Below, in pieces: positions 1 through 53,335 of a DNA stretch of 53,335 nucleotides. The notes under the pieces were generated by a model. It saw nothing but the letters and a program-made list of their open reading frames with translations, was not told the origin of the DNA and did not search any database. The stretch covers positions 1-53,335 of the forward strand of contig CACWNQ010000018.1 of the NCBI GenBank assembly GCA_902762385.1, written 5' to 3'. Source of the stretch: an uncultured Bacteroidales bacterium. GTDB lineage: Bacteria > Bacteroidota > Bacteroidia > Bacteroidales > Muribaculaceae. Position 1 is the stretch's first letter. Each line of letters opens with the position of its first letter. A program made the position numbers and the translations under genes.

Positions 1-2
1 GC

Positions 3-173
3 GCATATCATCAAGAGCTGCAAAGGTTGCAAGAATGCGATAATCTTTCTGACATTATAGATTGTATTCAAGATCTAGATGCAGCTCTGGAAAGTTTGGC
101 TGGCCATATAAGCCATGCACAGGATCAAGTTAACTGCATAAAACACGTTATTAATGAAACAAGAACAGAATAA
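3..173 (+). CDS. C-terminal fragment of an unknown gene cut by the window edge
   Basis: An open frame enters from the left edge (frame of position 3) and stops at TAA 171-173, giving the last 56 residues of a longer protein. The visible part is helical and rich in Leu, Gln, Asp and His, with a heptad-like pattern, so a coiled coil is possible. Its end overlaps the ATG of the next gene (154) by 20 bases, which suggests the two are translated together. No family was recognised. Confidence 0.5.
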   Translation, partial: AYHQELQRLQECDNLSDIIDCIQDLDAALESLAGHISHAQDQVNCIKHVINETRTE

Positions 174-396
174 AAAAAGAGTTCTCGAAAGCATTGAGAC
201 TTGGGCTAAAGAGGCCAAGAAAGATATTGGTCATCTGACAAAGACCTTCGAACGTACTTTTCAAAGAGAATTGCATAACTGGCAAGAATACGATGATATT
301 TCTGGTATTGCTGATAGTCTTGTTGACTTAGGCTCAACAATCGACAGCTTAACTTTCTATGTAAACGACGCAAGAGACAATCAAAAAGAAGAATAG
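154..396 (+). CDS. small hypothetical protein, charged and helical
   Basis: An 80-residue acidic/basic helical protein with no signal peptide or membrane segment. Its ATG lies inside the end of the preceding truncated gene, in a different frame, so it is probably the second cistron of an operon starting outside the window. Composition (many Glu, Lys, Asp, Thr; a single Tyr-Asp-Asp patch in the middle) is protein-like, but no domain was recognised. It could be a small regulatory or accessory subunit of the truncated upstream protein. Confidence 0.55.
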   Translation: MKQEQNKKRVLESIETWAKEAKKDIGHLTKTFERTFQRELHNWQEYDDISGIADSLVDLGSTIDSLTFYVNDARDNQKEE

Positions 397-451
397 AAAT
401 AACTATCTTTGTAACACTATTTTTATGTTTTACTATTATTTATTTTCCATT

Positions 452-673
452 ATGAGCAAAGTTTTCAGAATTACACCCAAGCGCACAAGGCGCGTCAATG
501 GGCAAGTAATCACGCCCGAAATGGTGATAACCGTCACTACTCGTCAGCACTGCACCAACCCGTTCTACAACGGAGCAGTAGAAATTAAGGAACAGTACAT
601 GCGTTTGTACAACTTTGATTACAAAAAGGCGTGCATGAGCGTCGGGGATTTCATCTACGAAACCCTAGATTGA
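452..673 (+). CDS. small conserved-looking hypothetical protein
   Basis: A 73-residue protein is read from the ATG at 452. An in-frame ATG at 425 would add nine mostly aromatic residues (MFYYYLFSI), which look like untranslated leader, so 452 is preferred. The N-terminus is basic (KRTRRV) and the rest mixes beta-like and aromatic segments, with Cys at two places. No membrane segment. It sits 55 nt after the previous gene on the same strand and is followed by a strong hairpin at 718-746. Function unknown. Confidence 0.55.
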   Translation: MSKVFRITPKRTRRVNGQVITPEMVITVTTRQHCTNPFYNGAVEIKEQYMRLYNFDYKKACMSVGDFIYETLD

Positions 674-717
674 CCTCTTTAAGACTCAACTTTCATCACT
701 AATTGTGTATGAAAACA

Positions 718-746
718 ACAAAGCTGGGACAATAACCCAGCTTTGT
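718..746. terminator. bidirectional terminator-like hairpin
   Basis: A perfect 11-bp inverted repeat (718-728 against 736-746, loop 729-735) lies between the end of the small plus-strand gene (673) and the end of the minus-strand glycosidase (768). Neither side has a long T-run, so termination strength is uncertain. The position between convergent genes fits a shared terminator. Confidence 0.6.
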
Positions 747-767
747 CGATGACATATTAATATACAA

Positions 768-3110
768 TTATTCCTTGCAGTTGATGCGCAGGGCCTGGTT
801 GGCAATCTGGATGAGGAATTCACCTGGTTCCAGATGTCGCTGGTCGTCGTTGCCAACAAAGGCAAGGTCGGTGGCTGGTAGTTGGAACGTCACGGTCTTG
901 GTTTCTCCGGGCTGCAGTTCAATCTTGGTGAAAGCCCTGAGTCGGCGGCTCTCGGGAACAATGCTAGCCACCATGTCGCGGCTGAACATCAGTACAGCTT
1001 CTTTTCCCGCTCTTGGCCCATCGTTTTTCACATCGACCGAGATGTTGATCACATCGGCAGGGCCGAAATTGGGTTTGTCAACCTTGAGGTTGCTATAGGT
1101 GAAAGTGGTGTAGCTGAGTCCAAATCCAAATGGCCACTGCACATCGACTTGTGCGTTGTAGTCATACACACCCTCCATAGTGCCCGACTCCTCGCTCACA
1201 CGGTAGTCGTAGGTGGTAAGCGATGCCGAGTGGCGTGGATAGGTGAAAGGCATGCGGGCCGAGAAGTTGTCGTCGCCAGCCAGCAGTCGTGCCAGCGCAT
1301 TGCCACCCTCGTTGCCAGGCAATAGGATATCGACAACAGCCTGAGCCAATGGTTCGATATCACTCACCAGTCGTGGACGTCCCTCGTTGAGGATGAGCAC
1401 AATGGGTTTTCCTGTGGCGGCAAGAGCTTTTACCAGATCACGCTGATTGTGTGACAATGCCAGGTCGTCGAGGTTTCCAGGAGTTTCGGCATAGGAGTTC
1501 TCGCCCACGCAAGCCACAATCACGTCGGCACTAGCTGCAGCTGCAACGGCACGGCTGATTTGAGGTTCGTTCTCTTCCCAGTATTTGCCCTCAAAGTTAT
1601 ATGTCACACCTGGTTCGTAGATTATGTTAGAGGCACCAAACCTGTTCTGCATAGCCTCGAGAATTGTGTTGTGCTGCGAGGCATACTTGTCGGCATTGTT
1701 GCCTTGCCAGGTGTAACTCCATCCACCATTGAGGCATCGCATAGAGTTTGCATTAGGTCCAGTGACAAGAATCTTCTTGCCTTGCGCTAGTGGCAATGTG
1801 GCATTATTGTTCTTGAGCAGTACCATAGTCTCTACGGCAGCATCTTGCGCTGCTTTGCTGTGCTCAGCCGAACCAAACTTTGGATAATCCTTGATGTTGG
1901 TATTGGGCATGTCGAAAAGCCCCATCCTGTACTTCATGCGAAGCACACGGCGCACAGCATCGTCGATGCGGCTCATGCTCACCTTGCCCTCTTTAACGAG
2001 TTCAATTAGCAAGTCGCAGAAGGCTAAGTCGTAGGGCTCCATCGCCATATCGATGCCGGCATTAATGGCCATAGCAATGGCTTCCTTCTTGTCACGAGCC
2101 ACCATTTCACGCTTCCACAGGTTGTCGATGTCGGCCCAGTCGGTCACTATCATGCCATCCCAGCCGGTCTCCTCTTTGAGCCATTTGGTAAGATACTTGG
2201 CATTGATGTGCATAGGCACACCGTTGACCGAGCCAGAGTTGACCATCACCGAAGTTGCTCCGGCCTGAACGCAGGCAAGGAAAGGAGCAAAATGTTTCTC
2301 ACGCAATTCCCATTCAGGCACATAGGACGGAGTGCGGTCGCGTCCAGAGCGCGATGTGCCATAGGCCATGAAGTGCTTTACAGAGGTGCCAATGTGGTAC
2401 TTGTCGATGTGGTTGGGGTCATCACCCTGAAAACCGAGTACCATCGCTCGCCCCATAACGGCATTCACAAGACAATCCTCGCCAAAGTTCTCCCACACGC
2501 GTGGCCAACGAGGGTCGCGCGAGAGGTCAACGGTTGGTGAGTAGGTCCATGGGCAGTTTCCTGCTCTAGTCTCATAGGCTGTGATTGTGGCAGCTTGCCT
2601 AGCCAAGTCGGCATTGAACGATGCTCCCACATTAGTGTTCTGCGGGAATAGGGTTCCTCCCATCGTGTAGGTCGTGCCATGATTCTCGTCAAGGCCATAT
2701 ACACAAGGAATGCCACAAGCATTAATAGAATACTCGTTGAGAGTTCTGATTGTCTGTTGCCACCATTCAGGAGTTTGTGCTATGGGACCTGGAGCGTTCA
2801 GAATTGAGCCAACTTGATACTTGGTTAAAGCCTGTTCCAACTTGTCCTTATCAAGCACAAAATTGTCGCCTTCCCAGTGACCCAGCACGTCGATAACGAG
2901 TTCCGTCATTTGCCCCACCTTCTGCTCAAGAGTGAGGCGTGAGAGCGTTTGCTCCACACGCTGCTCAATCCTTGCATCAGGGACATACGATATTCTATTT
3001 TGGGCAGTTGTGCCCATTGAGGTGCAATAACACACCACAATCGACATCATCCACAGCACTTTAGAGCACTTGCAAAACGTTATGTTAAGCGATTTAGATA
3101 AACCTTTCAT
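768..3110 (-). CDS. bglX: secreted/periplasmic GH3 beta-glucosidase (BglX-like)
   Basis: Glycoside hydrolase family 3 enzyme, expected to remove non-reducing beta-linked glucose (or xylose) from oligosaccharides. The 780 residues show the family order: a hydrophobic N-terminal export segment (about 17-31), the TIM-barrel domain with the substrate-binding KH pair near 245-246, and the nucleophile Asp324 in VTDW. The alpha/beta sandwich domain begins near residue 440 (ILVTGPNANS), and a C-terminal fibronectin-III-like domain holds the FGFGLSYT motif. Length is close to E. coli BglX (765). An in-frame Met pair at 21-22 could be the real start and would give a more classic signal peptide. No polysaccharide-utilisation genes (SusC/SusD) lie beside it. 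Exact substrate cannot be told. Confidence 0.9.
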   Translation of the reverse strand: MKGLSKSLNITFCKCSKVLWMMSIVVCYCTSMGTTAQNRISYVPDARIEQRVEQTLSRLTLEQKVGQMTELVIDVLGHWEGDNFVLDKDKLEQALTKYQVGSILNAPGPIAQTPEWWQQTIRTLNEYSINACGIPCVYGLDENHGTTYTMGGTLFPQNTNVGASFNADLARQAATITAYETRAGNCPWTYSPTVDLSRDPRWPRVWENFGEDCLVNAVMGRAMVLGFQGDDPNHIDKYHIGTSVKHFMAYGTSRSGRDRTPSYVPEWELREKHFAPFLACVQAGATSVMVNSGSVNGVPMHINAKYLTKWLKEETGWDGMIVTDWADIDNLWKREMVARDKKEAIAMAINAGIDMAMEPYDLAFCDLLIELVKEGKVSMSRIDDAVRRVLRMKYRMGLFDMPNTNIKDYPKFGSAEHSKAAQDAAVETMVLLKNNNATLPLAQGKKILVTGPNANSMRCLNGGWSYTWQGNNADKYASQHNTILEAMQNRFGASNIIYEPGVTYNFEGKYWEENEPQISRAVAAAASADVIVACVGENSYAETPGNLDDLALSHNQRDLVKALAATGKPIVLILNEGRPRLVSDIEPLAQAVVDILLPGNEGGNALARLLAGDDNFSARMPFTYPRHSASLTTYDYRVSEESGTMEGVYDYNAQVDVQWPFGFGLSYTTFTYSNLKVDKPNFGPADVINISVDVKNDGPRAGKEAVLMFSRDMVASIVPESRRLRAFTKIELQPGETKTVTFQLPATDLAFVGNDDQRHLEPGEFLIQIANQALRINCKE

Positions 3111-3145
3111 AGTATTATTTTTAATTGATAAAACCTAACAGTTTG

Positions 3146-3153
3146 CAAAGATA
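3146..3153 (-). promoter_or_regulatory. candidate -7 box of the GH3 gene
   Basis: On the minus strand this reads TATCTTTG, a perfect match to the Bacteroidota -7 element TAnnTTTG, 36 nt before the glycosidase start. No good TTTG -33 element is found at 19-21 nt, so the call rests on the -7 box alone. Confidence 0.45.
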
Positions 3154-3215
3154 GCACTTTTTCCCAAATTCTAAAATGATATTATCACATCATGGAAGCC
3201 ATAGGCTTGGAAAAA

Positions 3216-3251
3216 ATAGAAGCGGGATTAGTGTTGAGGCACTAATCCCGC
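3216..3251 (-). terminator. rho-independent terminator of the adhesin-like gene
   Basis: A perfect 12-bp stem (3222-3233 with 3240-3251, 6-nt loop) is followed on the minus strand by a T-rich run. It lies 25 nt after the stop of the 608-residue secreted protein. Confidence 0.85.
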
Positions 3252-3276
3252 CAATTATAACATAAGAATTGGTTAA

Positions 3277-5103
3277 TTACTTAACGTGTTTCTTGCCGTT
3301 CTGTATATAGATTCCGTGTTCGGGAACGGTCTTAAGCTGGCGGCCTTGCAAGTCGAAGATGCGGTTGTCGGCTTTATCGGTGAGGATGGTGCTGATGCCA
3401 GTAACTTCTTTTGAAACTGTCATCACGAGGGGCTCAACAAGGCCTTTGTCGTCGGCGGGTTGCATAACGGTAATAGTGTACTTGCCATCACCTGTAACCT
3501 TGAAGTTTGCGCCGTCAACTAGCTCAATGGGCTGGTTGAGAAGAGCATCGTTAATCTCGAAGTAGCCAACGTTGTTCTCGTCAACGCCACCGAACCACTT
3601 CCAGCCATTAGTAGAAGTCTCGTCGGGGGTGATGAGTTTAAATTCGGTGCCGTCCTCGAGGTCGATTTCAACAGAGAACACATCATTCTCAAACGCCATG
3701 GGCACTCGACCTTCCTCGCTCTGCCAGTTCCAGCCGTTGAAGCTGCCCACCAGGTAGAGCTCATCGATTGTGGGCACTACACCGCCTTCGGGCAGAGTGG
3801 TGAACAATACGCTCTGTGTCCATGGGCTTGTTGCGCCATCGGTAACGCCACACACTTGAACTTCATATTGGGTTTCGGGATCAAGATTCCTGATGGTATA
3901 AGGGTTGGACACTTCTTCTAGCATAGTCCACTCGGGCTGCACTGCATCACTAGCACCGGGAACGGTCACTTCTACATCGTCGATGTCAAGCCAGAACTGG
4001 TCGGTGCAGTTGTAGTGACGTATGGCGAGATAGCCATATCCTTCGTAGGCGCTCAAGTCGGCAACAACTTGCTGATAATCGACTGTGGTGGTGTAGATAT
4101 CGGAAATGGCAACAAAGTCATCTACCGAAGTCCACTCGTCGCCTTGATACAGATATACTTGGAATTTCTCATTGGCATAAGTAGTCATGTTCTCCTGTGC
4201 TACTGCCCAGAACGAGAATTGTCCGCCAAGCTTCACCTTGGGGGTGATGATCCAGTTGTCGGGGGTGAGAGCTCCACTGTTGTCATAGCTTGCAGAATAC
4301 ATCACGCCAGCACCACTGTGTGCTTTTACCTTGTCGTTAATCCACGTCCAGCCTTTGCCGTCGCCATCGGCGTCAACAAGAGTGAACTCTCCTGCTTGGT
4401 CGGGATCCTCGAAGTCCCAGAAGCGGTTGTTGTCGGACACGTCGACATACTTGCGGTAGCGCAGGTTGAAGGCTTGAGCATCGCTGGTCCACGACACATC
4501 GGCGGTGGTAACATCGGGAACTGCTGCCAGGTTGGTGGGTGTGGGAACCTTAATGTCCTTATACAGCTTCATGCTATAGCAAAACAGCAAGAAGGTCATC
4601 TGGTCAGGAGAAATGGTCTCTATGTAGATGTTGGCAAGCGTGAACGAATTGTCATTAGGATCATACTGGAACTTGAGATTGTCGAAAGAGTAGGCATCGC
4701 TCGAGCCACAAGCATAGATGCTATAGTCTCCATACTCTCCACAGTACTGACCATTGGTGAAACTGGCAATATAGTCACGCAGTTTACCTTTGATCCAAGC
4801 ATTTGGGCAACTTAAAACTACTCCCTTGAAATAGACATCATCGCCATCGAAGGCAACCTCAATGGCGTTATCGTTAACATAAGGAATGTTGTTCTCACCA
4901 TAATAATAGATGGCGTCAATAGCCCAGTCGTCCTCAATCACGGCAGTTTCGGGTGGAGTTACCAGCACATTGTCTTTCGTGACATTAGCGGTGTTTCTTT
5001 TCATTCCAGTGTAAGGCACCATGGTGCCCTGGGGAATCATTTGTGCAAACGATGCAATGGCAACAACTAAAGCCATTGCTAAAGTAGTGTAAAATCTTTT
5101 CAT
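3277..5103 (-). CDS. secreted multidomain protein: FN3, cleaved-adhesin and glucan-binding-like domains, C-terminal tail
   Basis: A 608-residue exported protein with no visible catalytic motif. It has a signal peptide (1-20), a unique N-terminal region, and then the first strands of a fibronectin-III domain (about 188-222). That domain is interrupted by a jelly-roll of the 'cleaved adhesin' type known from gingipains and HagA (about 225-385: FWDFED, LVDADGDG, NWIITP, LDIDDVEV). The FN3 fold then resumes (about 395-440: LDPETQYEVQVCG). A SusE/AMPK-CBM-like domain follows (LYLVGSFNGWNW). The protein ends in a short sorting-tail-like module (IFDLQGRQL ... GIYIQNGKK). The architecture suggests surface binding of host glycoprotein or glucan. 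Monocistronic, with its own terminator. Ligand unknown. Confidence 0.75.
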   Translation of the reverse strand: MKRFYTTLAMALVVAIASFAQMIPQGTMVPYTGMKRNTANVTKDNVLVTPPETAVIEDDWAIDAIYYYGENNIPYVNDNAIEVAFDGDDVYFKGVVLSCPNAWIKGKLRDYIASFTNGQYCGEYGDYSIYACGSSDAYSFDNLKFQYDPNDNSFTLANIYIETISPDQMTFLLFCYSMKLYKDIKVPTPTNLAAVPDVTTADVSWTSDAQAFNLRYRKYVDVSDNNRFWDFEDPDQAGEFTLVDADGDGKGWTWINDKVKAHSGAGVMYSASYDNSGALTPDNWIITPKVKLGGQFSFWAVAQENMTTYANEKFQVYLYQGDEWTSVDDFVAISDIYTTTVDYQQVVADLSAYEGYGYLAIRHYNCTDQFWLDIDDVEVTVPGASDAVQPEWTMLEEVSNPYTIRNLDPETQYEVQVCGVTDGATSPWTQSVLFTTLPEGGVVPTIDELYLVGSFNGWNWQSEEGRVPMAFENDVFSVEIDLEDGTEFKLITPDETSTNGWKWFGGVDENNVGYFEINDALLNQPIELVDGANFKVTGDGKYTITVMQPADDKGLVEPLVMTVSKEVTGISTILTDKADNRIFDLQGRQLKTVPEHGIYIQNGKKHVK

Positions 5104-5216
5104 GATTACTATAATTGGTTAATAGTTAGCATTTATAGTGCAAAGTAAATACAAATTTTATAATCTTCCAATAGTTGGGTATATATATTCACATAAGTCA
5201 GTTGTTAGTTCACAGG

Positions 5217-5900
5217 CTATCGTTTAATAAGTTCGTACACAATATATGAACTAAATTGTTTTATGGGTGAATTGGCCAGAGCGAAGTCGAGTTTTCTCAT
5301 CGATTTACGCAAGCTGGTTGGGAGTTTGTGGATGGGAAGCATCATAATCCCGCAAGTTCGCCCCAAGTCAAAGAGTTCTGAGCTCATTTCAAGCACTTCG
5401 GATTTTGACAAGTGGGTTCCACCATGCCATGACTCCTGCTTGTGATGCAAGAGCTGGCGGCGCTGGCGTGATGGAATGTCGAAGATGAATTTTCCTCCAG
5501 GCTTCAAGATGCGATGAGCCTCAGCTATGATATCCTTGATTAGAGTTGGCTCGAGATGCATCATCAGGTGAAAAGAATATATAGTGTGGAATGTCTCATT
5601 CTCAAAGCCTGTTTCGGCAGCCGATGCTTGGCAGAAATCGACATCAGGATGACGGGCCATGGCATGTTTCATCATCTCGTGGCTGGCATCGAGGGCATGA
5701 GTAGCATAGCAGGTTAATCGACCAGTGCCACATGCCATCTCGAGGCATTTAGCATGATCGGGCCGATTAATCAACTTGTCAAGGATGCGTCGCTCCTCAT
5801 AGTCGATAAAACGCCCATAACTATTATTAAACCGACTCTCGTCATACTGATTGGCTATGGAATCGTAGTAATTAACGACTTTATTATCTTCTTGTGCCAT
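5217..5900 (-). CDS. class I SAM-dependent methyltransferase
   Basis: A 227-residue Rossmann-fold methyltransferase of the Methyltransf_11/25 type. The SAM-binding glycine loop (EMACGTGRL) is at 54-62, followed by the acidic second strand (LDAS, about 70-73) and a post-motif region with FHLMMHLEP and ILKPGGKFIFDIP, the typical motif-III segment. The substrate is not predictable; ubiquinone/menaquinone-type or small-molecule methylation are both possible. It starts 21 nt after the subtilisin-like gene and is probably the last cistron of that operon. No signal peptide, so cytoplasmic, unlike its secreted neighbours. Confidence 0.85.
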   Translation of the reverse strand: MAQEDNKVVNYYDSIANQYDESRFNNSYGRFIDYEERRILDKLINRPDHAKCLEMACGTGRLTCYATHALDASHEMMKHAMARHPDVDFCQASAAETGFENETFHTIYSFHLMMHLEPTLIKDIIAEAHRILKPGGKFIFDIPSRQRRQLLHHKQESWHGGTHLSKSEVLEMSSELFDLGRTCGIMMLPIHKLPTSLRKSMRKLDFALANSPIKQFSSYIVYELIKR

Positions 5901-5921
5901 AATGTAACTCAGGGAGAGTTC

Positions 5922-8033
5922 TTATCTTATTACGATTTTGCGATTACCATTGATGTAAATGCCTGGTGCCGTGGGCTTGGATTTATAAGAGCGGCCTGTG
6001 ATATCAAACCATAGGTTGCTATCAAATGTTGGTTTATCGTGTGAAACGGTGCCAATAGGTGTCATTCCCTTGATGTATTCAATGCCGGCGGCAGCATCAA
6101 TTTTGCCATAGCCCCACTTGATGGGGTCAACGGCAGTGAACTCGTCGTTGCGAGATGTAGCAGCAAGCACTTCCTTGATATCATCTAATGAGAGGGTGGG
6201 GTCGGCTTGCAGCCACAGGGCGATAATGCCGCTCACAGTCGGGCACGACATCGAGGTGCCGTTCATGCTGCTGTAGGGATATCCCTGCCACTGCATCGTC
6301 TCTGCAACCTCCTTGTCACATGTATAGTGGTTTATCGACGACACGACATGGGTGCCTGGAGCGGTAACAGTGGGTTGTGCTACACCGTTTAACGACACTC
6401 CGTAGCTTGAGGTGTAACAGATATCGTTAAGTGGGTACAAGTCACTAGCATCATGGATCAAACCATAGTAAAGTCGTTCGTTGGTATTTGCCACATAATT
6501 GCCTACGCTGATAACATTTGGTATCGACGTCCAGTCGCCACACGAGAACTCGCTGTCGGCAGGGGTGAAGCCTTCCAAACTCTGGGTGCCAATTTTATCA
6601 AATTCTGATGTCGTTTCCCACAAATCCATCTCGATGGGTGAAGTTGACGACAGCAAAATGAAGAACGGGTAACGTATGCTAAGAATGCCACTGACAGCAG
6701 CTGTGAGATCAATCTTGCCGTCAACAACCGAGCCATATATCGCTACAAAACCATCATGCAGGTAATTCCCAAGAATTTCATCCTCGTCGCTAAGTATCTC
6801 AATTGTGCCGCCCTCAGACAGGGAGATAGTGCATGGCTCTGATAGCCATAGAGTCTCGGCGTCACCGCGATTTGCCATGCCAATCTGAACATTTAACACA
6901 TCGTTCTCGCTCAACACGTTGCGTGAAAAGCCGCGAACTACCGAGCCAAGCATCTTTAGTATGTTGCCCTCTTCGTCAAAGGTTGAAATTGATCGGGCAA
7001 GAAGCGCCTTCATGCTGCTGTTCTCCTCATCAAATGCCTTGTAAATGTGAACAGCTTTATCTCCTTCATTTCCAACACTGAGCACGGGAATGGCATGATT
7101 AGACAACTCATCAATAAGTTCAGGCATTGTGCCTGTGCCATTATGGGGGCCGCTGTGTGAGTTCATGCTTGCACTAACCACAACTCTACCTTCAATTTGC
7201 TGGGAATACTGTGCTGCAAACTGAAAGGCAATCTCGTTTACATTGTGCTCGTTCTCAATCGACACCAGCACAATGTCGGCATCGGGAGCCATGCCGCCAA
7301 ACCCTATCGGAGAACGACTGCCTGCAGCAATGCCAGCGGTGTGTGTGCCATGATCGTCATATTCGGTATCGGTGGTAAGAGTTGCAATGAGTTCGGGAGT
7401 GTCGAACACCGAGCCTGGATACTCAATAGTTCCAGCCTCGTCATCCTCGACGATGAACTTGCGGCCACTGTCATTGCTGGGGAGATAGACGCAACGCAAG
7501 CGTGTGTTGCCGTTGGCGTCCTTGAATGCCGGATGCTGGAAGTCAAAACCTGCATCCACAACGCAGATGGTAACGCCCTCGCCGGTGTAAACCTCTTGAA
7601 CGCCAGGCGTGGTGCCGTCGATAAGGCTCACGCCAGTCTCAACAAGCGAGACATCGGTTTTCAACTCTCCTTTACTTGTTGCATCCACTCTTTTCACACC
7701 CTCTATGGCAACGAGGGCATCAACCTTGCTAGTGGGTATGCTTATCACTGCCTGATGACCAAGCTTTGACAATACAGTGCCGCCAGCTTCACGAATTTGC
7801 GTAAACGTGCTCACTGCATCTTTGGAATCAACCTCCACCACAAGTCTGATGACCGGGTTGGCTTCAAGTGCTCTTACTTTCTTGCCGTTTAATTCATACT
7901 TTGTTGTATGCTTTTGCAACAACGACAGTTGAGCATTAGGGGTGAGTTTGTTGTGTGCACCCGACATGAGAGCACACGAGCAAGCCATCATGGCAAATAA
8001 AACTATCTGTAATAGCTTGTTTCTAATAATCAT
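5922..8033 (-). CDS. secreted subtilisin-like serine protease (S8) with C-terminal tail
   Basis: A 703-residue exported protease. After a signal peptide or lipoprotein-like leader (1-26) comes an inhibitor-I9-like propeptide region (about 60-115). The S8 catalytic domain has the triad Asp160 (VVDAGFD), His228 (DDHGTHTAGIA) and Ser594 (NGTSMSCPTVSG), with the oxyanion Asn322 in SVGNEGD. About 170 residues between Asn322 and the final catalytic block form an insertion typical of large Bacteroidota S8 enzymes. The last 40 residues form a short tail (FDITGR ... GIYINGNRKIVIR) like that of the gene at 3277. Its ATG overlaps the TGA of the upstream DUF3667 gene (ATGA), implying translational coupling. 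Likely cell-surface or periplasmic proteolysis; the target is unknown. Confidence 0.9.
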   Translation of the reverse strand: MIIRNKLLQIVLFAMMACSCALMSGAHNKLTPNAQLSLLQKHTTKYELNGKKVRALEANPVIRLVVEVDSKDAVSTFTQIREAGGTVLSKLGHQAVISIPTSKVDALVAIEGVKRVDATSKGELKTDVSLVETGVSLIDGTTPGVQEVYTGEGVTICVVDAGFDFQHPAFKDANGNTRLRCVYLPSNDSGRKFIVEDDEAGTIEYPGSVFDTPELIATLTTDTEYDDHGTHTAGIAAGSRSPIGFGGMAPDADIVLVSIENEHNVNEIAFQFAAQYSQQIEGRVVVSASMNSHSGPHNGTGTMPELIDELSNHAIPVLSVGNEGDKAVHIYKAFDEENSSMKALLARSISTFDEEGNILKMLGSVVRGFSRNVLSENDVLNVQIGMANRGDAETLWLSEPCTISLSEGGTIEILSDEDEILGNYLHDGFVAIYGSVVDGKIDLTAAVSGILSIRYPFFILLSSTSPIEMDLWETTSEFDKIGTQSLEGFTPADSEFSCGDWTSIPNVISVGNYVANTNERLYYGLIHDASDLYPLNDICYTSSYGVSLNGVAQPTVTAPGTHVVSSINHYTCDKEVAETMQWQGYPYSSMNGTSMSCPTVSGIIALWLQADPTLSLDDIKEVLAATSRNDEFTAVDPIKWGYGKIDAAAGIEYIKGMTPIGTVSHDKPTFDSNLWFDITGRSYKSKPTAPGIYINGNRKIVIR

Positions 8034-9052
8034 AATGTTTTATTTTTTGTTTGGTCGTTATCCTCTGTTTGGTCGTTATTCTCCGTTTGGTCGTTATTCT
8101 CCGTTTGATCGTTGTCCTCTGTTTGGTCGTTATCCTCCGTTTGATCGTTAACGGGAATATCAAGGTTTTGTGTATCTTTCTTCTCCCTGCGTTTAAATGT
8201 TATTTTGCTGATATATATACCAACAAGAATGGGTACTATCGTATGAAATATCAGAAATACGAAATCAGAAACATGTAATTTGGATGATTTCGTTAGCAGT
8301 TCGGCTATGGACATTGCCAGGATTACTAACCAGAAACCGCTTCCTAATGTAATAACCACTCTCCAAAAGTTGCCCCAGTAGCCATAACCAAACAACTGCC
8401 TGTAAGTATAAAAATAGCATAGGGGAATCAACAAAAAAGTATAGTAACCGAAAAAGTCGGCAAGACATTCCACAATGAGAACCTGAATGGCCATGAACAC
8501 CGTGATGAAAAAACCTTGCGGTAGTGTGTGCTTGGTGTTGCGTGGCGCATAGTGGAAGAGACACCATGTGGGAATCATGAAGAAGCCTGTCATAATAAAC
8601 CATCCCCATCCCGGACTGCTCTTAAGCCAGGCAAAAAAATGAGCAACCAATGACTTGTCGCCTTGAATTGTCTTGAATTCATTGATGCCGCACAAATGAT
8701 CAATAAGGACACTTATCATTCCCATGACAACCAGCATTTTCACGGGAGGAAACGATACTTGCCGCTTGCCGTTGATATAATCGCTTATGAAATAACCTGG
8801 ACGCCAAATCAGTTGCCACAGGGAGTAAAGCATAGAACGGTTACCCATTCCCCACACCTCGGCGGTGCTTTGAAGCACACTCTTCCAAGATATCTTTTTC
8901 ACACCTGCCTTTTGCGAGCAATATGGGCAATAGTTGCCCACAAAATCGTTTTCGCAATTCACACAATGATGTAGTTTATTCTTGTCAAAACTCCAGTCGA
9001 AAGTGTGAATTTGCCATTCCTTAAAGCGCTTATATCGTTGCTTGATGTTCAT
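8030..9052 (-). CDS. DUF3667-type zinc-ribbon membrane protein with hexapeptide-repeat tail
   Basis: A 340-residue protein of the family recognised as DUF3667. An N-terminal zinc ribbon (Cys30, Cys33, Cys42, Cys45; CVNC and CPYC knuckles) is followed by several hydrophobic membrane segments (about 105-290) and a basic cytoplasmic stretch. The C-terminus is unusual: about six copies of a hexapeptide close to NDQTED, encoded by an 18-bp tandem repeat, predicted disordered and very acidic. The family has no established function; members often neighbour exported-protein genes. It overlaps the protease start by 4 nt and begins 30 nt after the 105-residue secreted protein, so the three are probably co-transcribed. 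Confidence 0.75.
   Translation of the reverse strand: MNIKQRYKRFKEWQIHTFDWSFDKNKLHHCVNCENDFVGNYCPYCSQKAGVKKISWKSVLQSTAEVWGMGNRSMLYSLWQLIWRPGYFISDYINGKRQVSFPPVKMLVVMGMISVLIDHLCGINEFKTIQGDKSLVAHFFAWLKSSPGWGWFIMTGFFMIPTWCLFHYAPRNTKHTLPQGFFITVFMAIQVLIVECLADFFGYYTFLLIPLCYFYTYRQLFGYGYWGNFWRVVITLGSGFWLVILAMSIAELLTKSSKLHVSDFVFLIFHTIVPILVGIYISKITFKRREKKDTQNLDIPVNDQTEDNDQTEDNDQTENNDQTENNDQTEDNDQTKNKTL
8049..8150. repeat. 18-bp tandem repeat, about 5.7 copies, in coding sequence
   Basis: Units begin at 8049, 8067, 8085, 8103, 8121 and 8139 and differ at a few positions, mostly changing Glu-Asp to Glu-Asn. Each unit is 18 bp, so copy-number change would keep the reading frame and lengthen or shorten the acidic C-terminus of the DUF3667 protein. 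Confidence 0.95.
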
Positions 9053-9082
9053 TTTAATTATTTAGGCTTCTTTAATTTGTAA

Positions 9083-9400
9083 TTATTGTGTTGCCAGTAC
9101 TTTCTTGTTTCCATTTATATAGAGACCTGGCACGTTGGGCTTGGTGGTACCAACAAAGCGACCATCAATGCAGTACCAACGGTTGAGGTTATTTTGGGAT
9201 GTGGATATTTCAACTATTCTTGTAGGAATTGGCTCGTTGAGATGATCAAGAGGATAGGAGATGAACTTGTCGCTCACGCCGCCTTCGGTGTAAGGTGTAT
9301 TTTCTACCTCGCGGTTACCCGAAATGGCATGTGTCGCAAGCGGTGACATCAGCATTGTCACTACCAGTGCAAATAGACAAATGAATCTTTTAATTTTCAT
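9083..9400 (-). CDS. very small secreted protein made of a signal peptide and a C-terminal tail module
   Basis: A 105-residue product. Residues 1-25 form a clear signal peptide (basic start, hydrophobic core, ATHA cleavage region). Only about 40 residues of unique sequence precede a tail (RWYCIDGRFVGT ... GLYINGNKKVLATQ) that matches in pattern the tails of the protease at 5922 and the adhesin-like protein at 3277. It is the first gene of a likely operon with the DUF3667 protein, the protease and the methyltransferase. It may be a remnant of a larger secreted protein or a functional small surface peptide. No enzymatic domain. Confidence 0.65.
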   Translation of the reverse strand: MKIKRFICLFALVVTMLMSPLATHAISGNREVENTPYTEGGVSDKFISYPLDHLNEPIPTRIVEISTSQNNLNRWYCIDGRFVGTTKPNVPGLYINGNKKVLATQ

Positions 9401-9823
9401 ATATTAGATGATTAATTATGTTTTGTAATTAAAATCACTATATTAATATATTAATTCATTTTTGTGTAATTAAAAGTGCAAATATACGATTAAGTTTTTA
9501 TTATATATAATATATTTATGAAATTTATAGAAAAATTGACTAATAATTATTCCTGTTTTTTCACATTTTTAAAATATGCACTGTAAATCAATACTGTTGC
9601 ATGGTTTGTTACAGATATCCCAGCATAGCATTAATAAATTTTGAACGGTTAATGTATTTTAACTAATTTTTTTTGGATTTCTCAAATATTGTTGGCATAT
9701 TCTTTTATAGACTTGCGAGAGAAGTGAGTTGTGCAGGCTGTTGAGCTTGTATTAAAGATAGGTTTTTTGCTTATGCTTTGAGACATTATCAAGTGAGATT
9801 GTTGTTTTTAAAATTATTTATAA
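9401..9823. other. A/T-rich divergent intergenic region
   Basis: This 423-bp gene-free stretch lies between two divergent transcription units. It is very A/T-rich. The one signal seen is a minus-strand TATATTTG (TAnnTTTG type) at 9479-9486, about 80 nt before the small secreted gene, without a clear -33 partner. No ORF, repeat or RNA gene was recognised. Confidence 0.5.
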
Positions 9824-10603
9824 ATGAAAGTGGAAGACAAGAGTTTGAAAATTAAGAGTTTATGGTGTAAAGAGGCTTACGATGCCTCATTAATGGAGTG
9901 TTGTGCTTTCTGTCGTGGCACCGATGTGTGGCATGGTATTGAGCTGTCGGTTGGTAATATGGTGAGTGGTTATCCTTTTGAAGTTGAGGGTGTTAGATTT
10001 TATAATTCAGAGAGTGCCTACATCGCTGCGGCCTTCTCGTTGGGTACTGATGAGCATCTTGCCATTCAGCGTGAACTTGTTGATTGTCGCAATGGCTTTC
10101 TTGCAAAGAAGAGCATACGTCGCCCCAACACCCACCTCATGCGCAGTGATTGGGAGGAGTTCAATGTGGCTTGGATGCAGTATGTGGTTTGGTGTAAGTG
10201 TGTTGGTAACAGTGATTTTGCTAGTAAGTTGATGTCGATTCCTCGCGAAGTGGTGATCATTGAGAATAGCACATTTCAGAATGGGTCGACTGCCACATTC
10301 TGGGGTACTCTCAACGATGAGTTGAGGCGTTTGACGCAAAATCTCAAGCGTGAGCTTAAGGCTCAAGGATGGAGCAAGGCTGCCATAAGGCGTGAGGCCG
10401 ATGCACGCAGGCTTGGTGAGTGGTCGACGGTGGGAGTGTTTCGTGGCAAGAATGTGATGGGCAAGATACTCATGGCATGCCGTGAGGCACTGTTCACAGG
10501 TGTGCCTCCTGTGATTGATTATGAATGCCTTGCATCGGCCCATATTACCTTGCTGGGCAAGCCTTTAACGTTTGGTGTTGAGGCTCCGACCTTGGCAGCA
10601 TGA
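9824..10603 (+). CDS. NADAR-family protein (YbiA/ADP-ribosyl-glycohydrolase-like)
   Basis: A 259-residue cytoplasmic protein matching the NADAR fold. It has an early aromatic/Glu segment (YNSESAYIAAAFS, about 60-72), a central helix region, IENSTF with FWGTLNDE (about 146-166), and the conserved end GVFRGKNVMGKILMACR (about 204-220). Characterised NADAR proteins cleave N-glycosidic bonds, either in early riboflavin-pathway intermediates or in ADP-ribosylated guanine made by DarT1-type toxins. No DarT-like toxin or riboflavin gene is adjacent. About 60 residues beyond the usual YbiA length (about 160) are spread over an N-terminal extension and an insertion near 175-200. The gene is isolated: divergent on the left and convergent on the right. 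Confidence 0.75.
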   Translation: MKVEDKSLKIKSLWCKEAYDASLMECCAFCRGTDVWHGIELSVGNMVSGYPFEVEGVRFYNSESAYIAAAFSLGTDEHLAIQRELVDCRNGFLAKKSIRRPNTHLMRSDWEEFNVAWMQYVVWCKCVGNSDFASKLMSIPREVVIIENSTFQNGSTATFWGTLNDELRRLTQNLKRELKAQGWSKAAIRREADARRLGEWSTVGVFRGKNVMGKILMACREALFTGVPPVIDYECLASAHITLLGKPLTFGVEAPTLAA

Positions 10604-10626
10604 GAGGTGCTTGATGGCACCTCTCA
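10601..10626. terminator. hairpin between convergent genes
   Basis: A perfect 10-bp stem (10601-10610 with 10617-10626, 6-nt loop) includes the stop codon of the NADAR gene and lies 21 nt from the end of the convergent acyl-CoA synthetase. There is no strong T-run; it is probably a shared terminator. Confidence 0.55.
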
Positions 10627-10646
10627 GGTTCAGTAAAGTCAAATGG

Positions 10647-12266
10647 TTAATGGTAGAGGAAGCGCTTGATGCTCATTTTGGGAGTCTTCTCGAATGGGGC
10701 GTCGAGCATTTCCACTTTGGTGATCTTGCTGTAGGCAGGTAGTGATTTATTAGCTTCGGCACGTATTAGGTCGGGAATAGTGGCTTTTGTGTCATCGTCC
10801 ATGCTTTCGGGCAGTTCGGTATATACTAGCGCCACAATCTTGCCCTCTCGGTCCACCACAAGGCATTCGTCCACATATTGGCAGTTGGCTAGCACTGCCT
10901 CCACCTCTTCGGGGTAGATGTTTTGTCCCGAGGAGTTGAGAATCATCGACTTGATGCGACCACGAATGAAGATGTTGTTGTTTTTGTCAATAATGCCGAG
11001 GTCACCGGTTCTGAACCAACCGTCGTCGGTAAACGAGGCAGCGGTGGCTTCGGGATTTTTGTAATAGCCTATGGTAAGGTTGGCTCCTCGTGCTTGAATT
11101 TCGCCAGCCTTGTGCTGTGGATCTTCGGAATCGATGCGCACCTCATGCACTGGTTTGCCACACGAGCCCGGTACAAACTCTTTCCACCATGAATAGCCCA
11201 GCAGTGGGCATGCCTCGGTCATTCCGTAGCCCACGGTAAACGGCAGTTTCATTTTCTTGAAGCATCGCTCGGCCTCGGGATTGAGTGCTGCGCCTCCCAT
11301 GATGAAGCATTGCACTTGACCACCAAAGACCTTCATGATCGTTTTGCGTGCCATTTGGTAAATCAAAGTTTTCATGCCAGGGATAATCATTAATTTTTTC
11401 CTTTTCTCCAATGCTGGTTTGATGGAGTTGGCATATATCTTCTCCATCACGAGTGGCACGGTAATGACCATGTAGGGTCTCACTTCCTGCATAGCTTTGA
11501 GCAGGGTAGTGGGCGAGGGCGTCTTGCCTAAGAAATAGACCGTTACGCCATCTACGTTGGGGTGTATGAACTCGATGGCTAGACCATACATGTGAGCCAT
11601 GGGCAGCATCGAGACAATGGTCTCGCCAGGAGTGTTGGGGAAATGGGCGTTGGCAAATTCGTCGGTATCGCTCATGGCACCGTAGGTGAGCATCACGCCT
11701 TTGGGGTTGCCAGTGGTACCCGAAGTGTAGTTGATGATTGCCAGGTCATAGAAGTTGTCGCCGGGATAAGTCACATCACCCGGCATCATGCCGTTGGGAT
11801 ATTTTTCGGCAAAGGTGTCTTCACGTTTCGCCCAAGCTTCGGCAACAGCCTCGTCGCGATGCCATAACATGCTATTGTCTTTCACGTTGATGGCAGCTCT
11901 GAGGTTGGGCATGTCATCGGGGTTCATCTTAGCCCAAATGTCGTCGTTAGTGAACAGCAGAACGCTATCTGAATGATTGGTGAGCTTAGAGACACTGTCG
12001 GGGTGGAAGTCGGCAAGGATGGGCACCACCACACACTCGTTCACGTTGATGCCCCAAAAAGTCATGCCCCAACGGGCCGAGTTGCGGGCACAAATGGCGA
12101 TTTTGTCGCCTTTTTTGATTCCTGTAGTGGCAAAGAATAGCCGCATTTGCTCGACGTGAGTAGCAAGATTGCCGTAAGTGAATGACTCGCCTCCATAGTC
12201 ACACAAGGCTTTTAAGTTCCAATGGTTACGAATAGTCTCTTCCAGATTTTTCAGATAGTGCTTCAT
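10647..12266 (-). CDS. AMP-forming long-chain acyl-CoA synthetase-type enzyme
   Basis: A 539-residue member of the ANL superfamily that activates a carboxylic (probably fatty) acid to acyl-AMP and then acyl-CoA. Seen in order: the ATP-binding loop (INYTSGTTGNPKG, about 178-190), the GYGMTEACP adenine/acid motif (about 344-352), the RTGDLG hinge-region Asp (about 422-427), the hinge and IYPEEVEA motif, and the C-terminal catalytic Lys region (TPKMSIKR). Length is typical for bacterial FadD-type enzymes. Monocistronic with its own promoter. The chain length of the substrate cannot be read from sequence. Confidence 0.88.
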   Translation of the reverse strand: MKHYLKNLEETIRNHWNLKALCDYGGESFTYGNLATHVEQMRLFFATTGIKKGDKIAICARNSARWGMTFWGINVNECVVVPILADFHPDSVSKLTNHSDSVLLFTNDDIWAKMNPDDMPNLRAAINVKDNSMLWHRDEAVAEAWAKREDTFAEKYPNGMMPGDVTYPGDNFYDLAIINYTSGTTGNPKGVMLTYGAMSDTDEFANAHFPNTPGETIVSMLPMAHMYGLAIEFIHPNVDGVTVYFLGKTPSPTTLLKAMQEVRPYMVITVPLVMEKIYANSIKPALEKRKKLMIIPGMKTLIYQMARKTIMKVFGGQVQCFIMGGAALNPEAERCFKKMKLPFTVGYGMTEACPLLGYSWWKEFVPGSCGKPVHEVRIDSEDPQHKAGEIQARGANLTIGYYKNPEATAASFTDDGWFRTGDLGIIDKNNNIFIRGRIKSMILNSSGQNIYPEEVEAVLANCQYVDECLVVDREGKIVALVYTELPESMDDDTKATIPDLIRAEANKSLPAYSKITKVEMLDAPFEKTPKMSIKRFLYH

Positions 12267-12300
12267 CGGTAAAAAAGAGTATTAGTTAAACTATTAGTCA

Positions 12301-12308
12301 CAAAGGTA
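12301..12308 (-). promoter_or_regulatory. candidate -7 box of the acyl-CoA synthetase gene
   Basis: The minus strand reads TACCTTTG (TAnnTTTG) 35 nt before the start codon. The -33 element is not obvious. Confidence 0.45.
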
Positions 12309-12557
12309 CAACAAATTTGTCAATTTTTACCTATTACCGTTGAATCTTTTAGAAAAAATCGCTTTACCTTGCCGTTTTTTAATGCACTCATGTGGCAAAC
12401 AGGACCTCAATGAGTGGACGTGTGAACGTAGGTTACTAGAACTTGTCAACCTTATTAGCAAGTCAGAAAACAATGACTAAGAGTACACTTTAACTTGAGA
12501 ATAGTTTTTATTGTATTTGTTCTCAAAAAGGTCCTTTAGTGTTGATTGCTTTTATTT

Positions 12558-13019
12558 TCAAACCATAGTCGTGCTTCGGTTTCTTATCTTCTTATCATAG
12601 TTTTCGAGTGTGGCAAGGCGGCGCTCGTTGATGGCAATCCTTCGCTGCAAGCCAACAAGTCGGTTACGTTCGTTAACTATTGAACTCTTGAGACGCTCAA
12701 TCACTTCGGCACGGACCGCTGCAAGTGTGCGGAAGAGGTCACTATCGCGCAGCACATCGCCATTGTCAAGCACTATGTCATAATCAGGAAACATTAAATC
12801 ATCACATTTCCATATAAACTGCTTTATGGTACCGCTCTTAATCTTGTACATACAGAATGGTCGTATATAATATATCCTATCGCCAAGCGCGAAATGTCCA
12901 TATACAAACGTGTTAATCTCAGTAATGGGTCCCTCGGGAATGAAACCATCATCTTTAACCTCGTCAAGTTCTTCATCAATTATACTCTTGTTTAATTCTG
13001 TAATCTTTTCCTTTATCAT
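12558..13019 (-). CDS. hypothetical protein with C-terminal coiled coil
   Basis: A 153-residue protein with an acidic N-terminal third, a compact central region rich in aromatic residues (FVYGHF, RIYYIRPFCMYKI) that looks beta-rich, and a basic coiled-coil C-terminus (about 105-145). No known family recognised. It is the last gene of the minus-strand block that includes the AAA+ ATPase and the SprT-like protease, 119 nt after the latter, and may be a partner or adaptor protein of that block. Confidence 0.6.
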   Translation of the reverse strand: MIKEKITELNKSIIDEELDEVKDDGFIPEGPITEINTFVYGHFALGDRIYYIRPFCMYKIKSGTIKQFIWKCDDLMFPDYDIVLDNGDVLRDSDLFRTLAAVRAEVIERLKSSIVNERNRLVGLQRRIAINERRLATLENYDKKIRNRSTTMV

Positions 13020-13138
13020 AATCTTTGATTTTCAATTTATACATTATAATATGGTGATTTTCTTTTAATTATGCAATTTTTTCCACAATAACTTTTTAGG
13101 TGGATACTTTATTGGCTCGCTGGTTGAAAAATCTATTT

Positions 13139-13570
13139 TTACCAGTCAAGTAAGAAGGTCAAAGCCGTGTCCCACCATTTGGGCTCTAGTGACTTGTCGA
13201 TGCGCCTGAAGTGTGGATGCACCCTTACTCTCAAGCTATGCTCGCGAAGGATGCGTCGGCATTTTCGCCTGAATCGCCAGCCATGGCCGAAGAGTCCATC
13301 GTTGTGCTTTTTCTCTACGGTCTCGACATACATGTGTATCATTTCGTGAACAAGAATTTCTCTAAGGTTTTCTTCGTTCCAGATGACACATCGACCAATC
13401 GATATTCGGCTTTTCTCCTTGCCGTCAGCTGCCTTCCACCGGCGGTAAGTGCCATAGGCCGAGTTGTTCTTGCCCGTGAAAGAGAATTGACACGAGTCGA
13501 GCTTGCTATCGAAGTATAGCACGTTATACTCGTCAAACTTTTTCAGTAACAGCTGTTTTGTGACTTTCAT
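13139..13570 (-). CDS. SprT-like zinc metalloprotease
   Basis: A 143-residue protein built around a zincin motif HEMIH (75-79) with Glu76 as the expected catalytic base and His96 (FGHGWRF) as the likely third zinc ligand. This is the SprT/Spartan-type arrangement, in which eukaryotic SPRTN degrades DNA-protein crosslinks; bacterial SprT function is poorly known. The C-terminal zinc-ribbon of longer SprT proteins is absent. Its start overlaps the end of the upstream amidohydrolase-like gene by 38 nt in another frame, so the two are almost certainly co-expressed. Confidence 0.8.
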   Translation of the reverse strand: MKVTKQLLLKKFDEYNVLYFDSKLDSCQFSFTGKNNSAYGTYRRWKAADGKEKSRISIGRCVIWNEENLREILVHEMIHMYVETVEKKHNDGLFGHGWRFRRKCRRILREHSLRVRVHPHFRRIDKSLEPKWWDTALTFLLDW

Positions 13571-14219
13571 TGGCTAAGAGTTTGTCATATATGCGATTAA
13601 GGCAGCCAAACCAGCGCATCCATTGACGCGAGTTTCGGTCAAGCAATAATATGTTCTGGTCCATATAGATCCGGCGATTCACTTTGATTAGCATCGACTT
13701 GCACGATGTGGTGAAAGCAAACTTCTCACAATCAAGGATGCTAACCGTGTAGCCGGAGTTCTTGAACTCACGCATCGCCATGTCCACTATGTCATGGTTG
13801 CGCTCCCAGTCGATGGTGCCCACAAGAATATCACATTCCGTCTCCTTGCCTGTGAAAGAGTGGCATTCAATCAAAACTGAATCCTCGTTGAGGAGACTTT
13901 TAAGCTTATTGTTGTGCTCACGGTGCAAATCGAGCAATGCCGAGTGCTCTGAATTGCTTAGCTCGTTGCGAGTATAGCCACCTTGCTTAGTCCAAATGAT
14001 GGACTCCTCGTCATGGCCCGTCGCGTCGCACACTAGGCGCGAATAGGGAAATACCACTTCTTGAACAGCGGGATTGTGGCTGTAGAAAAGGAAGTCGGTA
14101 TACCAGTCAGTAACACAGCGCACTACATTGTTGATGAAGTGTGGATTGCGTGGCCATTTGCCCAGGTCGAAGATACGTCCTGTTGAACAGTGCGGAATGT
14201 TTAAAACGATGTTATTCAT
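13533..14219 (-). CDS. N-formylglutamate amidohydrolase-like protein
   Basis: A 228-residue protein with the pattern of the N-formylglutamate deformylase family (zinc amidohydrolases related to peptidoglycan amidases and carboxypeptidases). Visible are IPHCS (8-12), the acidic pair in TDWYTD (37-42), RLVCDATGHD (61-70), DLHREHN (97-103) and ECHSF (118-122), which supply the expected metal ligands and substrate Arg. No histidine-degradation genes are nearby, so the usual role in Hut metabolism is unlikely; an amidase acting on a peptide or modified protein is plausible. It overlaps the upstream 348-residue gene by ATGA and the downstream SprT gene by 38 nt. Confidence 0.75.
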   Translation of the reverse strand: MNNIVLNIPHCSTGRIFDLGKWPRNPHFINNVVRCVTDWYTDFLFYSHNPAVQEVVFPYSRLVCDATGHDEESIIWTKQGGYTRNELSNSEHSALLDLHREHNNKLKSLLNEDSVLIECHSFTGKETECDILVGTIDWERNHDIVDMAMREFKNSGYTVSILDCEKFAFTTSCKSMLIKVNRRIYMDQNILLLDRNSRQWMRWFGCLNRIYDKLLANESHKTAVTEKV

Positions 14220-15262
14220 TGGCGTTTTTTGTATTTATAAATATAATGCGCTATTTGATCCACGCCGAGGAACGTTGTACCTGTGATTTCACTTAATTCA
14301 TTCAAACATTCGGATTCGACGCCATAAAGTTTTTGATCCCAATCTTTAATGCGGTGTGTTATGTCATGTCGCTTGGGCTCATATTCCTTTAAGGTAATGA
14401 CTCCTTGTCGCAACATTGCCTTGAGTGGATGAATCGACTCTTTCTCACGTTTTATCTCGTTACTAATGCGTTGCTTTGCGTCTTTGTATTTGGCATAAAT
14501 TCGGCACATGTCTTCACCATATATTTTGTAGAATAAGTCTTCATATCTGTCGTTGAGGTCATCATTTAAGCGATCAAGTTGTTCGACCTTGCTGTTGAGC
14601 CTGATGATAGTGCTCTGCATGAACTCGACTGTGATAGTATGCGAGAACGATGTGTTATCGTTGTTGTCGTCCTCGTTATGAAGAATATCCAGCACTTCAT
14701 CGAGCGAGTAGGCCTGATAGCGACGTTTGGCAGCGGTGTAGCGATTATTTACGCCAATGAACGGTCGCCATTGGCTGATGAACGGGTAGGACGCCCCAAC
14801 ATTATGAATCTCGCCACTCTCGTCAACTCTCTTGCTCCAGTTAGCACCACTAAGCGGACTCCCTGCAAGGTAAAAAACCAGCGAACGAGTGCCGTCTTTG
14901 TCGGTTATCATAGCGTTGGGACATTCTCTCCACCACTCGAGATAGATGCCGAGGGTGGGATTTTCAAAACCGCTAGACCCCGAGTACATCATTCCGCTCT
15001 TAATTGCTATAGGACAAAGAAACATACGGCTGTCGCTGAGGATGCGGTCGCGATGCGCAAGGAGGTAGAACGCGTTGTCGGTAAATAGCTTGCACAAACG
15101 CTTCTTTTCCTTCTCGTCGATTTTGTCATCGTCGACAGTCTGTTTCTCATAGCACGTGAGCTCTGAGCCGTCGAGCAGGAGAATCTTGCCTTCGGGATGC
15201 TCTCCCCTATATTCACTGCCGTTTATCTTCTTGCCAGTTTTCACGTCAACATAATAAGCCAT
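14216..15262 (-). CDS. hypothetical protein with long coiled-coil segment
   Basis: A 348-residue cytoplasmic protein, not recognised. The N-terminal 200 residues are globular, with aromatic-rich stretches (LEWWRECPNAM, SQWRPFIG) and a run of Asp/Asn near 197-204. Residues about 212-300 are predicted coiled coil or helical bundle, and the end is basic. The stop overlaps the next gene's start (ATGA). An intergenic hairpin lies just upstream. It is probably a structural or specificity partner in the three-gene overlapping unit with the amidohydrolase-like and SprT-like proteins. Confidence 0.65.
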   Translation of the reverse strand: MAYYVDVKTGKKINGSEYRGEHPEGKILLLDGSELTCYEKQTVDDDKIDEKEKKRLCKLFTDNAFYLLAHRDRILSDSRMFLCPIAIKSGMMYSGSSGFENPTLGIYLEWWRECPNAMITDKDGTRSLVFYLAGSPLSGANWSKRVDESGEIHNVGASYPFISQWRPFIGVNNRYTAAKRRYQAYSLDEVLDILHNEDDNNDNTSFSHTITVEFMQSTIIRLNSKVEQLDRLNDDLNDRYEDLFYKIYGEDMCRIYAKYKDAKQRISNEIKREKESIHPLKAMLRQGVITLKEYEPKRHDITHRIKDWDQKLYGVESECLNELSEITGTTFLGVDQIAHYIYKYKKRQ

Positions 15263-15313
15263 ATCTATTTATTTAATAAAAGTGTTTAACCAAAATTATA
15301 ATTAAAGGTTACA

Positions 15314-15371
15314 GCCCTCGCAGTAGGTCACTAGGCCTAAAATACATTCCATTGCCTCGCCCAGCGAGGGC
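15314..15371. other. long-loop hairpin between the ATPase and the 348-residue gene
   Basis: An 8-bp perfect GC-rich stem (15314-15321 with 15364-15371) encloses a second short stem (TAGG/CCTA). It lies about 100 nt before the start of the 348-residue gene and could be an internal attenuator or an RNA-processing site dividing the operon. No T-run follows it. Confidence 0.4.
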
Positions 15372-15478
15372 CTACCTTCAATCAAGTCACTAACATTCTA
15401 AAAAACATTCCTTTTCAGTTAAAAACAAATGTCTAACTCAAAAATCTTATTTATGGTACAATACTATTTCTTATATTG

Positions 15479-17233
15479 CTAGAATCCCACACGTCGACGG
15501 TTGTCGTCACCCTCGATTAACTCGTTTTCGCATAGGTCGCTCAGCGAGTCGAGAGGATCTTGTGCGTCGCCATAAAGTATGTTGTTGATGGCATACTTGC
15601 GAGCCACATTTTCGATTTGTCCACCACTGAAATCATACTTCTCGGCCAGTGCTTCGGCTTGCTCGTCGTCGAGCGAGGGTATCATTGCGTGCCATATGTG
15701 CGTGCGTGCTTCGACACACGGACGCTCAAACTTTATCTTGTAAAGGAAACGACGTTCAAAGGCCCCGTCGAGGTTGGACGTGAGGTTGGTCGTGGCAATC
15801 AAGATGCCGTCGAGTGTCTCCATTTCTTGCAAGATAATGTTTTGCATAGTGTTGTACATTTGATCAACGCTACGCTCCACATTCGTAAGTCGCTTGCTAA
15901 AGATTGAGTCGGCCTCGTTAAAGAGCAAGATGGGTGTGATTTTGCTCTTCTTAGCAAGGGCACGGTATTGGTCGAAGATGCTCTTGACGTTTTTCTCGCT
16001 CTCACCCACCCACTTGTCCTTAATTTGAGGCACGTCGACGATTAGGATGTCGCGTTGGGTAGAACGTGCAAGCTGATAAACCGTTTCGGTCTTGCCAGTA
16101 CCTGGACCACCGTAGAAGATACAAGTGAAAGCACTGCGGAAGTTGCTCTGCTTCATACGCTCGACGATGGCGTTGTAACTGTCTTGCTCAAAGAATCTGT
16201 TGAGTTCAGTCACGAGTTTGTCGACTTGAGGCTCGTAGAACAGAGGTTTTTGGGCAATGTCGCTAGCTTTAATTAACTTAAGGAAGTTGTCCTCAAACAA
16301 TTCCTCGTCGTCCTCGTCGTCTTGCGCTTTGGCAATCTTCACACCGACGAGAAGTTGCTTACGACCTTTCTTCGTCAAGGTGATGATGTCGGGATTGGCA
16401 ACTCCGTCTTCGCAGTATGGCTCAACGAGTTTTTTGAGGAGAAGTTCGTTATATCCTTCCTTGATACTGAAACAAAGTTCCGAAGCTTCCATTTGGTCGT
16501 CGAGATACTGCATAATGGCTTGTATCTTGAGCTTCTCAATGCCTCGAGTGCCAAGGGCAGCGCAGAGCATTATCAAACTGAAAGTGCTGCTATAGTTGTC
16601 GAGGTTCAGCTTTTTGAGCGCCTTTACCAGTCGACAGTCGGGATTGGCCTCCAGAATCCATAATATCTCTTCTTGCAGAGCATCGGTGTCCATTCGGTGA
16701 TGGCTAGTTCTTCCCAACAATGTGTTGACGTAGGCGATAAGTTGGTTAGAGTCGAGACCTGTCACTTGTGGGGCCTTGTAGTCTTCGTTGCGAGAGAGCA
16801 ACTTTAGCACGTGACTTGGCACGCTGTAACAGTCGCCTCCAAAACGGCTGTTGACCGAAAGCAGTCGCAAGTGCACGAGAGTTGTCAAGTCATTTACTAG
16901 TGAAATGGCTCGTGCGTTGGTGATATTGAGGAACTCTGCGAGGTCGCTCACTGTCACTTGATTAAAATCGTTCTCGATGCACACACCCATTAAGAACGCT
17001 TGCATTTTGTTGATGCCCAGTCGCTTTGAGAGATAGCTGAGCTCGGGTTCAACGGCACTGAGCCCCTCGTCGGTAAACTCATTGTGCGTTGCTACCAGTC
17101 CCACTCGATCGAACGCTTGCAACAGTGATGTTGGTGCTGTTTCGAAACCATTGATCTTTCCCTCTTCGTTGTCTGCGTCAATTCCCATTCTCTTAGTGTC
17201 CTTCGTAACTTTTTTGTATCTTCTAACTGCCAT
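15479..17233 (-). CDS. AAA+ ATPase with N-terminal winged-helix-like region
   Basis: A 584-residue ATPase. The C-terminal AAA+ module has Walker A GGPGTGKT (375-382), a pore/ESEK region (VGESEKNV, about 409-416), a Walker B variant ILLFNEAD (435-442), sensor 1 TTN (481-483) and arginine-finger candidates in FERRF (492-496), like FtsH/SpoVK/classic AAA proteins. Asn439 replaces the usual first acidic residue of Walker B, but the catalytic Glu440 is kept. Residues about 40-330 form a helical region with winged-helix-like segments (LAEFLNITNARAISLVNDLTTL) and an acidic linker at 303-315. It probably acts as a hexameric remodelling motor for the block; DNA or protein substrate unknown. The 161-nt upstream gap contains a strong hairpin. 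Confidence 0.85.
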   Translation of the reverse strand: MAVRRYKKVTKDTKRMGIDADNEEGKINGFETAPTSLLQAFDRVGLVATHNEFTDEGLSAVEPELSYLSKRLGINKMQAFLMGVCIENDFNQVTVSDLAEFLNITNARAISLVNDLTTLVHLRLLSVNSRFGGDCYSVPSHVLKLLSRNEDYKAPQVTGLDSNQLIAYVNTLLGRTSHHRMDTDALQEEILWILEANPDCRLVKALKKLNLDNYSSTFSLIMLCAALGTRGIEKLKIQAIMQYLDDQMEASELCFSIKEGYNELLLKKLVEPYCEDGVANPDIITLTKKGRKQLLVGVKIAKAQDDEDDEELFEDNFLKLIKASDIAQKPLFYEPQVDKLVTELNRFFEQDSYNAIVERMKQSNFRSAFTCIFYGGPGTGKTETVYQLARSTQRDILIVDVPQIKDKWVGESEKNVKSIFDQYRALAKKSKITPILLFNEADSIFSKRLTNVERSVDQMYNTMQNIILQEMETLDGILIATTNLTSNLDGAFERRFLYKIKFERPCVEARTHIWHAMIPSLDDEQAEALAEKYDFSGGQIENVARKYAINNILYGDAQDPLDSLSDLCENELIEGDDNRRRVGF

Positions 17234-17305
17234 AAAAAAAACTATTTATTGTTATTACCACTTTGTTTTAAAACATTCATTATTTAATACATTCGGTTTC
17301 GCACT

Positions 17306-17333
17306 TGGGATGTGTGATGTTTCACACACCCCA
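17306..17333. other. hairpin upstream of the AAA+ ATPase gene
   Basis: A stem of about 12 bp (TTGGG plus TGTGTGA paired with TCACACA plus CCCAA, one internal mismatch, 4-nt loop) lies about 73 nt before the ATPase start. No T-run follows on the minus strand; a regulatory or mRNA-stability element is possible. Confidence 0.45.
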
Positions 17334-17394
17334 AAGTTACTCACCCCACAAGAATAGTCCAAACAATACGGACCGGAACCACATAAAGGCTGTT

Positions 17395-17793
17395 TCAAGC
17401 AGCACGTTTTGTGCTTTGTAAGGGCCTTAGACGCTTATTGCCGTAGAATATCTTTTCAAGCAATGTCGCCTGCTCTTTAGTGAGGCCAAAAACGTACACC
17501 TTATAGGGGTACTCGTCGCTCGACCTCATTACCTCATAATCGTTGTCTAAAAGGAAGTAGTAGAAACTGTCGAAGTTGTTGCGCGACGTGGTTGAAAATG
17601 TGCGTTGTGAGGTGCCACGCTCGTTGTTGTTGGGAACATAGCAATTGCTGTAATCGTTGATCTCAGCAATGTCTTCGCTCAGCATGTTTTCTTCTTCATT
17701 GATGTCGACATAGTTGTCGTCGGCAATAAGGTTTAAAATGTCAGTGTCATTCTTGTTTGTCATAAACTCTTCAATGAAATCTCCAATTTTCAT
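17395..17793 (-). CDS. hypothetical acidic protein
   Basis: A 132-residue protein. The first 60 residues are strongly acidic and probably disordered (runs of Asp, Glu, Asn), followed by a Ser/Thr-rich linker and a compact C-terminal region with aromatic residues (FYYFLLDNDY, YKVYVFGLT). No signal peptide or membrane segment, no known family. It is the first larger gene after the promoter and leader at 17.8-18.5 kb and directly precedes the AAA+ ATPase. It could be an adaptor or inhibitor of the ATPase. Confidence 0.6.
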   Translation of the reverse strand: MKIGDFIEEFMTNKNDTDILNLIADDNYVDINEEENMLSEDIAEINDYSNCYVPNNNERGTSQRTFSTTSRNNFDSFYYFLLDNDYEVMRSSDEYPYKVYVFGLTKEQATLLEKIFYGNKRLRPLQSTKRAA

Positions 17794-17920
17794 ATTAATT
17801 CTGTTTTATAAATTATTAAATTATTAATAATGGTGACAGTGATAGCAACCTCAGAAACGTTACATATAAGGACATAACGCTCCCACTGTCAAATGAGGAT
17901 TTAAGAAGGAAACCTTGCCG

Positions 17921-18052
17921 TTACTTGGTAGGTTTAAGAACGACACCAACCATAGAAGTTAGTGATAATACATTGCCTAAAATCGTGCCGTGCGACGACA
18001 GTTGCGATATAGTGCAACGCTGATTAATTAGAAAGTGAATTGATTTTGCCAT
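17921..18052 (-). CDS. possible 43-residue microprotein
   Basis: A small ORF starts MAKSIHF after an A-rich stretch typical of Bacteroidota start contexts and ends LKPTK. It is hydrophobic to amphipathic, with one Cys. It lies in the leader downstream of the promoter at 18434-18465 and about 130 nt before the 132-residue gene. Could be a leader peptide or chance; no family recognised. Confidence 0.35.
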   Translation of the reverse strand: MAKSIHFLINQRCTISQLSSHGTILGNVLSLTSMVGVVLKPTK

Positions 18053-18433
18053 TTTTTTAATTTTTACAAGAGTATTAAGTTGTTAATCTCTGTCGTGTCA
18101 ATTTACCACCGTGACAACACCTCTGAAAAATCAGAGCAACGACTACCTGTTGATTTTGTGGTAGACAACACGCGATAGCAATACGCGTGCTTATTGCTCG
18201 GTTGGTGCAGTTAAAACTGACTCTTAACACTGTTTCCTTGCTCCATAGAAGTAAGGAAATCAAGAACAATATGTTTAGAACTAACTATCATTAATATCAA
18301 AATGACTTGTGCAAAATTACAATATATATTCGAAAAACACATAAGAAAAAAGTTAAATAATGTTTCACAAATCATTTTCTATAATTTTAAGTTGTTCTTG
18401 ACTGATCGTGAACTCCATCACGATTATTTACAA

Positions 18434-18465
18434 CAAAGATAAGTAGTTTATTTGAAATATGCAAA
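18434..18465 (-). promoter_or_regulatory. promoter of the leader/ATPase transcription unit
   Basis: On the minus strand TTTG (18465-18462) is followed after 20 nt by TATCTTTG (18441-18434), matching both Bacteroidota promoter elements at the expected spacing. The predicted start near 18427 is immediately followed by a 7-bp hairpin. Confidence 0.7.
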
Positions 18466-18580
18466 TTTTTTTGGCAAAAACTGCAAGTGTTTATCAAAGA
18501 ATTTTTCTACACCTTATTATATATAGAGACTTGGGTTGGACTCTAAAAACTGTGGGTCCAGAGACGCTCTCATGCAAGAG

Positions 18581-18602
18581 GCCGTCAACTTACGGCCTCT
18601 TC
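18581..18602. terminator. hairpin at the end of the nuclease-like gene
   Basis: An inverted repeat of about 9-10 bp (GAGGCCGT paired with ACGGCCTC, 6-nt loop) includes the stop codon of the 153-residue gene. A T-rich run follows on the plus strand but not on the minus strand, so its role in ending the minus-strand gene is uncertain. Confidence 0.4.
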
Positions 18603-19046
18603 TTTCATTTCTTTGAACAAAGCGTTCATTCGATTGAAGTTGTCTTCAGTTAAGGCTATTGCCGGTTTCTTCTTGTTTCGCTTGGTTTTCTTGTTGCCTT
18701 TAAGATCAAGATTGAAATATATCTTGAAGGGTGGTATGGTCGAGTTCTTGATGAACTCGTGAGGGGTGTACTTCTTGAACTCAAAGGTGTCGTCGTCCTT
18801 CTTGATTGCGACCACAAAGAAGTAGCGGTCGGGTGTCTTGAAGGCTTGTTCCCACTCGGTAAGGGTCGCTGCTCCAAAGTAGGTGTCGGTGCGACTAGTC
18901 ATTTTGATTTCAAAATACCAGGTCTCGCCGTCCTTGGTTGCGACAATGTCGGCTGGTTCAGCCTTAACTACTGCGGTATCAAAACCGTTACTTAAAAGTT
19001 CATTAATGTAGGCATTCTTTGCCATAATGTCATTTTTATTTGCCAT
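18585..19046 (-). CDS. PD-(D/E)XK nuclease-like protein
   Basis: A 153-residue protein with the core pattern of PD-(D/E)XK nucleases or VRR/DUF3883-like domains: a possible helix Glu16, then PADIVA with Asp33, and FEIK with Glu46 and Lys48 after a beta-hairpin-like segment, followed by an alpha-beta stretch. The C-terminal third is very basic (KGNKKTKRNKKK) and could bind nucleic acid. Several such small proteins are restriction- or repair-associated. It is the most upstream member of the minus-strand block but is separated from the rest by an independent promoter, so joint function is inferred only from position. Confidence 0.6.
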   Translation of the reverse strand: MANKNDIMAKNAYINELLSNGFDTAVVKAEPADIVATKDGETWYFEIKMTSRTDTYFGAATLTEWEQAFKTPDRYFFVVAIKKDDDTFEFKKYTPHEFIKNSTIPPFKIYFNLDLKGNKKTKRNKKKPAIALTEDNFNRMNALFKEMKEEAVS

Positions 19047-19210
19047 AATATTAAATATTGTTAATACAATTATTAAAAAACATTTATTGATCTCTTTTTT
19101 GCTTTCTCTTTCAAGGAAACACCACTAATTTACAAAATAAAAATGAAATCTCAAAATTTATTTAGTTAAAAAAATCTAAACAAGATACATTTTTTGAACA
19201 GAATAAAGAC

Positions 19211-19237
19211 CCTTATTATATTTACAATATAATAAGG
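19211..19237. repeat. 12-bp perfect inverted repeat
   Basis: The A/T-rich arms 19211-19222 and 19226-19237 are separated by 3 nt. It lies in the 279-bp gap between the CapA-like gene end and the nuclease-like gene start. It may be a protein-binding site or a weak terminator; no long T-run. Confidence 0.7.
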
Positions 19238-19325
19238 TAGAATGTCGCAGTAGATAGAGGAATTAAAAAAAAGATTGGATTGTGGTGTTAGGCGAGGTTT
19301 AAGGTTTAATATTAGGAGTGTTATA

Positions 19326-20285
19326 TCATGGATGGTTTGGGGTGCTAGTATTTATTATGTGTGGTGTGCAGTTGTGGATATAGATAGGTGTGGTTGTTGC
19401 GTCGACCGTGGTGGGAGTTATCTTTAATGATACTACGCACGCGCGTGCGTTGATGTCGCGCTTTTGGTCGAAGATGAAGTTGCCTAAGCTGTAGTAGATG
19501 TACTTACCACGGTATTGCTCTACACTCTGCATAGTGTGGGTGTGATGGCACACGAGGCAGTCGGCACCAGCATCGATGAGTTGGTGTGCCTGAATTACTT
19601 GCTGTACAGCAGGCTCGAGCACATGTTCTCGGCCCCAGTGCAAGCTCACGATGACACAGCACCCTGGATCATCTCGCTTGAGACGGTGTACTCTTGCGAG
19701 CAACTTGTCGAAGTCCTCTTGGCTCACACTAGGTTGGCTTGGCAAGTAGGGCGTGTTCTCGAGCGCAAGGCGTAGCGATGCGATGACATAGACGTTGCGT
19801 GGCTGAGTGGCGATGAGCACCGGTTGCAATGCCTGCTCCATGTTGTCGCCTGCTCCTAGGGGTACCATACCTGCCTTGACGATGTTATTGCGTGTGTCGA
19901 CAAGTCCTTCACGCCCTTGGTCTATGCTGTGGTTGTTGGCAAGATTGAGGTGAGTGATGCCATGTTGCTTGAGTGTGGCGAGCCACTCGGGTTCACCACG
20001 AAAGATGAACTTCTTGTAGACCGGTGCTTCAATCTTGGTGGCGGGGCATTCAAGGTTGGCTATCACCACGTCAGATGCCTTGAATAGCGAGTCGATCTCG
20101 CTTGTGAAGAGGAAATGGGTGTCGCCGCCATTTTTCTCAATGGCTTGGCGCACACCACGGTCGAGCAACACGTCGCCGGTGAAAGTCACCGTCAACGTGT
20201 CGCTCGCGTGCAGTGCAATGGCCACATGGGCCATAAGCGCTAGCAGCAGTAGCTTAGCAGCCTGTGCTGTAGAAGAAGTGCTCAT
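19326..20285 (-). CDS. CapA-family (poly-gamma-glutamate capsule-type) metallophosphatase
   Basis: A 319-residue exported protein read from the ATG at 20285, chosen because it gives a direct signal peptide (MSTSS..., hydrophobic 9-23). The longer frame from 20315 only adds ten residues before it. CapA/calcineurin-like motifs are present: FTGDVLLDRG, ANLECP, LANNHSIDQG, SLHWGREH, CHHTHTM and YSLGNFIFDQ. CapA homologues are needed for poly-gamma-glutamate synthesis in Bacillus, but no CapB/CapC is here; many Bacteroidota homologues are of unknown substrate. It overlaps the DUF3160 gene end by 32 nt and is the last of a three-gene secreted operon. Confidence 0.85.
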   Translation of the reverse strand: MSTSSTAQAAKLLLLALMAHVAIALHASDTLTVTFTGDVLLDRGVRQAIEKNGGDTHFLFTSEIDSLFKASDVVIANLECPATKIEAPVYKKFIFRGEPEWLATLKQHGITHLNLANNHSIDQGREGLVDTRNNIVKAGMVPLGAGDNMEQALQPVLIATQPRNVYVIASLRLALENTPYLPSQPSVSQEDFDKLLARVHRLKRDDPGCCVIVSLHWGREHVLEPAVQQVIQAHQLIDAGADCLVCHHTHTMQSVEQYRGKYIYYSLGNFIFDQKRDINARACVVSLKITPTTVDATTTPIYIHNCTPHIINTSTPNHP

Positions 20286-22680
20286 TGTCGAGCGGTTTGC
20301 CGTCGAGTGGCACAATCAGCTCTTCCATCCACGATGGAATACCCTTGTTGGGTTGAGACTTGAGTTGCTGCTGCCACTCCTCGTCGGTTGTGCGTGGGGC
20401 TGCAATATCCTCTTGGAACTCACGGTAGGAGAATACTGCTCCGCGAGTGAGGTAGAGGTAACCACCAACTTCGACTACTACATAGATTTCGTGGGCAGGA
20501 CCCACAGCCTCATATAGCACGCTCTTGTTGGGGTTATTGTCGGAATTGGCGGTGTAGACGTCGGCAATCACGGCTATACTCTTGTCGGCTCCGCTAACTG
20601 CTAAATCCCAGCTAACACCAGGTTCGGCGCCGACGATTTGCAGAGTGATGTACTCGAATGTTGAGCCAATGGCCTTGATTTGGTCATACTCTTGCCCTGT
20701 GAGCACTTCGCCCTTGAGCTCCTTGTTGCTTACGTTGAGCAGGAATTGAGCCTCTTCCTTCATTTGGTTGGTTACATTCTTCATCTCGGCGGTCATCATG
20801 CCGTAGTCGACGAGGACCTTGCTAGTGGCATCGAGCAAGTCGATGGCCTTGGTCCAGTAAGCCACATTGGGTTCTACATATCCCATTACATGTGGATTTG
20901 GCAAGTCTTCACCACCGCCACACTCAGCGCCCATGGGCTGCTTAGCATAAAGGATGGCGTCATGCTTTAGCTCGGCCCACGATGCCAGTGCAGTGTTTAG
21001 ATTCTTCTTTTCCCACTCAGGATTCTTCATGAAGTAGGGCATGTTGGGAGTTTTCTCGGTCATGCTCTTGAGAGTTGCCATCCACTTGTTGGAGACTGTA
21101 GAGTTCCAGTCGATTTCTTCCATGCGCTTTATCATGCGGTCCATGTTGCTGGAATATTTGTCCCAGCGCTTGTCTTCCTTGAGCTCGTCGATGAGAATGC
21201 GCAGAGCACCGTTGGCTTTCATGGCTGCAAAGATGTCAAGACCCTTGGGCGCGTCGCGCTTGGTGGGCTCGTTATCATAGTCGACCATCTCTTGCAGCAC
21301 TTCGCCGTCGGGCATGTAGCGCTGTGGCATCAAGTTGATCTTGCAGTGGCTAGTGCGCTCAAACTTGGGACGGATGCGAGTAACCTCGTCGTCCTTCTTC
21401 TCGATGGCAGCGCGCACACGCTTGAGGTCGGCCTCACTGGTCATGTACTTGGAGAGTGATGCTCCGTCGGCCTTCATGATGTAATAAATGTTGAGCATGC
21501 TCAAGTTGTCGCTGTTGCCCATCAGGTAGGTAATGGGGTCGTCGATGGTTTTGTAGGTTTTAGTGTGTGCAGCGCTTGAGCCAATGGTGTTGGCAATGAG
21601 CAGTGCTGCACGCAGTTGCTCGGGCTTATCGCTACCGAAAGGTGCATTCTGTAACCACATCATGCCCATGAAATAGCGCTTGAGAGCGTTGCTACGGGTA
21701 TAATGCCCACGTGGACGGTAGATGTCGTAGGTGAATTTAACATTCTTGTAGTCGAGGAAATTGGAATAGTCGCTTGCTGCGGCCTTCACGTGCTTAATTT
21801 CCTGCCGAGCCATAGTGGCATACTTGGCTGGTAGCGGCATGAGCTTCTTGCCCGAGAGCAATGAGTGAGCAATGGCAAAATAGGCTGCGCTGCGCTGTGC
21901 TGCCTCGCGCATGTTGCCCTTCGAAGTCTTTGCCTTAGCCATCATTTCGGTGTAGAGCGACTTGGTGTAGTTGGTCATGACCTTAAGCATCTTTCCTTCC
22001 TCCATCTTGCGGAGCATGAAGTCGAAGTACATGTGGAATGCCTGCAAGTAGAGGTCGGTTGTGACAAAGCTTGGGAAGGCGTGGTAGTCATTGTTCTCAT
22101 AGATGTGGAACAACTGATCCTGCTGCTCGGGAACGATGGCGAAGCCATTGCGAGTGAGGGCATCGCGCAGAGTTTTGGGCATGTCCATCACTTGCATGGG
22201 GTTGGCAAGATTGTCGATGTTGGGCGACCACTTGGGTTGCGACTTAGTGCCAAGCAGCATCATGTTTTTCTCCTTTAGCTCTTTCTCGGCTTGATTGAGC
22301 TTATTGAGGAATTCCTGCTCTTGTGGAGTGTAGGAAATCTTAGGTGCTACAGTCTGGACTAGTCCATTAGTTTTGTCATCCCATTCATAAGAGTTGTTTT
22401 TAACGGCAAGATCAAGATACCACGAAGTCTGGTCGAAAAGTCCTCTTAGCTCCGACTCCATAATGCACTTTCCCTGTCGAGCTTCAAGAGCTGTCTTGAG
22501 TACTCTGATCTCATAGAGAGTGAGTTGCGACACATCCATGTTGAGGTTAAGGTTGTCCTTAAGTTGCTCAACATCGATTCCGCCCTTACCGGGCACAATA
22601 ATACTCTTGGTTTCTTGTGCCTTGGAACTGCCTAGCACAAGCACCATTAACACTAGAAATAATAAAGACTTTTTCATCAC
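20254..22680 (-). CDS. secreted DUF3160-family protein
   Basis: An 808-residue exported protein with a clear signal peptide (1-21, ending SKAQ). The core begins near residue 180 with the DUF3160 signature: NGFAIVPEQ, LFHIYENNDYHAFPSFVTTD, then LYLQAFHMYFDFMLRKME. A long helical body follows, with a C-terminal region (PGVSWDLAVSGADKSIAVIADVYT, PAHEIYVVVEVGG) typical of the family. Catalytic residues are not established. Its end overlaps the CapA-like gene and its start is 9 nt after the FG-GAP-like gene, so the three are one transcription unit, perhaps a cell-surface complex. Confidence 0.75.
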   Translation of the reverse strand: MMKKSLLFLVLMVLVLGSSKAQETKSIIVPGKGGIDVEQLKDNLNLNMDVSQLTLYEIRVLKTALEARQGKCIMESELRGLFDQTSWYLDLAVKNNSYEWDDKTNGLVQTVAPKISYTPQEQEFLNKLNQAEKELKEKNMMLLGTKSQPKWSPNIDNLANPMQVMDMPKTLRDALTRNGFAIVPEQQDQLFHIYENNDYHAFPSFVTTDLYLQAFHMYFDFMLRKMEEGKMLKVMTNYTKSLYTEMMAKAKTSKGNMREAAQRSAAYFAIAHSLLSGKKLMPLPAKYATMARQEIKHVKAAASDYSNFLDYKNVKFTYDIYRPRGHYTRSNALKRYFMGMMWLQNAPFGSDKPEQLRAALLIANTIGSSAAHTKTYKTIDDPITYLMGNSDNLSMLNIYYIMKADGASLSKYMTSEADLKRVRAAIEKKDDEVTRIRPKFERTSHCKINLMPQRYMPDGEVLQEMVDYDNEPTKRDAPKGLDIFAAMKANGALRILIDELKEDKRWDKYSSNMDRMIKRMEEIDWNSTVSNKWMATLKSMTEKTPNMPYFMKNPEWEKKNLNTALASWAELKHDAILYAKQPMGAECGGGEDLPNPHVMGYVEPNVAYWTKAIDLLDATSKVLVDYGMMTAEMKNVTNQMKEEAQFLLNVSNKELKGEVLTGQEYDQIKAIGSTFEYITLQIVGAEPGVSWDLAVSGADKSIAVIADVYTANSDNNPNKSVLYEAVGPAHEIYVVVEVGGYLYLTRGAVFSYREFQEDIAAPRTTDEEWQQQLKSQPNKGIPSWMEELIVPLDGKPLDNEHFFYSTGC

Positions 22681-22689
22681 TTTAAGGAA

Positions 22690-23235
22690 TTAATATTGGG
22701 GGAATAATTGATAGCATTGGTTGAGGGATGTGCATGTGGCGATGTGGCGTTCGAAACCTAGTCCGAAACCGTGCCAGCCATAGTCGCTCACCTCGTAGCC
22801 TCCAGTGGAGTTTTTCTCGATGGCCCTTATATTGCTGCCGTCGACCACCGTAAAGTCGACCAAGTCGCCACCGAGCCTGCTGCCAAGCCATAGTGGCCTG
22901 ATGTCGCCGTCGAAATTCTTGAACACGAACACTCGCTTACTGGGCACCTTGAAGTATCTTGAGGCCCTGAACACGCCCACCACGGCATCGGTTGAACCAT
23001 CGCCGTTAACATCGGCAGTGCAGAATCGGTAGACGGGGCAGTTTAGTTGCCAAGAACTTGTCACTGAGCCGTTTTGTGTCAATGTCAAGGTCCAAAGACT
23101 ATCGGAGTGCTGCACGATGTCAAATTGCTGTGCATGAGCACTCAAGTGGCTAAAAACTAAGACAATCGCTATTGCGGCACCAATCAAAGGGTTGCCAGTC
23201 AGCGATTGCCTTATATGTCGCACTGTCGTAGTCAT
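22690..23235 (-). CDS. secreted FG-GAP-like protein
   Basis: A 181-residue exported protein with a signal peptide (hydrophobic about 17-34, ending SAHAQ). The middle contains an FG-GAP/VCBS-like calcium loop (DVNGDGSTDAVVG). The rest is beta-rich and aromatic. It is first in the operon with DUF3160 and CapA-like genes. Suggested role: a small beta-propeller or accessory binding subunit; partner unknown. Confidence 0.6.
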   Translation of the reverse strand: MTTTVRHIRQSLTGNPLIGAAIAIVLVFSHLSAHAQQFDIVQHSDSLWTLTLTQNGSVTSSWQLNCPVYRFCTADVNGDGSTDAVVGVFRASRYFKVPSKRVFVFKNFDGDIRPLWLGSRLGGDLVDFTVVDGSNIRAIEKNSTGGYEVSDYGWHGFGLGFERHIATCTSLNQCYQLFPQY

Positions 23236-23301
23236 GGTGGCTATGAGTGGCTAAGAGTGACTAGGAGTGTGTAAAAGAGTGGCTAGTAGTGACTGCTGAG
23301 T
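23236..23301. repeat. degenerate short-period repeat spacer
   Basis: A low-complexity spacer of imperfect words around 'gtggctaagagtgact', between queA and the FG-GAP-like gene. No ORF. Confidence 0.6.
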
Positions 23302-24354
23302 TTAGTCGAGAATAAGCATTGCGTCGCCGTAGCAACCAAACTGATATTTCTCTTCGATAGCCACCTTGTAGGCCTGCATCACAGTCTCATACCCGCCAAA
23401 TGCGCATGCCATCATGAGCATGACAGAGTAGGGCATGTGGAAATTGGTGAGTAGTGCCTCGGCAGTAGTGAAGTCGTAGGGTGGGAAGATGAACTTATTG
23501 GTCCATCCGTCGAAAGGCTTGATGTAGCCATTCATGCTCACCGAACTCTCCATAGCTCGTAGTGTGGAAACGCCAATGGCGCACACCTTGTGTCCCTTCT
23601 CTCGACGTGAGTTCACGCGCTCAGTCACGTCATAAGGGATAATCATCTGCTCACTATCCATGCGGTGTTTAGTGAGGTCTTCAACATCGATGTTGCGGAA
23701 ACTACCTAGTCCCAAGTGCACTGTTATATACTCGTCGTGAATGCCCTTGATTTCCATGCGCTTTAGAAGTTCGCGGCTAAAGTGCATGCTAGCTGCTGGA
23801 GCTACTACAGCTCCCTCGTTGCGAGCGAAGATTGTTTGATATCGCTCTTCATCTTCGGGTTCTACCTCACGCTTGATGTAGTAGGGCAGAGGGGTGTGTC
23901 CCAAAGCATAAAGATTGCGCTTGAACTCATCGTGGTCGCCATCATACAGGAATCGCAGTGTGCGTCCTCGCGAGGTGGTGTTGTCGATAACCTCGGCTAC
24001 CATACCCTCATCGAGTCCGAAATAGAGCTTATTGCCAATGCGAATCTTGCGTGCGGGTTCAACCAGCACATCCCATAACTTGTTCTCCTGATTGAGCTCC
24101 CTGAGCAGGAACACCTCAATCTTGGCTCCCGTCTTCTCCTTATTGCCATTGAGTTTGGCCGGAAACACTTGCGTGTCGTTGAAGATGAACGAGTCTTGAT
24201 CGTCGAAGTAGTGGATGATGTCCTTGACGGTTCGGTGCTCGATTTCACCAGTCTTACGGTGAAGCACCATCATGCGTGCCTCATCGCGGTTGGGTGCTGG
24301 ATGCAGTGCGATTAATTCGCTAGGCATGCCATTGTCAAATTCCGATAGTTTCAT
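23302..24354 (-). CDS. queA: S-adenosylmethionine:tRNA ribosyltransferase-isomerase
   Basis: 350 residues, the usual QueA length. It transfers and isomerises the ribose of SAM onto 7-aminomethyl-7-deazaguanine in tRNA to form epoxyqueuosine. The family pattern is clear: [17 protein letters not shown] near the start, [10 protein letters not shown], then a beta-barrel, and the conserved C-terminal half ([30 protein letters not shown]). It lies downstream of truB with a 79-nt gap, part of the Bacteroidales truB-queA arrangement. Confidence 0.95.
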
Positions 24355-24433
24355 GTTTGTTTTGTATAATGTGATTATTAGACTCTCAAAGTGATGAAAA
24401 GTTACAGAGAGTTAGAAATTTTTTTTTGATTAT

Positions 24434-25282
24434 TTAAAGTTGTGACTGTCGAGGCTTTCGTGCACGTTGTCGCGCCTGCGTTTCGGCCTTGCGTGCACGT
24501 GCCATTGCACGGTTCTTTTCGCGCTCGCGCTCAAGGCGTTCTTGCTCGGCACGGTCGGGTGAAACCATGTCTTCGGTCTCGAGCATATTGAGGAGATTCT
24601 CGACAGTCATGCATTGGTCGACGGTAATATCGCCAATGCGGGTGCGACGCAGTGCTGTGAGATGGGCTCCACTGTCGAGAGCCTCGCCAATGTCGCGAGC
24701 CAGAGCGCGAATGTAGGTGCCCTTGCTGCACAACACGCGAATGGCGATAGTGGGTTCCTGTGGCAGGCCACACTCAAGCAGTTCAATCTCGTCGATGACC
24801 AGGGTTTTGGGGCGAATCTCCACCTCGCGACCCTTGCGTGCGAGTTTGTAGGCTGGCTTTCCGTCGATTTTGCATGCCGAGAAAGCAGGTGGCACCTGCT
24901 CGATGGTGCCTGTGAATTGCTCTTGCAGCACTTTTTCCACTTGTTCGCGGGTGATGTGCTGCCATGGATAGGTGGCATCGACCTCGGTTTCGAGGTCGAA
25001 CGATGGCGTGGTCTCACCCAGACGGATGTGGGCGATGTACTCTTTCACTCCAGCTTGCAACTCCTCGATGCGCTTGGTGGCACGGCCAGTGCACACTGTG
25101 AGGACGCCTGTAGCGAGAGGGTCGAGAGTTCCAGCGTGGCCAACGCGCAGGCTCTTGATATCAAGGCGCTTGCGTAGTCGTGCACGAACCTTCTTGACCA
25201 CCTCGAAGGAGGTCCATTTAAGGGGTTTATCGATGTAGAATATTTCGCCTTCTATTGGATTGAGCATAATTTTTTCAGACAA
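24434..25282 (-). CDS. truB: tRNA pseudouridine(55) synthase
   Basis: 282 residues. It makes pseudouridine 55 in the T-loop of most tRNAs. Catalytic Asp54 is in GHAGTLDPLATG, with the family blocks YIDKPLKWTSFE and VPPAFSACKIDG. The C-terminal 35 residues are very basic and low-complexity (Arg, Glu, Ala, Lys), longer than the E. coli enzyme. It lies between uppP and queA. Confidence 0.95.
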   Translation of the reverse strand: MSEKIMLNPIEGEIFYIDKPLKWTSFEVVKKVRARLRKRLDIKSLRVGHAGTLDPLATGVLTVCTGRATKRIEELQAGVKEYIAHIRLGETTPSFDLETEVDATYPWQHITREQVEKVLQEQFTGTIEQVPPAFSACKIDGKPAYKLARKGREVEIRPKTLVIDEIELLECGLPQEPTIAIRVLCSKGTYIRALARDIGEALDSGAHLTALRRTRIGDITVDQCMTVENLLNMLETEDMVSPDRAEQERLEREREKNRAMARARKAETQARQRARKPRQSQL

Positions 25283-25326
25283 TTAATGACTAAAATAGTT
25301 GTCTTATGGAATCACTGGAATCAGTG

Positions 25327-25371
25327 GACTCACCTGACTCACCTGACTCACCTGACTCACCTGACTCACAG
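25327..25371. repeat. 9-bp minisatellite, five copies
   Basis: The unit gactcacct is repeated at 25327, 25336, 25345 and 25354, with a fifth, diverged copy at 25363. It lies between uppP (ends 25378) and truB. In one frame it would encode Ser-Gly-Glu repeats, but no start/stop context supports a gene. Confidence 0.95.
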
Positions 25372-25377
25372 GATTCA

Positions 25378-26223
25378 CTAATCAACCATTTGGAGTGAAT
25401 GTCCTGATAAAAGCAGGGCAAGAATAATGCCTCCAACGATGATGCGATACCATCCAAAGGCTTTGAATCCATATTTGGTCAAGAATGAGATGAAGAACTT
25501 GATTGCCAGTATGGCAACAATAAATGCTACAACACATCCTATTAGCAGCACGCCAAGGTTGCTAGAAAGCGCTGCGCGGTATTCCTCGTCGAGAAGCATC
25601 TTGAGCAATTCGTAGCCAGTGGCGGCAGCCATGGTGGGTACAGCCAGGAAGAATGAGAACTCGGCTGCGGTTTTACGAGTGAGTCCCTGTTGCATACCTC
25701 CGGCAATGGTGGCAAACGAGCGAGAGGTACCTGGAATCATCGAGATACATTGATACAGACCAATGGTGAAGGCACGGCGCTCGGTGAGTGGACGGTCTTC
25801 CTTACGGTCGAACCACTTGTCGACAAACAGTAGAAGCACGCCGACAGCGACTAGCATAAATGCCACGACCCACACGTTGCCCATGAGGCTCTCGATAAAG
25901 TCGCCCAGCAAAAGTCCTATAACGGCTGCTGGTATGAATGCCACGAGCAGCTTCCAGTAGAAATCGTATTTTTGCAGGAATGCTTTCATTCCCGTTGCTC
26001 CAGGTTCGGCCTTTTTTAGCACAAAAAAGCGACGCCAATAAAGACATACCACCGAGAGAATGGCACCAAATTGAATTATAACGGTGAAAGCGTTGACAAA
26101 CTTATCGGTTATGTCAACACCGAGCATGTTCTCGGTAATGATCATGTGTCCTGTTGAAGAAACAGGAAGGAACTCGGTTAGTCCCTCGACAATTGCTATT
26201 ATTATAGATTGTAGCCAGTCCAT
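25378..26223 (-). CDS. uppP: undecaprenyl-diphosphate phosphatase
   Basis: An integral membrane enzyme recycling undecaprenyl pyrophosphate to undecaprenyl phosphate for peptidoglycan and surface-glycan synthesis. Start chosen at 26223 because the family begins exactly [18 protein letters not shown]; an upstream ATG adds six unlikely residues. The [13 protein letters not shown] motif and the second PGTSRS motif ([11 protein letters not shown]) carry the catalytic Glu, His and Arg. About eight membrane segments. Confidence 0.95.
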
Positions 26224-26322
26224 AGTTAAAGCACAGTGCACAAATCACAATGCACAATTAGGCTTCGCCATCACAGTGCACATTGTATAAATGCACATTT
26301 AGATAATAAATAGTTTTTATTG

Positions 26323-26607
26323 TTACTCTTGTTTTGTGTTTTTACCCTTGAATAGGATGGCGGGCACCATGAGGATGAAGCCCAGGAAGGTGATGAAGGG
26401 AGCCACTACGGTGCGTGTGCTATTGAACACGTCATTGTTGAACGTTGCACCCTCGTTGCTGCTGCCACTCATGAGGAAGAATCCCACAGCAATAAGTAGC
26501 ACGCACACTGCGATCATTATATAATTCATCTTACCCAATGGCATAGATTCCTTTGTTACGTTGGTTTTAGGCTGTGTGGCCTGAGTCTTTGTTTCTTTCT
26601 GTTTCAT
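26323..26607 (-). CDS. DUF3098 membrane protein
   Basis: 94 residues with two membrane segments (about 30-46 and 67-86) separated by a polar loop (SSNEGATFNND), as in the DUF3098 family. In many Bacteroidales this gene sits between ftsX and uppP; here ftsX is absent and the gene has its own promoter. Function not established; possibly envelope/division related by context. Confidence 0.8.
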   Translation of the reverse strand: MKQKETKTQATQPKTNVTKESMPLGKMNYIMIAVCVLLIAVGFFLMSGSSNEGATFNNDVFNSTRTVVAPFITFLGFILMVPAILFKGKNTKQE

Positions 26608-26653
26608 TTAGCAAGTTATTATTACCATAGGGCACTATTACCCATTTTTAATG

Positions 26654-26684
26654 CAAAAATACAAAATCGGGAAGCGTTTGTCAA
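26654..26684 (-). promoter_or_regulatory. promoter of the DUF3098-uppP-truB-queA group
   Basis: The minus strand has TTG (26684-26682), 20 nt, then TATTTTTG (26661-26654), 47 nt before the DUF3098 start. Good match to both elements. Confidence 0.6.
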
Positions 26685-26701
26685 TAGTTTTTTAAGTTTT
26701 T

Positions 26702-26953
26702 TTGCTAAAAAGATATTTGAAAACAACTAATCACGAATATGGTCTTTGGCAAGACTACGGCACAGGTCGTGGGACATCACGAGGAAATCCAGGTGACATC
26801 GGCAGATTAAAGAAACGCCAACGGCGCAAGTGGTTTAGCACCAAGTATTATGCCTCAGTTATGAGAACCAAAGAGTTTATGGAGGAGAACCTGGGGTGGC
26901 AGTTTGCAGGAATTTTGAGTGATTTTGCACGACGATGTAATAAAAAAGGCTGA
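26702..26953 (+). CDS. possible small basic protein
   Basis: An 83-residue frame with a TTG start and no earlier ATG in frame. The basic middle (RLKKRQRRKW) and the C-terminal segment look protein-like, but no promoter or family was recognised. Its TGA stop lies inside the hairpin at 26945-26968. May be chance. Confidence 0.3.
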   Translation: MLKRYLKTTNHEYGLWQDYGTGRGTSRGNPGDIGRLKKRQRRKWFSTKYYASVMRTKEFMEENLGWQFAGILSDFARRCNKKG

Positions 26954-26968
26954 CCGAAACCAGCCTTT
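26945..26968. terminator. terminator of the gene at 26972
   Basis: A stem of 8 bp with an 8-nt loop (26945-26952 with 26961-26968) is followed by a T-run on the minus strand, just after the stop of the minus-strand secreted protein. Confidence 0.8.
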
Positions 26969-26971
26969 AAT

Positions 26972-27535
26972 TCAAATGTCGTCGAATGCATTGCTTTCTA
27001 ATTCGGATTTTGCGACTTTCATATTTATGTCATCCTCATAGTTCACTTTAACACATAATTTATCACATATTTCAATGTAGATATGACCTCCTTCAGTTGA
27101 ATAAAACGAACAGAAATTGCATTTTTCGCGTTTCACTGCAATCATTTCATATCCATCACCATCATCATAAGGACTTGAAAAGAACTCGTATTCATTAGTC
27201 AATAAATACTTATTGCGGTACAAATTCTTTTTAGCAAAATAATCCTTTCTTAAATCTTTCCAATTGTCCTTATCAGGGAAATATACAATAACTTTACACA
27301 CAGTATTTGTCCTTGGCGATGCTAATACGCTAATTTCTACAATTTCATTGGCAAATTTACCGTACAGCTTATAAGAACTTTCAAACTGGCTAATTTGGGT
27401 AAATCCTTTTTCTTTTAATTGCTTTAAGAAAATTTCTGATGTGCCATTAATAGGTATCCCCATAAATGAGATATGCTCTTGTGCTTTACAGAACAAGCAA
27501 ATTAAAAGAGATAATGCTAACAAATATTGCTTCAT
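26972..27535 (-). CDS. secreted hypothetical protein
   Basis: 187 residues from the second Met (27535), which begins a classic signal peptide (MKQYLLALSLLICLFCKAQ); the longer frame starting 15 nt earlier is less likely. The mature part begins EHISFMGIPINGTS, a motif seen in secreted Bacteroidales proteins of unknown function. Contains a CNFC pair (possible metal or disulfide). It lies 54 nt after the next upstream gene on the same strand, which carries a different secreted protein. Confidence 0.65.
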   Translation of the reverse strand: MKQYLLALSLLICLFCKAQEHISFMGIPINGTSEIFLKQLKEKGFTQISQFESSYKLYGKFANEIVEISVLASPRTNTVCKVIVYFPDKDNWKDLRKDYFAKKNLYRNKYLLTNEYEFFSSPYDDGDGYEMIAVKREKCNFCSFYSTEGGHIYIEICDKLCVKVNYEDDINMKVAKSELESNAFDDI

Positions 27536-27588
27536 AATAAAAGTGGTCAAGGGGAATGAAGTCCCACCTTGACCATATATTTGATTAA

Positions 27589-28791
27589 TTATTCTTCCAT
27601 TCTCAGTAATTCGGGATGGTCATAAGTATAATATACTTTGAATACAAATGTATATTCATTAACAACATCCTTTACTTGAATAGGAAGCATTAAACGAATT
27701 TCTCCTGCTTCTTTGCCTTTATAAGTGAGAGGAAGCATTGAATGTTTTTTCCATCCATTACCATATGTATGATAACCAATAGTATACCCCTCATCATAAT
27801 AAACATTTGCTGTTGGTGTGGCAACATCATCGATTTTTGCACCTTTGATTATTGTCGTTGCAGGTTGGTCTGACTCTCTCTCTGAAAATTTTGTGCCAAC
27901 ATGCATAATCTTTGATGTTTTGCCATCAAGACCAACAAATGCAGCTTCATTCCATATTACTTTTATTGATGTTGATGACATATTCTTCAATTCGTAATTA
28001 AATTGTTCGTTATCACCGAAAATAATGATACTTATTATATCATCGCTAAAAGAATATTTCTCAACGCTCGCATCTTGAATGGTTTTTACTTCACTATAGC
28101 GTTCGCCACTATCTTCAGGCTTTTCTACTTTAATAAGAGCCATTTTATAAGAACCTTTTAAAGCATCTTCAAATGGAGCACTATACTTAGATGAATTTTC
28201 AATATCCTTTACTTCACCTGTTCTATTGTTTTTTACTTTCAGTCGAACTACACCAATACCACCATCTCTTTCATCTGGTTTCCCAATATATGCATCAAGA
28301 ATTTCGTATTGGTCTTTGACAACCTTATGAGATATATTCTGTCCGATATTGTTTGATTTGAAATCATTAAATGGTTGAGCCAATACAACTGGCATCCATC
28401 CAATAAGAGGCCATTTCTTAATATCACCCCAAAAACCGACCTTAAGAGACACTTCTTCATAACCCTTAAATTTAATCTTCTTTTTACCACCATCTTGAAC
28501 GGCTTCAATAGTGATTTCTTTGTTGGGTTTGTCGTTTAAAACAACATCTTTGACTGTAACTTTGGTGATTTTATATAATACATCAAAGTTTTCGTCTTTC
28601 GGTTTAAAACCAGATTTTTCCCAAGTTTCAAGAGATCCATACGCAGGGCGTACATAAAACGTCTGACCAACATATTGTTGGTAGCCATCGGCTGTTGTTT
28701 GTTGCTTGAAGCCATAATTCCCATTTGTATCAAGTGCAAATGATGCAATGGCAATAAACAACGAAACCATTAAAAATAGGATTTTCTTCAT
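27589..28791 (-). CDS. secreted hypothetical protein
   Basis: 400 residues. Start chosen at 28791 (MKKILFLMVSLFIAIASFA signal peptide) instead of the frame opening at 28845. The mature part is beta-rich, with a segment YGFKQQTTADGYQQYVGQTFYVRP and no catalytic motif. Function unknown. A structured RNA candidate lies immediately upstream (28844-29014) and could either be an independent small RNA or a leader of this gene. Confidence 0.65.
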   Translation of the reverse strand: MKKILFLMVSLFIAIASFALDTNGNYGFKQQTTADGYQQYVGQTFYVRPAYGSLETWEKSGFKPKDENFDVLYKITKVTVKDVVLNDKPNKEITIEAVQDGGKKKIKFKGYEEVSLKVGFWGDIKKWPLIGWMPVVLAQPFNDFKSNNIGQNISHKVVKDQYEILDAYIGKPDERDGGIGVVRLKVKNNRTGEVKDIENSSKYSAPFEDALKGSYKMALIKVEKPEDSGERYSEVKTIQDASVEKYSFSDDIISIIIFGDNEQFNYELKNMSSTSIKVIWNEAAFVGLDGKTSKIMHVGTKFSERESDQPATTIIKGAKIDDVATPTANVYYDEGYTIGYHTYGNGWKKHSMLPLTYKGKEAGEIRLMLPIQVKDVVNEYTFVFKVYYTYDHPELLRMEE

Positions 28792-28843
28792 TGCTATTGA
28801 TGTTATTATGTTAATAATGTTATAGTTACAAACATAAAGGCAC

Positions 28844-29014
28844 AAAAAAAGCGCAGACCTTAAACCATATTCATCTCAGGCTCTGCACTGCCCTCTATAC
28901 TCTATGGTGAAGCCTACGCCATATAGCGTCGCTCCAATGAGTATAGAATGGCTCTTTTTCTTCGAGGTGCAGATTCGAGATGAAATTGAGCAATATGTCT
29001 GTTTCATTTGAAAC
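28844..29014 (-). ncRNA. structured small RNA candidate, 6S-like shape
   Basis: On the minus strand the predicted transcript (start near 29014, T-run at 28850-28844) folds into one long interrupted hairpin: CAGAC/GTCTG closing pair (28854-28858 with 28997-29001), CATATT/AATATG (28866-28871 with 28992-28997), TTCATCTC/GAGATGAA (28870-28877 with 28977-28984), TCTGCAC/GTGCAGA (28882-28888 with 28967-28973) and TCTATACTC/GAGTATAGA (28894-28902 with 28939-28947), with a small inner stem at the apex and an asymmetric central bubble. Some helices compete for shared bases. The long stem, bubble, apical helix and terminal U-run resemble 6S RNA. A matching promoter lies at 29021-29053. Rfam was not searched, so the 6S label is a guess. 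Confidence 0.6.
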
Positions 29015-29020
29015 CAACTG

Positions 29021-29053
29021 CAAAGATACTAAAAATCTTATTTTCTGGGCAAA
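29021..29053 (-). promoter_or_regulatory. promoter of the structured RNA
   Basis: TTTG (29053-29050), 21 nt, then TATCTTTG (29028-29021) on the minus strand: both Bacteroidota elements match perfectly, about 7 nt before the predicted RNA start. Confidence 0.75.
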
Positions 29054-29199
29054 GTTTATTCACTTATTCATCAATAAATTTTGTATTTGCTTAATATGCG
29101 CCAAATATATGCTTTAAAACATATATTTTTACGCGAAAATCTCACCTTTTCATGTCTTTTGGCGTACCATCTAATCATAGTTACTTTGCGGTGAATTAA

Positions 29200-29334
29200 T
29201 CACCGCTTCAATGGGCTGCGGTCACCTTCATTTGACTTTCTTAGAATGCCCTTAGCAATGAGGTCGTTTATATCATTAAGTGCTCTTCGGTTGGGAAAAA
29301 ACAAATTATTCGCCGAAAATTTTCGGCGAATATG
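29200..29334 (-). pseudogene. relic of a Fic-type winged-helix C-terminus
   Basis: A 44-residue frame with no start codon, preceded by TAG in frame, reads like the C-terminal winged helix of Fic-family proteins: LFFPNRR, ALNDINDLIAKGIL, then KSNEGDRS. Part of it is encoded by the 26-bp palindrome. Probably the decayed end of a lost gene. Confidence 0.4.
29307..29332. repeat. 26-bp perfect palindrome
   Basis: Arms TATTCGCCGAAAA and its exact complement meet at 29319/29320 with no loop. It overlaps the Fic-type relic frame. Such a gapless palindrome could be a dimeric-regulator site or a mobile-element scar. Confidence 0.9.
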
Positions 29335-29337
29335 CTA

Positions 29338-29369
29338 AAAAAGTGTGCCAGAATTCTGACACACTTTTG
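29338..29369 (-). terminator. terminator downstream of the FadL-type gene
   Basis: Stem AAAAGTGTG with CACACTTTT plus an inner CAG/CTG pair flanking AATT. A T-run follows on the minus strand. A second hairpin (GCAACC/GGTTGC, 29382-29399) lies between it and the gene end at 29431. Confidence 0.75.
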
Positions 29370-29430
29370 TTATTTCATTTTGCAACCAAACATGGTTGCT
29401 ATGGTCGTAGGCACCGTAATGTATGATGTT

Positions 29431-30906
29431 TTAGAACTTGTAGTCGAGACCTACGCCGAATACTTTGTTGGTACGGCTATAGACATCGGAGCCGGTGAGT
29501 GCTGGTGAGATGCCGTTGTATCCACCATCGGCTGCCGTCATTTCTTTCTTGTAGTTGCTGTAGGTTGTCCAGAAGTAACCCACGTTAAGCTTTGCATGCT
29601 CACTAAGGTTGATGGCGCCACCAAATCCAATAGAGTAGCTGTCGCACGAGAACGAGGTGTTGCTCTGGTACTTGTCGCTCAAGCCATAGTCGGTGCGCTG
29701 TGCACCAGCACTAACTGTGAAGGTTTTGTTGATGTCCCACTCCACACCTGCGAGGAACTCGTGAGTGCCATGCTTTAGCTCTTTGTTTTTGTTGCCTGCC
29801 ATGTCGGCGTGCTTGTCGTCGTAGTAGTGATACTCGACAGTTGCGCGCAACTTTTTGGGGATGAACTCATAGCCAGCAGCTACATAGAGCACGCTGGGCA
29901 TGTCGCTTGGAGTGTTCACACCGTGCTTGTAGGGCTCAAGAGAGCTCTCGAAAGCTGCAGGAGCTTCAAGAGTCTTGGTGTCGTTCTCGATATTGAGGTT
30001 GGTCTTGAACTCATATTTAGCTGCGAGAGTCAAGCCTCTCCACTTGAAGTCAACACCCAGAATTGGAGTGAGGCCCCAACCGGTTTGTGTGCAGTCGATG
30101 GCGATGTGTGCCAGTCCGTTCTCGCCACTCATGCCAATTAGCATCTGTGCCAGAGCAGGGTTGGCAGTACCAGCAACGGCAGCCACTTGTTGCATCTTGG
30201 TTGCAAGAGGCTCGCCGGCAGTAGCATTGACATGACCGGTGTAGTTGCCACTGAAATAGTTTGCACGGAAACCTGCGTAGCCCGAGAAGTGATCGTTAAA
30301 CTTATAGGAGAAACCCAGCTGTCCGCCAAAGATATATTGCCTACCTTTCATGTAGCCATCGATGAAGTACTGGCCAGGGGTGATTGGACCACCAAATACC
30401 GGAGCAATCATAGGATACTGTTGAAGCAATTGTGCCGATTGCTGATAGAGTCCAGCCATCACGGCTGCATCGAAGAGAGGCAGACCGTCGTCGAAGGTGC
30501 ACTTGCCACCGCCACCCACGACACCAATAAAACCTGAGATAGCCCATTTGGGAGTTTTATAAACGGCATAGGCCGATGGCAGGATGGGTGCTGCCGCATT
30601 ACCTTTGTATTTCTTATTGAATGTGTCGTCGGGGAATAGTCCCATTCCGGCAGGTGTCATCACTGTGGCATTGATGTTACGGGTTTGGTAAGCGCTCTGG
30701 ATGTTAAGTGAGAGCGACCATCCGTCGTGATCCATAAAGGCGATGCCGGCAGGGTTGGTGAATACTGCGTCGATTTCGGTGCTTGCTCCTCGCGCCATCA
30801 TGCGCTGGAAAGCGATGTGTTGGTTTGTGTTGTGAAGCAGACCTCCCGCTTGGGCGCTCAATGCTACTACAGTTGCAATCACTAAAAAGTTGATTTTTTT
30901 CTTCAT
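29431..30906 (-). CDS. OmpP1/FadL/TodX-type outer membrane transport protein
   Basis: 491 residues: signal peptide (1-20), then a beta-barrel of the FadL type, probably taking up long-chain fatty acids or other hydrophobic compounds. The N-terminal hatch region shows the family-like GASTEIDAVFTNPAGIAFMD, and the C-terminus ends in a typical outer-membrane strand (VFGVGLDYKF, terminal Phe). A periplasmic Asn/Ala-rich loop is inserted around 225-270. It is monocistronic, with a promoter upstream near 30965. Substrate not determinable from sequence. Confidence 0.88.
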   Translation of the reverse strand: MKKKINFLVIATVVALSAQAGGLLHNTNQHIAFQRMMARGASTEIDAVFTNPAGIAFMDHDGWSLSLNIQSAYQTRNINATVMTPAGMGLFPDDTFNKKYKGNAAAPILPSAYAVYKTPKWAISGFIGVVGGGGKCTFDDGLPLFDAAVMAGLYQQSAQLLQQYPMIAPVFGGPITPGQYFIDGYMKGRQYIFGGQLGFSYKFNDHFSGYAGFRANYFSGNYTGHVNATAGEPLATKMQQVAAVAGTANPALAQMLIGMSGENGLAHIAIDCTQTGWGLTPILGVDFKWRGLTLAAKYEFKTNLNIENDTKTLEAPAAFESSLEPYKHGVNTPSDMPSVLYVAAGYEFIPKKLRATVEYHYYDDKHADMAGNKNKELKHGTHEFLAGVEWDINKTFTVSAGAQRTDYGLSDKYQSNTSFSCDSYSIGFGGAINLSEHAKLNVGYFWTTYSNYKKEMTAADGGYNGISPALTGSDVYSRTNKVFGVGLDYKF

Positions 30907-31220
30907 ATTACTCTTTGTTAATATTTAATATTCATTATCTAATTTTTAAAAACTTTGCAAAAGTAATCATTATATTTGCAGTGCTGTGCAAAATGGCGAA
31001 AAAAGTGGCATTTTTAACCCCCAATGCAACTATATTACTTATTTTAACTATTTGGGGAGGGGTGAGAGGGAATGGGTGAGGTTGAGAGAGAAGGAGTGAG
31101 AGGGAATAGTAAAGAATGAATTTTTAATGTGTTTTTAGTCTATTGAAGTGAAAAAATGCATATCTTTGTGGGCAAAAATCTATAAAAATGTATATCAATA
31201 AACCATAAATATAAATTAAT
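30907..31220. other. divergent intergenic region with two promoters and a purine repeat
   Basis: Contains a minus-strand -7 box TACTTTTG (30965-30958) for the FadL-type gene, a plus-strand TATCTTTG (31161-31168) for the dockerin-FGE gene, and a degenerate G/A-rich repeat around 31060-31110 built from words like gagaggg and gtgag. Confidence 0.55.
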
Positions 31221-32264
31221 ATGAAAAAGATTTTACTTGCACTTTTAGCGTTTTTCGCTTGCAATGTGGCAATGAATGCCGCTGTGTATGGCGACGTGAA
31301 CGGTGATGGAACCGTAAATGCGTCGGATGTGACTGAGCTTTACAATTATTTTCTTAATGGTGACCTCACTTATGCTGCCACTTGCGACGTGGACGGCGAC
31401 GGAACCATCACAAGCTATGACATAACCGAACTATACAACATCCTACTAGGTAATACTACTCCTCCAGAGGAAGGCGTGACCGAATACACCGTTAATGGCG
31501 TGACATTCAAGATGGTTGACGTTGAGGGAGGCACATTCATTATGGGAATTGACCAACATATAGGAAGTGCTTATCCTCCTCACGAAGTTACACTGAGTTC
31601 TTATAGCATTGGTCAAACTGAGGTCACCCAGGAGTTGTGGGTGGCTGTGATGGGTTCGAATCCAAGCTATTGCAATGAATATGGAAATGCCGATGTGCAC
31701 TCTAATCATGATTCATGGGACGCAGGCATCAATCTCCAGCGACCTGTTGACTATGTGAATTATAGCGACTGCTTAGCATTTTGTGCAAAACTCAATGAGA
31801 TGACAGGCTTGAACTTCCGCATCCCTACCGAGGCCGAATGGGAGTTTGCCGCTCGTGGTGGCAATAAGAGCCAGGGCTATGTGTACGCCGGAAGCGACAG
31901 CATTGATGATGTAGCTTGGTACAAAGGGACTGAAGAGTCCCCAGGGACTCTTCCTTCAATGGTACTATGGACCGAAGGTTGGGGCACACAGACCGTTGCG
32001 ACCAAGGCTCCCAACGAACTTGGAATCTATGACATGTGTGGCAACGTTGAGGAATGGTGCTATGACTGGTTTGCTCCTTATAGTTCTACCGCAGAGCCAC
32101 TGACCAATCCGACAGGACCAGAGACAGGAACATATCGAGCCATGCGAGGTGGCCATTTTATAACCACCAACCCAGGACTTATGAAAGTGTATTATCGCAA
32201 TCAGCAGAACCCTGACGCTCGCGGCAACTCCCGTGGCCTGCGCATCGCTTTATCGGCCGAATAA
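31221..32264 (+). CDS. secreted dockerin-like and FGE-sulfatase (SUMF1)-domain protein
   Basis: 347 residues. Signal peptide (1-20); two dockerin-type calcium loops (DVNGDGTVNASDVTELYN at about 25-42 and DVDGDGTITSYDITELYN at about 56-73); then a formylglycine-generating-enzyme-like domain (about 88-345) with the family blocks EGGTFIMG, QTEVTQELWVAVMG, RIPTEAEWEFAARGG, ELGIYDMCGNVEEWCYDWF and RGLRIA. No cohesin is visible in the window. Whether it oxidises sulfatase Cys is unknown; many bacterial FGE-like domains are not enzymes. Own promoter and terminator. Confidence 0.8.
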   Translation: MKKILLALLAFFACNVAMNAAVYGDVNGDGTVNASDVTELYNYFLNGDLTYAATCDVDGDGTITSYDITELYNILLGNTTPPEEGVTEYTVNGVTFKMVDVEGGTFIMGIDQHIGSAYPPHEVTLSSYSIGQTEVTQELWVAVMGSNPSYCNEYGNADVHSNHDSWDAGINLQRPVDYVNYSDCLAFCAKLNEMTGLNFRIPTEAEWEFAARGGNKSQGYVYAGSDSIDDVAWYKGTEESPGTLPSMVLWTEGWGTQTVATKAPNELGIYDMCGNVEEWCYDWFAPYSSTAEPLTNPTGPETGTYRAMRGGHFITTNPGLMKVYYRNQQNPDARGNSRGLRIALSAE

Positions 32265-32289
32265 TGCGATATATATAACCTAATAGGAA

Positions 32290-32328
32290 CCCGCACTGGT
32301 CATTTAGCCTGATGCGGGCTCTTTTTTT
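32290..32328 (+). terminator. terminator of the dockerin-FGE gene
   Basis: CCCGCA (32290-32295) pairs with TGCGGG (32313-32318), followed by a run of seven T, 26 nt after the stop codon. Confidence 0.8.
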
Positions 32329-32402
32329 GTGGCCGTGAAACGTGTGCAATAGGCTCTTTTGTTACATAAAAAATATAATTATATGTTTTTTTGGCACAAA
32401 AG

Positions 32403-32434
32403 TTGTGTTAATTCGGTAAAAAGCATTACTTTTA
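32403..32434 (+). promoter_or_regulatory. promoter of the LemA-TPM operon
   Basis: TTG (32403-32405), 21 nt, then TACTTTTA (32427-32434, one mismatch to TAnnTTTG), 44 nt before the LemA start. Confidence 0.55.
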
Positions 32435-32477
32435 CAACAAAAATAAATTTAATCATTAATTTAATACATTAAAAACT

Positions 32478-33245
32478 ATGGATTTGAACATTGACAACAA
32501 TCAGCAGCCACAAGTGAACAATGGTGGCGTTAACAACAATCAGAATCCCATGAACGCAGCTTTGGGCGGCAATGCCGGTAAGGGTTGCTTCGGCATGGGC
32601 AAGTTGGGATGTGCAGGTATCGCAATTTTGGCTGCCCTCGCAATGTGGGTTTACAGTGGCTACAATGGCCTCGTAACACAGGAAGAGGAAGTCAAGACCG
32701 CTTGGTCACAGGTTGAGAACCAGTATCAACGCCGCATCGACCTTATCAAGAATGTGGCTGCCAGCGCCAAGAAATATGCCAACACCGAGAAGGAGATTCA
32801 ACTCGGAACTGCCAATGCTCGTGCTCACAACAACACTGCTGCTAATGCTGACCAGCAAATGCAAGCCGTAGCTGCTACTGCCGACTCGCTGGCCAACGTT
32901 AAGATGGACCCCAACGACGCCGCATCGATGCAGTCGTATGCTGCTGCACAGGACAAGATGCTCGAGCAAGCTCGCTTAGCCATCAATGTTGTGCATGAGG
33001 CTTATCCCGAACTGAAGAGCGACAAACTCTTCGAGAACTTGCAAGTACAACTCGAGGGCACTGAGAACCGAATCGCTACCGAGCGCAAGAAATTCAACGA
33101 AACCGCTCAGGGTTACAACACTAACATTCGCAAGTTCCCAGGCAATATCCTTGCTAAGTTCTTCGGCTTCAATGAGCGTCCATACTTCGCTGCTCAAGAA
33201 GGCGCCGACAAGGCTCCCGATGTTGATACAATGCTCAACGACTAA
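32478..33245 (+). CDS. lemA: LemA-family membrane protein
   Basis: 255 residues: Asn/Gln-rich N-terminal tail, one membrane segment (about 42-60), then the LemA helical domain (AWSQVENQYQRRIDLIKNV near 75, and AQEGADKAPDVDTM at the end). LemA proteins have unclear envelope roles and commonly neighbour TPM-domain genes, as here. It heads a run of four TPM genes on the same strand. Confidence 0.88.
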   Translation: MDLNIDNNQQPQVNNGGVNNNQNPMNAALGGNAGKGCFGMGKLGCAGIAILAALAMWVYSGYNGLVTQEEEVKTAWSQVENQYQRRIDLIKNVAASAKKYANTEKEIQLGTANARAHNNTAANADQQMQAVAATADSLANVKMDPNDAASMQSYAAAQDKMLEQARLAINVVHEAYPELKSDKLFENLQVQLEGTENRIATERKKFNETAQGYNTNIRKFPGNILAKFFGFNERPYFAAQEGADKAPDVDTMLND

Positions 33246-33342
33246 TTTTAATTAATGCACAACTCATAATGCATAATGTTATAAACGCAGAATGCAGAAT
33301 GTTTACTGTGCATAGCATGTTTTAACGAAATCATAATTATTT

Positions 33343-33388
33343 CATTAGAGTGTGCAAGGGCGAGTTAACTTGTCCTGCCACTCTAATG
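33343..33388 (+). other. long hairpin between LemA and the first TPM gene
   Basis: A perfect 10-bp stem (33343-33352 with 33379-33388) around a 26-nt loop, 16 nt before the TPM start. No T-run; may tune expression of the downstream TPM genes. Confidence 0.5.
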
Positions 33389-33403
33389 TAAAAATAAAAG
33401 GCT

Positions 33404-33841
33404 ATGCGACTTGACGAATTTATTAGTATCCCCGATCAGGGTCGAGTGGTGGATGCCATAGGCGACGCCGAGAAGCAGACCTCGGGCGAGATTAGAGTGC
33501 ACCTGACTCCCAAGTGTGGCAACGACGTGATGAAAGATGCCGCTAAGACTTTCAACCGCCTGGAGATGTTCAAGACCCGTCACCGCAACGGTGTGCTGAT
33601 TTATGTGGCATTTGAAAGCCGTAAGTTTGCCATCTTGGGCGATGCCGGTATCAATGCTGTGGTGCCTGAGAACTATTGGGAACAAGAAAAAGACACGTTG
33701 CTTGAGCACCTCAAGGCTGGTGACCCTGCCACAGGCATGTGCAAGGTGATAGCTAGTGTGGGCGAGAAGCTGAAGGCCTACTTCCCCTGCGAGGAAGATG
33801 ATGTGAACGAACTGAGCAACGAGATATCTTATGAGGACTAA
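33404..33841 (+). CDS. cytoplasmic TPM-domain protein (1 of 4)
   Basis: 145 residues with the TPM (TLP18.3/Psb32/MOLO-1) core: AIGDAEKQTSGEIRVHL, then RHRNGVLIYVA and FAILGDAGI. No signal peptide and no C-terminal membrane segment, so probably cytoplasmic, unlike its three downstream paralogues. Ends overlapping the next gene by 11 nt. Confidence 0.75.
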   Translation: MRLDEFISIPDQGRVVDAIGDAEKQTSGEIRVHLTPKCGNDVMKDAAKTFNRLEMFKTRHRNGVLIYVAFESRKFAILGDAGINAVVPENYWEQEKDTLLEHLKAGDPATGMCKVIASVGEKLKAYFPCEEDDVNELSNEISYED

Positions 33842-34445
33842 ATCGATATTGAAAGTGGCCATGGCAGCCTTGCTGCTAGTGGCGATAACAGCATGTCGCG
33901 ATACTAGCAAGAGTGCTGAGCAAAGTGCACAAGTATCGTCGAGTGAGGCAGTGGCCCCGAAGGCTGCTGACGCTTCGCCAGCAACCGACACCTTACCTGA
34001 AGCACCATCGTCGCCAGTTCTTGACATGGTGGGTGTGTTAAGTCCCGAAGCCGTGAGGGAGATTACTGAGAAAACTATTGAACTTGACAGCCTCAAGCTT
34101 GCTCAGGTTGCAGTGGTTATCGTCGATGACCTGAAGGGCATGAAAGCTCTTAATTATGCTACAGCACTTGGCAACAAGTGGGGTGTGGGCCATAAGGAGA
34201 CCAACGACGGCATCACTATCGTTGTAAAACCCAAGACAGGTGATGCCAAAGGCGAAACAGCCATAGCCACAGGTAAGGGCATGGAGAAGATACTCACCAA
34301 CGAAGTATGCCAGCTCATCATCGACCAGGAAATGATACCTGAGTTCAAGAAAAACGATTATGGAAAGGCAATCAAAGAGGCTCTTGACAAGATTAAAGAG
34401 ATTCTTGCATTGCATTCTGAATCGAAATTAGAGATTTCAGATTAG
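33831..34445 (+). CDS. lipoprotein with TPM domain (2 of 4)
   Basis: 204 residues with a lipoprotein signal (AITAC near 18-22) and a disordered Ala/Glu/Ser-rich linker, then the TPM domain (VVDDLKGMKALNYATALGNKWGVGHK near 99-124). Its start overlaps the first TPM gene by 11 nt. No membrane helix at the C-terminus, so probably anchored only by lipid. Confidence 0.75.
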   Translation: MRTKSILKVAMAALLLVAITACRDTSKSAEQSAQVSSSEAVAPKAADASPATDTLPEAPSSPVLDMVGVLSPEAVREITEKTIELDSLKLAQVAVVIVDDLKGMKALNYATALGNKWGVGHKETNDGITIVVKPKTGDAKGETAIATGKGMEKILTNEVCQLIIDQEMIPEFKKNDYGKAIKEALDKIKEILALHSESKLEISD

Positions 34446-34491
34446 GGAAACAAAAGATATTTTGAACTAAAACTATAATTTAGCAAAACTC

Positions 34492-35289
34492 ATGAGCCGC
34501 AACACCATATATAGCACATTGCTCATGCTCTTGATGACGTTGAGCATGAGCGCCGCAGTACCCGAAAAGCCCACGCAGAAGCTTCTGGTGTGGGACTATG
34601 CAGGAATTATGGATCCTGCACAGGTGCAACTGCTAGAGGACTCCCTTGAGTATTTCTCTCGCACCACTAGCAACCAAATTGTGGTAATGACAGTGACCAA
34701 CGACATACTCGATGGCCTGTCATTGGCCGAGTTTGGCCAGGAAGTGGGCCAGAAATGGGGTGTAGGCCACAAGGGTTCGGACAATGGTGTTGTGGTCCTT
34801 ATAAAGCCCAAGACCGGCGATGATGCCATGGGTAAGGGGCGTGCCTTCATCAGCACAGGCTATGGTGCTGAGGGTCCATTGCCTGACCTGCTGTGCAGTA
34901 AAATCGTTGATAATGAAATGATTCCCCATTTCAAGGAGAACGACTATGCTGGTGGTGTTTGGGCAGCATTAGATATACTGAAGCCAGCGCTCCAGGGCGA
35001 TTTCAACACCGAGGAATATGTGGGCGACGATGCTGCCGATGCAGTACTTTCAATCATAGTTTTGATTATGATAGTATGCTTTGTCTTCGTTGTCATGAAA
35101 AGCAACAATAACGGTGGCAACGGCAATAACACCCGCACCTACACCGGTGGCCCAGTCATTTTCCCGGGCACATTTGGTAGTGGTCGCAGTTCAAGCAGCT
35201 GGGGCGGAGGAGGCTTCGGCGGCGGAGGAGGCTGGGGCGGTTTCGGCGGTGGCTCGTTCGGCGGTGGCGGTGGCGGCGGCAGCTGGTAA
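34492..35289 (+). CDS. exported TPM-domain protein with glycine-rich C-terminus (3 of 4)
   Basis: 265 residues: signal peptide (about 1-22), TPM domain with QNQIVV-like block SNQIVVMTVTND and GQKWGVGHKGSDNG, then one membrane segment (about 183-201) and a Gly-rich tail with Trp/Phe (GGGFGGGGGWGG). This matches the YgcG arrangement of TPM domain, membrane segment and Gly-rich tail. Third consecutive TPM gene, 46 nt after the second. Confidence 0.8.
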   Translation: MSRNTIYSTLLMLLMTLSMSAAVPEKPTQKLLVWDYAGIMDPAQVQLLEDSLEYFSRTTSNQIVVMTVTNDILDGLSLAEFGQEVGQKWGVGHKGSDNGVVVLIKPKTGDDAMGKGRAFISTGYGAEGPLPDLLCSKIVDNEMIPHFKENDYAGGVWAALDILKPALQGDFNTEEYVGDDAADAVLSIIVLIMIVCFVFVVMKSNNNGGNGNNTRTYTGGPVIFPGTFGSGRSSSSWGGGGFGGGGGWGGFGGGSFGGGGGGGSW

Positions 35290-35375
35290 TAGAGTTTTGA
35301 GTTTTTAGTTCTCAGTAATCAGTTTTTTTAGTTTTTATTGCTTTATATTCTTCCTTTCAGTTTGTGGAAAAAATA

Positions 35376-36224
35376 ATGAAGTTATTAAATAAAATATTAT
35401 TGATAGCTCTCTTTGCAATGGTGTGCAAAGTGTGCTTGGCTCAAGTTCCCGAGCGTCCTGCCAACGCTGCGCCAGTGGTAGACTTGGCAGGTATTATCAA
35501 GAACGACTCGCTGGTGAGTGCCTTGAATGTACAACTCGACAGCCTGTCGAAGCAAACCCAAAACCAGATAGTGGTGGTAACGGTTGATGACTTGGGTGGA
35601 CTTGATGGTAAAGAATTTGCAACCCAATTAGGCAACAAATGGGGAATTGGCGGCAAGCAACTCAGCAATGGCTTTGTGATGGTTGTAAAGCCCAAAAACG
35701 ATAAGGGTGCAGGCGAGATAGGTTTTGCCACAGGCTATGGACTGGAAGGCGCGCTGCCCGACGTGTTCTGCCGTCGCCTTCAGGATGATTACATGGTGCC
35801 TTATTTCAAGGATGGTGACTATGCCGGCGGCATCAAGGCAGCTATCGATGAAATAGTGCCCGTGGTGCTCGATGACTACAGTAAAAGTCAGTCGCAGGCG
35901 CTTGCTAGCGAAGGGAGTAAAAAGAAAGGTGGCACAGGCAATGTATGGTTCATTATTGCAGGCATAATAGGCGTGGTTTCACTGTTTAAAATCATGCGCC
36001 GTCGTAGCAAGGGAGCTACTGGCGCCCAATCGCCACAAACGTCGCAACTGGCGAGTGAAGAGAAACCTAAAACCGAAGAACCCGAAAAAACTGAAGAACC
36101 CGAAGCCGATGACTCTGACGATGATACCGATGACGAGGCAAAACCCACCGAAGAAGAGAAGCCATATAAATACGATTACGGTGGTGGTGAATTTGGCGGT
36201 GGTGGTGCCAGCACTAAATTTTAA
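35376..36224 (+). CDS. exported TPM-domain protein with acidic C-terminus (4 of 4)
   Basis: 282 residues. Start chosen at the ATG 35376 (MKLLNKILLIALFAMV signal peptide); the GTG at 35364 only adds four residues. It has the TPM domain (QNQIVVVTVDDLGGLDGKEFA, GNKWGIGGKQLSNG), one membrane segment, and a long acidic/basic tail (KTEEPEKTEEPEADDSDDDTDDE) ending in a short Gly-rich tail. Strongly like the third paralogue in the domain but different in its tail. Its end is 45 nt before the AGCS symporter. Confidence 0.8.
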   Translation: MKLLNKILLIALFAMVCKVCLAQVPERPANAAPVVDLAGIIKNDSLVSALNVQLDSLSKQTQNQIVVVTVDDLGGLDGKEFATQLGNKWGIGGKQLSNGFVMVVKPKNDKGAGEIGFATGYGLEGALPDVFCRRLQDDYMVPYFKDGDYAGGIKAAIDEIVPVVLDDYSKSQSQALASEGSKKKGGTGNVWFIIAGIIGVVSLFKIMRRRSKGATGAQSPQTSQLASEEKPKTEEPEKTEEPEADDSDDDTDDEAKPTEEEKPYKYDYGGGEFGGGGASTKF

Positions 36225-36269
36225 TGGTTTGGCGCCTAATTTGAGATAAAAAACTATCACAATTAATCT

Positions 36270-37652
36270 ATGAGTGACATCTTTAATAAAATAGGTGAAG
36301 CAATTATTGCTATTGCCGACGCATTGTGTGAGTATCCCGAGTTTATACTGCTAATTGGTGGTGGATTATTTTTGTTTATCTATTCAGGGGCTATCTCCAT
36401 TAGACGACTACCGCAAGCCATTGGCGTGCTGCGACAGAAACAGGCAAGTGATAGTGGTAAACAGACAGGCCAAATCAGCTCATTTCAAGCTTTGATGAGT
36501 GCTATTGCTGCTACTGTGGGTATGGGCAACATTGCCGGTGTGGCAGTGGCATTGACAGTGGGCAACGGCAATCCTGGCGTGATTTTCTGGATGTGGGTGA
36601 GTGCCCTTGTGGGAATGACCACTAAGTTCTTTGAGGGCACACTGGCCATCATGTATAAAGGAAAAGACAGCGCTGGCGAGGTGCAAGGTGGTCCCATGTA
36701 CATCATCACAAAAGGCCTCGGCGAGAAATGGAAACCGCTGGCCAAGGCATTTGCCATCTTTGGCCTAGTGGGCACATTGTGTGTGTGGCAGGCCAACCAG
36801 CTGGTGGAGTCGGTGACAACTGTATTCACTACCCCCATGGGCATCGAGAACACTTGGGTGTTGCGGTTTATCATGGGAGTCATCATGGTAGTGATTGTTG
36901 CGGCAGTGATATTGAGAGGTATCAAGAGCATTGCCGCCATAGCTTCGAGAATGGTACCACTCATGGTGGCGCTTTATCTTATCATGGTGCTTGTGATTAT
37001 GGCAATTAATTATGATGCCATACCAGGTGTTTTTGGATCGATTTTCAAGGGGGCATTCACCTTTGAGGCAGGTCTGGGAGGATTTGCCTATGTGGCCCTG
37101 ATTGGAGCGCGTCGCGCCGCCTATGTGAACGAGGCCGGTGTGGGTACAGCCTCGATGATGCACGGTGCCAGCAAGAACACCGAGCCCGTGCGTGAGGGCC
37201 TTATTGCGATGCTTGGCCCCGCCATCGACTCGGGCTTGATATGCACTCTTACCGCAATTCCTATCATCATTGCCGGTAACTATGTTGGTATAAACGAGCC
37301 TAAAGGCCTAGCAATTGCGCTAGGAGCATGGGGACAGTTACTGCCCAATATCGGTCACTATCTGCTCATGATAATCGTGTTCTTCTTCGCCTTCTCGACG
37401 ATGTTCACTTATAGCTATTATGGCTTGAAATGCACAAACTTCCTCTTTGGCGCGCATAATGCCAAGTACTATAATTACTATTATCTCGCAATGATTGTTG
37501 TGGCTGCCGTGGTGCCACTGAAGGTGGTTGTGGGATTTATGGACATCGCCTTCTTCTTGATGGCATGCTGTACAATGACAGCATTGCTGCTGCTGTCGCC
37601 ACGCGTGAAGAAAGCAGCTAAAATCTATTTCGACAAGAACAAGGGAAAATAA
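36270..37652 (+). CDS. alanine/glycine:cation symporter family protein
   Basis: 460 residues, about 10-11 membrane segments, AGCS family. The core shows IAATVGMGNIAGVAVAL (consistent with the sodium-site/substrate region), GGPMYI, and GARRAAYVNEAGVGTASMMHG, which is the family-specific signature. Probably imports alanine or glycine with sodium. It follows the TPM genes on the same strand and may be co-transcribed with them. Confidence 0.9.
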   Translation: MSDIFNKIGEAIIAIADALCEYPEFILLIGGGLFLFIYSGAISIRRLPQAIGVLRQKQASDSGKQTGQISSFQALMSAIAATVGMGNIAGVAVALTVGNGNPGVIFWMWVSALVGMTTKFFEGTLAIMYKGKDSAGEVQGGPMYIITKGLGEKWKPLAKAFAIFGLVGTLCVWQANQLVESVTTVFTTPMGIENTWVLRFIMGVIMVVIVAAVILRGIKSIAAIASRMVPLMVALYLIMVLVIMAINYDAIPGVFGSIFKGAFTFEAGLGGFAYVALIGARRAAYVNEAGVGTASMMHGASKNTEPVREGLIAMLGPAIDSGLICTLTAIPIIIAGNYVGINEPKGLAIALGAWGQLLPNIGHYLLMIIVFFFAFSTMFTYSYYGLKCTNFLFGAHNAKYYNYYYLAMIVVAAVVPLKVVVGFMDIAFFLMACCTMTALLLLSPRVKKAAKIYFDKNKGK

Positions 37653-37698
37653 CCTGGAAAGGGGTTGATAACGACGTTTACTACTGAGGTGAGGCTTG

Positions 37699-38613
37699 TT
37701 AAGGTCTCATCGTGAGGGTTGTGCCGTCGTTTTCAACATTAAGGGTAGCTGTGGAGCCCTCGATGATTGGGACATTGCGTGGAATGTGACCAATGGGGAA
37801 GTTGAATGCCACTGGATAGTGATAAGGCGCAACCATGTCGTGAATCATGTCATACATCGCTGTAGTGTCGTCGCCACGATGCTTGGTGAACTGGCCCACA
37901 ATAAGCCCTGCCAATTGTGGCAAAATGCCCGCAAGGCGCAAGTGATAGAGCAATCGTTGCACCTGATAAACTTGCTCGGCTACATCTTCAATAAAGAGGA
38001 TGGTGCCGGGCTTTATTATGTTGAACGGAGTGGCAAGCAGCGACATGAGTACTGCCAGATTGCCACCTAAGATGGTTGCAGTAGCAGCACCTGAACGGTT
38101 GTGAGGATGTGGGGCAACGTTATAGGTGGGGAACTCGCCTTGGGTGAGGATGTTGTAGTTGATGAGGTTTATCTCGTCGTTGCGGTCGTAGAGTGTGAGA
38201 TGCTTTGCCATGGGTGAATGGATGCTCACCACACAGGCATGATGCCAAGCTGCATGCAGTGCCGAGATGTCGCTGAAACCGATTATCCACTTAGGGTCAC
38301 GTGCCAGCTGCTTGAGGTCGAGATATTCAAGTAAGTGCACTGCGCCATAGCCGCCACGGCTGCACATGATGGCGCGAACCTCGGAATCGTTGATCGCCTT
38401 GAGCAGGTCGTCGCGTCGCGACTCGATGGGTGCACTGTGCGACACCACATTATAAATGGTGTATTGCTCACGACAGTGCTCTCCCTCGATAGGCACAAAT
38501 CCCCACTCCTTGATGGCACGCACAGCACCGTCGACCCTCTCGGTCAGCACTGTGCCTGAGGGTGAGACAATGGCAAACTTGTCGCCTGGTTTAAGTAGTG
38601 GCGGGATAATCAT
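37699..38613 (-). CDS. LD-carboxypeptidase-type peptidase (S66)
   Basis: 304 residues of the S66 family, which removes the terminal D-residue from murein tetrapeptides during peptidoglycan recycling. Candidate triad: Ser85 in MCSRGGYGA, Glu209 in FIEDVAEQV and His276 in PIGHIPRN, which fit the family arrangement. Cytoplasmic (no signal). Convergent with the symporter, 46 nt apart, and followed upstream by a direct-repeat spacer. Confidence 0.88.
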   Translation of the reverse strand: MIIPPLLKPGDKFAIVSPSGTVLTERVDGAVRAIKEWGFVPIEGEHCREQYTIYNVVSHSAPIESRRDDLLKAINDSEVRAIMCSRGGYGAVHLLEYLDLKQLARDPKWIIGFSDISALHAAWHHACVVSIHSPMAKHLTLYDRNDEINLINYNILTQGEFPTYNVAPHPHNRSGAATATILGGNLAVLMSLLATPFNIIKPGTILFIEDVAEQVYQVQRLLYHLRLAGILPQLAGLIVGQFTKHRGDDTTAMYDMIHDMVAPYHYPVAFNFPIGHIPRNVPIIEGSTATLNVENDGTTLTMRP

Positions 38614-38693
38614 GTGAGTTGTGAGTTCTTGAGTTGTGAGTTATGAGTTCTTGAGTTGTGAGTTTCTGGCATTTAAGCATTATGAATTTTGCA
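38614..38693. repeat. direct-repeat spacer
   Basis: A 21-nt unit occurs at 38622-38642 and 38644-38664 exactly, within a degenerate tgagtt/gtgagt repeat between LD-carboxypeptidase and nadK. No coding potential. Confidence 0.85.
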
Positions 38694-39560
38694 TTATCGT
38701 TGGTCGGCTCCCCACAGGAGTTTTTCGCGTAGGGTGTTGGCAAAGTTGTGATTTAGTTTCTGGATTACCGAAAGTCGGTAAGGTGCTTGGGCAATCTTTA
38801 CTGTACTGCCGCTAGGAAGCGTCATTGCCATGCCGTCGACACTCACCTGAATCCATTGAGCACGGGTGTTGATGGTTACCACTATCTCACTGTCGTCGCT
38901 CACCACAATGGGACGCATCGTGAGCGAGTGAGGTGAGATGGGAGAGAGGGCAAGACAGCTGGTCATTGGCATCATGATGGGGCCGCCTGCACTCATGTTG
39001 TAGGCAGTGGAACCTGTAGGTGTGCTTATTACTAAACCGTCGCCCATGTAGGTTGTGAGCATTGTGCCGTTGATGGTTGTAGGCATCGAAATCATCGATG
39101 TGGTGTCCTGACGAAGAATAGCAATCTCGTTAAGGGCTATAATGTTGTCGCACTGCTTGCCATTGATGCTCACAAGTTGCAGCATGGTGCGTTCCTCATG
39201 CCGGCACTCTCCACTCTTGATGCGCTCAATCATTGCCGAAGCGTCGTTGAGGCTGCATGCTGCAAGATAACCAAGGTGGCCAGTGTTGATACCCACCACA
39301 GGTGTGTGATGGCGTGCAAGTAGCGCTGCCTTGCTAAGTAGTGTTCCGTCGCCACCTATGCTCACGGCTAACTCTGCTCCGTTGAAGGTGTCGATGTCGA
39401 ATGACTGCGCCTTTTGGGTCTCGATTCCGATTGAAACCAGATATTGGCCAAAGTCTTTCTCAATAATCAACTCTCCAGCTTCTTGCAGGTATTGCACGAA
39501 GAGGTTAAGCTCTGTCTTGTATTTCTCTTGATAGTGGTTGCCAAAAAGTGCTATTCTCAT
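38694..39560 (-). CDS. nadK: NAD kinase
   Basis: 288 residues. It phosphorylates NAD+ to NADP+. GGDGT at 69-73 (catalytic Asp71 region), the GINTGHLGYLA segment, NEIAILR and GDGLVISTPTGSTAYNMSAGG near 178-205 match the family. Divergently transcribed from pdxJ-exbB, an arrangement common in Bacteroidales. Confidence 0.95.
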   Translation of the reverse strand: MRIALFGNHYQEKYKTELNLFVQYLQEAGELIIEKDFGQYLVSIGIETQKAQSFDIDTFNGAELAVSIGGDGTLLSKAALLARHHTPVVGINTGHLGYLAACSLNDASAMIERIKSGECRHEERTMLQLVSINGKQCDNIIALNEIAILRQDTTSMISMPTTINGTMLTTYMGDGLVISTPTGSTAYNMSAGGPIMMPMTSCLALSPISPHSLTMRPIVVSDDSEIVVTINTRAQWIQVSVDGMAMTLPSGSTVKIAQAPYRLSVIQKLNHNFANTLREKLLWGADQR

Positions 39561-39668
39561 TGTCGGTTTGCTGGTGTTTAAGCCTTGAGGTGTAGCGGTA
39601 AATGTGTGAAAAACGTTGAAAAAGTTCTTTAAAGTGCTATTTTGTTTTTATTTTTCGTCAATTCCCAC

Positions 39669-39676
39669 TACTTTTG
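39669..39676 (+). promoter_or_regulatory. candidate -7 box for pdxJ
   Basis: TACTTTTG 121 nt before the pdxJ start; TTTG at 39641-39644 is 24 nt upstream, longer than ideal. Confidence 0.4.
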
Positions 39677-39797
39677 TACCTTAATAAAATGTGGCGTATC
39701 TCATATTTGACGGCAAATATAGTAAATTTTTACTTATTGGCAGGTACTAATATGAGAAAACAATACGTTATATATAAATATATAGCTAATTATTTTT

Positions 39798-40511
39798 ATG
39801 GTAAATCTGAGTGTAAATATAAATAAGATAGCAACACTGCGCAATGCTAGAGGCGGCAACATGCCATGTGTGCTGCAGGTGGCGCTCGACATTGAGAAGT
39901 TTGGTGCCGATGGTATAACAGTGCACCCTCGACCCGATGAGCGACACATACGCCGCAGCGACGTGTATGAGCTAAAGCCAGCGTTGCACACTGAGTTCAA
40001 CATCGAAGGTTTCCCCGACAAGCGTTTCATGGATATGGTGCTTGAGGTGAGGCCACATCAGGCTACCCTTGTGCCCGATGCACCCAGTGTGCTCACCTCG
40101 TCGCAGGGATGGCCTGTTGCTGAGAACAAGGAGTTCCTTACTACAATAGTGTCACGACTCAAAGAGGCTGGTATTAGAGTGAGTATCTTTGTTGATGCTA
40201 CCGAGGAACGTGTGCGTCAAGCAGCCGAAGTAGGTGCCGACCGCGTGGAACTCTATACAGGCCCCTTTGCGCAGATGTTCTCGACATCGCCCGAAAAGGC
40301 TGTTGAACCTTACACCAAGGCTGCTCAGGTGGCTCATGAGGTGGGACTGGGACTGAATGCAGGCCATGATTTGAATCTGCTAAACCTCAAGTTCTTCAAG
40401 GACAATGTTCCTTACCTCGATGAGGTGTCGATAGGTCATGCCCTCATTAGCGATGCCCTCTACTTGGGTCTTGAGCGCACAATCGGCGCCTATCGCAAGT
40501 GCTTGCTGTAA
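39798..40511 (+). CDS. pdxJ: pyridoxine 5'-phosphate synthase
   Basis: 237 residues, the final enzyme of deoxyxylulose-5-phosphate-dependent vitamin B6 synthesis. Shows [26 protein letters not shown], and the C-terminal [11 protein letters not shown]. It is first in the operon with exbB, exbD and tonB, a usual Bacteroidales order. Confidence 0.95.
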
Positions 40512-40569
40512 ATAGTCAATTATTATTACACGAAATTAATAACCTACAAAAAAATAAAATCTTTTAATC

Positions 40570-41280
40570 ATGGCATTAATCAACATGATAGTGGCCCAAG
40601 CGGCAACTCAAGGCGCACAAGACGCCACTGTATCTACTGCTTTATCGGTGTGGGACCTCACCCTCAAGGGTGGTTGGCTCATGATTCCTCTGGCACTGCT
40701 GTTGCTGGTGAGCATCTACATCTTTTTTGAAAGGCTCTTTGCCACAAGTCGTGTCACCAAAGCCGACGCCAACTTCCTGCAAAGCATCAAAAACCTGATT
40801 CAAAATGGCAAAATCGATGAGGCAAAGCAGTTGTGCCTTGCAACCAACACCCCCTATGCCCGCATGATTGAGAAGGGCGTGTCGCGCATTGGTCGACCAA
40901 TGAACGATGTGCTTGTGGCTATCGAGAATGTTGGAAACATGGAGGTTGCCAAGATGGAGAAGGGCTTCAACTGGCTTGCTACCACAGCTGCCGGTGCTCC
41001 CATGATTGGATTCTTGGGAACGGTAACAGGTATGGTACAGGCATTCTATGCTCTTGCAAGTGCAGGTCAGAACAGCAACGTGAGCATTCTTGCCAGTGGT
41101 ATCTATGAGGCATTGGTCACTACCGTTGCCGGTCTTGTGGTTGGTATCTTGGCACTGTTTGCCTACAACTATCTCACCTCGCGTGTCAATAAAATCATGA
41201 ACCGCCTAGAGGGCAATACAATGGAGTTTATGGACCTGCTCAATGAGCCAGTGAAACCAGCACAAACCGCTAAACAGTAA
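40570..41280 (+). CDS. exbB: MotA/TolQ/ExbB-type proton channel protein
   Basis: 236 residues with three membrane segments (about 34-55, 140-165, 182-207) and the typical TAAGAPMIGFLGTVTGM block. Together with ExbD it forms the proton-driven motor that energises TonB at the inner membrane. 58 nt after pdxJ, 8 nt before exbD. Confidence 0.92.
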   Translation: MALINMIVAQAATQGAQDATVSTALSVWDLTLKGGWLMIPLALLLLVSIYIFFERLFATSRVTKADANFLQSIKNLIQNGKIDEAKQLCLATNTPYARMIEKGVSRIGRPMNDVLVAIENVGNMEVAKMEKGFNWLATTAAGAPMIGFLGTVTGMVQAFYALASAGQNSNVSILASGIYEALVTTVAGLVVGILALFAYNYLTSRVNKIMNRLEGNTMEFMDLLNEPVKPAQTAKQ

Positions 41281-41288
41281 TCCAGATT

Positions 41289-41885
41289 ATGGCACTAAAG
41301 AGACAACACAAAACTTTGTCGATGTTCAGTATGGCATCGATGACCGACGTTATCTTCTTGCTGCTCATCTTCTTTATGGTGACATCTACCTTCGTCTTCC
41401 CATCGGCGATGGAGGTGAACTTGCCACAAAGTAGTCAGCAGACGGCCATCAAGCCCACTACACGCATCTACATCGACAAGGATATGAATATGTTTGCCAC
41501 GCAGGCCGACTCTGTGAAGCAGGGCGACCTAATGCCACTGCCCGACGACCAGCTCTATGGCTTCTTGCAGGCAGTAAAGCAAGGCGATCCCTCGCAGTTC
41601 ATAGCACTGCATGCCGATCAGGAAGTCCCTTATGGCAAGATTGTTGACATCCTCGACAAGGGTGCAAAGGTTGGCATCAAGGTGGTGCTTGCCACCAAGC
41701 CTGCCAGCGAAGGATATGCCACTCCCGAGCCTGAGCAACCCGCCGAGGGCGAGATGCAAGGTAACGAGGTCGCAGCTCAAGGCTCTACTACCGTTACTGA
41801 GATTCCTGCCGAGGCTTCAACCATGCAGCAGGCACAAGGCTCAACTTCGCAGCCCGAGCCTGTCACCACGGTTACCGAGCATTAA
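41289..41885 (+). CDS. exbD: ExbD/TolR-type protein
   Basis: 198 residues: one N-terminal membrane segment with Asp20 (SMASMTDVIFLL), the proton-pathway residue of the family, then a periplasmic domain, and a long C-terminal extension of about 50 residues rich in Pro, Glu, Gln, Ala, Ser and Thr beyond the usual length. Confidence 0.92.
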   Translation: MALKRQHKTLSMFSMASMTDVIFLLLIFFMVTSTFVFPSAMEVNLPQSSQQTAIKPTTRIYIDKDMNMFATQADSVKQGDLMPLPDDQLYGFLQAVKQGDPSQFIALHADQEVPYGKIVDILDKGAKVGIKVVLATKPASEGYATPEPEQPAEGEMQGNEVAAQGSTTVTEIPAEASTMQQAQGSTSQPEPVTTVTEH

Positions 41886-41906
41886 TCCCATCGATAAGCA
41901 TTATAA

Positions 41907-42794
41907 ATGGCAAGTAATAACAACGATAATAAAAGCAAGTTGCTCTCGGCAATAATCACATTGTTGTTGGGTGCTGGAATTGTGGCGCTATTGCTCTTCA
42001 CGAGTCTGCACTACAACTATCCGCCACTTGACGGCGAGAAGGAAGCGCAACTGCTGCAGGATACCATCATGTTTGGTGGTGAATATGTCGACTTTGGTGA
42101 CTTTGAAGATTTGCTTAATGATGAACCTGCCAGCGTTGAGGCCCCATCGGAGCAGCAAGATGATGAGAGCACCAACGACGAGCCACAGCAAGTGGGGCAG
42201 AATGACCTCAAAGACAATGGCAGCTACGACGAGCAGCCACAGCCTCAGGTAAGCAACAAGGTGCAGGAATCGCCAATGAAAGTGCAAGAGCAGCCTCCCA
42301 AGAAATTGCCCGCCGAGAAAAAGACTGAACAGCCTAAACCCGAGGAGAAACCTCAAAAGAAAGGCGAGTCTAAACCTCAACCAGCAACTAAGAAAACCGA
42401 GCAGCCCAAGAGCACTGCACCCACCAACAGTGAGGCCGACAACAAGATGAAGAAGGCATTTGGCAACTCAGCTGGCAAAGGTGAGGGCAAGCAAGGCAAC
42501 CCCAATGGCACCTCAGGCGCCGAGAAATCGGTAGGAAGACCTGGTGTGGGAGGTCTTGACGGCTACACACTTGAATATTTCCCAACTGCCAAGTGTCCAG
42601 CTCCTGGAACAGTGGTTATCAGGGTTACAGTAAGCCCAACGGGAGCCGTGACTAAAGCGGCAATCACAGGAGGCTCAGTCACCGATGCAACAACACGCAA
42701 CCGATGCCTATCGCTCGCACGGCAGTCAAGATTTCGTGTGCCAGTTGGTCAGTCAATAGAGCGCACGGGAACTCTCACTTACACTATCCGATAA
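41907..42794 (+). CDS. tonB: TonB-like energy transducer
   Basis: 295 residues: one N-terminal membrane segment (about 13-31), a long Pro/Glu/Gln/Lys-rich periplasmic spacer (about 85-175), a Gly-rich stretch, and a C-terminal TonB/TolA-like domain (about 220-295; GTVVIRVTVSPTGAVTKA, ARQSRFRVP). Last gene of pdxJ-exbB-exbD-tonB. It likely couples ExbBD to outer-membrane TonB-dependent receptors. Confidence 0.9.
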   Translation: MASNNNDNKSKLLSAIITLLLGAGIVALLLFTSLHYNYPPLDGEKEAQLLQDTIMFGGEYVDFGDFEDLLNDEPASVEAPSEQQDDESTNDEPQQVGQNDLKDNGSYDEQPQPQVSNKVQESPMKVQEQPPKKLPAEKKTEQPKPEEKPQKKGESKPQPATKKTEQPKSTAPTNSEADNKMKKAFGNSAGKGEGKQGNPNGTSGAEKSVGRPGVGGLDGYTLEYFPTAKCPAPGTVVIRVTVSPTGAVTKAAITGGSVTDATTRNRCLSLARQSRFRVPVGQSIERTGTLTYTIR

Positions 42795-42827
42795 GATATA
42801 ACGGTAAAGAGTGACACAATAAAAAAG

Positions 42828-42870
42828 AAGAGGGAAGAACTAGATGCTAAAGCATTTGTTCTTCCCTCTT
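42828..42870. terminator. strong hairpin after tonB
   Basis: Perfect 13-bp stem (42828-42840 with 42858-42870) with a small inner stem ATGC/GCAT; T-rich on the plus side. Serves tonB and perhaps the convergent gene. Confidence 0.85.
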
Positions 42871-42922
42871 TATTTTACTTCTCACCTATTACTGGAGTGA
42901 GAACTAATTAGTAAACGGCAAT

Positions 42923-44458
42923 TTATTTTACCATTTTCTCGGTAGTGCGTGAACCGTCGCTGTAGGTCTTGACGATGATGTTAACACCCTTAAATGGAGT
43001 GGCTGAGCGCACACCTGCTACGTTATAGTAGTTAATAGCTATGGGGGTTGCTGATACTGCCATATCGTTAATAGCAGTGGGCAAGTCTTGCTTCATGCGT
43101 ATGTCGCATACTAAGTCGTTCTTGAAGGCATTTTCGGCATCTTTAAGCACAGATGTTGGTTGAACGCCTAAGCCGGTGTCGAAGTTGATTGTCTTTTCTT
43201 GAGATCCGCATGTGGAACTTGAAGCCGACAAAGTGTAAACGTGAGTGTGGTCAAGATTGCTAAAGCTAAAAGAACCGTCCGCATTCACCTCGGCAGCATT
43301 CTCAGAGTTAAGTGTATTAACACCATCGGGACAGATATATGTCTCGGCTGTTTCGTCATAGAGACTAATTAGAGGACGCCCGTTGGGTTGCAGCTCAGAG
43401 TCAACATTGCTATCATTAACATCCTCAACAATAGGGTTGTCATCAGAATCGAGCACGGTGCCACGAATATCATTGGTGTAATAAGTGAGTTGGAAACTAG
43501 GCAATGTGTAATTCTGGAAATTGAAATAGTTGAAAATGATATCAAGTAAGGCTTGAGCTTGTTCAGCATCACCACCAGCTACGACCAACATTTGATTCAT
43601 TAGACTCTGTTCTGCACCTTGGTAGAAATTAAATTCAGTATTAAACCAAGTACCTTTTCTGTAAGAATGATAAACTGTAGCTGATTCAAAAGTTGATGTT
43701 GTTTTTGGAAAATAGAAACGAGTAGCATAGGCATTACTAGCTTGCGACTCAACTCCAGCTTCATTGGCAGGAGTTAGTTCTATGCCAAGATGAATAAAAC
43801 CACCATCATACTGAAAAGGAGTATCAAACGTCATGTCGAGAACGTAGGGATTCTCAGAAGTCTTAGAATCCATGGTACGTAATTGGCGATTGCCCTTTGT
43901 GATAGCCTGGATATAGTTATAGTTGGGATTGTAAAAATAGAGTTGGTCAGAGGAGCTGACTGGGGTCTCCTTAATCAGATTACTATAGATAACATCCTTG
44001 TAAGGAGGGTTAATGCTAGGGGTGTTATCCAAGTTTTTAATAAACACATAAGAATATAAAGACTTGACGAAATCAGGAACCCCATCAACATAGTATCCTG
44101 GTAAAGCGAGTCCAATAACCTTGGCCCCTGCAGGCATAACTGGCATAGCCTTTACAGCGCCGTTAAGCAAGTTGACGTTCTCGGTTACACCTTTACTGAA
44201 GTCTTCACTACTGGCAACACACTCCACCATGAAGTGCTGCATTCGGTGAGTGAAAGTTACTCCACTGATATAATCAATACCTGTCACGATTTTTTGGATG
44301 CTGTCATTCTCGTTTTCGATATCGTTTGGTGAGATATACATGAGCTTGTCTTGCTCGGCAGTGGGGTTAACACTAACGATATTTACGTAACTATTATTTT
44401 GCGCCATTGATGTGGCAAACATGAACATGGCTGCCACAGTGAGAATATAATTTTTCAT
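42923..44458 (-). CDS. secreted repeat-family protein A with C-terminal tail
   Basis: 511 residues: signal peptide (1-19), an N-terminal domain (MYISPNDIENEND, IVTGIDYISGV), a middle region ending in a carboxypeptidase-regulatory-like beta-sandwich (TNDIRGTVLDSDDNPIVED ... DGSFSFSNLDHTHVYTL), and a 50-residue tail (AINDMAVSATPIAINYYNVAG ... VKTYSDGSRTTEKMVK, abbreviated) typical of secreted Bacteroidales proteins. It is a diverged paralogue of the next gene, 73 nt apart. Function unknown; surface-exposed. Confidence 0.7.
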   Translation of the reverse strand: MKNYILTVAAMFMFATSMAQNNSYVNIVSVNPTAEQDKLMYISPNDIENENDSIQKIVTGIDYISGVTFTHRMQHFMVECVASSEDFSKGVTENVNLLNGAVKAMPVMPAGAKVIGLALPGYYVDGVPDFVKSLYSYVFIKNLDNTPSINPPYKDVIYSNLIKETPVSSSDQLYFYNPNYNYIQAITKGNRQLRTMDSKTSENPYVLDMTFDTPFQYDGGFIHLGIELTPANEAGVESQASNAYATRFYFPKTTSTFESATVYHSYRKGTWFNTEFNFYQGAEQSLMNQMLVVAGGDAEQAQALLDIIFNYFNFQNYTLPSFQLTYYTNDIRGTVLDSDDNPIVEDVNDSNVDSELQPNGRPLISLYDETAETYICPDGVNTLNSENAAEVNADGSFSFSNLDHTHVYTLSASSSTCGSQEKTINFDTGLGVQPTSVLKDAENAFKNDLVCDIRMKQDLPTAINDMAVSATPIAINYYNVAGVRSATPFKGVNIIVKTYSDGSRTTEKMVK

Positions 44459-44531
44459 TATCTAAATCTTTCTTTAAAAAATAATGATTGAGTAAGGGGA
44501 AGAGTTACCTTCCCCTTACTTTGAAAATGTA

Positions 44532-45779
44532 TTATTTGATAACTTTAGATACTTGACGGCTACCATCGCTGTAGGTAGTAACTTTCAAGTTCATACCACT
44601 CATGGGCTCTGAAGAAGCAACACCAGCAAGATTAATGTATTTAACATCAGTAATCTGTCCTGCTTGGATAGTAGAGTCAATACCTGTGTTGGTAGTTAGC
44701 TTCACAATCACATTAATGTCATTGTCGATAGCATTGTCGCCAAAGTTGACGGTGTTGTCCTCAATATCATAGCCGTCAACCTCGATAGTATAGTTGCCAG
44801 TGTGGTCAAGAGATTCAAAAACGAAGTTGCCTTCAGCATCGGTAGTAGTAGAAGCAACGATTGAGCGGTCATCGCCAATCAGGTTAACTGTAAGGTCGGA
44901 AACTACAACATCATCAAGAGTAACATTGCCACGAATATCGTTGGTGTAGAAGTCCAACAAGAAAGCAGGTAATGAGTTCTCATCAAGATCCAGATAGTCA
45001 AGAACTGCTTGTACTGCTGCACCCGAAACAGGAAGATTGCAATTAGCATAGAAATTGAACTGAGTGGTAACGTTTGCCCCTTCGGCATAAGAATGATAGA
45101 CAGTAGCATTTTGAGCGTCGGCAGTAGTTTTGCCAAAGTCGAACATCACATTGTTGGAGCGGTCACCATCTTTGACGCTGAGATATACCGCAGTGAGCAT
45201 GCTCTCACCATTGTAGATAAAAGGCGAGGTGAAAGGAATGGCAAAAAGGATTCCATCGTCAGTTGCTCCTAAAGTATAAAGTTGAGGATTGTTATACATT
45301 ACAAAACCTTCGTCGGGATTAACCAGAATGCTTTCCATATCGGAAAAACGTTCATTGATGTAGGGAGGATTAACCACGTCGCCGTCAACGTTCTTAAAGA
45401 AAGTGATTACTTCAAGGACATTGCTGTTGCCACCCTTATAAGTTCCTGGTAGAGCCAGGCCAACCACTTTAGCTAGATCAGGAATAGAAGTACGTGTAGT
45501 AGCACCCTCCTTAACGGCATTAGCATCGCCCTTGTTAAGGTCGTTGTTGCTAACCAAACATTCCACAATGTACTTGGGGATGCTGTAACTCAAATCCATA
45601 CCCTGAACTTCAGGGATAAGGCCAGCATCGGTGACAATCTTTTGTGGCTCGTCCATTTGTGGCGAGGCATAATAAAGCATGTCGTTTTCATTACTAACGG
45701 TAGTAAACTCAAGAGAGTTTTGTGCATTAGTGCCAGCAAAAGCCAGTAAGCACGTAAAAAGAAGTAGTGTTTTTTTCAT
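44532..45779 (-). CDS. secreted repeat-family protein B with C-terminal tail
   Basis: 415 residues. Start chosen at 45779 (MKKTLLLFTCLLAFAGTNAQ signal peptide) because the frame upstream has no signal. Shares with protein A the N-terminal pattern (MLYYASPQMDEPQKIVTDAG), the middle motif FYTNDIRGNV, the beta-sandwich block EGNFVFESLDHTGNYTIEVDG and the tail (INLAGVASSEPMSGMNLKV, SRQVSKVIK). Likely co-transcribed with protein A and probably a tandem-duplication pair. Confidence 0.7.
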   Translation of the reverse strand: MKKTLLLFTCLLAFAGTNAQNSLEFTTVSNENDMLYYASPQMDEPQKIVTDAGLIPEVQGMDLSYSIPKYIVECLVSNNDLNKGDANAVKEGATTRTSIPDLAKVVGLALPGTYKGGNSNVLEVITFFKNVDGDVVNPPYINERFSDMESILVNPDEGFVMYNNPQLYTLGATDDGILFAIPFTSPFIYNGESMLTAVYLSVKDGDRSNNVMFDFGKTTADAQNATVYHSYAEGANVTTQFNFYANCNLPVSGAAVQAVLDYLDLDENSLPAFLLDFYTNDIRGNVTLDDVVVSDLTVNLIGDDRSIVASTTTDAEGNFVFESLDHTGNYTIEVDGYDIEDNTVNFGDNAIDNDINVIVKLTTNTGIDSTIQAGQITDVKYINLAGVASSEPMSGMNLKVTTYSDGSRQVSKVIK

Positions 45780-45999
45780 AATAGCTATTGTTTTGAAATC
45801 ATTAATAATAAACTTCCTTGTTATGTGACTAACCAAAGTAATTGACTATCCTATTTTTAAATAGTAAATAACGGTTGCAAAAGTATAAAAATAAGATAAA
45901 AAAAATCTGTTCTACCTATTAATTTTTGTTAATTAAAAGAAGTAATTAAAATTTGGCTATGGAACACTAGTGCTAGCTATGCGTTAAAGTACTACACAT

Positions 46000-46041
46000 G
46001 ACTAGCCCAGAAAGTATGTCAAAAAACTTTCTGGGCTAGTC
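46000..46041 (+). repeat. 16-bp perfect hairpin
   Basis: GACTAGCCCAGAAAGT and its complement (46000-46015, 46026-46041) flank a 10-nt loop; a T-run follows on the plus strand. No plus-strand gene ends here, so its role is unclear. Confidence 0.85.
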
Positions 46042-46055
46042 TCACTTTTTATATT

Positions 46056-46208
46056 AACGTGAGTTCGACGAAAATAAATGGCTGTATATCAGGCTGCTCC
46101 TCTAAGATAGAGGAGCTGTCGCGAAGCGACTGAGGAGTATGATTTCCTTATGGAGTGGGAGTTGCTAACGCAATGATTATCAAATGATAAATTCGTCGAA
46201 CTCACGTT
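46056..46208. mobile_element. inverted-repeat-bounded MITE/REP-like element
   Basis: 17-bp terminal inverted repeats (46056-46072 and 46192-46208) enclose a small palindromic core: GCTCCTCTA/TAGAGGAGC with a 3-nt loop, next to GTCGC/GCGAC with a GAA loop. Such GAGGAGC-TGTCGCGAAGCGACT-type modules recur in Bacteroidota genomes. No transposase lies inside. Short, non-autonomous element likely. Confidence 0.5.
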
Positions 46209-46224
46209 ATACTAATGTAAACTA

Positions 46225-46950
46225 CTATTTAGTGAGGAACTTGCTGTTGATGTAGGCAATGAACTGATCACGGTAGCTATCGCCGATGGGTATTTCAGTG
46301 TCATCACCCAGCGAAATGCGGTTCTTGCTAATTTCCTGAATCATTTTCAGGTTTATGATATAAGAGCGATGCACACGCATGAATGTGTGACTGGGCAAGC
46401 GCTCTTCCATCTTCTTCATGCTCAGTAACACGATTATTGGACGAGGATAATCCATAAGGTAAATACGAAGATATTCGCTCATGGCCTCAACATAACGTAT
46501 GTGACTGATGTTGATGCGCACAATCTTGTATTCTGTCTTAAGGAATATGGCATCATCTTCATCGATTTGGCTCACATCTTGTAGTGTGCGCAGCGTGTCG
46601 TAGCATTTTTTTATTTTCTCGGCGGCACGCTTCATGTCTTCACAGCCGAAAGGCTTGAGAAGGTAGTCTATTGCGTTTAGTTGGAATCCTTCGACAGCAT
46701 ACTCGCTGTAGGCAGTAGTGAAAACCACCATAGGTGGGTTCTCCAACGATTTCACAAAGTCCAGACCGTTGAGTTCGGGCAAGTTGATGTCGCAGAATAT
46801 CGCGTCGATCTTTTCATTCTCAATAATTTCCTTGGCGTCAATTGCGCTTTGGCATGCTGCCACAAGCTCCAGATAAGGAATTTTCTTGATGTAGCTCTCC
46901 ATTTGCTGCAAAGCAAGGGGCTCATCGTCAATAATTATGCAACGTATCAT
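46225..46950 (-). CDS. LytTR-family response regulator
   Basis: 241 residues: receiver domain with the acidic pair (IIDDE 6-10), phospho-acceptor Asp54 (IFCDINLP), Thr about 79 and the LLKPF Lys, followed by a LytTR DNA-binding domain (about 135-241; YKIVRINISHIRYVEAMSEYLRI, SHTFMRVHRSYIINL). Pairs with the kinase upstream (18-nt gap). Confidence 0.93.
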   Translation of the reverse strand: MIRCIIIDDEPLALQQMESYIKKIPYLELVAACQSAIDAKEIIENEKIDAIFCDINLPELNGLDFVKSLENPPMVVFTTAYSEYAVEGFQLNAIDYLLKPFGCEDMKRAAEKIKKCYDTLRTLQDVSQIDEDDAIFLKTEYKIVRINISHIRYVEAMSEYLRIYLMDYPRPIIVLLSMKKMEERLPSHTFMRVHRSYIINLKMIQEISKNRISLGDDTEIPIGDSYRDQFIAYINSKFLTK

Positions 46951-46968
46951 GCTGAATTTTTTGATGTG

Positions 46969-48189
46969 TTATTTGTTGTCTTTTTTATCTGGTTTTTCTT
47001 CACTTTGTGTATTTGGGTCTTTGGTATAAACGGGAATGTCCATTTTCACAATGAATTCGTCTTCGCCATCGGTGATGTCGAGGGTGTAGTTGTCGCCAAA
47101 CATCAGGTCAAGGCGGCTCTTGATGTTGGTAAGACCCACTCCGCTTGCCTCGCTCACTTTTTTGCCATTGCCATTTTTCTTAGGTTGCTTGCTGTTGCGG
47201 CAGGTGTAGTCGAGGCGTTGCTCACCGCTATCGCTAATGTAGCGTTTAGCTCCCACTTCGATAAATGACTCCTTGTTATAGCTCACACCATGCTTGAAAG
47301 CATTTTCCACAAATGAGATGAATATCAATGGGGGTATCCATATGCCTCGACCGTCGTCTGAATTGTCAGCCGTAAATTTCAGTTTGTCATTATAGCGCAG
47401 GCTCATAAGCCTTACATAGTTGGCCATGAATTCCACCTCTCGCGACGCTTGAACATATTCATGGTTGCTCTCATACAAGATGTATCGCATCAACTTCGAC
47501 AGGTCGATAATGCTCTCTTGGGCTTTTTCGGGGTCGATATCTACCAACGCATGAATGTTGTTGAGAGTGTTCATGAAGAAATGTGGATGAATCTGATATT
47601 TCAGGTTCTCAAGCTGCTGCTTTGAATTTTCTTTCTCCAGTTCCTCAAGCCGTTGCTTTGCACTTAGCGACCTTATGTAAAGCTTTACGCCAAGATTGGT
47701 CCCTAAACCGAAAAGGAACAGGATAAACGACACAATGTCACGTCGCTGGAAGGCTGGAGGCACCACTGGCGATGAATTTAATTCATCTTGTTTTACCTCG
47801 GGAGGGGGAGGGCCAGGAGGTGCGATGTCAACACCATCAGGCATCTCTACTACAGCCTTGCCGTCGTTGGGCGATTTGGGTACATCGGGACGTTGGTTGC
47901 ATTGATATAGCATAAAAACACCCGCAAGAACGATTATCCCAGCCACATAGTACCATGGCTTGTGCTTGTAGATAAGTAACGGTGCTATTATTTGGTCATG
48001 AATAGCAAAAGCGATAACATACACAATGAAAATCTTCCAACTCTTTAGCAGGTCGTTGGCAAGGAACTCGGTGTCGGTTAAGTCGTGGCCATGAAACAGG
48101 GCGCTAAAGGTTGGCGCCAAGAATACCATCGTTATCAGGATGGCATAGATGGTGTATTCATATTTGTTAAAACGCCTCTGCACCTTCAT
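46969..48189 (-). CDS. LytS-type sensor histidine kinase
   Basis: 406 residues. Four hydrophobic segments (about 12-31, 53-72, 79-96, 152-170) around a Pro-rich extracytoplasmic loop (PDVPKSPNDG, APPGPPPPEV), then the His_kinase domain (QIHPHFFMNTLNNIHALVD; His203 as phospho-acceptor candidate) and the HATPase block (FISFVENAFKHG, SGVGLTNIKSRL). Probably senses an envelope signal and phosphorylates the adjacent regulator. No target gene is obvious in the window. Confidence 0.92.
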   Translation of the reverse strand: MKVQRRFNKYEYTIYAILITMVFLAPTFSALFHGHDLTDTEFLANDLLKSWKIFIVYVIAFAIHDQIIAPLLIYKHKPWYYVAGIIVLAGVFMLYQCNQRPDVPKSPNDGKAVVEMPDGVDIAPPGPPPPEVKQDELNSSPVVPPAFQRRDIVSFILFLFGLGTNLGVKLYIRSLSAKQRLEELEKENSKQQLENLKYQIHPHFFMNTLNNIHALVDIDPEKAQESIIDLSKLMRYILYESNHEYVQASREVEFMANYVRLMSLRYNDKLKFTADNSDDGRGIWIPPLIFISFVENAFKHGVSYNKESFIEVGAKRYISDSGEQRLDYTCRNSKQPKKNGNGKKVSEASGVGLTNIKSRLDLMFGDNYTLDITDGEDEFIVKMDIPVYTKDPNTQSEEKPDKKDNK

Positions 48190-48222
48190 GTGTGTGTCAA
48201 TATCATGAGTATTTATTAATCA

Positions 48223-48252
48223 CAAAAGTAATAATTATTATTGTACTTGCAA
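48223..48252 (-). promoter_or_regulatory. promoter of the histidine kinase/regulator pair
   Basis: TTG (48252-48250), 19 nt, then TACTTTTG (48230-48223) on the minus strand, 33 nt before the kinase start. Confidence 0.65.
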
Positions 48253-48400
48253 TCAATTTTCAGCAGAAGATAGTTTTTGCTCAATGAACACCCATAATTT
48301 TGCAATCGAGAGCCATATGCATTGTATGCAAAAATCGGCCTTTTTGAAAGTTTTTTTGAATTAATTTTCCAAATTGCTTTTATATTAGACAAATATCTAT

Positions 48401-48408
48401 TACTTTTG
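48401..48408 (+). promoter_or_regulatory. candidate -7 box for the TPR gene
   Basis: TACTTTTG, 51 nt before the TPR gene; a TTG lies 24 nt upstream, slightly long. Confidence 0.4.
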
Positions 48409-48459
48409 CACCGCAAAAATAAAAAACAAATTTAAAATACAGTTTTTACACATCATATT

Positions 48460-49128
48460 ATGGCAAAAAAGAAGAACCAAGAAACCCGCACAAAGCTTGA
48501 AGAAATCAATGATTCGCTGTCGGGTATCGAACAGAAGTTTGAACAGCACAAGAAGACTATTTATTGGATTGTAATGGCAATTCTTGTTATTGCTCTCCTC
48601 GTTTGGGCTTACTTCAATTTCATTTATCGACCCAACCAAGAGAAGGCTAACAATGAACTCAATAAGGCCGATACAGAACTTATTTTCAACCAAGATTCAG
48701 TTGCTGCTCTCAAGGCTTATGAGAAGATCGCTAAGAATTATAGTAACGATGCGGGTAACAGAGCTAAGCTCTCGGCTGCTGCAATCCTCTATGCTCAGGG
48801 CAAGAACAAAGAGGCCTTGAATTATCTCGAGGATTACTCACCTAAGGGTGAAGTGGTAGGTCCTGCCTCGCAGTCATTGCTCGGCGACTGCTATGTAAAT
48901 GCTAAGCAGCTCGACAAGGCAGTAGCAGCTTATGACAAGGCAATCAAGCTCGCTGGCGACAATAGGTCATATGTGCCTTCGTTTATGCTCAAGAAGGCCA
49001 ATGTGCTCCATAGCCAGAAGAAGTATGACGAGGAGCTGGCAATCTATCAAGAGATTGAGACCAAGTATTACGGACCTGGTGCTCTCGATGCAAAAATTGA
49101 GCGTGCTAAGGCCATGGGAGCTAAATAA
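48460..49128 (+). CDS. TPR-repeat inner membrane protein
   Basis: 222 residues: charged cytoplasmic N-terminus (about 1-30), one membrane helix (about 35-54) and a periplasmic TPR-like array (SVAALKAYEKIAKNY, KNKEALNYLEDYSP, QLDKAVAAYDKAIKLA, YDEELAIYQEIETKY). The arrangement resembles YfgM-type chaperone partners, but the family assignment is only by architecture. Located before pyrH, with its own strong terminator. Confidence 0.7.
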   Translation: MAKKKNQETRTKLEEINDSLSGIEQKFEQHKKTIYWIVMAILVIALLVWAYFNFIYRPNQEKANNELNKADTELIFNQDSVAALKAYEKIAKNYSNDAGNRAKLSAAAILYAQGKNKEALNYLEDYSPKGEVVGPASQSLLGDCYVNAKQLDKAVAAYDKAIKLAGDNRSYVPSFMLKKANVLHSQKKYDEELAIYQEIETKYYGPGALDAKIERAKAMGAK

Positions 49129-49179
49129 TATTAGCCACATAAAAAATACTTGTGAAATCTTAGGTTTGATAATATGAGG

Positions 49180-49217
49180 TTGGACTCGGCGATGCGTCGC
49201 TAAGTCCAATCTTTTTT
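49180..49217 (+). terminator. terminator between the TPR gene and pyrH
   Basis: TTGGACT paired with AGTCCAA, inner GCGA/TCGC stem, then a T-run (49212-49217). Strong rho-independent shape. Confidence 0.85.
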
Positions 49218-49251
49218 AATACTGATAACTTTAACCCCTTTATAAAACATT

Positions 49252-49965
49252 ATGGAAACAAAATACAAGCGCATTTTGCTCAAGCTCAGTGGAGAGTCGC
49301 TGATGGGTAATCAGGGTTACGGCATCGACCGTGAGCGAGTTGATGACTATGCAGAGCAAATTAAGGAACTAGTGGATGCTGGCGTGCAGGTGGCCATCGT
49401 GATAGGTGGCGGAAACATCTTCCGTGGGCTTTCGGGTGCCACTCAGGGCTTTGACCGTGTAAAGGGCGATCAGATGGGTATGCTCGCTACAGTCATAAAT
49501 TCACTCGCACTATCCTCGGCTCTCGAGGCTAAAGGTCAACCCGCACAGGTGTTCACTGCAATAGCTATGACCCCAGTGGGAGAACAGTACACAAAGTGGC
49601 GCGCTATCGATGCAATGAAGCAGGGCAAGGTGGCCATCATGTCGTGTGGCACTGGCAACCCATTTTTCACTACCGACACCGGTAGCACATTGCGTGGCAT
49701 CGAGGTTGAGGCCGATGTGATGCTCAAAGGCACACGTGTTGACGGTATCTATACTGCTGATCCCGAGAAAGACCCAACAGCCACTAAGTTTGACACTATT
49801 ACCTATGACGAAATCATCAAGCGTGGTCTCAAAGTCATGGACATGACCGCTACTGTGATGGCTAAGGAGAATAACCTGCCCATTCACGTGTTCAACATGG
49901 ATGTGAAAGGCAACCTGAAGAAGGTTATTACCGGCGAAAACATCGGTACGGTTGTAACTCCTTAA
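49252..49965 (+). CDS. pyrH: UMP kinase
   Basis: 237 residues. It phosphorylates UMP to UDP. Family features are clear: LLKLSGESLMG near the start, VIGGGNIFRGL, GDQMGMLATVINSLAL, FTAIAM, and KGTRVDGIYTADPEKDP in the C-terminal half. Separated from the TPR gene by a terminator, so probably transcribed separately. Confidence 0.95.
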   Translation: METKYKRILLKLSGESLMGNQGYGIDRERVDDYAEQIKELVDAGVQVAIVIGGGNIFRGLSGATQGFDRVKGDQMGMLATVINSLALSSALEAKGQPAQVFTAIAMTPVGEQYTKWRAIDAMKQGKVAIMSCGTGNPFFTTDTGSTLRGIEVEADVMLKGTRVDGIYTADPEKDPTATKFDTITYDEIIKRGLKVMDMTATVMAKENNLPIHVFNMDVKGNLKKVITGENIGTVVTP

Positions 49966-49990
49966 TAATAGTCTCGTCACTGGAAATAAA

Positions 49991-50023
49991 AAAGAAACCG
50001 TGTGTAGCCCACACGGTTTCTTT
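49991..50023. terminator. bidirectional terminator between pyrH and PepC-like gene
   Basis: A 14-bp perfect stem (49991-50004 with 50010-50023), 5-nt loop, T-rich on both outer sides. Confidence 0.9.
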
Positions 50024-50041
50024 ATATAATATGTATTGTGA

Positions 50042-51451
50042 TTAATTGTCCTCTTGGAACAATGGGTCTTCAGGCATAACCATGACAGGCTTCTGCTGGC
50101 TAGCCTTTAGAATGCGCTTGGGCACATATTTCTTGTCGACTACAAGACGGAAGGCAAATTCGTTAAACCACTCGTTGGTCATGATTATGTAACCCTTGTG
50201 GCCACTGTCGGCGCCCCAAGAGTTCTCCACTTTCCACTTAATGGGTTTTCCATTAGCGTCAAGGTCGACGGCTGTGAGGGTCATTGCATGGGTTGAGCCG
50301 CTGTCGAATGTGGCAATGCGCTCTGCCTTGTTCATACCGAAGGTTGTGCCAAACAATGTGCCATAATCATAGTTGTTGAGTGACAGATATCCGTTGCTGC
50401 GGTTCAGCTGCTTGCCTACGTCATAGCTAGAGTAAAGCTTTGTAGAATCTTGAAGTGACGCTATTGCCATTTGGGCAATGTCCTCCATTGGCAGGTTGAT
50501 GTATCGCCAGTTGTGGCCGTCGTAGGTGTGTCGGTCCCATTCTACCTCGTAGGTCTTGTAATATTCCCTGCGTGGGTCGTTCATCGCCATGATGAATGTG
50601 CCATTGATGGGGCCTCCTTGAGTCTCCTTATAGAACTCGAGTGGGGTATAGGTGCGCACAGGTGTAACGGCTTTTCCGTCCTTGTTCTTGAATGCGTAGT
50701 CAAAACTCTTGATAGGCTCGCCAAGTGCAAGCGATAGCATATTGTAAATCACACCAAGCATCTCGGTCTTGCGTTGCTTGATGGCATTGCGCGACTTGCC
50801 ATCGGCAACCATCTTGCGCAGCTCCAAACCCTGCTCGCGCAGTTTAGACGACAGCAGTTGACTCAGTCGAGAAGTGCGTTCGGCACTATAGGTTTCGGGT
50901 TGTGCTTCAACTGGCACAAGGCCATATTTCTCGGCTAGGTCGGCAGCGCCGCAGAAGGTGCCACCATCGTTAATCGGGTGATGGAAGAAGAACTGTACGC
51001 GTTGGTCGTCAAGTGGCTTGTCGGCGCAGTCAATCACGCCCTGGAGCATAAGGTTGGCTTTTTCGAGCTGGTCCCAGAAGAAGAGGTAGTCGTGTGAGTA
51101 TTCAACACGCAAAGTGTCGTTGTGACGACGAGCAAAGTTTGCGCGCATCACGTTGAAACTAGAGTACATCCAGCAACGACCACTCGAGCGCTGGTTGTGG
51201 ATGCTTTGTTTGGGAGTCTCAACGCTGAAATGTGTGTCGCTGATGCTCATGTTGCGGTAGTTCTTGGCAAGGTCATCGATTGAGTTTGATGCCATGGCAT
51301 TGCTCAGTGCAGCATTGCTCTTGCCTTGTGATTGCTGGGTGATTTGGCGAAGCATTTCGGCGTCAATGCCGCCATCACTTTTGCTTTGTGCCAGCATGGG
51401 TAATGCAATAGCCACGCACAGCATTACAGTTAATGTCTTTAAAAATTTCAT
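50042..51451 (-). CDS. pepC: secreted aminopeptidase C / bleomycin-hydrolase-type (C1) peptidase
   Basis: 469 residues, C1B family. Catalytic Cys93 (SSGRCWMYSS), His in STHAMTLTAVD and Asn in VENSWG are all present. A clear signal peptide (MKFLKTLTVMLCVAIALPML) shows export, whereas the E. coli and yeast relatives are cytoplasmic; exported homologues are usual in Bacteroidales. The end LKASQQKPVMVMPEDPLFQEDN lacks the typical cytoplasmic C-terminal arm, so the auto-inhibitory C-terminus of BLMH may differ. Confidence 0.9.
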   Translation of the reverse strand: MKFLKTLTVMLCVAIALPMLAQSKSDGGIDAEMLRQITQQSQGKSNAALSNAMASNSIDDLAKNYRNMSISDTHFSVETPKQSIHNQRSSGRCWMYSSFNVMRANFARRHNDTLRVEYSHDYLFFWDQLEKANLMLQGVIDCADKPLDDQRVQFFFHHPINDGGTFCGAADLAEKYGLVPVEAQPETYSAERTSRLSQLLSSKLREQGLELRKMVADGKSRNAIKQRKTEMLGVIYNMLSLALGEPIKSFDYAFKNKDGKAVTPVRTYTPLEFYKETQGGPINGTFIMAMNDPRREYYKTYEVEWDRHTYDGHNWRYINLPMEDIAQMAIASLQDSTKLYSSYDVGKQLNRSNGYLSLNNYDYGTLFGTTFGMNKAERIATFDSGSTHAMTLTAVDLDANGKPIKWKVENSWGADSGHKGYIIMTNEWFNEFAFRLVVDKKYVPKRILKASQQKPVMVMPEDPLFQEDN

Positions 51452-51500
51452 AGTTTTATTATTTATTTAATGTGAGAATTTTATTCTGATGAGTCGTTTA

Positions 51501-53042
51501 CTACTCAATTAGGTGCTTTGCCTTCATTAAATAATAATTATCAAGGCTTTTGAGGTAGTTCACTTGAGTGTGGTAGCACAAGATTAAGGTCGCAATAAGG
51601 ATGAAAGTGTAGATTATCATCCAAATGAAGAATGAGCGGCGATAACGACCCTCTTTCACATTGAGTAGGACAAAGGTGGCTATGACCACAAATAGTGGTT
51701 GCAGTGGTAAGATGTAGCGACTCACTGAACCTCCAGTGATGAAAGCTATAATAAAGAATGTGACTAGTGGCCACCAGGCCCACATACCCAGGTTGGCTTG
51801 CTTGTGGTGCAGCACATTAATATACAGGTAGTAGTGCAGGCATATGCCACCCACAATGTACCACATTATGCGCACACGAGGCAGAATGCTCAGCACATCA
51901 GCATTGTCCAAGTCATAGAGCCATGGGAACGGAATGGTGTACTGAACACCGGCAGTGATGGGTAGCAGTAGCAGTCTTATCCACTCGGGATAGTGATAAT
52001 AATCGCCAATGAGCGACATGTAGGGTTGTTGCACAATGCCAATCTTAAAGGCTAAAGCCATGGCATCGCCGCCATCAACTGTGCGGTATTGTTGGCCAAA
52101 CGAGTAGGAGAATAATATGCTGAATACTATAGTGATGGCAAGCGCTATCACAGCCATTAGGGTGCCATGTTTCCAGTGAGCACGCTTGTGTGCCAGGGCC
52201 ATCATTGCAGCGCCAATCATTGCAAAGTAGGCGAAGTTGGTGCGCACCATAGCCAGGATTATTGTGCCCACTACAAATATCGTGAGTTCGCGAAGTCGAT
52301 CGTGCCGGTTTATCTTCTCGGCCCTTGCCATGCCTGCTAGGCTATAGCCCACCATTGTGATGCCTAACGCGCAACCAGCTTCCTTTTGGATGCGTACTCC
52401 TTGTGACATGAAAAATCCCAGTAATGCTACCATGAGCATCGATATAAATGCAATGGTCGAGGCTTGAGTGTTAGGGAATCGGTGGCTAAGCATTCTGTTG
52501 GCAATCTTGCCGGTTATTACTATCGACAGCATTGTGAACATGAAGTTAAGCGCCAGTGGCCACACGATACTCACGCCCAGTATCTTCCAGAGTCCAAGCA
52601 TTAACAAGGGTAAGCCTTTGAATGGAATCTTGGGCTCACTACAGCGCCCATCGTAGTGCGACAAGGCCCAACTGTAGTAATTGCCGTCGTCAGATTGAAG
52701 ATTAGGCATCTCAAGTGAGAAGTCTGGCAGCGAAGTGCACACTTTCATGCTATATATGGTATAAGTTGCAAGAAGCGTACTGGCTACGAGCAGTAGCCAT
52801 TGGCCCCAACGACATGCAATCTTGCTTTGAGAGTACATGAAGCGAGGGATAAGATAGACCACAACAAATGCTAGCACGATGCTGCATGAGTCGCTAAACT
52901 CGAAAAGGCGTCCGGTATAGGTCGCCACAATCCCAAGCGAGATGACCTCGCCAAGCATCAGCAACCACCCGCTTTTGTCGATGAGAGTTGTGATTCTATT
53001 TTCTCCTTGCTTGTACACCTTATTATATAATATATATAGCAA
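51501..53042 (-). CDS. polytopic GT-C-like membrane protein
   Basis: 513 residues, about 11-13 membrane segments, with a large polar loop near residues 115-145 (SLEMPNLQSDDGNYYSWALSH) that contains acidic residues positioned as in GT-C glycosyltransferases acting on lipid-linked sugars. Overall family not identified. Its gap to the PepC-like gene is only 49 nt, so both could be in one transcript. A promoter precedes it. Confidence 0.5.
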   Translation of the reverse strand: MLYILYNKVYKQGENRITTLIDKSGWLLMLGEVISLGIVATYTGRLFEFSDSCSIVLAFVVVYLIPRFMYSQSKIACRWGQWLLLVASTLLATYTIYSMKVCTSLPDFSLEMPNLQSDDGNYYSWALSHYDGRCSEPKIPFKGLPLLMLGLWKILGVSIVWPLALNFMFTMLSIVITGKIANRMLSHRFPNTQASTIAFISMLMVALLGFFMSQGVRIQKEAGCALGITMVGYSLAGMARAEKINRHDRLRELTIFVVGTIILAMVRTNFAYFAMIGAAMMALAHKRAHWKHGTLMAVIALAITIVFSILFSYSFGQQYRTVDGGDAMALAFKIGIVQQPYMSLIGDYYHYPEWIRLLLLPITAGVQYTIPFPWLYDLDNADVLSILPRVRIMWYIVGGICLHYYLYINVLHHKQANLGMWAWWPLVTFFIIAFITGGSVSRYILPLQPLFVVIATFVLLNVKEGRYRRSFFIWMIIYTFILIATLILCYHTQVNYLKSLDNYYLMKAKHLIE

Positions 53043-53094
53043 ACCAAGTTGCTTTTATGCTAAACGAGGTTATGAAACCAGATAATAGATTTGC

Positions 53095-53126
53095 AAATTT
53101 ACTCCTTTATCATTAAAAAGTCAAAA
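53095..53126 (-). promoter_or_regulatory. promoter of the GT-C-like gene
   Basis: The minus strand has TTTG (53126-53123), 20 nt, then TAAATTTG (53102-53095), 53 nt before the start. Confidence 0.65.
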
Positions 53127-53245
53127 TTATGACTTGAAAAGTGATATGGTGACAATCTTTTTGCCCGAGATCAGGGGCAAAAATGCCCTTTAATTATGAA
53201 AATATGTTAAATTTGTGTTTTTTCTGAATTTTTTCCTGAAAATAT

Positions 53246-53276
53246 TTTGCCGTGTCGTGAATCGGTTGTAATTTTG
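53246..53276 (+). promoter_or_regulatory. promoter at the right edge
   Basis: TTTG (53246-53249), 19 nt, then TAATTTTG (53269-53276): ideal match. Transcription would start near 53283 and leave the window. Confidence 0.7.
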
Positions 53277-53286
53277 CAACGCTTTT

Positions 53287-53325
53287 CGGCTCACGAGGAC
53301 CCGTTCCGAGTTGAGCGGTTTTTTT
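53287..53325 (+). other. leader hairpin with T-run at the right edge
   Basis: GCTCA/TGAGC (53289-53293 with 53312-53316) with an inner GGA/TCC pair, followed by seven T. It lies directly after the predicted start, so it may be an attenuator or a very short RNA. Confidence 0.4.
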
Positions 53326-53335
53326 GACGCCCTGC

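Follow-up and report, generated by a model that had tools for sequence, protein, structure and literature searches.

Genes and features of the block

The window analysed here is a 53,335-nucleotide stretch of a contig from an uncultured Bacteroidales bacterium of the Muribaculaceae; the block of interest lies between positions 12,558 and 19,046, where seven genes, labelled gA to gG from low to high coordinates, and their structured leaders and elements are all on the minus strand. gE (15,479–17,233) encodes a 584-residue AAA+ ATPase, characterised by profile search, alignment, structural model, fold comparison and a count of C-termini (its own is GF). Its first-pass description as an AAA+ protein with a winged-helix N-terminus is borne out: PF00004 is matched at 82.4 bits against a cut-off of 21.2, the domain belongs to the classic clade, and the N-terminus is probably DNA-binding. 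Walker A (GxxGTGKT), the sensor 1 Asn (TxN), the arginine fingers (AFERRF) and the sensor 2 region (SGGQ) are invariant in 19 aligned sequences. The canonical Walker B pattern, hhhhDE, is replaced by NEAD in 98 of 98 sequences, with Asp changed to Asn and Glu retained; ATPase activity of gE is therefore not to be presumed. The best PDB relatives are AFG2 and VCP-like ATPases, and no named family beyond the general AAA domain exceeded its cut-off. PADLOC IetA models (6.1e-25) and the NCBIfam IteA model (3e-23) align with the AAA domain only, the latter at 82.6 bits against a curated cut-off of 510.

Downstream of gE lie three genes whose reading frames overlap as originally described, by 4 nt between gD and gC and 38 nt between gC and gB. 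gD (14,216–15,262; 348 aa) combines a conserved N-terminal domain of ~200 residues with a C-terminal helical hairpin, as judged from an alignment with 24 relatives. The fold search suggested for this unknown protein was uninformative: gD modelled well (pLDDT 90.8), but PDB and viral searches returned mainly coiled-coil rows, none significant, that hardly probed the N-terminal domain. gC (13,533–14,219; 228 aa) is an FGase-like hydrolase, in agreement with its earlier amidohydrolase-like label; it matches PF05013 at 38.2 bits (2.2e-9; cut-off 28.9), and the motifs IPHxS, SR, CHSF and VN[RK]R are invariant in five relatives; a sequence search found no solved relative. gB (13,139–13,570) is likewise confirmed as an SprT-like zinc protease, matching PF10263 at 44.5 bits (1.6e-11; cut-off 25.6). 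It consists of a bare but complete SprT domain of 143 residues with HExxH and the third His, and H75, E76, H79, H96 and G97 are invariant in 16 aligned sequences.

Upstream of gE, gF (17,395–17,793; 132 aa) has an acidic N-terminus (16 D/E against 3 K/R in residues 1–60) and a C-terminal domain related to a small partner family of ~69 residues (hhalign of A4 against A5: probability 76%, E 2.2e-5), a relationship that appears to be new here. In the genus, 21 of 22 matches to this family above 100 bits lie within ~1.3 kb of an AAA+ gene on the same strand, the profile having been built from copies near AAA+ genes, with diverged copies elsewhere possibly overlooked; a recognised small partner occurs within 2.5 kb of only 32 of 104 AAA+ genes. 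Of 39 partners, recovered by an HMM that includes C-terminal columns and may favour copies bearing the common tail, 35 end in A[AS] and 23 in LA[AS]; among 1883 other proteins encoded at the same loci, the figures are 21 and 2. LAA tails are recognised by ClpXP, and the window host's own tmRNA tag is GENNYALAA; gF itself ends in KRAA, not LAA. The small partner looks near-dedicated to the AAA+ gene in this genus and is predicted, from its tail, to be short-lived.

Structured elements precede three of the genes. The gF leader (17,794–17,953) contains a long hairpin of 14 pairs, G-T pairs included, equalled in 1 of 300 shuffles; by eye it resembles the leader at another locus, L017. In the gE leader (17,234–17,394), a hairpin ~95–109 nt upstream of the start codon is kept in four species despite sequence divergence. 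The window's own stem has 14 pairs and is unusual only when G-T pairs are counted (1/300 shuffles); the 7 Watson-Crick pairs at its core are equalled in 53/300. Watson-Crick pairs number 9 in L016, 10 in L017 and 10 in L066, equalled in 1/300, 0/300 and 1/300 shuffles, respectively. RNAalifold support in the window clade was weak (four sequences, covariation term +1.12), and the claim for this leader rests on these hairpins. The conserved element upstream of gD (15,263–15,395), supported by nhmmer, shares 72% identity with L016 and has a consensus fold of -35.7 kcal/mol (A11, from three sequences only); its longest simple stem was no better than in shuffles. Rfam gave no gathering-level match in the whole window, and relaxed settings gave chance-level rows only, in the block and in L053. 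More broadly, folding stability reached z < -2 in 39 of 71 regions upstream of AAA+ genes, against 35 of 170 others. Beyond the window clade, several of the stable folds resemble terminators that belong to the preceding gene, and for this reason no family-wide leader RNA is claimed; a covariance model of a sister-clade element recovered just the eight places used to build it. The first-pass annotation had overlooked the structured leaders, as well as the degron-tailed partner family and a NADAR-like gene at 9,824–10,603.

Linkage and distribution among relatives

The first-pass annotation proposed that the genes form one system, from which the nuclease-like member might stand apart, and called for a comparison of gene order in other Bacteroidales. 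The order gF-gE-gD-gC-gB is repeated in a second species (L066), and gF-gE-gD-gC in L016, where gE carries in-frame stops; the gD–gC overlap recurs in another genus (L057). Across 61 genomes of the genus, five of seven clear gD matches lie within ~0.5 kb downstream of an AAA+ gene, a further row in G016 (E 6e-4) having been excluded as spurious. Among 66 SprT rows, 20 above 30 bits were kept and 46 at or below 28.2 bits, none of them near AAA+, were dropped; 10 of the 20 strong genes, at 5 of 15 loci, lie 1.0–7.2 kb downstream of AAA+ on the same strand. On the presumption of independent random placement, the probability of the SprT link is 1.3e-10 (14 loci entered, 15 counted later, window genome included), or ~3e-8 by a hand estimate without the window (4/14). 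These comparisons support a linkage of AAA+, gD, gC and SprT beyond what chance predicts. What does not survive is a fixed set of seven: that system is rejected on account of the scarcity of gG near AAA+ and the shifting position of gA.

gG (18,585–19,046), a NOV_C or PD-(D/E)XK-like protein (PF13020, 7e-5), has a relative in only one compared locus, ~7 kb from AAA+ (L076), and is probably separate from the block, as had been suspected. gA (12,558–13,019; 153 aa) is of unknown family and uncertain membership: its relatives recur near AAA+ in six other loci, but in other positions. gA and the NADAR gene close by draw on a shared gene pool, NADAR as a possible associate. The latter lies on the plus strand beyond an AMP-ligase gene, ends in LAA, and matches PF08719 (7.4e-6) at 26.7 bits, below the cut-off of 35.1. 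NADAR-like genes occur near AAA+, gD or SprT at six other loci (L018, L020, L053, L061, L148 and L149); in the genus, 5 of 20 NADAR rows lie within 8 kb of AAA+ and 15 do not. L020 also contains PARG, and one ORF of L154 joins a NADAR domain above the cut-off to a weak transferase-like domain. An ADP-ribosyltransferase was considered as a part of the module and dropped: the genus has 44 DUF3990 rows, only 4 of them near AAA+ (G022:C22, G002:C41, G017:C75 and G057:C8, the last three below cut-off), and none was found in the window genome by a type of search that also missed its own gC, which hmmscan had found. With its NADAR, ADP-ribosyltransferase-like protein and PARG, the wider island setting points to a conflict in which modified nucleic acid or protein is at stake, rather than to housekeeping.

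Linkage of AAA+ with gD and SprT recurs in L066 and L061, but gD, SprT and NADAR are also found without AAA+, and most AAA+ relatives lack SprT or gD. In a FastTree phylogeny of 98 AAA+ rows, with broken or cut copies excluded (e.g., L016, L020, L147), SprT lies downstream of 6 rows, gD of 7 and gC of 2. The window sequence falls in a 10-row clade (local support 100) containing five of the six SprT-linked rows; the sixth, L061, lies far from it and has gD and NADAR as well, and SprT linkage switches at least six times on the tree. Most AAA+ relatives have other neighbours, among them a WYL-like family (20 of 79 loci) and a 3'-5' exonuclease-like one (11 of 79), both named by reading sequences and annotated in plasmid relatives, with L163 named by profile. 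Of 247 genomes of the family, 14 have gD, and only 3 of the 13 stretches fetched in addition to the window include AAA+. SprT occurs in five stretches without AAA+ (L148, L150, L152, L153, L156), of which L148 and L153 end near their SprT genes, and contig ends conceal some neighbours; L149 carries gD with NADAR and L148 SprT with NADAR, again without AAA+ in the stretch.

The genes flanking the window's block have different neighbours in three other genomes (G010, G011, G001), and AAA+ genes are patchy (45 in 29 of 61 genomes), with broken copies in G010 and G002 that fit an accessory gene. The relatives of the AAA+ gene lie in Bacteroidota islands and plasmids, and most of them lack SprT. 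Full-length relatives occur on Prevotella and Segatella plasmids, which also carry DUF262, HAD and an IetA-like ATPase next to an S8 peptidase.

A candidate conflict module and its alternatives

Genomic comparison shows a core made up of the AAA+ protein with its winged-helix N-terminus and of a small partner, gF in the window and a protein of ~69 aa elsewhere, which often has an ssrA-like tail; gD, gC and SprT, with reading frames that overlap in the window, are an addition of its clade. We infer a function in conflict or defence, and the reading we prefer, at a probability of about 0.4, is that the block represents one version of a mobile module for conflict or defence, in which an unfoldase is combined with a labile partner and with a gD-gC-SprT cassette specific to the clade. 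ClpXP would keep the partner scarce; a halt in translation or a disturbance of the cell, for example by an invading element, would then deplete it and free the AAA+ protein to engage proteins held on nucleic acid and unfold or extract them. SprT could cut the extracted proteins, gD may serve as scaffold or recogniser, and gC may trim peptides or a modification. A more specific version, which we consider unlikely, is a bacterial unfoldase-Spartan machine with a built-in translation sensor: the partner bears an ssrA-like tail and would therefore be removed by ClpXP once synthesis stops, whereupon a DNA-bound AAA+ protein would strip proteins from nucleic acid and pass them on for cleavage by SprT. 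Here gD would do the recognising, while gC and NADAR would deal with modifications, and the whole would be a convergent equivalent of Cdc48-Spartan that serves in conflict with phages or plasmids. No paper on this gene set was found in a literature search that could reach neither most subscription papers nor any bioRxiv preprint. The AAA+ family and its degron-tailed partner are common in gut and rumen Bacteroidales, and the pair offers a candidate switch: is the partner unstable, and what does AAA+ do after its loss?

Co-location in islands can occur without shared function, and there is a substantial, though less than even, chance that the units (AAA+ plus small partner, gD-gC, SprT, NADAR) are independent items of cargo that gather in the same plasmids and islands and act alone. 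In favour of such bystanders are the varied company of most AAA+ relatives, with their WYL-like, exonuclease-like and mixed plasmid neighbours, the AAA+-free stretches L148 and L149, the small number of family stretches that join gD to AAA+ and the 15 of 20 NADAR rows not within 8 kb of AAA+. Less easily reconciled with independent cargo are the position of gD and SprT downstream of AAA+ on the same strand, the gD/gC overlap in two genera, the near restriction of the small partner to AAA+ neighbourhoods in the genus, and the second AAA+/gD/SprT/NADAR grouping at L061. It is unlikely that the block is instead an IetAS-like anti-phage system with SprT in place of the subtilase. The logic of AAA+ plus protease and the IetA and IteA matches are shared, but the score of gE is far below the cut-off and confined to the AAA domain, the IetA-like protein beside an S8 peptidase at L165 (220.7 bits) is a different protein, and four ORFs separate the window's S8 gene (5,922–8,033) from the block.

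Quite unlikely, in our judgement, is a remnant, stranded in the chromosome, of a kit with which large plasmids or jumbo phages take over the host or counter its defences. SprT in one to three copies, NADAR, YAcAr SLOG and MoxR-vWA genes are reported for some jumbo phages (PMC7824862); the loci compared here include a YspA-type SLOG protein, PARG, NADAR and SprT in triplets, and the plasmid copies of AAA+ are full-length. Against this, neither gE nor gD has a relative in viral_contigs by searches that reach close relatives only; 29 phage records match the AAA part of gE and none covers 80% of the protein, no phage or plasmid record matches gD, and no structural phage genes are among the block's profile matches. 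A housekeeping counterpart of Cdc48/p97-Wss1/Spartan crosslink repair seems very unlikely. Eukaryotic SprT-like proteins have partner-binding parts, for which a bare 143-residue domain leaves little space, and the patchy, sometimes broken AAA+ gene also speaks against it, notwithstanding the AFG2 and VCP-like relatives and the SprT partner; a Wss1-Cdc48 complex is known in yeast (PMC4559962).

Comparison with known systems

The preferred reading, a mobile module, shares features with several known systems. As in labile-antitoxin pairs, a small protein is encoded next door and bears a signal predicted to mark it for degradation, but no toxicity is known and the AAA+ protein does not have a known toxin fold; the host-like degradation tail and the adjacency to AAA+ hold for the partner family and more weakly for gF, with its KRAA terminus. 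Common ground with NADAR, DarT1-NADAR and other ADP-ribosylation modules lies in the NADAR genes that these islands and their surroundings contain, the fused ORF of L154 and the PARG of L020, whereas the NADAR-like gene of the window is below the Pfam cut-off and its genome yielded no DUF3990-type match. IetA has a subtilase as its partner, and IetAS and IteAS resemble the block in a related AAA domain, the pairing of AAA+ with a protease and the island setting; they differ from it in that the full-length score of gE is well under the curated cut-off, its N-terminus is a winged helix, the protease is SprT rather than S8, and gD, gC and gF are additional. p97 and Spartan cooperate. Unlike Cdc48/p97, gE has one AAA domain, with no ubiquitin or SUMO parts seen, and its link to the protease is genomic only; the likeness to Cdc48/p97 with Wss1/Spartan lies in a classic-clade AAA ATPase beside an SprT-type zincin, and the repeated SprT link, if it reflects true cooperation, would extend the unfoldase-Spartan pairing to bacteria.

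Gene order and linkage around the AAA+ gene

The first-pass annotation had read the seven minus-strand genes at 12558-19046 (gA to gG) as a candidate single system, with the nuclease-like member perhaps separate. At locus L066 (genome G296), the order gF-gE-gD-gC-gB is repeated, with the AAA+ ATPase (gE) approximately 50% identical and gD shortened; L016 retains gF-gE-gD-gC, with in-frame stops in gE and no SprT gene following, while L017 retains gF-gE-gD close to a contig end, and in L057, from another genus, gD and the FGase-like gene gC overlap as well. Across 61 congeneric genomes, five of seven clear gD genes lie just downstream of an AAA+ gene, the remaining two occurring in G057 and in G284, where a pair of NADAR genes is adjacent. 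SprT matches above 30 bits comprise 20 genes at 15 loci, ten of them (five loci) on the same strand and 1.0-7.2 kb downstream of AAA+; 46 weaker rows, none near AAA+, were left out. In a FastTree phylogeny of 98 AAA+ proteins, the window's protein falls within a 10-row clade (local support 100) that holds five of the six SprT-linked and six of the seven gD-linked rows. The remaining SprT-linked row (L061) lies far from this clade and again carries gD (upstream), SprT, and NADAR. Given these gene orders, downstream counts, clade clustering, and the distant L061 set, there is an association of gE with gD and SprT that spans more than one lineage.

Several results speak against a fixed system. 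gG, the PD-(D/E)XK-like member, has one relative among the compared loci, and gA-like genes occur near AAA+ at different positions. At family level, where gD is found in 14 of 247 genomes, AAA+ is present in only three of the 13 gD stretches fetched in addition to the window (L053, L054, and L061). gD and SprT are absent from most AAA+ relatives, and SprT linkage involves at least six changes on the AAA+ tree; the recurrence of the set in L061 and the order kept in L066 point the other way. The main rival holds that these are independent cargo genes sharing the same islands. We hold the single-module reading only tentatively, at a probability of about 0.4, and consider independent cargo somewhat less likely; a recount left this weighting as it was.

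Distribution and apparent mobility

A profile built from 19 relatives (alignment A1) recovers 45 AAA+ genes in 29 of the 61 genomes; the window's own genome comprises 37 contigs totaling 2.89 Mb. At least 557 stretches encoding AAA+ relatives were found across species genomes, and the best 79 of these, used for locus comparison, include members of the Bacteroidota, among them Prevotella, Muribaculaceae, Bacteroidaceae, and Paludibacteraceae. Three plasmid records, from Prevotella and Segatella, cover at least 80% of gE. Homologs of the block-flanking genes have different neighbors in three genomes (G010, G011, and G001), and the block therefore looks like an accessory insertion. Outside Bacteroidales, plasmids of Aliarcobacter (L166) and Chryseobacterium (L167) encode the AAA part of gE at 46-49% identity, with WYL genes nearby. 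Elsewhere in the window, an S8 subtilase gene (5922-8033, not adjacent to the block) adjoins a methyltransferase gene, and 31221-32264 encodes a domain of the FGE-sulfatase type that has a dockerin-like repeat at its N-terminus.

Small partner and RNA-like elements

An ORF of approximately 69 codons lies upstream of many AAA+ genes, and just downstream in a sister clade; the last 70 residues of gF align end to end with this small-partner family (hhalign probability 76%, E 2.2e-5). With a profile derived from copies near AAA+ genes, 21 of 22 matches above 100 bits in the 61 genomes lie on the same strand within about 1.3 kb of AAA+, the sole exception being on contig G002:C84; two weak matches (32 and 25 bits) are located elsewhere. 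A sensitive search of their vicinity found a partner for 32 of 104 AAA+ genes. Partner tails are ssrA-like: 35 of 39 end in A[AS] and 23 in LA[AS], against 21 and two among 1883 other proteins at the loci. In the window's genome, the tmRNA specifies GENNYALAA as its tag, and the L085 partner terminates exactly in YALAA. These endings most naturally suggest a genome-encoded degradation signal; the window's gF, ending KRAA, makes a weaker case. The window's NADAR-like protein (9824-10603) ends TLAA, and three close relatives (L148, L149, and L151) also end AA.

In four species, the gF-gE interval contains a hairpin approximately 95-109 nt ahead of the start codon, with differing sequence; the window's copy is unusual only with G-T pairs counted. 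Three species share a conserved gD leader. At eight sister-clade loci, another, structured RNA-like element with covariation precedes AAA+ (L053:12646-12764, L054:9475-9594, L074:9724-9843, L018:9397-9516, L146:5371-5494, L067:9717-9818, L020:11428-11547, and L076:9739-9850). Every cell of its helix 1 is paired, with both sides changed in 7 of 19 pairs, and the signal is lost in slid controls. Its covariance model found its eight source places only, among 34 chosen sources (630 kb), and the window and L053 gave no Rfam match at gathering. These leaders and elements look like regulatory leaders.

Putative mechanism and the wider toolkit

The SprT protease motif is complete, and the AAA+ Walker A and sensor residues are intact. 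The usual Walker B motif is replaced by NEAD (Asp to Asn) in 98 of 98 proteins. In 96 of 98, no more than seven residues follow a C-terminal GF, and this tail may serve as a docking signal. Purifying selection is seen. The AAA+ protein may unfold or extract proteins held on nucleic acid, which SprT would then degrade, with gD as a possible recognizer or scaffold, gC as a putative trimmer, and the small partner, putatively labile, perhaps setting the state.

Islands of relatives also carry NADAR genes, together with a microbial PARG, a SLOG protein of the YspA type and, scoring below cut-off, an ADP-ribosyltransferase-like protein. Five of 20 NADAR rows in the genus, the window's included, lie within 8 kb of AAA+. 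In a single ORF (L154:4223-5323), a NADAR domain scoring over cut-off at 66.2 bits is fused to a weak stretch resembling ADP-ribosyltransferases, whose 22 bits stay below cut-off. At L020:2608-4733, three consecutive genes adjoining AAA+ and SprT genes encode NADAR, an ADP-ribosyltransferase-like protein (below cut-off), and microbial PARG. A strong DUF3990 gene (160 bits; G022:C22:30712-31152, in L028) lies about 0.3 kb from AAA+ on the opposite strand. Three differing SprT-related genes occur per island at L020:4933-6515 (some shortened), L074:13704-15148, and L146:8234-14879. A WYL-like family, named from our reading of the sequences and annotated plasmid relatives, occurs at 20 of the best 79 of at least 557 loci. 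Some jumbo phages are reported to carry SprT in one to three copies, and several to carry NADAR (PMC7824862), so parts of this toolkit recur in genetic conflicts.
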